NCBI GenBank assembly: GCA_016934575.1 | Contig: JAFGSN010000223.1 | Coordinates: forward strand, 1-45,139 | Origin: Vicinamibacteria bacterium | GTDB taxonomy: Bacteria; Acidobacteriota; Vicinamibacteria; Fen-336 | Length of the DNA: 45,139 nucleotides | Direction: 5' to 3' | Shown: piece by piece, positions 1-45,139 of the stretch | How positions within the stretch are numbered: position 1 is the stretch's first letter | Layout: every line of letters begins with the position of its first letter | Translations under genes and position numbers: made by a program | Notes under the pieces: generated by a model | Told to the model about the DNA's origin: nothing | Database searches by the model: none | What the model saw: only the letters and a program-made list of their open reading frames with translations

Positions 1-1
1 A

Positions 2-475
2 CGCCTGGAGGAGCTGAAACGAGCCGAGGAGCAGCAGTGGGCTCTCGAGCACGGCGACGCGCCGCACGAAAGCGCAGCGCGGGAAACGTCCAGCCTTGCG
101 GTAGCGCCGCCGCAGGATCCTCCGTCAACGCCGCTCGATACGCCGGCAACGACGCCGTCCGCCGCGACTCCCGTCGCGCCGGCGATTCATTCCCTCGATG
201 AGCCCGGCCTTGTTCAACCCGTCCTGCGCTCACAACCCGCCATCAGATACCCGCGCATGGCGCGCCTCGGACGCATCGAGGGAGAGGTCTTCGTGAGCTG
301 TATCGTGGACGAAAGCGGACGCGTGATTTCAGCGCGAGTGGTCAAGGGCCATGCCATGCTTCGGGAAGAGGCGCTCCGACAGATCCTCAAAAGGCGGTAT
401 TCGCCCCCCACAAAGAACGGCGCCGGCGTGCGCGTGCGCTTCACCACCCGCGTCGTGTTTCGCCTGTCCGACTGA
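2..475 (+). CDS. TonB C-terminal domain protein (5' end outside window)
   Basis: The reading frame is open from the left edge to the stop at 473-475, so this is the C-terminal 157 residues of a longer protein. A charged, Glu-rich segment is followed by a Pro/Thr/Ala-rich linker (roughly residues 35-65 of the fragment). A TonB C-terminal fold ends it, with the typical order YPRMARLGRIEGEV, then VDESGRVISARVVKG, then a final strand containing FTTRVVF. Proteins of this kind span the periplasm and pass proton-motive energy from ExbB/ExbD to outer-membrane receptors, or act as TonB-like adaptors. The N-terminal anchor is not visible, so true TonB cannot be separated from another TonB-domain protein. 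It converges on the VWFA-related gene, whose stop lies 20 bases away. Confidence 0.85.
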   Translation, partial: RLEELKRAEEQQWALEHGDAPHESAARETSSLAVAPPQDPPSTPLDTPATTPSAATPVAPAIHSLDEPGLVQPVLRSQPAIRYPRMARLGRIEGEVFVSCIVDESGRVISARVVKGHAMLREEALRQILKRRYSPPTKNGAGVRVRFTTRVVFRLSD

Positions 476-494
476 AATCGCTCCTCCGGCGCCG

Positions 495-2675
495 TTACGG
501 CGCCTCCCGCGGAGTCTCGGGATCGATGACTTGGAACGGTTCGAAGGCCTCGATCGCCTGCCCCGCCACGTCGTCCTTTACTTTAATGACCAGTTGATAA
601 TCGCCCGGCGTCAGGTCCGCGAGCTCGAGACCGGTCGTGCGCACGACGCGTCCCTGGTCCGGCATGATTGGACTTTCGTCCCATTCGCGAATCGTCGAGC
701 CGTCGCCCGCGACAAGCGCCAAGGCGGACGATACGCGCGGCGCGTTCGACACCGGATCGACGGCCGCGCCATAGACCTCGAACTGGCAAACGATCATCGA
801 CTGAGAAGTGAAGGCCCGATTCGCCATGCGTTTCGGCACTCGAACGCCCTGCTGCGTATTCGTTAGCATGTCGGTCAAAAGCGGCGTGGAGATCCGGAGC
901 TTGTCGAGCGCCGGAATCTGGAAGTCGTGCGTGATCGACCCCAGGGCGCCGGAGTCGGGATCGCGCACGATCAAACGCGCCTGGTATCCGCCGACGGCGA
1001 GATCGAACTCGCGGATGATCGTGTATCCCGATGACAGCAGAAGCGTACGCGTCTCGGGCAGCAGGTTCATGTCCAGCTTCTGATCGTATCGGAAGAATTC
1101 GCCCGTCTCACGATGAGCGGCGATGAGCAGCATCTCGAGCGCGCCGGCGAACCGCCCCTGCGCTTCCGTGAAACGCACGTTTCGGATGTCGACATCCGCC
1201 ACGATCAGCACCTTGGCCTTTCCGGTTTGCGATTCCTCGCGCACCTCGGCGGTCATGCGCAACGGAATGCCCGTCTGATCATAGGGCGAATCGAGCGCGC
1301 GCTGCATCGCCTCGTTCGTGGCCAGGCGCTTGTCCACCGAATCGGCGTCGTCGGCCGGCGCGGCGGTCCGTTCGGCGACCGTCACGCGCCGATCGCCCTG
1401 CTTGTCCGGCGCGAAGTAGCCCTTGCGCGCGCGCACCTTGACGTCGCGGCGGTTGACTTCGACGGAGATCTTCCTGAAGGCGCCGTCACGCGCGGTGTTG
1501 GCGGACCGGTAACCGATGAGATAGTAACTCTGCGACTCGCGCGCGACGCGCGCCATGCCGTCGCCGAGCGCGTTCGTGTTGCGGATCGCGAAGCCGCCGC
1601 TTTGTTCCGCCACGACAGACGGGCCTTCAGACGCCAGGTCGGACTCGGTCAAATAGGCGCCGACGTCCTGCTGTTGCCCCTGGTCGAATCCACGGGCGCT
1701 CGCCGCCGAGAAGATTTCGGAGACGCCACGCAATCCTCCGGCGTCGACGTAATAGATGGCCGTATTGGATCGGCGCGAGGCCTCGTTGACTTGCCGGAAC
1801 CCGACGATGCCGATGCTGTGGATGAAACCATCGGTTATCAACAGCAAGGACTTGCGGCCCTTCGTGTCCCGCATGGCGTCAAGCACGCGCCTGACGACAT
1901 CAAGCGATCCCACGACGCGCTGTCTGGCCTCGGCATACAGCGATTGCGCGCGGGCCATGATCGCGCCCGGGATTCGCCCCGAGCTGGGCGTCGCTTCCAG
2001 CTCGTCATCGAGCTCGGCGTATGGAATGACGCCTTCCGCCCTCCAGCGCCGCCAGACGCGCGCCGCCGCAATATCGTCTTCATACTCGGCGATGCGCATG
2101 GCCTCGTAGTCGCTCATGTACTCGAACGTCAAGCTTGCCAGCTTTCTCAAACCCTTTTGTCGCCCGATTCGTTCGAGCAACGCATCCTTGCCCGACGGCA
2201 TTCTCGCGACCCACCACGTCGGGGAGTGTGTCGCGATGAACGCGACGAGGTCGCCTTCACGCGTGGATTGCTCGACGAACTCCTTGAGCGCTTTCTTTGC
2301 CCTTTCGGCGCTGTCGACTTGAAGGTTGAGACCGTCGAAAATGATGACGAACGTCCGCCCGACACGCCGCAACTGATCCGTGTTCGAGCTGACTCGGACG
2401 CGCACGGTGGGCGCCGCCGCGGGCGCCGGTTCTGGAATCTCGATGGCCTCGAATTCCTCGATCTTCTGCGCCTTGCCGTCCTCCTCGACCACAAATTCCT
2501 GCGGCCGCAAGCCGGTGATCGGATTCCCTTCGTTATCAGTAACCACGACATCGACCGTCACCATCTCCACGCCCGCCGGAAAAACGGGCCTGTCGTTCGA
2601 TGAATCCGTCGCGCCGCACAGCACGGTCGTCCCGAGCATGAGTGCAACAATCGTATTCAGAGCAGTTTTGATCAT
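495..2675 (-). CDS. VWFA-related domain secreted protein (Acidobacteria type)
   Basis: This 726-residue protein has an N-terminal signal peptide of about 22 residues with no lipobox. The segment at about 37-80 (VTVDVVVTDNEGNPITGL, then EFVVEEDGK) opens the VWFA-related family first described in Acidobacteria. A von Willebrand A-like fold starts near 107 with FVIIFDGLNLQ and continues through KGRKSLLLITDG. The MIDAS motif DXSXS of classical VWA domains is replaced by D114-GLNL, so metal-dependent ligand binding is doubtful. The C-terminal half (about 440-726) looks like beta-rich extracellular material and was not assigned. The ATG is chosen because AGGAGG lies 6-7 bases upstream. Role unknown; probably periplasmic or surface protein-protein interaction. 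Confidence 0.85.
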   Translation of the reverse strand: MIKTALNTIVALMLGTTVLCGATDSSNDRPVFPAGVEMVTVDVVVTDNEGNPITGLRPQEFVVEEDGKAQKIEEFEAIEIPEPAPAAAPTVRVRVSSNTDQLRRVGRTFVIIFDGLNLQVDSAERAKKALKEFVEQSTREGDLVAFIATHSPTWWVARMPSGKDALLERIGRQKGLRKLASLTFEYMSDYEAMRIAEYEDDIAAARVWRRWRAEGVIPYAELDDELEATPSSGRIPGAIMARAQSLYAEARQRVVGSLDVVRRVLDAMRDTKGRKSLLLITDGFIHSIGIVGFRQVNEASRRSNTAIYYVDAGGLRGVSEIFSAASARGFDQGQQQDVGAYLTESDLASEGPSVVAEQSGGFAIRNTNALGDGMARVARESQSYYLIGYRSANTARDGAFRKISVEVNRRDVKVRARKGYFAPDKQGDRRVTVAERTAAPADDADSVDKRLATNEAMQRALDSPYDQTGIPLRMTAEVREESQTGKAKVLIVADVDIRNVRFTEAQGRFAGALEMLLIAAHRETGEFFRYDQKLDMNLLPETRTLLLSSGYTIIREFDLAVGGYQARLIVRDPDSGALGSITHDFQIPALDKLRISTPLLTDMLTNTQQGVRVPKRMANRAFTSQSMIVCQFEVYGAAVDPVSNAPRVSSALALVAGDGSTIREWDESPIMPDQGRVVRTTGLELADLTPGDYQLVIKVKDDVAGQAIEAFEPFQVIDPETPREAP

Positions 2676-3015
2676 TCGACGCCTCCTGAGAGTCTTGGCC
2701 TTGTGCTCCGGCCGCGCCGAAGTGACGCGAGCCCAGCCGATTGATGATTATGCATGACCCGGCACGAACGTAAAAGCGGCTCCCGACTGGACGGAGCGAG
2801 ACAGGGACCGACGGTCTCCCCCGCTCGCCTCTTCGACAGCCCGCCCGGATCTATCGTTGATCCAGATATGCACTCGGCGGAAACGTACGCTGAGGCGATG
2901 ATCGGCGGATTTTCATGCTAGATTAGTTCGAGACACTGCCGACCATGCACCCGCTAATCGTCGCTTCTAAATGCGGACCGCACGACGCGCGAACCGCGCG
3001 CTCGTCCCCCATCCG
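2676..3015. other. Divergent intergenic region
   Basis: This stretch of about 340 bases separates the minus-strand VWFA gene from the plus-strand PATAN gene. I see no gene in it. On the plus strand TGCTAGATT at 2926-2934 resembles an extended -10 element, without a clear -35 hexamer. If used, it would start a transcript near 2941. The Shine-Dalgarno of the VWFA gene (AGGAGG on the minus strand) sits at the left edge. Confidence 0.4.
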
Positions 3016-4596
3016 ATGACTTTCGATCCGCCGCGCAAACCGTGGCGTGAGGGAGCGCAGGAGGGCGCCACGCCCGCAAGCTGGCTGTCGCTGGACGACG
3101 ACGATCTTCTCCAACGCATCGAGACGTTCGAGCCGCGTGAGGAATCGGACGGCCGCCTTCTGGAGGTCGTGCAGAGCGATCGGCACTTTTTCATCCGACA
3201 GGAAGCCGCCAAACGCATTCGGAACAAGAGGCTGCTGTTCCCATATGAGGATGACCGGCATATCGGCCAGGTCCTCGTTCGACGGCTGACACGGCGCGAG
3301 GACCTGACCTATCTCGAGCGTCTCGTGGCGCGCAGTCAACATTCGGAGGTGCGCTCCGCGGCGCAGGCTCAGTTGGCGCGGCTGCGCAAGAAGCTCGCCG
3401 GGCGTTCGGCGAACGCGTCGATACGGGAGAGACAAGAGGAAAAGCCCGGGCCGTGGCGCGTCGCTCTCATTCACGAAGACGCCGAGATCCGCCGGACGCT
3501 TGCCAACTCCTTGCCTCATCCCGAGTTTCAAATCTGCGCGCTCGATCCGCGCGAAGAGTCCCTGCAGCGGCTCCCAACCTTTGATCCGCACATCATCCTG
3601 GCGGACGTCCATAAAGTGCTGGGGGATGAGCATCTGAATGAGTCCATCCGCGCCAGGGCGGGTTATGTTCCGCTCGTCGTCGTTTGCCCATCCGACATGA
3701 GAGACTCGCTGCTCGATCTGTTGGGCCATGGCGCGGACGAGTTCATCATGCTTCCTCTCCATGCCGCCTTGCTGACGGCCAAGGTCCGCGCGCTCATCCA
3801 TTTTGCGCATCGCACGGCGCCCAAGATGGACCGGCAAGCTCTGTCAGGCCCGATCGGCAGTAACGGCGCTTTGCCCCTCTTCAAAATGTGCGAGGAACAA
3901 AATCTGACCTGCCGCTTGATCGTGACGACGGGAACCCAGCAACGCTGGGTGGAGTTTCTCGACGGCGAGATGATCGACGCCGGCGGAGAACCGCCGGCAT
4001 CCGATGACGAAGCGCTGGCCGCTATCCTTGACGTCAAGTCGGGCCGATACGAAATCACCGATCGCCTGCTTGAGGATCCGGAGGACGCCTCGACCACGCT
4101 CACTCCGGGCGTCACATCGAAGCCGCGCGCATTTCTCTCCGTGAAATCGTCGAGGCCGATCTCGCCGAGCGCTCCGGACGGGCGCGAGGCCGTCGATGTC
4201 TCTCTGCTCGGATGGGCGATCCATTTCATCGTCGAGCAGGCATGGATCCATCTAGGAACGACCGTCACGACCGGCCTTCTACGGCAGACCCATCAGGATC
4301 TCTTGGAACAGCATCCCATGCTCAATCTCTTCAGCATCGAAGAGAACGCCCGCGTCGGCGTCGACCTTTCTCGCGGAGCCAGGCTGCCGCGCGGCGCTGT
4401 CGTGGCCGTGGCTTTATGGATGGCGTCGTTCCTGTACAAGGCGCACCGTATCGCGCCCGAAATCGGGCAACTTCGCGTGAGACAGGCCACGGCTCTGATG
4501 GTCGACGCTCTCGATCAAATGGGATTCTATGCGGCATACGACGTGGCCCGAACACGCTTCGCGCGTTCGCTTGTCGAGCCTCCCGGCTCCCCGTGA
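3016..4596 (+). CDS. HEAT-like / degenerate receiver / PATAN (DUF4388) protein
   Basis: The 526-residue protein has three visible parts. Residues about 25-130 are helical and HEAT-like (charged helices with LLEVVQSDRHFFIRQEAAKRI). Residues about 147-262 form a response-regulator-like receiver: acidic pair HED near 154, probable phospho-acceptor in IILADVHK (D197), then GADEFIMLPL. In the last motif the conserved receiver Lys is replaced by Leu, so phosphorylation signalling is uncertain. Residues about 276-350 match a PATAN/DUF4388 domain (LSGPIGSNGALPLFKMCEEQ, then GEMIDA, then SGRYEI), found in gliding, motility and signalling proteins. The remaining 150 residues are unassigned. An in-frame ATG 15 codons upstream at 2971 is an alternative start; neither has a convincing ribosome site. 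Confidence 0.75.
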   Translation: MTFDPPRKPWREGAQEGATPASWLSLDDDDLLQRIETFEPREESDGRLLEVVQSDRHFFIRQEAAKRIRNKRLLFPYEDDRHIGQVLVRRLTRREDLTYLERLVARSQHSEVRSAAQAQLARLRKKLAGRSANASIRERQEEKPGPWRVALIHEDAEIRRTLANSLPHPEFQICALDPREESLQRLPTFDPHIILADVHKVLGDEHLNESIRARAGYVPLVVVCPSDMRDSLLDLLGHGADEFIMLPLHAALLTAKVRALIHFAHRTAPKMDRQALSGPIGSNGALPLFKMCEEQNLTCRLIVTTGTQQRWVEFLDGEMIDAGGEPPASDDEALAAILDVKSGRYEITDRLLEDPEDASTTLTPGVTSKPRAFLSVKSSRPISPSAPDGREAVDVSLLGWAIHFIVEQAWIHLGTTVTTGLLRQTHQDLLEQHPMLNLFSIEENARVGVDLSRGARLPRGAVVAVALWMASFLYKAHRIAPEIGQLRVRQATALMVDALDQMGFYAAYDVARTRFARSLVEPPGSP

Positions 4597-4634
4597 CGAT
4601 GCAGCCGGCGTTTCGCCGTTCCGTCGTCGATTCT

Positions 4635-4643
4635 TGCTATAAT
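4635..4643 (+). promoter_or_regulatory. Extended -10 promoter, near-leaderless
   Basis: TGCTATAAT is a perfect extended -10 (TGN plus TATAAT) and ends 8 bases before the ATG of the HEAT lipoprotein. A start point 6-8 bases downstream would give a transcript with almost no leader. No good -35 hexamer is visible, which is tolerated by extended -10 promoters. No Shine-Dalgarno sequence is seen between it and the ATG. Confidence 0.55.
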
Positions 4644-4651
4644 CGCCTCCC

Positions 4652-5290
4652 ATGCGCGCGGTCTTGTTGATCTCCATCACGACGTCCATGGCGCTGCTCT
4701 TGTCGAGTTGCGTGAAAAAGGATCAACAATTGGAGATCGCCGCCCTGATCAAGGGGCTCAGAAGCATTGATGAAGACACCCAGGGCAAGGCGACCGCTGA
4801 TCTCGTCAAAATCGGCGAACCTGCGGTTCCGGCCGTTCTCCCGCTGCTTTCCGATCCTGATCCGCGAATCCGCCGCACGGCCGCGACCACTCTCTGGGGC
4901 ATGGAAGCGAAAGGCCGGGGCGCCGTTACACAGCTCGCCGACGCCCTCTCGGACGAGGATGCCTCGGTCCGCGCCTCGGTCGCCATGGCGCTCAGTGCGA
5001 TCGGACCGCACGCGAAGAGCGCCGTTCCGGCGTTGATCCGAACGCTTCACGATCAGGACAGCAACGTCCGACTCTGGACGGTCAAGGCCCTGGGCGCGAT
5101 CGGGCCTGCCGCTGAGAAGGCCCTGCCGGCCCTCGAAAGCTTGCTCAAGGATGAGTTTCTGGGGCGCGCGACCGCGGAAGCTGTTCAGAAGATCAAGGCC
5201 GACAGCGCTCGAGAATCATTCGGATCGAGCGCCGCTCCCAGCCCCAGTCCGCTTGTCGATCTCGACATCACTCCGATCGCCTCCCCCTAA
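4652..5290 (+). CDS. HEAT-repeat lipoprotein
   Basis: The 212-residue protein begins with a lipoprotein signal peptide; LLSSC places the lipidated Cys at residue 20. Residues about 28-175 are tandem HEAT repeats of roughly 35-40 residues, with recurrent phrases such as GEPAVPAVLPLLSDPDPRIRR, HAKSAVPALIRTLHDQDSNVR and AEKALPALESLLKDE. A Ser/Pro-rich tail follows. Such PBS/HEAT lipoproteins are probably membrane-anchored scaffolds in the periplasm; no enzyme motif is present. It follows the PATAN gene by 55 bases, but its own extended -10 lies in that gap, so it is probably transcribed independently. Confidence 0.8.
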   Translation: MRAVLLISITTSMALLLSSCVKKDQQLEIAALIKGLRSIDEDTQGKATADLVKIGEPAVPAVLPLLSDPDPRIRRTAATTLWGMEAKGRGAVTQLADALSDEDASVRASVAMALSAIGPHAKSAVPALIRTLHDQDSNVRLWTVKALGAIGPAAEKALPALESLLKDEFLGRATAEAVQKIKADSARESFGSSAAPSPSPLVDLDITPIASP

Positions 5291-5316
5291 TCGGTTCTCT
5301 CCAGCAACGACAACAC

Positions 5317-5406
5317 GGCGTAAAGACTCAAGGCGTCGATTCACAACAGTCATCTGTTCCCTTTACGCCCCCGCGTCCTCGCGCCCTTGCGTTCGTTCCT
5401 GTGAAT
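5317..5406. repeat. Interleaved inverted repeats (pseudoknot-like order)
   Basis: GGCGTAAAG at 5317-5325 is matched perfectly by its reverse complement CTTTACGCC at 5361-5369. ATTCACA at 5339-5345 is matched by TGTGAAT at 5400-5406. The two pairs interleave (A, B, A', B'), the order of an H-type pseudoknot. The region lies between two convergent genes. Pieces such as CGCCCTTGCG resemble the dispersed heptamer-rich intergenic repeats of many environmental genomes, so a decayed repeat copy is an equally good explanation. Confidence 0.4.
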
Positions 5407-5480
5407 TACGTTGATTGCCGATCGAGCGGTCCGTAGCGCCGTCATTCCGGCAGCCCGTTCGACCCTGGTCCGAAGAGCTC

Positions 5481-6137
5481 CTAACCGAGCTCCGCGATAA
5501 GGTCCGGCAGCTCCTCGGGGCGATCGATGACGCGATCGAAGCCTGCGACCTCCAACTCGTCACGCGAATGCGCGCCCCAGGTGACACCGACCGACGGACA
5601 GCCGGCCGCTTGCGCGGTTCCAGCGTCGGCTGCGCTGTCGCCGACGAGCAGGATCGCGGACGGCTCGAACCCCCATTGCCGCGCGATCTTCATGAAACCT
5701 TCAGCGGAAGGTTTGGGCGCCGGCACGTCTTCCTCGCCGAGAATGGGCGCCAGCCAGACGTCGAGTCCGTGCGCGGACATGACCCGTCGAATGAAGCGTC
5801 CCTGATTGTTTGAAAGCATTCCTTGGCGCAGCCCGCGGGAATGCATTATCCTCAGCAGGTTTCGCACGCCATCGTACGGATGCGCGGCGTCGGCCCCAAG
5901 CCGCCAGGCTTCGTCGTGATACCGAGTCGCCAGATCAATGTCGCGCGCACGATCGTCGTCTCCCGCATGACGACCCAGACGTTCGATCGTGGGGAAAACC
6001 ATGCCGCGCACGATTTCATCTCTTTCGGCGCCTGCGACGCCGACGCTCCTGAGCGCGGCGTTCGTGGCCGTCACGACAAGATCGATCGAGTCGATGAGCG
6101 TTCCGTCGTGATCGTAGACCAATCCTCGAATTCGCAT
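5481..6137 (-). CDS. HAD-family hydrolase, phosphoglycolate phosphatase-like
   Basis: The 218-residue protein carries the haloacid dehalogenase motifs: motif I DHDGT with the nucleophile D9 and acid D11, motif II in GMLSNNQGRF, a Lys in EDVPAPKPSAEGF, and motif IV GDSAADAGTAQAAG followed by the GVTWG typical of phosphoglycolate phosphatase-like members. A helical cap lies between motifs I and II. It should hydrolyse a small phosphomonoester in the cytoplasm; the substrate cannot be read from sequence. Length is normal for Gph-like enzymes. There is no clear ribosome-binding site before the ATG. It lies 119 bases downstream of the M28 peptidase gene on the same strand and could be the last gene of that unit. 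Confidence 0.85.
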   Translation of the reverse strand: MRIRGLVYDHDGTLIDSIDLVVTATNAALRSVGVAGAERDEIVRGMVFPTIERLGRHAGDDDRARDIDLATRYHDEAWRLGADAAHPYDGVRNLLRIMHSRGLRQGMLSNNQGRFIRRVMSAHGLDVWLAPILGEEDVPAPKPSAEGFMKIARQWGFEPSAILLVGDSAADAGTAQAAGCPSVGVTWGAHSRDELEVAGFDRVIDRPEELPDLIAELG

Positions 6138-6256
6138 GTCGATGCTATCGCGCGCGATTCGGCGTCTTCTCGGCCATGGCGCCGTGTTCGAATCGCGGCG
6201 GCTGATCTCCGGCGTCGGCGCAATCGGGATTCATATCGCTTCCCCGTCCCCGCCGC

Positions 6257-7843
6257 CTATCGTCCATTCCCGCCGACCGGCGGCCTCGGCAGTCGAACCT
6301 CGCTCATCGCCGCCTGATAGACGACGGAAGCCGCCACGATGGACGCCTGGACGAGGTCGTCGCCTAAAAGTCGCTCGCACAGGTCCATGTTCGTGTGATG
6401 CGCGAGCGAAAGGTACCCGGCATCGTCATGGATGAACATGAATGCGGGCAGCCCCACGGATTCGAACGACTGATGATCTGATCCGCGTAATGAGCGCGGG
6501 CTCACGGTGACCACGTTCGGATCGCCAAGCGCCGCAACCCAGGTCTCGATCAGCGAGGCCGCCCGCTCATTCCCCTGAAGGTAGATCCCCCGGATGCGAC
6601 CGGTGCCGTGATCGAGATTGAAATAGGCTTCAAAGCGTTCGTGATCCGGTCGCAGATGCAGCCTTCCGAAATCCGAACGCAGGAAAAACGGCAAGGCCGC
6701 GATCTCCCGGTTTTCGGGATCGTCGCGCCATCCAAAGTGGCGCTTCACGTAAGCGCGCGATCCAAGCAGGCCCTGTTCCTCGCCGCTCCAGAGCGCGAGG
6801 CGTATCGTGCGCCGGGGGCGCGCGCCCGAGCCGAGCAAGAGACGCATCGCCTCCATCGCCACGGCGACGCCGGCGGCATTGTCCGTCGCTCCAGCGCCGC
6901 CATGCCAAGAATCGAGATGCGCTCCGATCATCACCACTTCACGTTGGAGATCCGAGCCGGGTATCTCGGCGATCAGGGTTTCGCTCATGAGATCTTCCCG
7001 ATGCCATCGCGTCTGAAGCTCGACCTCCAGCTCCACGGGAATACCGCGCTTGATGAGACGGTGAATCCGATTGTATTGCTCCGCAGCCACGATCAACGCC
7101 GGCGCGACGGGAGCATCGTTGCCCGCGAGCGTGTCGCCGAAGTCGGCGACGACCAAGGTCCCTCCGTCCCGCTTCCCCGATTCGAGCGTCGCGAGCACGC
7201 GTTCTTCCCGGAGAAAACGCCGGAGAGCGCGGCGCCGCTGTAACTGCGCCGTGAATCCCTCCAATGATCTCGATGAAGCGGGCCGCTCAGGGAGGCGTAG
7301 CATGGCGAGCTGCTGTTCGCTCCATCTTTGGAAGGACGGGCTTTCGCGCGGCCGAAGCTCTGTCGGCGGGTCTAGAAGAACGATCCTTCCGGCCAATTGT
7401 CCTTGGCAACACGCCGGCGCCGAGTCGTCCGAGGCGGCCAGAATCGCCGCCTTTCCTCGTATGCGCCCCTCCGTCGAAGGGCTCCAGGCCCGCGGTTCCG
7501 TGATGAGTGTCATGTGATCGGGAGCGACCATGCGCGCCGCGACCCGTTCCGCCGTCCAGCCCGGTCCGAACGGTCCCCAACGCTCGCTGTGAACGTCATC
7601 GAAGCCCCAGGTCTCAAGCTTCCGCCCCGTCCACTCGAAGGCGTTCTTCAAATGCGGCGAGCCGGTCAGACGCGGCCCGATGACGTCGCACAGATACTGC
7701 GCAATCTCGAACGCCTGAGAGCTCCTCCGCGCCTCGATGCGGATCTGATCGAGGACGGGCGCGTCGGAGGCGGCTCCCGTCCAGGGCGTTACGAGCTGCC
7801 AGAGAAGCGCGAGTCTGATCGAGCGACTCCAGCCACGCTTCAC
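6257..7843 (-). CDS. M28-family zinc metallopeptidase, secreted
   Basis: The 528-residue protein has a basic-hydrophobic leader (about residues 1-25, KRGWSRSIRLALLWQ) and an M28 peptidase domain in its second half. Expected di-zinc ligands are visible: GAHLDSW (His), GATDNAAG (bridging Asp), WSGEEQGLLGS (catalytic Glu and ligand Glu), NLDHGTG (Asp) and LAHHTNMD (His). The middle insertion (AAILAAS..., then LLDPP) resembles the PA-like insertion of carboxypeptidase Q-type members. Likely an aminopeptidase or carboxypeptidase acting outside the cytoplasm. The start is a GTG at 7843 that shares GTGA with the stop of the upstream hydrolase and has GGGGAG upstream. The open frame continues to 8080 but that part is the shadow of the upstream gene. 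Confidence 0.88.
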   Translation of the reverse strand: MKRGWSRSIRLALLWQLVTPWTGAASDAPVLDQIRIEARRSSQAFEIAQYLCDVIGPRLTGSPHLKNAFEWTGRKLETWGFDDVHSERWGPFGPGWTAERVAARMVAPDHMTLITEPRAWSPSTEGRIRGKAAILAASDDSAPACCQGQLAGRIVLLDPPTELRPRESPSFQRWSEQQLAMLRLPERPASSRSLEGFTAQLQRRRALRRFLREERVLATLESGKRDGGTLVVADFGDTLAGNDAPVAPALIVAAEQYNRIHRLIKRGIPVELEVELQTRWHREDLMSETLIAEIPGSDLQREVVMIGAHLDSWHGGAGATDNAAGVAVAMEAMRLLLGSGARPRRTIRLALWSGEEQGLLGSRAYVKRHFGWRDDPENREIAALPFFLRSDFGRLHLRPDHERFEAYFNLDHGTGRIRGIYLQGNERAASLIETWVAALGDPNVVTVSPRSLRGSDHQSFESVGLPAFMFIHDDAGYLSLAHHTNMDLCERLLGDDLVQASIVAASVVYQAAMSEVRLPRPPVGGNGR

Positions 7844-8499
7844 AGGCAAGTCTCCCCTCGGAGAAAAGGATTGAAACGTCGCTCTTCTCCTATCGTCGTT
7901 TCCGGACCATGTCCCGGAACCACACGCGTGCGGTCGTCGAGCGTCAGAAGACGCGATCGGATCGAGACAATCTCCGTCTCGAAATCGCCGCCGAGCAGAT
8001 CGGTGCGCCCCACGCCTCCGGCGAAAAGCGTGTCGCCGGAGAAAAGACACTGAGGGGATGACTCCTCTACTAGAAAGCAAACGCTGCCCGGCGAGTGGCC
8101 GGGCGTGTGCAAAACATCGATAGCGATCCCGCCGAATCGCAGGCGGTCGCCGTCTTGCATGGCGACATCGACAGGGGCGCAGGGCGAAACAGGCAGCAGG
8201 TCTCCCATCGCCGCGGCTTGCTCGGTCATCCGACTATACAAAGACAGGTCCAGCTCATGCAGGTGAATGGCGGCGCCGGTCGCCGTCTTGACGGCATGGT
8301 TCGCGCCGATATGATCGATATGGGCGTGTGTGTTCAGAATCGCGGCGCACCTCAAATGAAGACCAGCGATCCAACGCAGAACGGCCTCCCCTTCGCCGCC
8401 GGGATCGATGACAACGGCCGTGCTCGTCTCCCGATCGCCGATGACAACGCAGTTGCATCGCAGAAGACCCACGGGCCGCACATGCACCTCGACAGACAT
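7840..8499 (-). CDS. Metallo-beta-lactamase-fold hydrolase, glyoxalase II-like
   Basis: The 219-residue protein has the complete metal-binding set of the family: H58-A-H60-I-D62-H63, H135 in HTPGHSPGS, D156 in FSGDTLF, and H197 in VVPGHG. The layout and length fit the short glyoxalase II-like group, which hydrolyses thioesters such as S-lactoylglutathione or related substrates in the cytoplasm. The substrate cannot be fixed from sequence, and persulfide dioxygenase-like members look similar. Its stop overlaps the GTG start of the M28 peptidase by four bases, so the two genes are probably co-translated. A second ATG lies 4 bases upstream in another frame. Confidence 0.88.
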   Translation of the reverse strand: MSVEVHVRPVGLLRCNCVVIGDRETSTAVVIDPGGEGEAVLRWIAGLHLRCAAILNTHAHIDHIGANHAVKTATGAAIHLHELDLSLYSRMTEQAAAMGDLLPVSPCAPVDVAMQDGDRLRFGGIAIDVLHTPGHSPGSVCFLVEESSPQCLFSGDTLFAGGVGRTDLLGGDFETEIVSIRSRLLTLDDRTRVVPGHGPETTIGEERRFNPFLRGETCL

Positions 8500-8662
8500 G
8501 CATGGAATCTTAACCCGCCGCCGTTCCGAACGCCCATCAAGGCCGAGGCATCATCGTGATTCGACAAGAAACGCCTCGCTTGCGGCCACCGGACTCGCCA
8601 TGAGTCGACATGCATCCAAAATTTCCAACGGCGACTTGCCAAGGGCTCGAGCTTGGGCGAGC

Positions 8663-9781
8663 ATGGCTCGGATGAGCGCGACACGGCGTCACTCATGGAT
8701 TGCCATCGTAATGCTGGCGATTCTGGCGGCGGTCGCCGGGCGGAGAATCCGGCGGCTCCCGGAGACGTCGCGGCAGCCTCTGTCAAGCCGCCCGAACCGG
8801 ATCATGGGCACGGAATGCCTCCTGCTCGCCGTGCCCTTCACGCGCGCACAGTCGGAGCGCGATCGGGCCGAGCAGGCTCTACGGAACGCGGAGACGGCGC
8901 TTCGCCGCGTCGAGTCGCAAATGAGCCGGCGTATCGACGCTTCGCCGATCGCGCGACTCAATCGCGCGCCAGCCGGAACGTACGTGCCGCTGCCTGATGA
9001 TCTCATGACCGTGCTGCGCGCCAGCCGCGAGATTCATGCGGCCAGCCGGGGATCGTTCGATGTGACGATCAGTCCATTGATCGCTCTCTGGCGCGCGGCC
9101 GCCGACGCAGGCGTTTCGCCCGACCCGGATCGTATTCATTCCGCGAGAAGGAGATCGTCGTGGGATCACCTGACGCTTCTTGAACACGGCGTCTTGAAAT
9201 CCGCCGGCGCGGCGTGCATGGATCTCGGAGGCATCGCCAAGGGCCATGGCATCGATCTCGCGATCGAGTCGATGAAGCGATCCGCCGTCGCCGGCGGGCT
9301 TGTCGAGGTGGGGGGGGATTTGCGCGTTTTCGGAGAACCTCCCTCTGCTCGCCAATGGAAGATCGACATACGCAGTCCATTTCACATGGACTCCGTCCTG
9401 CTTTCGATTCGTATCGACGAGGGAGCCGTATGCACGAGCGGCGACTATTTCCGCTACACGGAAATCGACGGCCGGCGATACAGCCACATCGTCGATCCAC
9501 GCTCCGGCTGGCCGGCGCGCGAAGCTCACTCATCGACGGTCTTTGCGTACAGCGCCATGATGGCCGACGCCTGGGCCACGGCCCTGAGCGTCCTGGGTCC
9601 AAGCGGATTGGAGCTTCTGCCCGCAGGCATGGAGGGCCTGGTCGTGACCGGAAAGCAAGGATCGCCGCGTCTCTTCACGACAAATGGCCTCGTATTCCGG
9701 ATCCATCCGCTCGAACTCCGCGCCTCGATCGAGGTCGTCAGGCGTTCGGGCGCGATCGATTCCTATGCACGCACGCTCTAG
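8663..9781 (+). CDS. apbE: FAD:protein FMN transferase (ApbE family)
   Basis: ApbE-type enzymes attach FMN covalently to Thr in flavoproteins such as NqrB/RnfG-like subunits and act on the outer side of the inner membrane. The family order is visible: MGTECLL near the start, DLGGIAKGHGID, LVEVGGDLRVFG, YSHIVDPRSGWPA and MMADAWATALSVLG. An N-terminal hydrophobic segment (SWIAIVMLAILAAVAG) should be a membrane anchor or signal. The ATG at 8663 is chosen because GGGCGA lies just upstream and the anchor follows directly; in-frame ATGs at 8600 and 8672 are alternatives. No FMN-target protein is encoded nearby. It converges with the ccm operon, with 33 bases between the stops. Confidence 0.88.
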   Translation: MARMSATRRHSWIAIVMLAILAAVAGRRIRRLPETSRQPLSSRPNRIMGTECLLLAVPFTRAQSERDRAEQALRNAETALRRVESQMSRRIDASPIARLNRAPAGTYVPLPDDLMTVLRASREIHAASRGSFDVTISPLIALWRAAADAGVSPDPDRIHSARRRSSWDHLTLLEHGVLKSAGAACMDLGGIAKGHGIDLAIESMKRSAVAGGLVEVGGDLRVFGEPPSARQWKIDIRSPFHMDSVLLSIRIDEGAVCTSGDYFRYTEIDGRRYSHIVDPRSGWPAREAHSSTVFAYSAMMADAWATALSVLGPSGLELLPAGMEGLVVTGKQGSPRLFTTNGLVFRIHPLELRASIEVVRRSGAIDSYARTL

Positions 9782-9814
9782 AATCAGATTCTCAAACCGG
9801 AAGAGCGTACGAAA

Positions 9815-10669
9815 TCAATCGTCCGGAACTCCGAACTCACTCAGCATCGAGCCGAGCATCTCGGCGTGCTCGGGTCGCGCGCGTGAGGCTTCGTCGACCA
9901 ACCGGCGCGCCTCTTGTGAACGTCCTTCACGCGCCTCGATGAAGATCAGGTGAATCCAGCCTTCCAGCAGACTTGGATTCGTTCCAAGCGCCTCTCGCAA
10001 CATCGCGCGCGCCTTTTCGGTTTCCCCCGAGGCATAGCGCACGAGCGCCTCATACGTCAGCGCGCGCGGATCGTCTGGCCGTCGCGCGAGAACGTACTGC
10101 GTCTGTTCCATCGTCTCCGCCATTTCATGGCGAACGAGGTGTTGTTTGGCGAGCGCGAGACGGTTCTCGAGATTCTCGGGATCCTGCTGCAATGCACGGC
10201 GCAAGTCTTGAATCGCGGGCGATCGCTCCGACGACATGCGGTCCTGGCGGCGATTCGAGCCGGGAATCGCCGTGGCCAGGAACGCCACGGCCGCCATGAC
10301 GGCGACGCCCCACAAGAAACCGTTCCATGCCGAGCGCGGCCTGGCCGGGCCGCGCGTTTCCGCGTTATCCGGACGTTTTTTCGCGCGGCGGTCGATTTCC
10401 CTCAGCACCGTGGCGCACTCGATCTCGAGCGCTTTCCGTGCACGCGACAACTGATCTTCACCGCGCTCTCCCGAACGTTCCGTTGTCTCCCGAAGTCGCT
10501 CGATGAGCACATCACGGCGAGCGACGAGATCGCGCATCTCTATAGCCGCCAAGTCGACGATCTCCGCCTCTCGTCGACTCCGAGAAAGGCGCCAGACGAT
10601 CACGATGCCCAAAACTACGCCGGCTGCGATGAAGATGCAGACGGATCGCCAGTCGCCCGCCTGCGTCAT
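9815..10669 (-). CDS. ccmI: CcmI-like cytochrome c biogenesis protein with TPR domain
   Basis: The 284-residue protein has an N-terminal membrane segment (about 9-27), a charged coiled-coil-like cytoplasmic loop (about 30-105), a second membrane segment (about 113-133) and a TPR domain from about 150 on (repeats with LRRALQQDPENLENRLALA and AMLREALGTNPSLLEGW). This is the CcmI/CycH layout: the TPR part holds apocytochrome c and hands it to CcmF/CcmH for heme ligation. Sequence similarity to classical CcmI is modest, so position in the operon carries much of the assignment. Its ATG overlaps the ccmH stop as ATGA. It is the last gene of the operon. Confidence 0.75.
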   Translation of the reverse strand: MTQAGDWRSVCIFIAAGVVLGIVIVWRLSRSRREAEIVDLAAIEMRDLVARRDVLIERLRETTERSGERGEDQLSRARKALEIECATVLREIDRRAKKRPDNAETRGPARPRSAWNGFLWGVAVMAAVAFLATAIPGSNRRQDRMSSERSPAIQDLRRALQQDPENLENRLALAKQHLVRHEMAETMEQTQYVLARRPDDPRALTYEALVRYASGETEKARAMLREALGTNPSLLEGWIHLIFIEAREGRSQEARRLVDEASRARPEHAEMLGSMLSEFGVPDD

Positions 10670-11229
10670 GAACGTCCCCCGGCATGCGATCTGTTCGAGC
10701 CTTCTTCAGCCGTCGTAATCCGACGAACGGATGACAGGTCTCGCGCCTTCTGCAGATAGGAAGCCATATCGTCGTTCGTCTGAGGCTCGTCGTCGGTCCT
10801 CGATTCTCCGCGCCGTAAAACGTTCCAAACCAGGAAAGCGCCGGCGATGAGCGCCACGATCGGCGACGCCCAGACCAGCCAGTTGACGCCGCTCAACGGC
10901 GGCCTGAGACGCACGAACTCGCCATATGATGACTCGAAGTATCTCAAGATCTGCTCGCGATCGTAGCCCAGCGCGAGCAAGTCGCGCGTCTGCGCTTTCA
11001 TGTTGAGCGCCATCGACGACGGCGAGTCGGCGACGGCGGCGCCCTGACAGACGGGACACCGAAGCAGCGCCGCCACCTCTTGTGTTTCGCGATCGAGCTT
11101 CTCGCCGGCAAGCGGTTCATGCCGCGGTTGGCCGACGATTGCTTCAACGGCGCGCAGCGACAAAGGCGCGCTCGTCGATGGCGAAGCCATGAGAAACGCC
11201 AGCAATGGAGCCGTCAGCAGCGACGTCAT
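10666..11229 (-). CDS. ccmH: Cytochrome c-type biogenesis protein CcmH
   Basis: The 187-residue protein carries the hallmark LRCPVCQ motif (C58 and C61), which reduces or holds the apocytochrome CXXCH cysteines in the periplasm, followed by ADSPSSMA and YGEFVRLRPP as in other CcmH proteins. A signal peptide precedes it and one membrane segment (about 115-137) follows. The frame can be extended by one TTG codon. The ATG at 11229 is preferred because it forms TGATG with the ccmG stop. CcmH works with CcmG, CcmF and CcmI at the heme-ligation step. Confidence 0.93.
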   Translation of the reverse strand: MTSLLTAPLLAFLMASPSTSAPLSLRAVEAIVGQPRHEPLAGEKLDRETQEVAALLRCPVCQGAAVADSPSSMALNMKAQTRDLLALGYDREQILRYFESSYGEFVRLRPPLSGVNWLVWASPIVALIAGAFLVWNVLRRGESRTDDEPQTNDDMASYLQKARDLSSVRRITTAEEGSNRSHAGGRS

Positions 11230-11753
11230 CAAGGCGCCTCCTCCATCCGACGAAGGTGCTCGGCGAGCGCCTTCCGCGACAAAGGTCCCGTATGCTTTGT
11301 AACTACGCGCCCGTCGGCGCCGATGAAAAACGTCTCGGGGACGCCGTAGACGCCATATGCGATCGCGACTCGACCGCCGGGATCGAAAAACGTCGGAAAT
11401 GCCTCGCCCGCTTCTCTCAGGAAAGCACGCGCGTTCTCCGGCGTGTCGTCATAGACGATCCCGATCAACCGCACGCGATCGCCGAGCGTTCGCGCTGCCT
11501 CGATCAACGTCGAATGCTCTTCGAGGCAAGGCGCGCACCAACTCGCCCAAAAGTTGAGGATCGCCGGCTTTCCCGACGTCGTATCGATCGAGATTTCTTC
11601 CTCTCCATCGAGCGACGTCAGTGTGAACGAAGGAGCCGGACGGCCGATAAGCGGCGAATAAATCTCGCGCGGATCATGGCCGAGACCGATGAAAAACAGC
11701 GCCAAGAGGGGCAGAACGACCATTCCGCCGACGATCAGAATCCTCCGGTTCAT
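11229..11753 (-). CDS. ccmG: Thiol:disulfide interchange protein CcmG/DsbE
   Basis: The 174-residue protein is a membrane-anchored thioredoxin: one hydrophobic segment (about 5-24), the RPAPSFTLTSLDG entry typical of TlpA/CcmG-type proteins, and the active site WASWCAPC with C73 and C76. A cis-Pro is present in GVYGVPETF. It keeps CcmH and apocytochrome thiols reduced in the periplasm. Length is typical. Start and stop overlap ccmF and ccmH, so it belongs to the same transcript. Confidence 0.93.
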   Translation of the reverse strand: MNRRILIVGGMVVLPLLALFFIGLGHDPREIYSPLIGRPAPSFTLTSLDGEEEISIDTTSGKPAILNFWASWCAPCLEEHSTLIEAARTLGDRVRLIGIVYDDTPENARAFLREAGEAFPTFFDPGGRVAIAYGVYGVPETFFIGADGRVVTKHTGPLSRKALAEHLRRMEEAP

Positions 11754-13768
11754 GACACGTCCCTCCGACTGGCGCGGGCGATGCTCTGCGTGTCGTCGTT
11801 TACGGCGGTAACGGAGACTCCGCGAGCCGGCACAAGCACGATCACACCGCCGGCGGCCATGATCAGCACGCCGATCCAGATCCAGCCGACGAGCGGATGG
11901 ATCATGAACTCGACCGTCGCTCGCGCGGGTGAGCTTGATGTCGCGGGCTCGAAACGGACCGGCGACATGTAGTAGTTCCCGAACGGACCCATGCGAACCG
12001 CCGGCGTCCCGACCGGATCTCGTTGCTTAGCGTACTGAACCATCCGAGGGGCCAGTTCCATGACTGACCGGCCGGGTCGGGCCAGCTCGACGCGCGCGAC
12101 CATCGATATGCGATGAGGCTCTTCGCGTGTCTCGCTTCCGAGGTACGTCAGAGTGAATTCGCCCAGGCGCGCCGGAATCGAACGCGTGAGCTCGATTTCC
12201 TGCGAACTGCTGTGCGCGTGGCTCACCGCGATCGCGACGATAACGACGACAGCGCCGATGTGAGACAGGTGTGCTCCGTATGCACGCCGCGCGCGCGCGA
12301 TATTCGCAAGAGTCGTGGCGCGCGGCGTTTTCTCCCGGCCGAGGCGAACGAGGAACGGCCGCGCCATCTCACGCAGGACGGCCTGAGTTGTATAACCGCC
12401 GCAAAGCAACGTGAGCAGCGCCCAGCCGCTGCGCACGCCGCCCAGCCAGCCACAGGAAGCGGCGACCGCCGCGCCCAAGAGCGGCGCGACCAGAGCGCGT
12501 CCGATCAGCGTCCGATCTCCGCCGCCCCAGGGCAAGGCCGAGCCGACGCCTATCATGAGCAGCAACGCCACGCCCATGGGGCCCGTCATCGCATCGAAAT
12601 AGGGACGGCCGACGCTCATCTTCACGCCGCGCAACGCCTCCACCGCCATCGGAAATACCGTGCCGAGAAGAATGGTGAAGGTGATCAGCAATAGCAGGAG
12701 ATTATTGACGAGAAAGGCGCCTTCCCGGCTCAGCGCGGCGCCGATCTGCCCGCCGGGCTTCAGCCTGTCGATGCGCCCGGACAGCAGCGCGAGCGAGAAC
12801 ACGACGGCGAGCGCGAGCAGCGCGAGAATCGTCGGGCCGATGGCGCTTTGACTGAATGCGTGCACGGAGTTGAAGACGCCCGATCGCGTCATGAACGTGC
12901 CGAGAATCGTGAGTAAGAAAGTGCCCATCACCAACGCCAGCGTCCATGCGGCAAGAGCGCGGCGACGTTCGAGAAGAAGCATCGAGTGGAAAGCGGCCGT
13001 GGCCGTCAGCCATGGCAAGAGCGAAGCGTTCTCCACGGGATCCCAGGCCCAGTACCCTCCCCAGCCCAACACCTCATACGCCCACCATCCTCCGAGCATG
13101 ATGGCGATCGACAAGAAAATCCAGGAGACGATCAACCACAAGCGCAGGGAACGGACGAAGCTCGGTCCAAGACGGCCCGTGAGCAGAGCGGCCACCGCCA
13201 GACCGAAGGGAATGGTCGTTCCCACGTAACCGAAATAAAGCAGCGGCGGATGGAACGCCATCAAAACATGGTTCTGGAGCAGGGGATTGGGACCCGGACC
13301 GTCGAAGGGAGGATCGGGCACGACAGCGAACGGCTGCGTCGGGCCGGACGCCAGAAAGCTGAAGAACGCGCCGCAGACGAGCCATGTGCCGGCGGCATAG
13401 GGCAGCAGGTCGGGATGGCGCGATGCGGTGTATTCCACGGCGGCGAACACATAGAGCCCGAGAACGAGCCCCCAGAAAAGCAGCGAACCCTCGAGCGAGG
13501 ACCAGAGGCTTACAAAAGCCACCCAATCGGGAACATCGAGCGATCCGACTTGCGCGACGTAAGCGACGCTGAAATCCCGCGCCAGAAGAGCGCGCAGCAT
13601 GAACAGATTCGCGAGAATCATGAGCGCCGCATAGGCGCGCGCGAGACGGCGGATCCAGAGCACGGACCGCGACGACGACCAGCCGCCGGCGGCGAATCCG
13701 GCGATCGCTCCGGCCACGGCGACCGCCAGGGAGAGCAAGACGAGCTTTCCGCCGACCATCGCGATCAT
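11750..13768 (-). CDS. ccmF: Heme lyase subunit CcmF
   Basis: The 672-residue polytopic membrane protein has the tryptophan-rich WWD motif in WGGYWAWDPVENASLLPWL, which presents heme on the periplasmic side, and conserved flanking segments such as NPLLQNHVLMAFHPPLLYFGY and GTFMTRSGVFNSVHAFS. It receives heme from CcmE and ligates it to apocytochrome c with CcmH and CcmI. A non-membrane domain lies near the C-terminus before the last hydrophobic segment (LVGWIWIGVLIMAAGG). The size is normal for CcmF. The ATG overlaps the ccmE stop as ATGA. Confidence 0.95.
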   Translation of the reverse strand: MIAMVGGKLVLLSLAVAVAGAIAGFAAGGWSSSRSVLWIRRLARAYAALMILANLFMLRALLARDFSVAYVAQVGSLDVPDWVAFVSLWSSLEGSLLFWGLVLGLYVFAAVEYTASRHPDLLPYAAGTWLVCGAFFSFLASGPTQPFAVVPDPPFDGPGPNPLLQNHVLMAFHPPLLYFGYVGTTIPFGLAVAALLTGRLGPSFVRSLRLWLIVSWIFLSIAIMLGGWWAYEVLGWGGYWAWDPVENASLLPWLTATAAFHSMLLLERRRALAAWTLALVMGTFLLTILGTFMTRSGVFNSVHAFSQSAIGPTILALLALAVVFSLALLSGRIDRLKPGGQIGAALSREGAFLVNNLLLLLITFTILLGTVFPMAVEALRGVKMSVGRPYFDAMTGPMGVALLLMIGVGSALPWGGGDRTLIGRALVAPLLGAAVAASCGWLGGVRSGWALLTLLCGGYTTQAVLREMARPFLVRLGREKTPRATTLANIARARRAYGAHLSHIGAVVVIVAIAVSHAHSSSQEIELTRSIPARLGEFTLTYLGSETREEPHRISMVARVELARPGRSVMELAPRMVQYAKQRDPVGTPAVRMGPFGNYYMSPVRFEPATSSSPARATVEFMIHPLVGWIWIGVLIMAAGGVIVLVPARGVSVTAVNDDTQSIARASRRDVS

Positions 13769-14259
13769 GGTCGCCGACCCTGCTCCGGCGTCTCGAGCCC
13801 TTCCGTGGAGCGCATCAACTGCCGCATGTCGATTTTCTCGCCGTTCCGCGGCTGCCGATACTCGTTGCCGTGCGATACGAGCAGTCGCGCGCCATCGAAG
13901 ACGCCGTCGCGACCGAGCGTGCCCTCCACGACGACGCCGATGCCCTCGCGAAACATTTGCGGAGGCGTCGCGCGGGTCCTGACTCGAATCGTCGACCGAT
14001 TGTCGCTGACGTCGAACATGAGAGTGTCCTTCTCCCGTTTATCGACCGATCCCGGAACGACGCGACCTCCCAAACGGATGGAAGCGCCGACGGCCTGATC
14101 ACCGGCCGAACGCAGCTCCGACGGACCCCAATAATAAACGACGCTCCTCCCCAAGCGGTTGATCGCCATGGCGAGAAAGACGACGATGCCGACGACCAGC
14201 ACGCCCCAGATCATCCGCCGCGGAATTCTACGCTTCGCTTTTCGCGGAGAGACGCTCAC
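13765..14259 (-). CDS. ccmE: Heme chaperone CcmE
   Basis: The 164-residue protein has one N-terminal membrane segment (about 16-34) and a periplasmic beta-barrel domain. Heme is bound covalently through the His of the HXXXY motif, seen here as H130-GNE-Y134. The upstream strand VVVEGTLGRDGVFDGARLLV matches the family. It accepts heme exported through CcmC/CcmABD and passes it to CcmF. The start codon is GTG at 14259, sharing GTGA with the ccmD stop. The C-terminal tail is short and polar. Confidence 0.93.
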   Translation of the reverse strand: MSVSPRKAKRRIPRRMIWGVLVVGIVVFLAMAINRLGRSVVYYWGPSELRSAGDQAVGASIRLGGRVVPGSVDKREKDTLMFDVSDNRSTIRVRTRATPPQMFREGIGVVVEGTLGRDGVFDGARLLVSHGNEYRQPRNGEKIDMRQLMRSTEGLETPEQGRRP

Positions 14260-14405
14260 CGCGCCGCTCCGCGCGCGGGACGCCGTCGTTCAATCTCCAA
14301 ACGATAACGTCTCACGACCGACATGCCGTAGATCGCCAGCATTCCGGCCGTGAGACCGTAAGCGCCGAGCACATACTCCCAGCCGCCGATGATGACGCCG
14401 TTCAT
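14256..14405 (-). CDS. ccmD: Small heme exporter protein CcmD
   Basis: This 49-codon gene is easily missed. The peptide starts MNGVIIGGWEYVLGAYGL, continues TAGMLAIYGMSVVRRY and ends in a basic tail (ERRRPARGAAR). One membrane segment followed by a positively charged cytoplasmic tail, with the YVLGAYGLT signature, is characteristic of CcmD. CcmD releases holo-CcmE from the CcmABC complex. Its ATG overlaps the ccmC stop as ATGA and its stop overlaps the ccmE GTG as GTGA, so its place between C and E is exact. Confidence 0.93.
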   Translation of the reverse strand: MNGVIIGGWEYVLGAYGLTAGMLAIYGMSVVRRYRLEIERRRPARGAAR

Positions 14406-15121
14406 GCATCACCCCCGCTCTCCTTGACGGGCGGCTCCAACGGACGCCGCTCATCCGGAGCTTCCGGCCCCATCTTCCGTTCACGCCTGAGCCACGCGGC
14501 GCGGGCACGGATCCCCATCAGCCCGGACGTCAGCAGCACCAGACCCAAGGCGTTCAGGCCCAGGGGAACGAGAAACGGACCCGCGATTGATCGCGGCCCG
14601 GACTGAAGCTGATGAAGCGAACCCCACAATCGCACCGAGAAATAGACCAGGGGGACGTTCACGAAAGCGATGATCGCGGCGACCGCAGACCATCTCGCCC
14701 TACGCGTCGGCTCCCGCACGAAGCCGCGCAAGGCGATGATGCCGCCGAAACCGAACATCATGATGGCGGTCGTCGTCAACCGGGGATCCCAGGCCCAGTA
14801 AACGCCCCATGTGGGTTTGGCCCACAGCGCTCCCTGCAGGCACAAGAGCAATGAATAGATCGCGCCGGCTTCGAGCGCGGCCTCGAGACGCGCGTCGTGG
14901 CGCCAGCCGCCATACAGCAAGTAGAAGAGCGCGCTGACGAACGCGTAGGAGAAGGCCAGAAGCGCCATCCACGCGCAAGGAACGTGAATGTACATGATGC
15001 GCTGCACGTCTCCCATGTAGCGCTCCGCCGGCGCCGCGAGAAGGCCGATCGACGAACCGATGATCAGCAGCAGCGCGCCCGAAACGATCAACGTCACGAG
15101 TGGCCTCATTTGAAACATCAT
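14402..15121 (-). CDS. ccmC: Heme exporter/transfer protein CcmC
   Basis: The 239-residue polytopic membrane protein contains the WWD motif WGVYWAWDPRLTTT and the conserved periplasmic His region RIMYIHVPCAWMALLAF. CcmC positions heme for covalent attachment to CcmE. The start is ATGATG at 15121-15116, overlapping the ccmB stop; the frame extends further upstream, but that part lies inside ccmB. The polar Glu-rich C-terminal tail (about 215-239) is cytoplasmic. Confidence 0.94.
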   Translation of the reverse strand: MMFQMRPLVTLIVSGALLLIIGSSIGLLAAPAERYMGDVQRIMYIHVPCAWMALLAFSYAFVSALFYLLYGGWRHDARLEAALEAGAIYSLLLCLQGALWAKPTWGVYWAWDPRLTTTAIMMFGFGGIIALRGFVREPTRRARWSAVAAIIAFVNVPLVYFSVRLWGSLHQLQSGPRSIAGPFLVPLGLNALGLVLLTSGLMGIRARAAWLRRERKMGPEAPDERRPLEPPVKESGGDA

Positions 15122-15783
15122 TCCTCCACGACGTGCGCGAAGAGCAGGCCGCATAGCGGCCAGTGGATCGCGTTGAACATGACAAGCACGCCGATCCACG
15201 TGCTCCATTCGCGCATGATGTCGCCGCTGATTGCCAGGGCCGTCGCCTTGACAGCCGCCAGCAGCACGGGCACGACGAGCGGAAACAGCAGAAGCGGCAG
15301 CAGCGTGGATCGGGAGCGCACCTGCGAAGTCATCGCCGCATATAACGTGCCGGGAGCGGCCAGAGCCGCGGCGCCGGCGACGAGCACGGCAAGCAGACGA
15401 CCGGGCGCCGGCATGGGGACGTCATAGAGCACGATCATCTCCGGCAGCAACGCCGCGCCCACGATTCCGATCTGCAGCCAGTTGGCGACGGCCTTGGCGT
15501 AGTAGATCGCATGCGGCTTCAAGGACAACAGCAACAGCCCTTCCAGCGCCTGGTTTTCCGTCTCACGGTGAAAGCCTTCGGCGAGCGCGAGCGTGGACGC
15601 CATCAGCAATCCAACCCAGAGGAAGCCGCCGGCATACGTTCTGAGAGCCTGCGGCGCCGGTCCCACGGCAAAGCTGAAAAGCAGCAACGTGATCGCCCCA
15701 AACGCAAAAACGGCGGCGACCTCGGCGCGCGTACGCCACTGAAGCAGAAGCTCCTTGCGAAGCGCCGCCCGCCATGGTCTCAC
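15118..15783 (-). CDS. ccmB: Heme exporter permease CcmB
   Basis: The 221-residue membrane protein has about six hydrophobic segments and family phrases such as LRKELLLQWRTR at the N-terminus, FHRETENQALEGLLLLSL in the first loop, and LLPLLLFPLVVPVLLAAVKAT. It is the membrane subunit of the CcmAB transporter. The GTG at 15783 is chosen because it forms GTGA with the ccmA stop and places the family's N-terminus correctly; the longer open frame upstream lies inside ccmA. Confidence 0.93.
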   Translation of the reverse strand: MRPWRAALRKELLLQWRTRAEVAAVFAFGAITLLLFSFAVGPAPQALRTYAGGFLWVGLLMASTLALAEGFHRETENQALEGLLLLSLKPHAIYYAKAVANWLQIGIVGAALLPEMIVLYDVPMPAPGRLLAVLVAGAAALAAPGTLYAAMTSQVRSRSTLLPLLLFPLVVPVLLAAVKATALAISGDIMREWSTWIGVLVMFNAIHWPLCGLLFAHVVEE

Positions 15784-16496
15784 GAAACCTCTTTCTCCGT
15801 TTCCTGGGAATGGCCGAGCCGAAGCGGCGGCAGGTCCGCCGCGCGCCCGCGCCACACGCAACGTCCGCGAGCGAGAACGAGCGCCTCCTGACAAATTCGC
15901 CGGCCGTGCTCGATCTGGTGCGTCGCCAGCAGAACCGCCGCGCCGCGCTTCCGGCATTCATCGACGACGCCATCGACGAGAGCAAAGCCGCGAGGATCGA
16001 GTTGGCCGTATGGCTCGTCGAAAAGCACGACGGGCGTCGTGCGGATCAGTGCTCTGGCCAAACCCAGGCGCTTGCGCATCCCGGCGGAGAACTCGGCCAC
16101 GAAATCGTGAGCGCGGTCGTCAAGCTCGACGCGGTCGAGAAGCGCATGGATGGCGAAAGGAGCCAACGACTCTCCGGCGACGCGCGCCGCGAGGTCGAGG
16201 TTCTCGTAAGCGGTGAGAGCTTCGTAGAGGTAGGAATGATGACTCATCAACGTCACGTGTCGGCGCACATGAGCGCGCTCGCGCCCGAGATCGAATCCGG
16301 CGATGCGCGCCCGTCCTCTGTCGGAACGGATGGCGGTTGCGAGAACGCGGAAGAGCGTCGTTTTTCCCGAACCGTTGTGGCCCGTGACAAGAAACGCCGC
16401 GCCGTATGCGGCCGTGAGACTCACGTGACTCAACGCCCAGCGACCGCCGAAACGCCGGCATAATCCCGAGCATGACACGGCCGCGTCCTTCTCCAT
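15780..16496 (-). CDS. ccmA: Heme exporter ATP-binding protein CcmA
   Basis: The 238-residue ABC ATPase has Walker A GHNGSGKTT, the signature FSAGMRKRLGLARAL and Walker B VVLFDEPYGQLD followed by THQIEHG. It energises release of holo-CcmE from the CcmABCD complex on the cytoplasmic face. It is the first gene of the ccm operon. The ATG at 16496 is chosen because GGAGG precedes it and the ABC fold starts right after; the spacing of only 2 bases is short. The upstream open frame to 16643 shows no family similarity. Confidence 0.93.
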   Translation of the reverse strand: MEKDAAVSCSGLCRRFGGRWALSHVSLTAAYGAAFLVTGHNGSGKTTLFRVLATAIRSDRGRARIAGFDLGRERAHVRRHVTLMSHHSYLYEALTAYENLDLAARVAGESLAPFAIHALLDRVELDDRAHDFVAEFSAGMRKRLGLARALIRTTPVVLFDEPYGQLDPRGFALVDGVVDECRKRGAAVLLATHQIEHGRRICQEALVLARGRCVWRGRAADLPPLRLGHSQETEKEVS

Positions 16497-16886
16497 TGCC
16501 TCCGGCGAGTCATGCGGGATCGCTTCAGCGGCAAGCGCCTGGATTGAGCTCGATGCTTTCTTGGATATCACGCAAACCTCGCTCGGTGGATCCGCGACAA
16601 TCATGCTGCTCGCGCAAATTCCGCTCGGTGCACGGATACGCACACTGCCGGCGCGGTCTTCGAAACGCTTCGGTTGAGTTGCCCAGCGGCCGCGCCGAGT
16701 ACGCTCCGATGATATCCAGCGCTCCGGACAACGGCAACCGGGGCGCCCTCGATCTGATCGACGTCTTCGGTTCGCGCCGCGCCCGCGGCGAACCGAGCCA
16801 CACGCGGCGTTTCCAGTTCCCGTAACGGCGCAAGCGACGTCCTGCGCAGGCGACGCGCGCGGGTTATACTCTCACAAGGAGGAGCA
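16497..16886. other. Divergent control region between ccm operon and cytochrome/hem operon
   Basis: The 390 bases between ccmA (minus) and the small cytochrome gene (plus) carry no recognisable gene; the short frames present have no family features. Promoters for both units should lie here. On the plus strand TATACT at 16865-16870 is a good -10 with no clear -35. It would start a transcript near 16877, just before the ribosome site GGAGG at 16879-16883. I could not identify a minus-strand promoter with confidence. Confidence 0.45.
16865..16870 (+). promoter_or_regulatory. Putative -10 of the cytochrome/hemX/hemA unit
   Basis: TATACT differs from the consensus TATAAT at one position and sits 16 bases upstream of the ATG. 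The region 17 bases further upstream does not resemble TTGACA, so an activator or another sigma factor may be needed. Confidence 0.4.
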
Positions 16887-17177
16887 ATGATGCGCAGGAT
16901 CATTTTTACCGCCGGATCCGCGGCTTTCGCCATCACGGCGTTCAGCGCCGGCGCATGGGCCACGCTGGCGATGCAAAAGAAAGCCAACGATCTGGGTTTC
17001 GAAGTGAAGGATTGTCTCTACTGCCATAACGAGAAACTGCCCAAGAAGGACGCCGTGACCAACAACGCGCGCGGCCAATGGCTCGTCGATCGGCAGAAAG
17101 CCCGCGAAGCCAAGGAGATCGACATCTCCTGGCTCAAGGATTTCGTCGAGAAGAGCACGGCGACCGAGAAGAAGTAG
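16887..17177 (+). CDS. Small single-heme c-type cytochrome
   Basis: The 96-residue protein has a signal peptide or single anchor (about 1-27) and one heme-attachment motif, C43-LY-C46-H47. The remainder is short, charged and helical (KKDAVTNNARGQWLVDRQK, then EIDISWLKDFVEK). No Met or His occurs after H47, so no usual distal ligand is visible in the mature part. Heme should be attached in the periplasm by the neighbouring Ccm system. GGAGGAGC before ATGATG is a strong ribosome site. The gene opens the operon-like run with hemX-like and hemA genes. Its partner is unknown; an electron carrier or assembly-linked role is inference. Confidence 0.8.
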   Translation: MMRRIIFTAGSAAFAITAFSAGAWATLAMQKKANDLGFEVKDCLYCHNEKLPKKDAVTNNARGQWLVDRQKAREAKEIDISWLKDFVEKSTATEKK

Positions 17178-17398
17178 CTCCCGGTGGACCGACGTCCCGT
17201 TCATCCCCTGCGTTCGGGCAACCGGCCGCGTCAAAACGGCGACTCGACAGGAACTGCTCTTTCTTCGGGATGCTTGTTTCCGGCCGGGGCGACGTTCGAC
17301 GACGACGCCACAGAGGCCGCCAGCGGCCGAACCGCATGGCCCGGAAAATCGCGCATCCGGTTCCTTGCGGCTGACATGAAGGGCCGGAGGAATTCCTC

Positions 17399-18220
17399 AT
17401 GATCGCTCTGCTTCGCTGGCTGAATTACTGCCTGCCTTTGCTCTATGCCTTGACTGTCGCGGCTTACGCGGTGGATTTCGTCCGCGGCGATCCTCGCGCG
17501 GCGCGCATCGCTCGTCGTCTCATGGAAATCGTTCTGGTCTCGCACGCCGTCTATCTGGCCTTCCGGACGTTCGCCTTCGGTCACGTCCCCCTCGCACGGG
17601 CGATGGAGGTGCTGACCAGCGTGGCGTTCGCCGTCGCAGTCGTGTATGTGATCGTCGAGCGCCGAACTCGAGAGCGCCGCACCGGCGTCTTTCTCGTCTC
17701 CGTATCATTTCTCACTCAGGCCGTCTCCTCGGTTTTCATACGCTCGTCGGGAGAGTTCCCGGCCGTTCTCAACAGCCCTCTCTTCGCGGCGCACACCGCC
17801 TCGGCCGTCATCGGCTACGCCGCCTTCGCCGTCTCGGCGGTGTACGGCGCCCTTTTTCTGCTTCTCTATCACGAGCTGAAGCTGCGCCGCTTCGGCCTTT
17901 TCTTCGACCGCCTGCCGCCGCTCGCCACGCTGAGTCGCATGTGCCTGCGAGCCATTATCGTCGGACTGTCCGCGCTGGCGGTGACGATCATTTGCGGATC
18001 CGCATGGGCATGGAACAAGTTTCCCGGCTTCTCCCATGACCCGAAATTCCTGCTCACCGTTGTCGTTTGGATCGTGTATATGATCGCCGCATGGCTCCAC
18101 TATGACCGTCACATCGGCGATCGCCGCGTCATTTCGCTCTCCCTCGTGGGCTTCTTTTTACTCGTCTTCTCGGCGATCCTGTCGCGGCTGGCGTTTCCAA
18201 CCTTTCACATCTTCACCTGA
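17399..18220 (+). CDS. HemX/CcsA-like cytochrome c assembly membrane protein
   Basis: The 273-residue protein has about eight hydrophobic segments and belongs to the cytochrome c assembly superfamily (CcmC/CcsA/HemX). Conserved His residues appear in FAFGHVPLARAMEVLTS and LFAAHTASAVIGYAAFA. The expected WWD heme-handling motif is degenerate: GSAWAWNKFPGFSHDPKF, with Asn where Asp is usual. Position directly before hemA, with 7 bases between stop and start, fits HemX, which in Bacillus influences the amount of glutamyl-tRNA reductase. Because a full Ccm System I lies next door, a second cytochrome-assembly role is less likely but possible. GGAGGAATTCCTC before the ATG supports the start. Confidence 0.8.
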   Translation: MIALLRWLNYCLPLLYALTVAAYAVDFVRGDPRAARIARRLMEIVLVSHAVYLAFRTFAFGHVPLARAMEVLTSVAFAVAVVYVIVERRTRERRTGVFLVSVSFLTQAVSSVFIRSSGEFPAVLNSPLFAAHTASAVIGYAAFAVSAVYGALFLLLYHELKLRRFGLFFDRLPPLATLSRMCLRAIIVGLSALAVTIICGSAWAWNKFPGFSHDPKFLLTVVVWIVYMIAAWLHYDRHIGDRRVISLSLVGFFLLVFSAILSRLAFPTFHIFT

Positions 18221-18227
18221 GCCGGCG

Positions 18228-19523
18228 ATGCAACTTCTTCTCCTCGGCGCGAATCACCGCACGGCTGACATATCCGAACGCGAGCTTCTGTCTTTCACCG
18301 CAGAATCCGCCGCAACGACCCTGGCGAATCTTCTACGCGAGGCCGGCGTCATCGAAGCGTTGCTTATCTCCACATGCAATCGCGTGGAATTCTATACGGT
18401 GACGGAAGATACGCGATCCGCCGAAGACGCCATACGGCGTGTCATCCGCGACTCCAAGGGCCGCGACGTGCTTTCGGATAAGCTCGGCCAATACCGCTTG
18501 TGCGGCCGGGAGGCCGTGCGTCATCTCTGCCGCGTCGCGTCCGGCCTGGACTCGATGATGCTTGGCGAAAAGCAAATCCTCGGACAGGTCAAGGAGGCCG
18601 TCTCTCTCGCTCGTCATGCGGGATCCATCGGTCCGCGACTTGAGCGCATCACTTCCGCCGCCGCGCGCGCCGCAAAGCGCGTTCATGAAGAAACCGGGAT
18701 CGGCGCCGGCGCCGTCTCCGTCGCGTCGGCCGCGGTCGCGCTCGCCGTCAAAGTCGTCGGCGACCTGACTGATCGCCGCGTGCTCGTTCTCGGAGCGGGC
18801 GAGACGGGCCGGCTCGTCGCTAAACATTTCACCAAACGTTCTCCCGCGGCTCTTGTCATCGCAAGTCGGTCCCTATCGCGTGCGGAAGCCGCGGCCGGAG
18901 AGTTCCGTTGCCGGGCGATATCGTTGACGGACGCCGATCGTGTCTTGCGTGAGGTCGACGTGGTCGTGTCGGCCACGAGCGCCTCCGAGTACTTGATCTC
19001 GGCCGATACGGTGCGCCGCTTGATGTCCGCGCGGGAGAATCGGCCGCTCATCATCATCGACATCGCCGTTCCACGCGACGTCGATCCCGGGGCGGGGCGG
19101 CTCGAAAACGTCTTTCTTCACGATATCGATGCTCTGCAGAGCTTCGTCGAGAAGAGCCGGGATCGTCGCCGTCGTGAGATACCCAGGGCGGAATCGATCA
19201 TCGATGAAGAAACGGACCGACTAATGACCTGGTTCCGGGAGTTGAGCGCCGTGCCGGTCATACGCCAGCTCCGCGAGCATTTCGAGCGTATTCGTGAACA
19301 TGAGGTCGCGAAGAGCCTCAAGCATTTCCCCTCCGGCGAGAGACGACAAGTCGAAAACCTCACGCGCTCTCTGATCAACAAATTGCTTCACTCGCCGACG
19401 ACGCGGCTCAAGGCCATCGAATCCGGCGGAGAAGCGGACATGCAGAGAATCACAGCCGTGCGTGATCTGTTCGGACTGGATGAGGCAGCATGCGGACGAG
19501 ATGGATCGGACGATGAAGAATGA
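18228..19523 (+). CDS. hemA: Glutamyl-tRNA reductase
   Basis: The 431-residue enzyme reduces glutamyl-tRNA(Glu) to glutamate-1-semialdehyde, the first committed step of C5 heme synthesis in the cytoplasm. The N-terminus GANHRTADISERELLSF, the catalytic Cys in ISTCNRVEFY (C50), GLDSMMLGEKQILGQVKEA, the NADPH-binding VLVLGAGETGRLVAKHF and the C-terminal dimerisation helices are all present. The ATG at 18228 is chosen to match the family N-terminus; the open frame upstream is shadow of the hemX-like gene. There is no strong Shine-Dalgarno, so coupling to the preceding gene is likely. No hemB/C/D/L genes follow in this window. Confidence 0.96.
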   Translation: MQLLLLGANHRTADISERELLSFTAESAATTLANLLREAGVIEALLISTCNRVEFYTVTEDTRSAEDAIRRVIRDSKGRDVLSDKLGQYRLCGREAVRHLCRVASGLDSMMLGEKQILGQVKEAVSLARHAGSIGPRLERITSAAARAAKRVHEETGIGAGAVSVASAAVALAVKVVGDLTDRRVLVLGAGETGRLVAKHFTKRSPAALVIASRSLSRAEAAAGEFRCRAISLTDADRVLREVDVVVSATSASEYLISADTVRRLMSARENRPLIIIDIAVPRDVDPGAGRLENVFLHDIDALQSFVEKSRDRRRREIPRAESIIDEETDRLMTWFRELSAVPVIRQLREHFERIREHEVAKSLKHFPSGERRQVENLTRSLINKLLHSPTTRLKAIESGGEADMQRITAVRDLFGLDEAACGRDGSDDEE

Positions 19524-19635
19524 TACGTCTCGATCCCGCAGTCTCGTCCCGGCGCCGTCCCGTTCATCGTTCAACCGCGAGGATCATGCATCCAATCCAT
19601 TCGGACTCGTTGTTGATCCCCGCCATACCGGATGA
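19513..19635 (+). CDS. Possible 40-codon linker ORF overlapping hemA
   Basis: An ATG inside the last codons of hemA opens a 40-codon frame (MKNDTSRSRSLVPAPS..., ending VVDPRHTG). Its stop overlaps the ATG of the next gene as ATGA. The peptide is polar, with Ser/Arg/Pro in the first half and no hydrophobic segment, and resembles no family I know. It could be a coupling ORF that carries ribosomes from hemA to the downstream gene, or a chance frame. Only its neat junctions argue for it. Confidence 0.25.
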   Translation: MKNDTSRSRSLVPAPSRSSFNREDHASNPFGLVVDPRHTG

Positions 19636-20366
19636 AAACCGCGCCGACTTGTTCCGGCGTGGCGCCCTTTGATCGGCGAGTCTACGCGGACGCAACCAGC
19701 GCCGGTCTTTCAACGCTCATTCCATTGCCGCTGGTCGATCTCCTCATCGAGTCGGTCTTCCGACGCCGCATGCCCCGAGCGATCTGTCGCGCACGCGGCT
19801 TCGAAGCGGATCCGGCGGCTTTGAGAGCGCTGGGGCGACAGAAGCCCTGGTTCACGACCCGAAGCTGCCTGCTTTTCCCGATCGCTTTCGTGATCTACAT
19901 CGTGAAGCGTTTGTCACGCAAGATCTTCTATGTCCTCACCATACATGAGGCGGCCAAGTCGCTCAGCTCTTACTGGCATCGAGCCTATCTCATCGACCAC
20001 CTCGTGCGCGCCGGCCATCTGGCCTCGGCGCGGAATATCGACGTCGTCCTGTATTCCTTTGATCGAACGCTGGCCTTGGCGAACACAGCCTCTCTTGGTC
20101 GTATCGATCGCCAGATCATCTACTGCGCCCGACATGCCTTACGGCCGTTACGGAGGATCTTTCGACGCGGAACTGACATAACGCCGCCGACGGCGTTTCT
20201 CGGCGACCACTGGAACACGATTGCCAGTCATCTGGCCAAGGTCGCCGAACAGTACGATCAGATCTACTCGGCGACTGTCGTGTCATCAACGGGAGCGACG
20301 CCGGCGGTGAATGAACCGCCGTTGGAGCGACCCTCCGACTCCGACTGTCGCGAGAACGAATGCTGA
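19632..20366 (+). CDS. Unrecognised protein with amphipathic/hydrophobic helices
   Basis: I do not recognise this 244-residue protein. Two hydrophobic stretches (about 24-42, AGLSTLIPLPLVDLLIESV, and about 79-95, LLFPIAFVIYIVKRLS) suggest membrane contact. A helical segment follows with HEAAKSLSSYWHRAYLIDHL, which could be a small domain with conserved aromatic and His residues. Basic patches (RRRMPRAICRARG, RRIFRRG) flank the hydrophobic parts. It has no enzyme motif. It sits after hemA on the same strand, joined by overlapping stop/start signals, so it may be the last gene of that unit. Start is uncertain because no ribosome site precedes the ATG. Confidence 0.55.
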   Translation: MKTAPTCSGVAPFDRRVYADATSAGLSTLIPLPLVDLLIESVFRRRMPRAICRARGFEADPAALRALGRQKPWFTTRSCLLFPIAFVIYIVKRLSRKIFYVLTIHEAAKSLSSYWHRAYLIDHLVRAGHLASARNIDVVLYSFDRTLALANTASLGRIDRQIIYCARHALRPLRRIFRRGTDITPPTAFLGDHWNTIASHLAKVAEQYDQIYSATVVSSTGATPAVNEPPLERPSDSDCRENEC

Positions 20367-20520
20367 TCCGATGTTTTTACGTGCAAATCCGCAATGACGG
20401 CAGCTCGTTCAACTTCTGACTCCTGCTCACATCATGCCGGCGCTCTGGCCCGGTGCGCCTGCTCGTTTCGTGACTCCACTCACACGAGGGCGCCTGCCGT
20501 ACGCATTAATGAAGCGGATC

Positions 20521-21189
20521 TCATCGATGACGCACAACGCCGATCCGACGACATCGCGCGGCCAAAGGACAGCGCGAGCATCGCGGTGAAGTCGGATGAC
20601 AGACGTTCTGTCCGAACGTCACCAGAAGATCGTTGATCTCGATCCAGTATCGGCGCGATAGAACGACAGCGAGCATGCGCTCCGTCTTTTCGGGCGCGCG
20701 GGTCGCGACCAAGCCCAATCGATTGGCGATACGATGGACATGCGTGTCGACGCAGATGGCGGGAATTCCGAATCCAAGGCCCAGCACGAGGTTGGCGGTC
20801 TTGCGACCCACGCCGGGCAGCCTCAGCAGGGCGTCCTGATCGGCGGGCACGCGCCCGTCATGACGACGCTGCAATTCCAGGGCGATCGCACGGATCTGCC
20901 TGGCTTTCGTGTTGTAAAAACCCGCGGGATATATCAGGCGAGCGATTCCGGTCTCGGCAAGCTCGGCGATTGCGCCCGGCGTCCCGGCCATGCTGAACAG
21001 GCGCGCGCTGGCCAGCGCCGTGACGGCGTCCTGCGTGCGTAACGAGATGACGCAGGCGACGAGCAGCCGAAAAGGATCTCGCGCACGTTCCACTGCGGCG
21101 AGCGTCGTCGGATGAACGCTGGCGCGGAATTTCCGAAGGCGCGCAATCAACCAGACGACGTCACGCGACGTCCATCGAGCGGCATTCAT
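20521..21189 (-). CDS. nth: Endonuclease III (DNA glycosylase/AP lyase)
   Basis: The 222-residue protein repairs oxidised pyrimidines. The helix-hairpin-helix LPGVGRKTAN contains catalytic K130 and CVDTHVHRIANRLG contains catalytic D148. The C-terminal [4Fe-4S] ligands are spaced C-X6-C-X2-C-X5-C (CHPTSPRCSRCPLAARC), exactly as in Nth. The loop usually reading LSAQATD is VISLRTQD here. The ATG at 21189 fits the family length; the frame extends 25 codons upstream with a basic stretch, and no ribosome site decides between them. The gene stands alone, divergent from the GH43 gene. Confidence 0.93.
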   Translation of the reverse strand: MNAARWTSRDVVWLIARLRKFRASVHPTTLAAVERARDPFRLLVACVISLRTQDAVTALASARLFSMAGTPGAIAELAETGIARLIYPAGFYNTKARQIRAIALELQRRHDGRVPADQDALLRLPGVGRKTANLVLGLGFGIPAICVDTHVHRIANRLGLVATRAPEKTERMLAVVLSRRYWIEINDLLVTFGQNVCHPTSPRCSRCPLAARCRRIGVVRHR

Positions 21190-21459
21190 TCGTTTGGCGC
21201 GCCGCGACGCGGATCTACTCCTCCGGACCTTCGATGCGCCGAGCGAGGATCGCCGCAAAAACACGCTCCCTGCCGCCGGAAACCGCTATCGCCAATTTTC
21301 AAGGCGCTTCATCCGGCCGAAGCGAGTATGTTATCGCGCCGATTGGAGGTCAACTGGATGGCGCCAGGCTCGCCCCTGATTCTGGAGAACCCCCGCCTGC
21401 TCCCCCTTCCCCTTTTTGTGCGATGATCATCCGATGGGAAAGATACCGAGGAGGCAGTC

Positions 21460-23190
21460 ATGATCGCGAGAATCATTCTGATCCTGGCGGTAACGATGTC
21501 TCCCGTTGCTCGCCCTGGATGGACCCAGTCCGCCGAGTCGAGCAACGCGGAGTTCGAATGGTTCGAATACGAGGGACGCGACATCGTGGAGGAAACGATG
21601 CCGGTCGATTCGTATCGCAACCCGGTCCTCGCCGGTTTCTACCCGGATCCGAGCGTATGCCGCGTGGGCGAGGATTACTATCTCGTCACGTCCTCGTTCT
21701 CATATTTCCCCGGCGTTCCGTTGTTTCATAGCCGCGATCTCGTGCGCTGGACGCAACTCGGCCATGTTCTGTCACGGCCCTCGCAGCTCAAGCTCGACGG
21801 CCTTCAAGTATCGGAAGGCGTCTTCGCCCCGTCGATCCGTCACAACGCCGGGACGTTCTACATGATCACGACCCTGGTGGGAGGCGGCGGCAACTTCTTC
21901 GTGACGGCGTCCGATCCGGCCGGACCTTGGTCCGATCCCGTCTGGCTGCCCGAGATCGACGGGATCGATCCCTCGTTCTTCTTCGACGACGACGGCCGGG
22001 CCTACGTCGTCAACAACGGTCTTCCTCCGGAAGGACGCGTGCTCTACGAAGGCCATCGCGCGATCTGGATCCAGGAATTCGACCTAAAAACGCAACGGCT
22101 CATCGGACCGCGCGAGATCATCGTGAACGGCGGCGTTGATATCACGAAACGCCCCGTCTGGATCGAGGGCCCCCACATCTTCAAGAAAGCAGGGTGGTAC
22201 GTGCTCATCGCCGCCGAGGGCGGAACCGCCGAGGATCATTCCGAGGTCGTCTTTCGTAGTCGCGGCGTACGCGGCCCATATGTGCCATGGGACAAGAATC
22301 CGATTTTGACACAACGGACTCTCGATCCGAACCGGCCCAATCCCGTGACCTCCACCGGGCACGCCGACTTCGTCGAGACTCCCGACGGCTCATGGTGGGC
22401 CGTATTCCTCGGCTGCCGGCCATACGAGGGCCGGCTCTACAACACCGGACGCGAGACGTTCATGTTGCCGGTGACCTGGGCGGATGACTGGCCGGCGATT
22501 ATTGCGCCGAACACGCCGGTTCCGACGACAGGCGCCGCGCCGAAGCTTCCACCCATGCCTCGGCCGGAAGTTCCGCTCAACGGCAGCTTCACATGGCGCG
22601 ACGATTTCGATCGACCGTCGCTGGCGCCTCTCTGGAATTTTCTCCGTGCGCCCGGCGATATCTGGCTCAGCCTAACTCAAAAACCCGGAACTCTCGTGAT
22701 ACGTCCAGGCGCCACGACATTGAGCAGTCGTGGAAATCCGTCGTTCATCGGACGTCGCCAGCAACACGCGCGTTTTTCGGCCACGGCCGCTCTGCGACTG
22801 CGGCTCGCGCCCGGCCATTCCGCCGGACTCGTCGCTTTTCAAAACGAGACGCACCATTTCTACCTCGGCGTACGGTCGGTCGGCGGCGGCGCGGAAGTGT
22901 TCCTCGAGCGCGTGGCCGACTCCGATCAAAACGCCGCTCCACAAACGATCGCGCGGCTGCCCATCGCCGGCCCGCCGTCTGAGACGGCGCTCCTCCGGAT
23001 CGAGGGCCAAGGGCGCATCTACGACTTCTCCTATGCGACACGGCCGGACGATTGGATCTCGATCAAGAAGAGTGAAGACGGCTCGATCCTGAGCACTGCC
23101 GTCGCCGGCGGATTCGTGGGCGCATACATCGGCTTGCACGCACGGATCGATCCCCAGCCTGACGCAAGTCGCGAGTATCCAGACCAATAA
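21460..23190 (+). CDS. Secreted glycoside hydrolase family 43 enzyme
   Basis: The 576-residue protein has a signal peptide of about 23 residues and a five-bladed beta-propeller GH43 domain. The three catalytic acids are visible: base D63 in FYPDPSV, pKa modulator D170 in DGIDPSFFF and acid E236 in WIEGPHI. From about residue 350 a beta-sandwich domain follows (LNGSFTWRDDFDRPSLAPLWN, HARFSATAALRLR, GFVGAYIGLHA), as in GH43 beta-xylosidases and arabinofuranosidases. Likely activity is removal of xylose or arabinose from plant polymers; the exact sugar is not readable. GAGGAGG before the ATG supports the start. No transporter or sugar regulator lies next to it. Confidence 0.9.
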   Translation: MIARIILILAVTMSPVARPGWTQSAESSNAEFEWFEYEGRDIVEETMPVDSYRNPVLAGFYPDPSVCRVGEDYYLVTSSFSYFPGVPLFHSRDLVRWTQLGHVLSRPSQLKLDGLQVSEGVFAPSIRHNAGTFYMITTLVGGGGNFFVTASDPAGPWSDPVWLPEIDGIDPSFFFDDDGRAYVVNNGLPPEGRVLYEGHRAIWIQEFDLKTQRLIGPREIIVNGGVDITKRPVWIEGPHIFKKAGWYVLIAAEGGTAEDHSEVVFRSRGVRGPYVPWDKNPILTQRTLDPNRPNPVTSTGHADFVETPDGSWWAVFLGCRPYEGRLYNTGRETFMLPVTWADDWPAIIAPNTPVPTTGAAPKLPPMPRPEVPLNGSFTWRDDFDRPSLAPLWNFLRAPGDIWLSLTQKPGTLVIRPGATTLSSRGNPSFIGRRQQHARFSATAALRLRLAPGHSAGLVAFQNETHHFYLGVRSVGGGAEVFLERVADSDQNAAPQTIARLPIAGPPSETALLRIEGQGRIYDFSYATRPDDWISIKKSEDGSILSTAVAGGFVGAYIGLHARIDPQPDASREYPDQ

Positions 23191-23202
23191 CGCATCCCAA
23201 TC

Positions 23203-23225
23203 AGCCGCTCGCTCCACGGGCGGCT
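23203..23225 (+). terminator. Short hairpin after the GH43 gene
   Basis: AGCCGC at 23203-23208 and GCGGCT at 23220-23225 form a 6-base-pair stem 12 bases after the GH43 stop. There is no T-run after it, so it is at best a weak or Rho-assisted terminator. Confidence 0.25.
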
Positions 23226-23243
23226 CGCACCAATAATCCGGGG

Positions 23244-23249
23244 TATACT
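23244..23249 (+). promoter_or_regulatory. Putative -10 of typA
   Basis: TATACT lies 84 bases before the typA ATG, in the same GGGKTATACT-type context as the -10 before the small cytochrome gene at 16865. The -35 position is not recognisable. Confidence 0.35.
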
Positions 23250-23332
23250 GATCTTCCTTTTGCCCGCCCGTTTCAGGGCCTCCTCACGGCCGTCATTCAT
23301 CGGGCCGCTCAAGAAGACGAAAGCAGGCCAAC

Positions 23333-25138
23333 ATGTCCTTACGCAACGTCGCCATCATCGCTCACGTCGACCACGGCAAGACGACGCTTGTCGACGCGAT
23401 GCTCAGACAAAGCGGCGTGTTCCGCGAGAACCAGGAAGTCCGGGAGCGCATCATGGATTCGAACGACATCGAACGCGAGCGCGGCATCACGATCCTGGCC
23501 AAAAACACCTCGGTGCGCCATAACGAGACCAAGATCAACATCGTCGACACGCCGGGTCACGCCGACTTCGGAGGAGAAGTCGAGCGCGCGCTCAAGATGG
23601 TTGACGGCGTCATGCTGCTGGTTGACGCTTCCGAAGGGCCGCTCCCGCAAACACGTTACGTTCTACGCAAGGCGCTCGAACAGCAGCTTCCGGCCGTTCT
23701 GGTGATCAACAAGATCGACCGGGCCGACGCCCGCCCCCAGGAGGTCCTGAACGAGGTCTATGATCTCTTCATTGATCTGGATGCGACCGAAGAACAGCTC
23801 GAGTTCCCGGTGCTCTACGCCAACGCCAAGGCCGGCACGGCGCGTTCAACGCCGAACGGAGCCGACGAAGATCTGCGTCCGCTCTTCGAAGCCCTGATCG
23901 CGCACATCCCTGCTCCACCATACGAGCCAGCGGCGCCTCTACAGCTCCTCATCGCCAACCTCGATTACAACGACTACATCGGCCGCCTGGCCATCGGCCG
24001 CGTCTTTTCCGGAACCGCTCGCCTGGGAGACACGGTCGCGCTCGCCCGGCGTGACGGCACGATCGAGACGAACCGTGTGACGCAACTCTTCGCCTTCGAG
24101 GGACTGACCCGCGTAGCAATCGAGGAGGCGCCCTGCGGCGAGATCGTCGCCCTGGCCGGTTTCCCAGGCATTTCGATCGGCGACACGGTGACCTCCGCCG
24201 AGACGCCCGCGCCGCTGCCTCCGCTGCACATCGACGAACCGACGATCTCGATGCTGCTGGGCGTCAATACCTCGCCTTTCGCCGGACGCGATGGGCGCTG
24301 GCTGACCTCGCGCAACCTCAGGGACCGCCTCGACAAGGAGCTGCTCACCAACGTCTCGATCCAGGTCCAGTCCACGGATTCGGCCGATGCGTTCAAGGTG
24401 CTCGGACGCGGCGAACTGCAACTGGCGGTATTAATCGAGACCATGCGGCGCGAGGGCTTCGAGCTTTCCATATCCAATCCCGAGGTGGTCACGCACGAAA
24501 CGAACGGGGCGCTCCAGGAACCGCTGGAGCTTCTCATCATTGACTTGCCTGAAGCCTTCATGGGCGTCGTTCTCGAGAAAATGGCTCTTCGGCGTGGCAA
24601 GCTCGTCAAGATGGTTAACCACGGGACCGGCCGTCTCAGGCTCGATTTCCACGTCACGACGCGCGGGCTGATCGGCGTGCGCACCGAGTTGCTGACCGAC
24701 ACGCGCGGCACGGCGGTCATGAACAGCCTTATCGAAGGATTCGTGGAGTGGCAAGGCGAGATTCAGCGCCGTCCGACGGGCGTGTTGGTGGCGGATCGCG
24801 CCGGCGAAGCGACGGCATATGCGCTCAGCCATCTCGAGGATCGAGGCGAGCTGTTCATCGGCCCGGGAACCGCCGTTTATGAGGGAATGATCGTGGGCGA
24901 AAACGCCCGGACTGACGACATGGACGTCAACGTCACGCGACAGAAGAAGCTCACTAACATGCGCGCATCGACGGCCGACGAGGCGATTCGTCTCGCGCCA
25001 TGCCGGGTTTTGAACCTCGAGCAAGCGCTCGAGTTCATCAACAACGATGAGCTGGTCGAGGTGACACCGGCGGCCATCCGGCTCCGCAAACGCGTCATCG
25101 CCGCCAATCAGCGCCCCAAACACAGAAGCGCGGTATAG
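23333..25138 (+). CDS. typA: Ribosome-associated GTPase TypA/BipA
   Basis: The 601-residue translational GTPase has the G motifs in order: [10 protein letters not shown] (G1), RERGITI (G2), [14 protein letters not shown] (G3), [10 protein letters not shown] (G4) and a late G5. The beta-barrel and EF-G-like domains III and V follow, and the C-terminal region specific for BipA contains [19 protein letters not shown] and [14 protein letters not shown]. It binds the 70S ribosome and supports ribosome assembly and growth under stress. Length and motif order are normal. It is flanked by its own promoter-like element and a hairpin after the stop. Confidence 0.97.
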
Positions 25139-25156
25139 GCGGCAGGCGGCCGACGA

Positions 25157-25182
25157 GTCGAGCGCGGATTCGCGGCCTCGAC
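25157..25182 (+). terminator. Hairpin after typA
   Basis: GTCGAG (25157-25162) pairs with CTCGAC (25177-25182), and CGCG with CGCG around a GATT loop; two bases bulge between the stems. It begins 18 bases after the typA stop. There is no T-tract, so intrinsic termination is doubtful. Confidence 0.35.
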
Positions 25183-25264
25183 CACCGGCGCTCCGCCAAG
25201 AGACGTATATTCAACGACATCCGACGACACTTCCGCTCGATTACGATTTTCGCTTTGGCCTGCA

Positions 25265-25290
25265 GGAACCATAGCCTTGTATTTCAGTCC
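25265..25290 (+). promoter_or_regulatory. ECF-type promoter of the sigma gene (probable autoregulation)
   Basis: GGAAC at 25265-25269, 17 bases, then GTCC at 25287-25290. GGAAC is the classic -35 of ECF sigma factors and GTC a common -10 core. A start about 7 bases downstream would lie just before the ribosome site GGAGGAGG at 25299-25306. The same GGAAC-17-GTC arrangement occurs at 27199-27223. Confidence 0.6.
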
Positions 25291-25312
25291 AATCAATTGG
25301 AGGAGGATCGAC

Positions 25313-25957
25313 GTGAGACGCGCGCTGGTCTGCTGTATGCTCATGGCCGTGATGGCGACCGCCGTATATCCGTCCATGGAGCACGATGACGCCCTCGATG
25401 TCGACCATGCCCGCCAGGGCGATGAAACGGCCTTCGAGGCCCTCGTCGTTCGACACGAGAGTCACGTCTATCGTCTCGCGCGAAGGATGCTCGGCGATCC
25501 GGACGAGGCCCTGGATGCGACGCAAGAGACCTTTCTGCGCGTCTTCCGCGGCATCGGGAGCTTCCGTGGCGACGCCCGATTCCGTACATGGGTCATCGGC
25601 ATTGCGCTCAACGTCTGCCGCAGTCGTCTCACGAGCGCGGCGCGACGCGAGCGGTTGAAAAGCGTTTGCCTCGAACACGAGAACCCGGAAACAGGCGAGC
25701 GCCGCGATTATCCGATTCCTGATCCAAGTCCTGATCCGGAAGCCATGGCGATGGGCGAAGAGTTGCGCATCGCGCTCGATCGCGCGCTCGCGAGCCTTTC
25801 TGTCGAGCATCGAACGATCCTGCTCCTGCGCGAGATGCAGGATCTGGACTACGAAAATCTGGCGCGCGCCCTGGCCTGCCCGGTCGGCACCGTGAAGTCG
25901 CGTCTTTGCCGGGCTCGGGAGGCCTTGCGGAAAGCGATGGAGGAGATCTGGCCGTGA
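25313..25957 (+). CDS. ECF RNA polymerase sigma factor (sigma-24 type)
   Basis: Region 2 is clear (GDETAFEALVVRHESHVYRLARR, EALDATQETFLRVFRG, FRTWVIGIALNVCRS), as is region 4 (LSVEHRTILLLREMQDLDYENLA, then CPVGTVKSRLCRAREALRKAM). It should redirect RNA polymerase to GGAAC-type promoters, held off by the anti-sigma factor encoded next. Start choice is unusual: GGAGGAGG lies 6 bases before a GTG at 25313, giving 214 residues with a hydrophobic leader (RRALVCCMLMAVMATAV). The ATG at 25376 would give a conventional 193-residue factor but has no ribosome site. The stop shares GTGA with the next gene, indicating coupled translation. Confidence 0.9.
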   Translation: MRRALVCCMLMAVMATAVYPSMEHDDALDVDHARQGDETAFEALVVRHESHVYRLARRMLGDPDEALDATQETFLRVFRGIGSFRGDARFRTWVIGIALNVCRSRLTSAARRERLKSVCLEHENPETGERRDYPIPDPSPDPEAMAMGEELRIALDRALASLSVEHRTILLLREMQDLDYENLARALACPVGTVKSRLCRAREALRKAMEEIWP

Positions 25958-27114
25958 CTTGCCGGGAGTTCCTGCGCCTGCTGGACGAGGACGGACCGGT
26001 CGACCGAACGCCGGCTGCCGATCATGTCTCCACGTGTGCGTCATGCCGCAGGGCTCTCGAGCGCTGGCGCGCGATGAAGAGCGCGCTGGCATCGATGAAC
26101 GACGATCCTCTGCCTCCCTTTCTACATACGCGACTCATGGACGGGATCAAGGCAAAGCGCGCGAGACGATCGGCCTGGGCTTTGGCGCCGATGGCGCGTT
26201 GGCTCGCCCCACTGGCAGTCATCGGCGTCGTCGCGATGATCGTCGGTCACGAGGCCTGGCGCGCGCCGACGCATCCGGTCCTGGCGCCTACGCCCGCTCC
26301 GACAAATCCAGATTGTCAGATGACGCCGGCCGTTCGCAAGCCCGATTCGGACAAGACTCGGAGGACGCCCGTGAGAACCAGCGTCAAGACCGAACACGCG
26401 ACCGCGGGCGCGACTGGTGAAGCGAAGCTGGAGCTGGGAACGGATCATGCGCCGTCAATGGCGCGAGCGGCTCCGCCGACGAACCTGATTGGCTCAGGCG
26501 GAGATTCATTTGCGCCTGAGGTTCCGGGCATACAAGAGAGCACGGGAACAGCTCCAGAGAAGGAAATGCGCGCAGATCCTACGCTAAAGATAGAGGAAGC
26601 GAAAAGGCATAAAGGGAGCGAGAAAGACACCGCTCATCGAGACTATGAAGGCGGGATTCGTGATGCACCGATCGAGGAAGCCCTCCCCATGCCTCCCCGG
26701 GCGGCGCCCGGCGCTCGCGAGACACGCGTCCTCGGGATCCTTCGACGCGGAAGAAACGAGGCGCGCTCACAAACGATCGCCTGTTTCCTGTATCCCGTCG
26801 AAGCCCCGGACTCGCCCCGATCCCTCGAACTGCCCACCGAGACCGCACCCCCGCCCGGAGCGGTCTGGCGGCTCGATGTTCTTCCTGACGGGAGCATACG
26901 CCTCGAAGACGCCAAACCCGCTCGAGCATCCGAGCCGGCGTCACGCGCGCTCCTCGATGATGACGCCCGTAAGACCAAACAGCGGTCAGCCGTATCCGAA
27001 GGGCTTGCGCTTGATGACCTCTCCCGCGCATCGGAAAAGCTGGGCCGGCTCGATTCGATCAGAAGCCTGCCGCGGGGACGATATCTGCTTCGTCGCGCCC
27101 ACACCGAGCGCTGA
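25954..27114 (+). CDS. Anti-sigma factor with HC2 zinc motif and long periplasmic part
   Basis: The 386-residue protein begins with GTG overlapping the sigma stop. The N-terminal cytoplasmic part shows the zinc anti-sigma pattern C3, then H24-VST-C28-AS-C31. One membrane segment (about 82-98, WLAPLAVIGVVAMIVG) follows. The remaining roughly 280 residues are periplasmic: a Pro/Thr- and Lys/Glu-rich linker, then a short folded-looking end (LDVLPDGSIRLEDA, LGRLDSIRSLPRGRYLL). It should hold the ECF sigma factor at the membrane until a periplasmic signal triggers release. The long low-complexity periplasmic region is unlike compact RseA-type proteins. No protease partner is encoded nearby. Confidence 0.85.
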   Translation: MTCREFLRLLDEDGPVDRTPAADHVSTCASCRRALERWRAMKSALASMNDDPLPPFLHTRLMDGIKAKRARRSAWALAPMARWLAPLAVIGVVAMIVGHEAWRAPTHPVLAPTPAPTNPDCQMTPAVRKPDSDKTRRTPVRTSVKTEHATAGATGEAKLELGTDHAPSMARAAPPTNLIGSGGDSFAPEVPGIQESTGTAPEKEMRADPTLKIEEAKRHKGSEKDTAHRDYEGGIRDAPIEEALPMPPRAAPGARETRVLGILRRGRNEARSQTIACFLYPVEAPDSPRSLELPTETAPPPGAVWRLDVLPDGSIRLEDAKPARASEPASRALLDDDARKTKQRSAVSEGLALDDLSRASEKLGRLDSIRSLPRGRYLLRRAHTER

Positions 27115-27198
27115 ACCTGACTGTTGAAGAGAAAAGCCTCAGGAGCGTAGCGCGTCTCCGCCTGCTGTGGTTGCAGGTGAAGTCCTCGCGTTGAATCC

Positions 27199-27224
27199 GG
27201 AACAATCATGCGCACGCCCGGTCT
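27199..27224 (+). promoter_or_regulatory. Second GGAAC-17-GTC ECF-type promoter
   Basis: GGAAC at 27199-27203 and GTCT at 27221-27224 are separated by 17 bases, the same spacing as before the sigma gene at 25265. It lies 26 bases upstream of the ATG at 27250, after AAGGAGG. This makes the secreted protein gene a probable target of the neighbouring sigma factor. Confidence 0.6.
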
Positions 27225-27249
27225 CATAACATAGGGCAAGGAGGAAATC

Positions 27250-28062
27250 ATGAGATCGCGATTGCTGAACACGATGCCGATCCTGGTCGCGCTGTGGGCC
27301 GCGCCGTCTATCGAGGCCACGGAATATAGGGGCTTCGCGCTCGACGTGCTGATGGACGGCGCGCCCCGCCCCGAGCTTCATGGACGCGGGAAGGTCTACG
27401 TCGAGGCGTTACGTGATGAGAAATACGCCTTGCGCCTTCACAATCCGCTGCCTTGCCGCGTCGCGGTGGCGCTGTCGGTCGACGGGCTCAACACCATTGA
27501 CGCGCGTCACACCTCGCCGAAACAAGCGCGCAAGTGGGTGCTCGACCCATACGAGACGATCGAGATCGAAGGCTGGCAAGTCAGCGGGCGTCACGCGCGG
27601 CTCTTCTACTTCACCGGAGAGCGCGATTCCTATGCCGCGGATCTCGGCCACACTCGGGATCTGGGCGTGATCGAAGCCGTCTTTTTCCGCGAACGAACTC
27701 CGCGATGGATTCATCGCCCGTGGCGTTCCGATAAATACGGCGATTCTCGAGCCGGAGGCCGTAAGCGCGCCCGCGAAGGAACGCCCGGCGGTGCTTCACC
27801 ACGCATCGAGTCCGAATCGGCGCGCGAAGAAACCAGATTCCTCGATGACGACTTCGCCGCGACAGGTATGGGCGATCGTGTGGATCATGGCGTTCGTCAC
27901 GTTCACATCGCTCTGGAGCGCGAGCCGTCGGCGACACTCCGCATTCGATACGAGTTCCGCCCGCAGCTTGCGCGGCTTGGACTGCTTCCCCCTCACGGGA
28001 GGGATCCTCTCGACCGGCGCGAAACCGCCCGCGGATTCGACGGTCCTTACTGCCCTGAATAG
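27250..28062 (+). CDS. Secreted protein of unknown function, probable ECF target
   Basis: The 270-residue protein has a signal peptide (about 1-23, ending in APSIEA). Residues about 28-150 look like one compact beta-rich domain (GKVYVEALRDEKYALRLHN, VAVALSVDGLNTIDARH, WVLDPYETIEIEGWQVSG, LGVIEAVFFRE). A charged low-complexity linker follows, then a second short segment (FAATGMGDRVDHGVRHVHIALE, IRYEFRPQLARLGLLP). I recognise no enzyme motif and cannot name a family. AAGGAGGAAATC before the ATG is a strong ribosome site. The ECF-type promoter upstream and the preceding sigma/anti-sigma pair suggest it is made in an envelope response. Confidence 0.7.
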   Translation: MRSRLLNTMPILVALWAAPSIEATEYRGFALDVLMDGAPRPELHGRGKVYVEALRDEKYALRLHNPLPCRVAVALSVDGLNTIDARHTSPKQARKWVLDPYETIEIEGWQVSGRHARLFYFTGERDSYAADLGHTRDLGVIEAVFFRERTPRWIHRPWRSDKYGDSRAGGRKRAREGTPGGASPRIESESAREETRFLDDDFAATGMGDRVDHGVRHVHIALEREPSATLRIRYEFRPQLARLGLLPPHGRDPLDRRETARGFDGPYCPE

Positions 28063-28072
28063 TGAAAGCCAG

Positions 28073-28105
28073 GCATGGCGAGCGGCGATCATCCGCTCGC
28101 CATGC
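28073..28105 (+). terminator. Perfect 13-bp hairpin after the secreted protein gene
   Basis: GCATGGCGAGCGG at 28073-28085 and its exact reverse complement at 28093-28105 enclose the 7-base loop CGATCAT. The stem starts 10 bases after the stop at 28062, between two convergent genes, so it can act on both transcripts. Only a short T-run (TGATTT) follows on the plus strand. Confidence 0.6.
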
Positions 28106-28176
28106 TGATTTCAGACATTTCCCGGAAGGGGCGTCAAGCCAGCGACGGAGACGTGCGCCTCCATTGAACCCGGCCT

Positions 28177-28794
28177 CTATTCCGCCTTCTTTTCGCTCTT
28201 CTGCTTTCCCTTGGATCCGGTGTCGTCCCCCAGCTTGAACTTCCCCTGCTTTCCAAGCGCCTTGCCGATACGGCCGAGTTGATCAAGCCGCACGCGGCCG
28301 ACCAGATTGACGAGCACGACCTCGTCCGGTTCGAGCACGAAGATGGCCAGACCGCCGGGCTCGCCGGAGGCGTTCTTGAAGAGACTGATGCGAACCATCT
28401 CCGTTTGGCCGCGTTTCTTCTTTTCGGTCACTGAAACGATCGGCGTCCATTGCGGTCCGTCGAGCTGCTGTCTCACGCTGCTCGTGACCTCTATCAGCTC
28501 CTCCCATGACGGCGCGCCATCCTTGTCGAACTCGATCACTTGGACATAGACGCCTTCGAGCTCCTTCATGAGATCACGCAGCTCCGCGGCATCGCCGCCT
28601 TTGGAGCTGAAACCTTGCGAAGCCCAGCCCATCGTTTCCTTGTCGATGGTGATATTCACGACTTCCTTCGCTCGAGAGGCAAGGTCGCCCCAATTATCGA
28701 GCTTGAGACGGGCGCCCTGAGCCATGCTTGCGGCGGGAACCGCCGACATTGACGCGATGATCAGAAACGGAGCGATAACTCGATGCTTCCGCAT
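28177..28794 (-). CDS. DUF4252-like secreted protein
   Basis: The 205-residue protein has a signal peptide (about 1-26, ending SMAQGA). Its body resembles DUF4252: a first strand-helix part with LASRAKEVVNITIDKE, a central WEELIEVTSSVRQQL, and the C-terminal FVLEPDEVVLVNLVGRVRLDQLGRIGKAL. A Lys-rich tail (GKQKSEKKAE) follows. Function of this family is unknown; its members often sit beside ECF sigma/anti-sigma genes, as here. GGAGGAG lies 3 bases before the ATG. The 77 bases before it contain a small hairpin (GCCACG / CGTGGC, 28831-28849) that may separate it from the anti-sigma-like gene. Confidence 0.75.
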   Translation of the reverse strand: MRKHRVIAPFLIIASMSAVPAASMAQGARLKLDNWGDLASRAKEVVNITIDKETMGWASQGFSSKGGDAAELRDLMKELEGVYVQVIEFDKDGAPSWEELIEVTSSVRQQLDGPQWTPIVSVTEKKKRGQTEMVRISLFKNASGEPGGLAIFVLEPDEVVLVNLVGRVRLDQLGRIGKALGKQGKFKLGDDTGSKGKQKSEKKAE

Positions 28795-28871
28795 GTCTCC
28801 TCCTCATGGAACAATCGACTTCTGTCGCGCGCCACGCCTTTTACGTGGCCGCTCAATAGCCATGTACGCGG

Positions 28872-29282
28872 TCAAGCGCCGTTCGAATGCACGGCTTCGG
28901 AGGACGGTCGCGACGAGTCGCCCAGCGGTGCGCCGGCCAGTTGCTCGCCGATTCGTTCCCAGCGTACGGATGAGAACGCCTTTCTCTCGATCCGATTGAG
29001 GTGATGCGCGGCGATCGACAACGCCGTCAGGGTGCGTTGCAAAGCCGCCTCACGACGCGCGCGAGATCGTTGCCGTTGCTCGAAGACAAGGCCGACGCCG
29101 ATCGCCGCCACGAGCGCGGCCGCCGCGGCAAGCATCCGAAACCAATGCGTCACGGACCGTCTCGAATGAACGGTCCCCAAGGATGCGTCGCGTTCAATCC
29201 GCGCGCGCACTCTTGTGACGAAGTCCGGCGGCGGCGCCTTGCGGCGCAAGGAGTCTTGGAGATCATTCTCGAGCCGACGCAT
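28872..29282 (-). CDS. Small membrane protein, probable anti-sigma factor
   Basis: The 136-residue protein has a short cytoplasmic N-terminus (about 1-46, with PPPDFVTRVRARIER), one membrane segment (about 48-67, WFRMLAAAAALVAAIGVGLVF) and a charged periplasmic part. It contains no zinc motif. The start overlaps the end of the sigma gene by 20 bases, so the two are made together. The PPPDFVTRVRARI phrase before the membrane segment is common in short anti-sigma-like proteins paired with ECF factors; the regulatory role is inferred mainly from position. Confidence 0.7.
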   Translation of the reverse strand: MRRLENDLQDSLRRKAPPPDFVTRVRARIERDASLGTVHSRRSVTHWFRMLAAAAALVAAIGVGLVFEQRQRSRARREAALQRTLTALSIAAHHLNRIERKAFSSVRWERIGEQLAGAPLGDSSRPSSEAVHSNGA

Positions 29283-29790
29283 GGCGTGCCTCCTCGAGAG
29301 CGGCGAGCCGGTCGCGCAGCACGGTCAAAGCGCGGTGAAGCCGGCTCTTGACGGTGTTCACGGGCAGATCGAGAATCCGCGCAATCTCCCGCGGATCCAA
29401 ATCTTCTTGATAGCGTAACACGACGACAGCTCGAGCGCCGGCCGGAAGCCCGGCCACGAGACGTCGGAGCGCTCGCGCTTGAAGCGGATCGTTCTCGACC
29501 GAAGGTGGTGAGACGAGATCGATCTCGTCGAGCGCAACGCGACACCTGCCCATGACACGACGCAGAGAATCGAGACAGCGATGAGTCGTCGTCCGTCTCA
29601 GCCAGTGCACGAGATGGGACGCGCTTTGAATCTTGTGATAATCCCGATAAAGGCGCAAGAAGACGTCTTGCGCCGCATCCTCGGCCAGCGCAACGTTGTG
29701 AAGCATGTGGTAGGCGATGCTGAAAACGAGCGATTGGTGAGCCGTGACCGCCTCATTGAAGGCGGGAATCTCTTCCGACGTGGAGATCAT
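29263..29790 (-). CDS. ECF RNA polymerase sigma factor (second)
   Basis: The 175-residue protein contains region 2 (FNEAVTAHQSLVFSIAYHML, LAEDAAQDVFLRLYRD, LVHWLRRTTTHRCLDSLRR) and region 4 (LPAGARAVVVLRYQEDLDPREIA, LDLPVNTVKSRLHRALTVLRD). The ATG at 29790 is chosen because GGAGGAAGGG ends directly before it; the open frame extends upstream with other ATGs (29817, 29835, 29850). It heads a unit sigma, anti-sigma-like, DUF4252. It is distinct in sequence from the ECF factor at 25313, so two separate ECF circuits lie within 5 kb. Confidence 0.9.
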   Translation of the reverse strand: MISTSEEIPAFNEAVTAHQSLVFSIAYHMLHNVALAEDAAQDVFLRLYRDYHKIQSASHLVHWLRRTTTHRCLDSLRRVMGRCRVALDEIDLVSPPSVENDPLQARALRRLVAGLPAGARAVVVLRYQEDLDPREIARILDLPVNTVKSRLHRALTVLRDRLAALEEARHASARE

Positions 29791-30120
29791 CCCTTCCTCC
29801 GGCGATTGGCCCGTCATCGCGTCCGTGCCGTCCATACGCCCCCTGTCCATGAAGAATACGCTCGATCGAGCCGATCGAATGCATTCATCAAGCCACCCGA
29901 ATGGCCGTGGCTGAAATTCGTATAACGGACGAGGACAATCACGGTAAAGTGCACGATCACGGCGGCATGCCACAGACCCGCGCCCGACCCATGAAGGACA
30001 CTGACCGGATGACGTTCCTACATTCCCCCTGAACTCCCATCTCCCTGAATAGGGTTGGGGTTGGGGTTGGGGTTGGGGTTGGGCGACGCCACGATCACGG
30101 CCACGCGCGCATAGCAGTCG
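29791..30120. other. Intergenic region upstream of the second ECF unit
   Basis: These 330 bases lie between the end of the efflux operon and the second ECF sigma gene, both on the minus strand. They hold the (GGGGTT)n tract at 30052-30083 and otherwise no recognisable gene. The promoter for the sigma gene should be here; no convincing -35/-10 pair was found on the minus strand. Confidence 0.4.
30052..30083. repeat. (GGGGTT)n tandem hexamer tract
   Basis: GGGTT, four copies of GGGGTT and a final GGG make 32 bases of perfect hexamer repeat. The plus strand has six G-runs of 3-4, enough for a G-quadruplex; the minus strand reads (AACCCC)n. It lies 37 bases beyond the end of the outer-membrane factor gene and about 260 bases upstream of the second ECF sigma gene. 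Slippage could change the copy number. Confidence 0.9.
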
Positions 30121-31503
30121 TCACGCGCCTCCGCCCAGTACCTTGTAAAGCGTGATGAGGTTGGCCTGCTCGGCCAGGCGAACGCCGACCAATGCCTGTT
30201 GAGCGGCGAACAGCGATCGCTGCGCCACTAGCACGCCGAGATAACTGTCGATGCCGGCCTTATAGCGAGCGTCTGAAAGACGGTGAGTATCCGCGAGAGC
30301 TTCGACGAGCGCCTCCTGCGCTTCCCTCTGCTCCACGAGAGTCGAGCGAAGCTTCAGGGCGTTCGAGACCTCGGCGAAGGCTTGCTGGATCGCCTTCTCG
30401 TAACGGGCGACCGCGATCTCACGTTCCGCCTTCGAGGCGTCGAGTCCGGCCTTGATCGCGCCTCCGGCAAAAAGCGGCGCCGTGATCTGCGGCGCGAAGC
30501 TCCATGTGCCCGTGCCGGATCCGAACAGTCCGGAGAGCTCGTCGCTGACCGTGCCAACGCCGGCCGTGAGCGCGATGCGCGGGAAGAAGGCGGCACGGGC
30601 CGCGCCGATATTGGCGTTGGCCGCGCGTAGCTGGTGCTCGGCCGCGAGAATGTCGGGACGGCGCAGCAGGACGTCGGACGACAGTCCGGCGCTGATCGCC
30701 CTCGGCGCGCTGACCGCGGCGACGCTATCGGGCAAGAGTGCGGGGTCGAGCGGAGCGCCGACGATGAGCTGGAGCGCGTTCCTGTCGACGGCCTCGAGTC
30801 CCTTGTACCTGGCCACGTCCGCGCGCACGGCCTCGACCTGAGTCTGGACCTGGCGCAGCTCGAGATCCGAGGCCACGCCCAGCTCTCGACTGCGTTGAAA
30901 CATGGCGAGCGACGACTGCTGCGCCTCGAGAGTGGCCTGTGAAAGCCTGAGGCCCTCGCTGTCCGCGGCCAAGGTCAGATAGGTCTGGGCAACGGCCGCA
31001 ACGAGCGCCACTTTCGCACCACGCCGCGCCTGTTCGCTGGCGAAGTACTGCTGGAGAGCAGCGGCCCGCAAGCTGCGGACGCGGCCAAAGAGATCAAGCT
31101 CCCAGGCCGAGACTCCTGCGGCCACGGTGTACAGAGAGGAAGTCTTCGCATCCTCGCCATCTCTTCCGGGAGAGCGTTGCCTCTCGCCGCTCGCCTGCAC
31201 GCCCAGAGTCGGGGACAGCTCCGATCGCTGGATTCGGTAGAGGGCGCGGACTTTCTCGACGTTCAGCGTCGCCACGCGCAAATCACGGTTATTTGCGAGG
31301 GTCTGCTCAATAACGGCCCGCTGGCGTTCGTCCGTGAAGAATTCCTGCCATGGCAGATCATGGGGCAACGGCTCGGTCGCCGTGGCATCGGCTCCTGGGA
31401 AGTTGGCCGGAACCGGCGCCGCTGGACGGTTGTACTTCGGGATCATGGTGCAGGCCCCGAGGACCAGCGCCGCCGACGCAAGAAAAACCAACTGCCGTCG
31501 CAT
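30121..31503 (-). CDS. RND efflux outer membrane factor, NodT/OprM-type lipoprotein
   Basis: The 460-residue protein starts with a lipoprotein signal peptide (LGAC, lipidated C18) and contains two outer-membrane efflux (TolC-type) repeats with characteristic phrases DLRVATLNVEKVRA, WELDLFGRVRSLRAAA, LLRRPDILAAEHQLRAANA and ARYKAGIDSYLGVLVAQRSL. It forms the trimeric exit duct of a tripartite pump in the outer membrane. The ATG at 31503 follows the pump-gene stop after one base, so the two are co-translated. It is the last gene of the efflux operon. Confidence 0.93.
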   Translation of the reverse strand: MRRQLVFLASAALVLGACTMIPKYNRPAAPVPANFPGADATATEPLPHDLPWQEFFTDERQRAVIEQTLANNRDLRVATLNVEKVRALYRIQRSELSPTLGVQASGERQRSPGRDGEDAKTSSLYTVAAGVSAWELDLFGRVRSLRAAALQQYFASEQARRGAKVALVAAVAQTYLTLAADSEGLRLSQATLEAQQSSLAMFQRSRELGVASDLELRQVQTQVEAVRADVARYKGLEAVDRNALQLIVGAPLDPALLPDSVAAVSAPRAISAGLSSDVLLRRPDILAAEHQLRAANANIGAARAAFFPRIALTAGVGTVSDELSGLFGSGTGTWSFAPQITAPLFAGGAIKAGLDASKAEREIAVARYEKAIQQAFAEVSNALKLRSTLVEQREAQEALVEALADTHRLSDARYKAGIDSYLGVLVAQRSLFAAQQALVGVRLAEQANLITLYKVLGGGA

Positions 31504-31504
31504 G

Positions 31505-34500
31505 TCAGTGTCCCTCCGCTGGTCTCGCCGGGCTCGGCCCGTCGTCGGTAACCTTCTGAACGCCATCTTTCTTCCTGTCCCTCTTGTGCCCGAAGGTCTG
31601 CACGACGAACACGTAGAAGAGGGGAATGAAGAATATAGCCAGGAAGGTGGCGGTGATCATGCCGCCGAGTACGCTCGTGCCGATGGCTGCCTGGGCCCCG
31701 GCCCCGGCGCCGGAGGCGATCGCCAGCGGCAGCACGCCGAAGCCGAAAGCGAGCGACGTCATGACGATCGGCCGCAGTCGGAGTTTCGCCGCTTCCAGGG
31801 TGGCCTCGATGAGCGGCATGCCCTCCGCCATGTGCGTCTGGGCGAACTGCACGATCAGGATGGCATTCTTCGCGGTCAGGCCGAGCACGGTGAGCAAACC
31901 AATCTGGAAGTAGACGTCGTTCGGCATGCCGCGCAGAGACGAAGCCAGGACGCCGCCGATCACGCCCAAGGGCAGAGCCAGCACGATCGAGATGGGCACC
32001 GTCCAGCTCTCGTAGAGGGCGGCCAGAACCAGGAAGATGACCAGGACCGAGAAGCTGTAGAGGAGCCCGGCCTGGGACTCGGACATGCGCTGCTGATAGG
32101 AGAGCCCGGTCCACTCGTGGCTCGTGCCGTGCGGCAGCTTGGTCACGATCTCGTCGATGGCCTCCATGGCATCGCCCGTGCTATATCCAGGAGCCGCTTC
32201 GCCCTGAATGTTCATGGCTGCAAGTCCGTTGTACCGCTCCAGCCGGGGCGAGGCGTAGACCCAGCGCCCGGTGGTCACGGCCGAAAGGGGAACGAGCTTT
32301 CCCAAGCGGCCACGGACGTGAATCCGGCCGAGGTCGCCCGGCAGCATGCGGAAGGGAGCATCGGCCTGGGTGAAGACGCGCTTGACGCGCCCCCCCTGAA
32401 CGAAGTTGTTCACGTATGCCGAGCCGAAAGCGGTGGAAAGGTAGCTCTGGATAGAGCTGACCGACACGCCGAGGGCGCCCGCCTTCTCCCAGTCGATGTC
32501 GACCTTGTAGTGTGCCACGTCCAGCATCCCGTTCGGCCTCACACGAGCCAGGCGCGGATCCTTGGCCGCCATGCCCAGAAGCTGGAACATTGCCGCGGTG
32601 AGCCCATCATGACCAAGATCGCCCCGATCAACGAGCATGAGGTCAAAGCCCGTGGCCACGCCCAGTTCGGTGACGGCCGGCGGCGGGAACGCGAAGATCG
32701 TGGCGCCGCGAATGCCGGAGAGCGCTCCCATCGCCTTGTTGGCCACGGCCTGCGCGCGCAGCTCGCGACGATCACGAAGGTCCCAGTCCTTGAGCTTGAC
32801 GAACGCCATCCCCTGGTTCTGGGCCCGGCCGGCGAAACCCACGCCCGAAAGGTTCATGCAAGATTCGACGGCGCCCTTCTGGTCTTCAAGGTAGTGGCGC
32901 CTGACCGCCTTCTGGACCTCCATGGTCTGCTCCAGCGTGGAGCCAACGGGCAGTTGCACCATGGTCATGATGGCGCCCTGGTCCTCGTCCGGCAGGTAGC
33001 CGGTGGGCATCCGCAAGAAGAGAAAGCCCATCAAGGCCACGATCAAGAGGAACACCACGCCCCAGCGGGCTTGCTTGCTCAGGATATGCCCCACGCCCCT
33101 CTGGTAGGCGTCCCGCTGACGATAGAAGGCGCGGTCGAACCAGAGCAGGAACGGCCGCAGAAACTTGAAGCCGGTCTCGGCCGCCTCATGACCGCGCTCC
33201 ACCGGCCGCAGCAGCGAGGCGCAGAGCACCGGTGTGAGGATCAAAGCCACCGCTACCGAGAGCAGCATGGAGGCGATGACGGTGATCGAGAACTGGCGGT
33301 AGATGACTCCGGTGGAACCGGGAAAGAACATCATGGGACCGAAGACGGCGGCCAGTACCATGCCGATGCCGATGAGGGCGTTACTGATCTCACCCATCGA
33401 CTTACGGGTGGCCTCGAAGGGCGGGAGTCCCTCCTCGCTCATCACCCGCTCCACGTTCTCCACGACCACGATCGCGTCGTCGACGAGCAGCCCGATGGCC
33501 AAGACCATGGCGAACATCGTCAGCATGTTAATGGAGAAGCCGAAAATCGCCAGGACGCCGAATGTTCCCAGGAGGACGACGGGCACGGCGATCGTGGGGA
33601 TGATGGTCGCTCGTAAGTTGCCCAGGAAGAGGAACATCACCAGGAACACCAGGATGACGGCCTCGATCAGTGTCTTGACCACCTCCCCGATGGCCACTCT
33701 CACGAACGGCGTCGTGTCGAATGGGTAGACGACCTTCATGTTCGGCGGGAAGTACCTCTCCAGCTCGACCATTTTTTCCCTGATGCGGTCCGCAGTCTCC
33801 AGGGCGTTTGCCCCAGCCTCCTGGCGGACGGCCAGAACGCCTGCCGGCTTGCCGTTAAATAGAGCCTTGATGTCGGCGATGTCCGTTCCCAGCTCGGCTC
33901 GCCCCACGTCGCTCACCCTCACCACCGAACCGTCGGGATTTGTGCGGAGGGGAATGCCCTCGAACTCCTCGGGCGTCACCAGCAGCGACTGGACGAGGAT
34001 AGGGGCGTTGAGCCGCTGGCCCGGCACAGCGGGGGCGCCGCCGAACTGGCCGGCGGAAACCTCGACGTTATAGGCCCGTATGGCGGCCACGACGTCATCC
34101 GACGTCATTCCGTACTTGGTGAGCTTGTCGGGATCGAACCAGACGCGCATGGCGTAGCCGGTGCCGAAGGTCTCCGCCTCGCCCACGCCCGGCACCCGGG
34201 CGATGACGGGCTCTACCCTGGTCATGATGAAATCCATGAGGTCTTCCTGGCCCATACTCCCGTCGGTCGTGGTGAGTCCGACCATGATGAGGTAGTTGCG
34301 CGTCGACTTGGCGACCGTCAGACCCTGCTGCTGAACCGACTGTGGCAGTGACGGCATGGCCAACTGGAGCTTGTTTTGCACTTTGGCCCAGGCCAAGTCC
34401 GGGTCGGTCCCGGGAGCAAAGGTAAGCTCGATTGCCGCCATGCCCGACGAGTCGGCCGTGGAATGCATGTAGATCATCCGGTCGAGACCGGTCATCTTCT

Positions 34501-34702
34501 GCTCGATGATCTGGACGACGCTGTCCTCCACGGTTTTGGCCGAGGCGCCGGTGTACGATCCTCGGATCGCGATCGAGGGCGGGGCGATGGGCGGGTACTG
34601 GGATATGGGGAGAAAGTAGATGGCGAGGCATCCCCCCAGCATCATCGCGATAGCGATAACCCAGGCGAAGACCGGCCGGTCGAGGAAAAATCTGGAGAGC
34701 AT
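31505..34702 (-). CDS. RND multidrug efflux permease, HAE1 (AcrB/MexB-like)
   Basis: The 1065-residue inner-membrane transporter has the HAE1 layout: N-terminal FFLDRPVFAWVIAIAMMLGG, the proton-relay Asp pair in GLLVDDAIVVVENVER, the relay Lys in GLTAKNAILIVQFA, and the late segments ALAIASGAGAGAQAAIGT and GGMITATFLAIFFIPLFYV. These support a proton-driven drug or solvent exporter rather than a metal exporter. The substrate cannot be deduced. GAGGA precedes the ATG. It is 9 bases downstream of the membrane fusion protein gene. The long open frame on the opposite strand is a composition artefact. Confidence 0.96.
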   Translation of the reverse strand: MLSRFFLDRPVFAWVIAIAMMLGGCLAIYFLPISQYPPIAPPSIAIRGSYTGASAKTVEDSVVQIIEQKMTGLDRMIYMHSTADSSGMAAIELTFAPGTDPDLAWAKVQNKLQLAMPSLPQSVQQQGLTVAKSTRNYLIMVGLTTTDGSMGQEDLMDFIMTRVEPVIARVPGVGEAETFGTGYAMRVWFDPDKLTKYGMTSDDVVAAIRAYNVEVSAGQFGGAPAVPGQRLNAPILVQSLLVTPEEFEGIPLRTNPDGSVVRVSDVGRAELGTDIADIKALFNGKPAGVLAVRQEAGANALETADRIREKMVELERYFPPNMKVVYPFDTTPFVRVAIGEVVKTLIEAVILVFLVMFLFLGNLRATIIPTIAVPVVLLGTFGVLAIFGFSINMLTMFAMVLAIGLLVDDAIVVVENVERVMSEEGLPPFEATRKSMGEISNALIGIGMVLAAVFGPMMFFPGSTGVIYRQFSITVIASMLLSVAVALILTPVLCASLLRPVERGHEAAETGFKFLRPFLLWFDRAFYRQRDAYQRGVGHILSKQARWGVVFLLIVALMGFLFLRMPTGYLPDEDQGAIMTMVQLPVGSTLEQTMEVQKAVRRHYLEDQKGAVESCMNLSGVGFAGRAQNQGMAFVKLKDWDLRDRRELRAQAVANKAMGALSGIRGATIFAFPPPAVTELGVATGFDLMLVDRGDLGHDGLTAAMFQLLGMAAKDPRLARVRPNGMLDVAHYKVDIDWEKAGALGVSVSSIQSYLSTAFGSAYVNNFVQGGRVKRVFTQADAPFRMLPGDLGRIHVRGRLGKLVPLSAVTTGRWVYASPRLERYNGLAAMNIQGEAAPGYSTGDAMEAIDEIVTKLPHGTSHEWTGLSYQQRMSESQAGLLYSFSVLVIFLVLAALYESWTVPISIVLALPLGVIGGVLASSLRGMPNDVYFQIGLLTVLGLTAKNAILIVQFAQTHMAEGMPLIEATLEAAKLRLRPIVMTSLAFGFGVLPLAIASGAGAGAQAAIGTSVLGGMITATFLAIFFIPLFYVFVVQTFGHKRDRKKDGVQKVTDDGPSPARPAEGH

Positions 34703-34711
34703 GGCGTTCCT

Positions 34712-35893
34712 CTATCTGGCCGCGGCGGATGGTCCGCCGGATGCCGGTTCCGCGGCGGTCGCCGCAGCGAAGGGCACGGCCTTCACGGGCATGCCCGGCT
34801 GGATCTTCTGCAATCCGTCGACGATCACCCGCTCGCCGTCGGCAAGCCCCTTGGTCACCAGCCAGCGATCGCCGATCGCGCGATCCACCTCCAGAGCGCG
34901 TTGCGCCGCCTTCCCCTCGCTGTCGACGACCATGATGATCGCCGCGCCCCTCCGGTCGCGGCTCACCGCCTGCTGAGGAGCGAGGATGGCCTTTTCGACG
35001 ACGCCCTCCTCGACGATCGCCCTGACGAACATCCCCGGCAGCAGCGTGTCGTCGGGATTCGGAAAGACCATGCGCAACTCGACCGATCCCGTCGTCGGAT
35101 CTACGGTGACGTCTCGGAACTGAAGCCTTCCCTCGCGTGAATACGGAGTCCCGTCTTCCAGAAGCAGCTTCACCTTGCTCGCGCCGGCGCCCTTCAATCG
35201 GCCGCTCTCCATGCCGCGCCGGAGTCTCAGCAAATCGGCGCTCGACTGCGTCACGTCGACATAGATAGGATCGAGCTGCTGGATAGTGACGAGAGGCGCC
35301 GGCTGGTACGCGGTCACGAGCGCGCCCGGCGTCACCGAGGATTTGCCCGTGCGCCCCGAGATCGGGGCCTTGAGCGGCGTGTAGGAAAGATTGATCCGCG
35401 CGCTCTCCGCAGCCGCGCGAGCAGATGTGACGCTCGCTTCGGCCCGCAGAAGCGCGGCATGCGCGTCGTCGTAGTCCTGCTGGCCGACGGCGTGAATCTC
35501 GACGAGGCCTTTCAATCGCTCCGCGCGGGAACGCGCGGGCGGCAGGTTGGCCTCGGCGACGGCCAGCGCGGCCTTCGCCTGGTCATAAGCCGCCTGATAA
35601 GGAGCGGGATCGATCTGATAGAGCAGATCGCCTGCTCGAACGAAGGACCCCTCCACGAACTTCCGCTCCTTGATGATGCCGCTCACCTGCGGCCGAACCT
35701 CGGCGATGAGGTAAGCGGCCGTGCGCCCGGGAAGCTCGGTCGTCAGAACGATCCGCTCGGGGCTCATCGCCACGACGCCTACCTCCATGGGTCCAGGCGG
35801 CGGGGGCGTCTGACCCCGGCCGCATCCAACCATCAGGACGGCGCCGGCCATGAGCCATGAGAGTCTTTCTCTATCCATCGCTTTCTCCATCAT
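34712..35893 (-). CDS. RND efflux periplasmic adaptor (AcrA/MexA-like lipoprotein)
   Basis: The 393-residue membrane fusion protein has a lipobox (LMVGC, C24), the lipoyl half-motifs (ELPGRTAAYLIAEVRPQVSG, then INLSYTPLKAPISGRTG), a coiled-coil hairpin between them (about 95-160) and the beta-barrel/membrane-proximal regions (PIYVDVTQSSADLL, then ILAPQQAVSRDRRG). It links the inner-membrane pump to the outer-membrane duct. The ATG overlaps the stop of tetR as TAATG, with a second ATG immediately after, so repressor and pump are made from one message. Confidence 0.94.
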   Translation of the reverse strand: MMEKAMDRERLSWLMAGAVLMVGCGRGQTPPPPGPMEVGVVAMSPERIVLTTELPGRTAAYLIAEVRPQVSGIIKERKFVEGSFVRAGDLLYQIDPAPYQAAYDQAKAALAVAEANLPPARSRAERLKGLVEIHAVGQQDYDDAHAALLRAEASVTSARAAAESARINLSYTPLKAPISGRTGKSSVTPGALVTAYQPAPLVTIQQLDPIYVDVTQSSADLLRLRRGMESGRLKGAGASKVKLLLEDGTPYSREGRLQFRDVTVDPTTGSVELRMVFPNPDDTLLPGMFVRAIVEEGVVEKAILAPQQAVSRDRRGAAIIMVVDSEGKAAQRALEVDRAIGDRWLVTKGLADGERVIVDGLQKIQPGMPVKAVPFAAATAAEPASGGPSAAAR

Positions 35894-36555
35894 TAGTTCC
35901 TGTGTCGTATCTTGCTCTTGCGGCGAGGCAGCTTGCGGGAAACATCGTCGAGATGCAGCACGGCCGCCACCGTGAAGCGTACAACGTGATCGATCTGCCT
36001 GTCGGCGGACATCACTCGAATGCTGGCGCCCTTCACGATCTGCATGAGCTGCGCGATAAAGGAATGCGCGCAGGCTTGAGCCGTGGCCGCGCGCAGATCG
36101 GGTCGGATCTCGCGCATGACGCCGGCGACCGCTTTGCTGGTCGGCTTGACGAACTCACGCAACAGAAGGCCGGCCGGCAAACAGGCCTCGATGACCTCGC
36201 GGGCGAAAAGGCCGAGCAGACACAACGAGGCGGAACTCTTCTTGTAAGGAGCCAGGAACGCGTGGCCGAGGATTCGCAGCGCTTCATCGGGTCGCGTGCG
36301 CGCGATACCCTCGGTCGCTCTGGCGGCGGCGACGACCGGATCCCTGAGAAACGCGCCCCGCCGCGCGAAGACTTCAGTGTAAAGGTTTTTCTTTGATCGG
36401 AAATGGTAGTTGATCGCTCCCAGATTGACTTTGGCAGCGTCCGCGATCTCGCGGACCGACGTCCCGTCGAATCCCCGCTCGGCGAAAAGCCGCTCGGCGG
36501 CGTCGAGCAACCGCTCACGAGTGCCAGACTGACGATCGACGCGATTATTAGTCAT
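35893..36555 (-). CDS. TetR-family transcriptional repressor of the efflux operon
   Basis: The 220-residue protein has an N-terminal TetR helix-turn-helix (RERLLDAAERLFAERGFDGTSVREIADAAKVNLGAINYHFRSKKNLY, about residues 12-58), followed by an effector-binding domain of the CerR/DUF1956-like type (LGHAFLAPYKKSSASLCLLGLFARE). It probably represses its own operon until a pump substrate binds. It is the first gene of the efflux operon, and its start codon is part of the inverted-repeat operator. Promoter and operator are described separately. Confidence 0.9.
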   Translation of the reverse strand: MTNNRVDRQSGTRERLLDAAERLFAERGFDGTSVREIADAAKVNLGAINYHFRSKKNLYTEVFARRGAFLRDPVVAAARATEGIARTRPDEALRILGHAFLAPYKKSSASLCLLGLFAREVIEACLPAGLLLREFVKPTSKAVAGVMREIRPDLRAATAQACAHSFIAQLMQIVKGASIRVMSADRQIDHVVRFTVAAVLHLDDVSRKLPRRKSKIRHRN

Positions 36556-36579
36556 ACGTCCGTATCAAACAACCGTATG
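36553..36579 (-). promoter_or_regulatory. Putative TetR operator
   Basis: CATACG (36553-36558) and CGTATG (36574-36579) form an outer inverted repeat, and ATACG-TC-CGTAT (36554-36565) an inner perfect one. The site lies directly downstream of the -10 and covers the expected start point and the repressor's start codon. That is a position where a bound dimer would block transcription. Confidence 0.6.
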
Positions 36580-36608
36580 AATATACCGCGATGTGCCACG
36601 GTCGTCAA
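36580..36608 (-). promoter_or_regulatory. Sigma-70-type promoter of the efflux operon
   Basis: Read on the minus strand, TTGACG (36608-36603), a 17-base spacer and TATATT (36585-36580) make a strong housekeeping promoter. It differs from the consensus at one position in each hexamer. The putative operator follows immediately. Confidence 0.7.
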
Positions 36609-37049
36609 GCAATGCCGATCGCAAAACCCGCCGCTGTGGACGTAGTTGGGCATTATCTCGAATGCAGTCGACGATACGCATGAGTAATGGCATGCCGCGC
36701 CTGCGTTGCCCCGCGCCCGACGACCCGACAATCGCAGACCGAACGGGCATGAACACGGCAACGTGAAAGGGAAGCGTCAACTCGGGCGACACCCTAATGA
36801 AATCTGGCGGCGCGTTCTCGTACCCGAGGGCGGGCACCTCAGGGAAGGAAGGATTCACGACCATGATTTCTCGCCGCCTCCGTCCATCGAGCTGGAAGGC
36901 TTGCCCTTGAAGCGATGCATCAAACCAGTCGCAATAGAGACCTCCACCGACCCGAAGCGCAGGCGCTCCAAGTGCTTACTTGCTCTGTGTCTTTACGCTA
37001 ATTCCGATTTATTCGATCGGCGAGCCGCTCGATGAACAGTATCCCGTCC
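36609..37049. other. Intergenic region with no recognised gene
   Basis: About 440 bases lie between the efflux promoter and the end of fabF. Short frames exist on both strands but none has a ribosome site together with family features. The part near 36960-37040 looks less GC-rich than its surroundings. No repeat or terminator stands out. Confidence 0.35.
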
Positions 37050-38297
37050 TCATTCCTCGTATCGTTTGAAAACCGTCGCGGCGTTCGTTCCGCCGAAACC
37101 GAATGAATTCGAGAGCGCGTAGCGCACGCGCGCCGGCCTTGATTGATTGGGTATGAAATCGAGATCGCAATCGGGATCGGGTTTTTCCTGATTGATCGTC
37201 GGCGGCATGACGCCCTCATGGATGACGAGAGATGTGATGCCGGCCTCCAAGGCGCCGGCGGCTCCCAGGAGATGCCCCGTCATCGATTTGGTCGAGTTGA
37301 CCGCCAGCTTGTACGCGTGATCGCCGAAAACACGCTTGATGGCCACCACCTCGGCCCTGTCGCCCGGCGGCGTGGCGGTGCCATGCGTATTGACGTATTC
37401 GATGTCGGCGGGCGTGATGCCCGCGTCTCGAATCGCCAGGGACATGACGCGCCGGGCGCCGTCTCCGTCCTCGGATGGAGCGGAGACGTGAAAGGCGTCG
37501 CCCGACATTCCATAACCCACGATCTCACAATATATCCGCGCGCCTCTCCGGCGAGCGCATTCCAGCTCCTCGAGAATGAGGATTCCCGAGCCCTCGCCGA
37601 TGACGAACCCGTCGCGATCGAGGTCAAAGGGCCGCGAAGCGCGTTGCGGATCGTCGTTGCGCGTCGACAGAGCGCGCATGGCCGCGAATCCCGCCACGGC
37701 CAACTGAGTGATGGCGGCCTCGCTGCCGCCGGCGATCATGACGTCGGCGTCTCCGCGTTGGATCAGGCGAAACGAGTCGCCCACGGCATGAGCGCTGCTC
37801 GTGCAGGCAGTGCAGGTCGACGAGTTGGGGCCCTTGGCGCCGGAGCGAATCGAGACCCAGCCGGCCGCAAGATTGACGATCACGGCCGGGATGAAGAACG
37901 GGCTGATGCGTCGCGGTCCCTGGGTCATGAGGACCTGCAGTTCCTTTTCGATCGTGCCGAAGCCGCCAATACCGCTCGAGATATAAACGCCCGTTCGTTC
38001 CGCGTTCTCGGGCGTCACCTGCAAGGCCGCGTCCTTGATCGCCTGATCGGCGGCGGCGATCGCGAACTGTATGAAGCGATCCATCTTCTTGACGTCTTTC
38101 TTCGCCACCCATGCGAGCGGATCGAAGGACTTGACCTCGCCAGCGATCGACACCGAAAATCGGGAAGTGTCGAAAAAAGAGATCGTTCCGATCCCCGACT
38201 CGCCGCCGATCAGCGCGCGCCATGTCGACCGCGCATCAAGCCCCAAAGGCGTGATCAACCCGACGCCCGTTACCACGACTCTGCGTTGTCCTGCCAC
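37050..38297 (-). CDS. fabF: 3-oxoacyl-[acyl-carrier-protein] synthase II
   Basis: The 415-residue condensing enzyme elongates acyl-ACP with malonyl-ACP. The N-terminus RRVVVTGVGLITPLG, the nucleophilic Cys in CTACTSSAHAVGD, the His in YVNTHGTATPPGD, the Lys/His region SMTGHLLGAAGALEAG and the C-terminal NSFGFGGTNA are present, so the Cys-His-His triad is intact. The frame opens at a GTG at 38321, but AAGGAGG lies between that codon and a GTG at 38297. The latter also matches the usual N-terminus, at a longish 11-base spacing. It follows acpP and ends the cluster. Confidence 0.95.
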   Translation of the reverse strand: MAGQRRVVVTGVGLITPLGLDARSTWRALIGGESGIGTISFFDTSRFSVSIAGEVKSFDPLAWVAKKDVKKMDRFIQFAIAAADQAIKDAALQVTPENAERTGVYISSGIGGFGTIEKELQVLMTQGPRRISPFFIPAVIVNLAAGWVSIRSGAKGPNSSTCTACTSSAHAVGDSFRLIQRGDADVMIAGGSEAAITQLAVAGFAAMRALSTRNDDPQRASRPFDLDRDGFVIGEGSGILILEELECARRRGARIYCEIVGYGMSGDAFHVSAPSEDGDGARRVMSLAIRDAGITPADIEYVNTHGTATPPGDRAEVVAIKRVFGDHAYKLAVNSTKSMTGHLLGAAGALEAGITSLVIHEGVMPPTINQEKPDPDCDLDFIPNQSRPARVRYALSNSFGFGGTNAATVFKRYEE

Positions 38298-38363
38298 CTC
38301 GAAGACACCCTCCTTAGACACCGACCCTCAAGAAGGCCGTGAGCACGAAACGACGTCCGCGCG

Positions 38364-38615
38364 CTACTTCTTGGCTTCGCCCGCGTGCTGCTCCAAGTAG
38401 GCCATGGCCTCCTTGACCCGCGTGATCTTCTCGGCTTCCTCGTCGGGGATCTCGATGCCGAACTCTTCCTCGAGCGCCATGACGAGCTCGACCGTGTCGA
38501 GGCTATCGGCGCCGAGATCGTCCACGAACGAGGCCTCCGGCGTCACGAGATCTTCCTCGACGCCCAACTGCTCCACGATGATCTTCTTCACACGATCGGC
38601 CACAGGCTCCATCAT
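38364..38615 (-). CDS. acpP: Acyl carrier protein
   Basis: The 83-residue acidic protein carries the phosphopantetheine site [10 protein letters not shown] with S38, preceded by ASFVDDL and followed by [15 protein letters not shown], as in primary-metabolism ACP. It holds growing acyl chains for FabD, FabF and FabG. GGAGG precedes two adjacent ATG codons at 38615 and 38612; the second has the better spacing. It lies between fabD and fabF. Confidence 0.97.
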
Positions 38616-38731
38616 CTACCTCCAGTGTTCATATCGACCGAATGCCATTCAGCTCAACGGATATCGAGCCGCGACGCGGCCCTGTCTTCAAGGCGTATTC
38701 TACTTGTTCCTGGTCTCAATATGTTCATCGC

Positions 38732-39676
38732 TCAATCCGCGGCCGAGCCGGAAAGGATCGCCGCGGTTTTCTCAAGCGTTTCCGGATCTTCGACGTTCAG
38801 GACCCGCGCCTGCCTGTTCGTCTTGCGCACCAAACCGGCCAGCACCCCCCCGGGACCGATTTCGACGAACGTTTCGACCCCTTCGCGCGCCATCAGCTCG
38901 ATCGACTCTTGCCAGCGCACCGGCGCCGACACCTGTCTTATAAGACCATCACGGCAGTCTGTCCCGCTCCGCACGACGCGCGCGTCGACGTTGCTGACCA
39001 GCGGAACCGCGGGATCGGCGATGGCGACGTGATCGAGACGCGCGGCCAGACGCTCCTGAGCCGGACGCATCAAGAGACAATGAAAAGGCGCGGACACCGG
39101 CAGGCGCACGGCGCGCCTGGCGCCCGCCTTTTTACATGCCTCCATCGCTCGTTCGACCGCCGCAACGTGCCCGGCGATCACAACCTGTCCGGGACAGTTG
39201 ATGTTGGCGGTCTGAACGATCTGTGTTTCCGCCACGGCCGTGCAGGCTTTTTGGATCGCCGTCGTATCCAGGCCCAAAATGGCCGCCATCGCGCCCTCTC
39301 CGACCGGCACGGCTTCCTGCATGAACTGGCCGCGCAGTCGCACGGTCTCCAGGGCATCCTCCAGTCCCAGCGCGCCGGCGGCAACGAGAGCGCTGTACTC
39401 CCCCAGGCTATGGCCGGCGACAAAGGCGGGACGCACGCCGCGCTTCGCCAATGGACGGTAAGCCGCGATGCTGCTGGCCAGGATCGCCGGCTGGGTATTG
39501 GCCGTCAACTGGAGCTCTTCCTCCGGGCCTTCGAAACACAGTTTCGACAAGGCGAATCCCAACACACGATCTCCCGTGTCGAAAGTTTCCCGGCTCTCCG
39601 CGAATGCCTCCTTGAGCTTGAATCCCATGCCCACGCGCTGAGAGCCCTGCCCTGGAAAAATAAAAGCGATCTTCAT
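38732..39676 (-). CDS. fabD: Malonyl-CoA:ACP transacylase
   Basis: The 314-residue enzyme moves malonyl from CoA to ACP. IAFIFPGQGSQRVGMG opens the protein, the nucleophile S90 lies in GHSLGEYSAL, and the catalytic His is in VSAPFHCLLM. The length is normal. Its ATG overlaps the plsX stop as ATGA. The frame is open further upstream, but that part lies within plsX. Confidence 0.96.
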   Translation of the reverse strand: MKIAFIFPGQGSQRVGMGFKLKEAFAESRETFDTGDRVLGFALSKLCFEGPEEELQLTANTQPAILASSIAAYRPLAKRGVRPAFVAGHSLGEYSALVAAGALGLEDALETVRLRGQFMQEAVPVGEGAMAAILGLDTTAIQKACTAVAETQIVQTANINCPGQVVIAGHVAAVERAMEACKKAGARRAVRLPVSAPFHCLLMRPAQERLAARLDHVAIADPAVPLVSNVDARVVRSGTDCRDGLIRQVSAPVRWQESIELMAREGVETFVEIGPGGVLAGLVRKTNRQARVLNVEDPETLEKTAAILSGSAAD

Positions 39677-40716
39677 GCAATCCCCACCGTGGCCGAAACC
39701 CTCTGAAGCGCGAGCGTTCGCAGCGCACCCCGCAGCTCTTCGTTGACGCCGCTTTCGAAAAAACGCTTGGCGGCGCGGATACCCTGCGTTACGGCCAGCG
39801 GCGTCGACTTGCCGTGACCGATGAAGCAGCACCCGCTCACGCCGAGCAACGGCGCGCCGCCGTGCTCGGCGGGATCGATGCGCCGGCGCACCGCCCGAAA
39901 CGCGCGTTTCGAGAGCAAGGCGCCCAGACGCGTGAGCGGCGTCCTGCCGAGTTCCTCGCGCAATAACCGCATCATCGACAAAGCCAGGCCCTCGCTGGCC
40001 TTGAGAACGACGTTGCCGGTGAAACCGTCCATCACGACGACGTCCACGCTGTCGCCGAAAATGTCCTGCCCCTCGACGTTGCCAATGAAATTCAGCGCCG
40101 ATCCGCGCAACGCCTCATGCACTTCTTTCGTCAGATCGTTGCCCTTGTTCGCTTCCTCGCCCATGCTCATCAAGCCGACGCGCGGTTCCGGGACGCCGAA
40201 GACGCGCCGCACGTATACGGTGCCCATGATCGCGAACTCCTCGAGATGGCGCGCCTTGCAGCGGGCGTTTGCGCCGGCGTCGAGAATCACCGTCCTCCCC
40301 AGCGGCTTGGGAAGCACCGCCGCGAGCGCCGGCCGGTCCACTTCATCGAGCGTTCCCAGCACCATCTTGGCGATCGTCCAGCACGCCGCCGTGTTGCCGG
40401 CCGAAAAGAAGGCGTCAGCCCTGCCGGCGCGCATGAGCTCCAACGCGACCTGAATCGACGAACGCTTTCTGAGCGTCGTGCGCGAGACCTTTTCGTCCAT
40501 GCCGATGACGTCGGGCGCTTCCACGATCTCGATCGGCGCGTCATCGACGTCGCCCGTCGCGCGCAGCGCCTCTTCAATCCGCGGTCGTGGCCCGGCTAGA
40601 AGCACATGAACGTTCATGGCGCGGGACGCGGCGACGGCGCCTTCAACAGCCACCGTCACGCCGAAATCGCCGCCCATCGCGTCGACCGCCACGCGCACCT
40701 TCCCGTTCGCGCTCAT
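39673..40716 (-). CDS. plsX: Phosphate acyltransferase PlsX
   Basis: The 347-residue protein converts acyl-ACP to acyl-phosphate for phospholipid synthesis. VAVDAMGGDFG at the start, LRKRSSIQVALELMRAG, FFSAGNTAACWTIAKMVLG, ILDAGANARC and MDGFTGNVVLKASEG follow the family order, and GAPLLGVSGCCFIGHGKS closes it. It sits 29 bases after rpmF, the conserved order in many bacteria. The ATG at 40716 gives the standard N-terminus. fabH, the usual next gene, is absent; fabD follows directly. Confidence 0.96.
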   Translation of the reverse strand: MSANGKVRVAVDAMGGDFGVTVAVEGAVAASRAMNVHVLLAGPRPRIEEALRATGDVDDAPIEIVEAPDVIGMDEKVSRTTLRKRSSIQVALELMRAGRADAFFSAGNTAACWTIAKMVLGTLDEVDRPALAAVLPKPLGRTVILDAGANARCKARHLEEFAIMGTVYVRRVFGVPEPRVGLMSMGEEANKGNDLTKEVHEALRGSALNFIGNVEGQDIFGDSVDVVVMDGFTGNVVLKASEGLALSMMRLLREELGRTPLTRLGALLSKRAFRAVRRRIDPAEHGGAPLLGVSGCCFIGHGKSTPLAVTQGIRAAKRFFESGVNEELRGALRTLALQRVSATVGIA

Positions 40717-40745
40717 GCCCTGACGATCCGCCGGATGCCGGCGCC

Positions 40746-40928
40746 CTAGGATTCCTCGACCTCGACCGCGGGGCGGCCCTTGTAGTAACCGCAATGCGGG
40801 CAGACGCGATGAGGCATCTTGGACTCATGGCAATTGGGGCAGACGCTCAGACTCGCCGCTTGCAGATGATCGTGAGAACGCCGGCGGTCGCGGCGCGCCT
40901 TGGAATGGCGACGTTTGGGGTTCGGCAT
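40746..40928 (-). CDS. rpmF: Ribosomal protein L32
   Basis: The 60-residue basic protein begins MPNPKRRHSKARRDRRRSHD and has a zinc-ribbon form with two Cys pairs (CPNC and CPHC), so it is the zinc-binding version of L32. An Asp/Glu-containing tail follows. GGAG lies upstream of the ATG. It is placed between yceD and plsX as in most bacteria. Confidence 0.97.
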   Translation of the reverse strand: MPNPKRRHSKARRDRRRSHDHLQAASLSVCPNCHESKMPHRVCPHCGYYKGRPAVEVEES

Positions 40929-41022
40929 GCTTATGCTCCTGTCTCGGTCGTCACACGGCTATCGCAAGCTCGTATGAATCGACTCGTCATTCCCTTCGTT
41001 ATCCAGTCGACGACACGTACCT

Positions 41023-41595
41023 TCATACGCGACGGGTCTTTCCGGGCTCTTCCGGAGTCTCGGTCGCCTCAGCGAGCGCCGATCGCAGCTTCTCCCAACG
41101 GGAATCGATGGCACGCGGCGGACAAGAACACGCGGTCGTGTTGCGATTGGCTCCGCACTGCGGGCACAAGCCGCGGCAATCCTCGCGACACAGCCGTCTC
41201 ATCGACTGGTTGAGGATGAACTGCTCCCGAACCATCTCGCCCAGGTCGATGCGATCATCCGCATAGTAGGCGACGACCAAGTCGTGGTCCTCGAGGCGAA
41301 CCTCCTCCTCATCGCCGCGATTCGCGTCTCGAGGCAAGTACGCCAGATCCAGCTTTTCGTCGATTCCCAGAGTGAATGGTTCGAGACAACGACCGCACTC
41401 CAGGCGCAGGCGGGCCTGAATGATTCCGCTGACTTGAATCAGCCGCGCCTCTCTGGGTTCGACACGGCATTTCAGACGACCGCCGTCTTCCAGATGAATC
41501 CCGTCCGCATCATCGAGATGCAACGGCTGGGACGAGAGCGACTCGTCCACATCCATTCCCTCCGCGGGTATTTTCGACACTTCGATGACCAGCAT
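41023..41595 (-). CDS. yceD: YceD/DUF177 family protein
   Basis: The 190-residue protein shows the family's LECGRCLEPF motif (about residues 70-80), an acidic middle (DEEEVRLEDHDLVV) and a Cys-rich end (LCREDCRGLCPQCG, then CSCPP) that may bind zinc. YceD-like proteins are linked to ribosomal RNA/L32-associated functions and are usually encoded immediately before rpmF, as here. The biochemical role is not settled. The ATG is accepted at 41595; the C-terminal part has several conserved Asp and Arg residues. Confidence 0.9.
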   Translation of the reverse strand: MLVIEVSKIPAEGMDVDESLSSQPLHLDDADGIHLEDGGRLKCRVEPREARLIQVSGIIQARLRLECGRCLEPFTLGIDEKLDLAYLPRDANRGDEEEVRLEDHDLVVAYYADDRIDLGEMVREQFILNQSMRRLCREDCRGLCPQCGANRNTTACSCPPRAIDSRWEKLRSALAEATETPEEPGKTRRV

Positions 41596-41669
41596 GACGT
41601 GAGTCCAAGTCGCCTATGTTAGCCGCGGCCGAGCGCATGTCAAAACAGACACGCGCCCCTGTTGCGGCG

Positions 41670-42416
41670 TCATTCCACGAGTCCGCCGTCGACCACGAGC
41701 ACGTGACCCGTGATGTAACGAGCCATGTCCGACGCCAGAAAAAGCACCGCGGCGGCGACGTCGGCGGGCTGCCCGGTTCGGCCCATGGGAATACGCTTGA
41801 GGATTTCGTCGCGCGCCGCTTCGGGCATCTTCCGCGTCATGGCGCTCTCGATGAAACCGGGCGCGACAGCGTTGACGTTGATTCCGCGCGAGGCGACCTC
41901 CTTGGCCGTCGTTCGCGTCAGCCCGATGACGCCGGCCTTGCTCGCCGAATAGTTCGCCTGTCCGGCGTTTCCGACCAGGCCCATGATCGAAGCCACGTTT
42001 ACGATGCTCCCGCCGCGTTGCTTGACCATCTTGGGCAGCACGGCCGCCGTGTAGTTGAACGTCCCCTTGAGGTTGACGCCGAGCACGAAATCCCAGTCTT
42101 CCGGCTTCATTCTCAGGATGAGAGCGTCACGTGTGACGCCGGCGTTGTTGACGAGGATGTCGATTCGTCCCATGCCGCCGGCGACTTCCTTCACGGCCAC
42201 GACGACGGCTTCGAAGTCAGACACATCCACTTTCTGCGAGAGAGAACGAACGCCGAGCGCGTTGATCTCCTCGGCCGTCTGTCGGGCCTGATCGAGATTG
42301 ACGTCGACCACCGCCACGTCCGAGCCGCTGCGAGCCAGCTCCAAGGCGACGGCTTTGCCGATACCCTGTCCAGCCCCCGTGATGATTGAAACCTTTCCTT
42401 TCAAGTCGATCTGCAT
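41670..42416 (-). CDS. fabG: 3-oxoacyl-[acyl-carrier-protein] reductase
   Basis: The 248-residue short-chain dehydrogenase reduces 3-oxoacyl-ACP with NADPH. The nucleotide loop TGAGQGIGKA, NNAG at about 90-93 and the catalytic S143, Y156 and K160 (SIMGLVGNAGQANYSASK) are present. The C-terminal GRTGQPADVAAAVLFLASD and ITGHVLVVDGG complete the family pattern. GGAGG lies 4 bases before the ATG at 42416, deciding against the upstream frame start. It heads the minus-strand lipid cluster, upstream of yceD rather than between fabD and acpP. Confidence 0.95.
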   Translation of the reverse strand: MQIDLKGKVSIITGAGQGIGKAVALELARSGSDVAVVDVNLDQARQTAEEINALGVRSLSQKVDVSDFEAVVVAVKEVAGGMGRIDILVNNAGVTRDALILRMKPEDWDFVLGVNLKGTFNYTAAVLPKMVKQRGGSIVNVASIMGLVGNAGQANYSASKAGVIGLTRTTAKEVASRGINVNAVAPGFIESAMTRKMPEAARDEILKRIPMGRTGQPADVAAAVLFLASDMARYITGHVLVVDGGLVE

Positions 42417-42693
42417 CGGCCCTCCAGTCAACCTCGTGAAAACAGAGACGGACATCAAACCGGCCTGGCGGTTTGGAAAAAAGAATGCCGAAGTCTCACG
42501 CTTTCTTCAGTCGAGCCTCGTGCCCGTGAAGGACAAGAGATCCTGAAAAAATCGGATATAAGTGTATTCCGTCAGAGGGCTTATGGTCAAACCGGCCTGT
42601 CATTCTCCCGTCCTCTCATATCAGCGAACCACAGGCAACCCGGCGCGGCCCCCTCACTTGACGGTCCTGTTCGGCGGGCGTAACTTATCTCGA

Positions 42694-44856
42694 ATGATCC
42701 GTCAAGAGAGCCGTCGCATAATATGCGCGTTTCTCTTCGTTGCCGTTCTCGCACCCTTGGTTCCGTCGAACGCGTCGAACACGAGCACGGCCGTTTCGCG
42801 AATCGATCGTCATGCGGTGGTCGAGCGGCACAATCCGCGGATCACAAGGCTCGATCCCGACGCGCCGCTCTCGGTGGGCAACGGACGCTTTGCGTTCACC
42901 GTCGACGTCACGGGTCTTCAGACGTTTCCCGCGGCTTATCGCGAGCAGGGCATTCCACTCGAGACGCAGGCTCGCTGGGCATGGCATTCGAACCCGAATC
43001 CGAACGGCTATCAACTCAAGGATACATATCGACTCTTTGATGAGCACGGACGCAAAGTCGGTTATCCGACCGACCAGGCCGGCTCCGCCGGGCAGTGGCT
43101 GCGGCGAAATCCGCACGTCCTTCCATTAGCGCAAATCGGATTCGATTTGCGCGACGCAAACGGCGCGGCAGTCGAGGCGCACGGGCTGTCGCGAATCGAA
43201 CAAACGCTCGACCTCTGGCGCGGTATCGTAACAAGCGCCTATGCGGTCGGCGATCAGCCGGTGACAGTCGTGACAGCCTGCCATCCGCGCCTCGATCTGA
43301 TCGCGGTCCGCGTGGAATCCCGGCTCTTGAGGGAAGGGCGGCTACGGATCAAGCTCGCCTTCCCCTTTACGCACGATCTCTCACGCAAGCTCACTCCCGG
43401 CATCGACTGGAGCCGACCCGAACGCCACTCGACGGAGATGGCGCGGCCGTCCGCGCGACGCGCCGATTTCGTCCGGACGCTGGATGACACGCGTTACTTC
43501 ACGGTGCTGGCATGGGGAGGCAAGGCGTCGATCGAGGAAACGAAGCGCCATCATTTCCTGCTGACGCCCGCTCGTGACGGCGAACGCTTGGAATTCATCC
43601 TCGCGTTCGGCGCCGGGCCGCTGTCGGACGCGCTGCCCTCGATCGACGCGACCATGGAGGCGAGCGGCGAATGGTGGCGCGACTTCTGGTCGAGCGGCGG
43701 CGCCATCGATCTCGCGGCAAGCCGCGACGCGCGCGCCTATGAGCTCGAGCGGCGCGTGGTGCTCTCGCGATATCTCACGGCGATCCAGTTGAACAGCGAC
43801 GTCCCGCCCCAGGAATCGGGGCTGACATGCAGCACCTGGTATGGAAAGCATCACGCCGAGATGGTTTTCTGGCACCTGGCGCATTTCGCTCTCTGGGGAT
43901 GGGACGAACCGGTGGAGAAAACGCTGCGCTGGTTCGAGTCCCGATTGCCGGCTGCGCGCGCTCTAGCCCAGGAACGCGGCCTGCGCGGAGCGCGCTGGTC
44001 CAAGATGGTCGGCCCCGACATGCGTGAAAGCCCGGGCGGCAATCCGCTCATCATCTGGAACCAGCCGCATCCGATTTATCTCGCCGAGCTGCTCTATCGC
44101 AATCAGCCGCGCCCTGAGACGCTCGAACGGCATCGAGCTGTGGTTCTCGAGACGGCCGAGGCCATGGCCGCCTATACGCATTGGGACGGCCGGCGATATG
44201 TGCTCGGCCCGCCGCTCTGGATCGCGCAGGAGATCTACGACCAGGCGACGAGCCAGAATCCTTCTTTTGAGCTTTCCTACTGGGCTTTCGGCCTCGATCT
44301 GGCGCAGAAATGGAGAAGACGGCTGGGCCTGGCGCGCTCTCCGGACTGGGATCGCATCATCGATCATCTCGCGCCGTTGCCGGTCAAGAACGGCCTCTAC
44401 GTCGCTCTCGAATCGCATCCCGACACGTTCGACAACATCAACAGTCGGCGTGACCACCCGACGATGCTGGCGCCGATTGGGCTGCTGCCTGGTTATCTTG
44501 CCGACGCCGCCACGATGAGCCGGACACTGGACGCCGTGCTCGCGGCCTGGGACTGGAAAGCGAAGATCTGGGGTTGGGATTATCCGATGATCGCAATGAC
44601 GGCGGCTCGCCTGGGTCGGCCGGGTATCGCCGTCGATATCCTGCTTCGAGACGCTCCGAACAATCACTACACCGCCAGCGGCCATTGCCCGCAGGACGGC
44701 GACATTGCGGTTTACCTCCCCGCCAACGGATCGCTGCTCACCGCCGTGGCTCTCTTGGCGGCCGGCTGGGACGGCACGCCGAACGCTGACGCCCCGGGTT
44801 TCCCGAAAAACGGCGACTGGACCGTACGCTGGGAGGGACTCCGGCCGCTGCCGTAG
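42694..44856 (+). CDS. Secreted six-hairpin glycosidase-like protein
   Basis: The 720-residue protein has a signal peptide (about 1-28, ICAFLFVAVLAPLV). A beta-sandwich part (about 30-330) contains LSVGNGRFAFTVDVTGLQTFP, as in the N-terminal domains of GH65/GH95-like enzymes. A helical (alpha/alpha)6 domain follows, with TCSTWYGKHHAEMVFWHLAH, GGNPLIIWNQPHPIYLAELL and QEIYDQATSQNPSFELSYW. It is probably a glycoside hydrolase or phosphorylase on plant-type sugars, but no family signature lets me fix the reaction or catalytic acids. The ATG at 42694 is chosen for the signal peptide; the frame opens at 42562. It is divergent from fabG and may work with the GH43 enzyme. Confidence 0.75.
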   Translation: MIRQESRRIICAFLFVAVLAPLVPSNASNTSTAVSRIDRHAVVERHNPRITRLDPDAPLSVGNGRFAFTVDVTGLQTFPAAYREQGIPLETQARWAWHSNPNPNGYQLKDTYRLFDEHGRKVGYPTDQAGSAGQWLRRNPHVLPLAQIGFDLRDANGAAVEAHGLSRIEQTLDLWRGIVTSAYAVGDQPVTVVTACHPRLDLIAVRVESRLLREGRLRIKLAFPFTHDLSRKLTPGIDWSRPERHSTEMARPSARRADFVRTLDDTRYFTVLAWGGKASIEETKRHHFLLTPARDGERLEFILAFGAGPLSDALPSIDATMEASGEWWRDFWSSGGAIDLAASRDARAYELERRVVLSRYLTAIQLNSDVPPQESGLTCSTWYGKHHAEMVFWHLAHFALWGWDEPVEKTLRWFESRLPAARALAQERGLRGARWSKMVGPDMRESPGGNPLIIWNQPHPIYLAELLYRNQPRPETLERHRAVVLETAEAMAAYTHWDGRRYVLGPPLWIAQEIYDQATSQNPSFELSYWAFGLDLAQKWRRRLGLARSPDWDRIIDHLAPLPVKNGLYVALESHPDTFDNINSRRDHPTMLAPIGLLPGYLADAATMSRTLDAVLAAWDWKAKIWGWDYPMIAMTAARLGRPGIAVDILLRDAPNNHYTASGHCPQDGDIAVYLPANGSLLTAVALLAAGWDGTPNADAPGFPKNGDWTVRWEGLRPLP

Positions 44857-45139
44857 CCGTTCTCAACCAGCATCTCAGCGAGCATTCCCTGTGCGCTCGT
44901 CGAACTTCGCGAAGTCGAAGCTCATTGGGCCACCGCTGATGCTTATCGTTTTTCCTGCGGCCACGCGAGGTGAAGGGGCTTGCAAAGGCCGTTTGGCCGC
45001 GGGAACAACGCATGTTGGATGACACCGCGGATACTCATAATGCGGGATCTTGAACGTCACACGTCTCTGCAGCCGCCGTGACCGTGAGCCCGAATGGATC
45101 AAGCGAGCGGGCGCGGCGGCTGCTCGCAGTGTCCGTCAG
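44857..45139. other. Right-edge region with no recognised gene
   Basis: About 280 bases after the glycosidase-like gene carry only short frames without family features on either strand. A short minus-strand frame is open from the right edge to about 45035 and could be the tail of a gene outside the window, but I cannot support it. Confidence 0.3.

Follow-up and report, generated by a model that had tools for sequence, protein, structure and literature searches.

Two copies of an ECF-type promoter motif precede two genes in a 45,139-nucleotide stretch of Vicinamibacteria DNA (contig JAFGSN010000223.1, hereafter the window). They raise the question of whether one sigma factor controls both its own operon and the gene for an exported protein that follows it. 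The first-pass annotation had reported GGAAC, 17 bases and GTC at 44 and 47 bases ahead of the sigma and secreted-protein starts. Reading the window letters directly showed this to be exact. GGAAC-N17-GTC is found at 25265-25289 and 27199-27223, within the sites GGAACcatagccttgtatttcaGTCCAA (25265-25292) and GGAACaatcatgcgcacgcccgGTCTCA (27199-27226). The 44 and 47 nt are counted after the last base of GGAAC, up to the sigma GTG (25313) and the output ATG (27250); counted from its first base, the distances are 48 and 51 nt. The two sites also match outside the quoted bases, following GGAAC[C/A]AT ... C[A/G]GTC[C/T][A/C]AT. If transcription starts about 6 nt past the –10 element, the sigma transcript would carry a short leader. 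The features are collected in Table 1. Our answer, to which we assign a probability of roughly 0.88, is that the locus encodes an RpoE-like ECF sigma factor that regulates its own operon, together with a membrane anti-sigma factor of the Hx3Cx2C type, and that this sigma controls the output gene and probably a few more genes for exported proteins.

Table 1. Features of the sigma, anti-sigma and output genes and of their putative promoters (window coordinates).
Feature	Position	Strand	Basis
–35 GGAAC, sigma operon promoter	25265..25269	+	exact match; element and spacing also at L186, L188, L200, L240, L266, L267, L269
–10 GTCCAA, sigma operon promoter	25287..25292	+	read directly
Shine-Dalgarno-like GGAGGAGG ahead of GTG 25313	25299..25306	+	read directly
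RpoE-like ECF sigma gene, 214 aa from GTG; alternative ATG 25377	25313..25957	+	Pfam, NCBIfam, PDB
Anti-sigma gene, 386 aa, GTG 25954 overlapping sigma stop	25954..27114	+	NCBIfam antisigma (sub-cut-off), Hx3Cx2C
–35 GGAAC, output gene promoter	27199..27203	+	exact match
–10 GTCTCA, output gene promoter	27221..27226	+	read directly; aligned with relatives
Shine-Dalgarno-like AAGGAGG ahead of ATG 27250	27238..27244	+	read directly
Output gene, exported protein of no named family, 270 aa	27250..28062	+	conserved core, homologue set

The sigma gene was examined against domain and structure collections. Pfam recognised Sigma70_r2 (4.5e-18, residues 44-112) and Sigma70_r4_2 (6.5e-14, residues 153-205), separated by a linker of about 40 residues. 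The protein thus holds only the sigma2 and sigma4 domains, as expected of ECF (group IV) factors. It scored above the cut-off of the NCBIfam sigma70-ECF superfamily, and its nearest PDB matches were sigma-H/sigma-E. With the RpoE equivalog TIGR02939 it stayed below the curated cut-off (137.7 bits versus 236.15), and we therefore file it as RpoE-like, not as RpoE. The AAC of an ECF –35 element is present in the GGAAC ahead of its own gene and is kept in the orthologues; this sigma would be the factor that pairs with it. We favour the GTG as start codon, with the Shine-Dalgarno-like sequence just 5′, though the true start may be the ATG at 25377. If translation begins at the GTG, region 2 is preceded by a hydrophobic N-terminus resembling a signal sequence (VRRALVCCMLMAVMATAVYPS). 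The window holds a second ECF sigma gene as well; this gene, a DUF4252 gene and what may be an anti-sigma gene occupy positions 28177-29973 on the minus strand, convergent with the trio. GGAAC-N17-GTC was not found upstream of this second sigma gene; tandem CCCAAC/CCCCAA units lie there, at about 30050-30090 (minus strand).

The second gene of the trio overlaps the sigma gene by 4 nt. Its product matched the NCBIfam antisigma profile with 2.4e-06, a value under the cut-off of that profile. The Hx3Cx2C motif of class-I zinc-type anti-sigma factors is present at residues 24-31, as H24-x3-C28-x2-C31, and the three residues H24, C28 and C31 are invariant across five homologues. The protein also has a hydrophobic segment, and its C-terminal end, which contains PxGRY, is conserved; its membrane topology, judged by eye, would be that of an anchored factor. 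In its long C-terminal region no Pfam or NCBIfam family rose above cut-off.

At its N-terminus the output protein has a stretch resembling a signal peptide; none of the Pfam and NCBIfam families reached cut-off with this protein. Its homologues share a conserved core (VDGLNTID, KWVL, GWQ, SY, ATGxG). The AlphaFold model, with a pLDDT of 78, consists mostly of strands, and a fold search in the PDB gave no match with E < 0.001. Homologues were found in 28 of the 193 genomes of the class, and nearly all of the 80 named output loci that were fetched belong to Acidobacteriota. Most lie far from any such sigma gene. A conserved sigma-output linkage in the window's own family (f1) was considered and rejected: the output homologues are unlinked in f1 and in the class.

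In order to see how the two sites fare in relatives, loci that keep the order sigma, anti-sigma, output were compared. There are four besides the window, with sigma factors 63% (L186), 59% (L200), 52% (L188) and 36% (L240, Myxococcota) identical to that of the window. The first-pass annotation had held that it would be refuted if relatives keeping the three genes had lost the motif or its spacing; no loss was seen, GGAAC-N17-GTC preceding both the sigma and the output gene at 4/4 loci. The sigma was searched in fifteen genomes, chosen chiefly for the presence of the motif ahead of their output gene, so that the sigma side constitutes an independent test. Six of the fifteen have a sigma at least 49% identical, and the motif precedes it in all six, as autoregulation predicts; this conservation supports a positively autoregulated sigma. 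At L266, L267 and L269 the motif stands before the sigma gene although the output gene is located elsewhere. On the output side, 18 of 86 distinct upstream regions carry the motif, as compared to 0.26 in mononucleotide shuffles and 0 for the reversed motif. When 23 sites were aligned, the base preceding GTC was mostly G and the –10 element mostly GTC[T/C][C/A]A; since the sites had been selected by their GGAAC and GTC, only these flanking preferences are new information. GGAAC-N17-GTC also occurs before more distant RpoE-like sigma genes (about 40-46% identity) across the class.

These observations have to be weighed against readings in which the two sites mean less, or something else. A pattern this short occurs by chance: 1.96 ± 1.39 matches are expected in the window, so that about two of the five observed could be random, and across the genome the motif is under-represented, with 204 matches versus 280 for its reversed control. 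The bare motif is uninformative. What goes beyond chance is its placement before these two genes, where the genome density predicts only 0.004 matches per 150-nt upstream region, and its conservation there. Position and spacing are held at both genes in the four other three-gene loci, and the count ahead of output genes far exceeds expectation. In our view this conservation has already refuted the idea that both sites are meaningless, to which we give practically no credence.

A less easily dismissed reading accepts both sites as real ECF promoters and assigns them, wholly or in part, to another GGAAC-reading sigma factor, the adjacent one reading something else. The genome indeed yields 13 sigma matches, and several RpoE-like sigma genes across the class have the motif upstream. 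However, the motif stands before the adjacent sigma in all six genomes with an orthologue at least 49% identical, whereas the nearest paralogue in the same genome, C179, is without GGAAC-N17-GTC upstream and has f1 relatives that use GGAAT-N17/18-GTA. We regard control by such a factor as unlikely. It is more improbable still that the output is functionally unrelated and simply picked up a sigma promoter once it lay beside the sigma system. The usual separation of output and sigma genes and the six f1 genomes in which bipA has no adjacent trio would fit such a capture. Yet ECF-like promoters of several types precede members of the output family, linked or unlinked, which argues for ECF control of the output that does not depend on linkage. 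Control of both promoters by the adjacent sigma thus stays our preferred reading. A foreign origin of the whole contig was also considered and rejected: BipA, encoded next to the trio, shows 77-79% identity to its f1 counterparts and the GC content of the contig is uniform, so that the contig is native to this genome.

The extent of the regulon was then considered. The first-pass annotation had proposed to define it by scanning the genome for bare GGAAC-N17-GTC, a scan that, with fewer matches than its reversed control, is unable to do so. A variant, GGAAC-N15-CRGTCY, was rejected as being at chance level genome-wide (18 versus 26 in the control). Counting GGAAC-N17-GTCYMA in the window's own genome gave 13 matches versus 11 reversed and was likewise set aside; only the positions differ, the reversed-control sites falling within long open frames. 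In the same genome, all five GGAAC-N17-GTCTAA sites precede genes for exported, lipoprotein-like or small membrane proteins, although the numbers are small, and both the gene borders and the exported character were assessed by visual inspection of open frames. A GTCTTAA site lies before a lipoprotein-like gene on C246. Further GGAAC-type sites were noted on C97, C106, C120 and C246 of G000 (L298, L300, L302, L184), ahead of genes for a TPR protein, for lipoprotein-like proteins and a small membrane protein, and for an exported protein with a Big_5 domain; these genes are candidate members of the regulon. In relatives, similar GGAAC-N17-GTC(T/C)(A/C)A sites precede DUF4139-like and VIT/VWA protein genes; with the Pfam profile, no DUF4139-like gene was found in the window's own genome. 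Of the circuit first proposed, two promoters of one autoregulated ECF sigma with an exported output were supported. The claim that the circuit is self-contained, with one output, was not: most output homologues lie apart from the sigma, and further genes for exported proteins have similar sites upstream.

Across Acidobacteriota, the promoters ahead of output genes are of several types. In Vicinamibacteria-type genomes, TGCAAG-N15-CGTTC precedes the output gene, and in such genomes it also precedes the gene for a DUF4139-like exported protein. The same motif is found before a zinc-finger anti-sigma-like gene downstream of an atypical sigma-like gene. This last arrangement was observed at L150, L152 and L153; at L153 Pfam recognises only region 4 of the sigma-like product, and weakly, and at L150 the DUF4139-like gene with its own TGCAAG-N15-CGTTC promoter comes next. 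Five f1 genomes (G002, G003, G004, G009, G010) have GGAAT-N18-GTA upstream of a divergent output homologue and also GGAAT-N17/18-GTA upstream of their RpoE-like sigma gene. A possible further type, GGTTTCT followed by GTGTC, was noted before output genes at L187, L191, L194, L199 and L208. For many output homologues the promoter is of another ECF-like kind, or no promoter was recognised. In G194, a GGAAC-type site precedes a DUF4139-like gene.

On a tree of 79 outputs the promoter types are clustered, with 17 changes versus a shuffled mean of 38.7. The window output falls in a 24-row clade (99/99) with 13 GGAAC types, the window included. This pattern suggests that targets persist while sigma factor and promoter type are exchanged. 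We tentatively propose, at slightly worse than even odds, that the output family and the DUF4139-like exported protein form a conserved regulon core that has come under the control of non-orthologous ECF sigmas in different Acidobacteriota lineages. The promoter types involved would be GGAAC-N17-GTC, TGCAAG-N15-CGTTC and GGAAT-N18-GTA, and perhaps GGTTTCT...GTGTC.

The proposed mechanism is as follows. The genes from 25313 to 27114 would form one operon transcribed from GGAAC-N17-GTCCAA, recognised by its own sigma product, and the same sigma would recognise GGAAC-N17-GTCTCA ahead of the exported-protein gene. A signal from the envelope would free the sigma from the membrane-anchored class-I anti-sigma. 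Once freed, it would amplify its own operon, switch on the output and probably also activate a few exported-protein genes elsewhere in the genome. Overall, the system appears ordinary in kind and well supported for a case built on sequence alone, with a small, probably envelope-related regulon that is probably slightly larger than first proposed.

It seems that few ECF systems have been studied in Acidobacteriota. Here, comparative evidence ties together a sigma, an anti-sigma, a promoter and a conserved exported target, which makes an uncharacterised family of exported proteins, found widely in the phylum, accessible to experiment. If promoter types are exchanged ahead of one target family, sigma-regulon rewiring could moreover be studied directly.

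Among known systems, RpoE/RseA is a close parallel. The –10 element of sigma-E promoters contains GTC. In E. coli, the –35 element of sigma-E (RpoE) is GGAAC(TT) (PMC8103513). The window system resembles RpoE/RseA in its two-domain sigma, GGAAC –35, GTC-containing –10 and predicted autoregulation, and also in an anti-sigma encoded next and exported targets. It differs in a sigma under the RpoE equivalog cut-off (137.7 versus 236), in an anti-sigma with Hx3Cx2C and a different C-terminal part, and in that the gene after the anti-sigma codes for an exported protein outside any named family. Another parallel is offered by the class-I anti-sigma factors with an Hx3Cx2C zinc motif (ASDI; PMC7406223). 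The window anti-sigma shares with them this motif, a hydrophobic segment and a gene overlapping that of the sigma, whereas its long C-terminal region with the shared PxGRY end, matching no family, sets it apart. The RpoE-like ECF factors found class-wide (the C179 paralogue and L032-L060) are about 37-46% identical to the window sigma. Unlike it, they have a different anti-sigma and are unlinked to the output, the f1 promoter being GGAAT-N17/18-GTA; like it, many of them have a GGAAC- or GGAAT-type promoter of their own.
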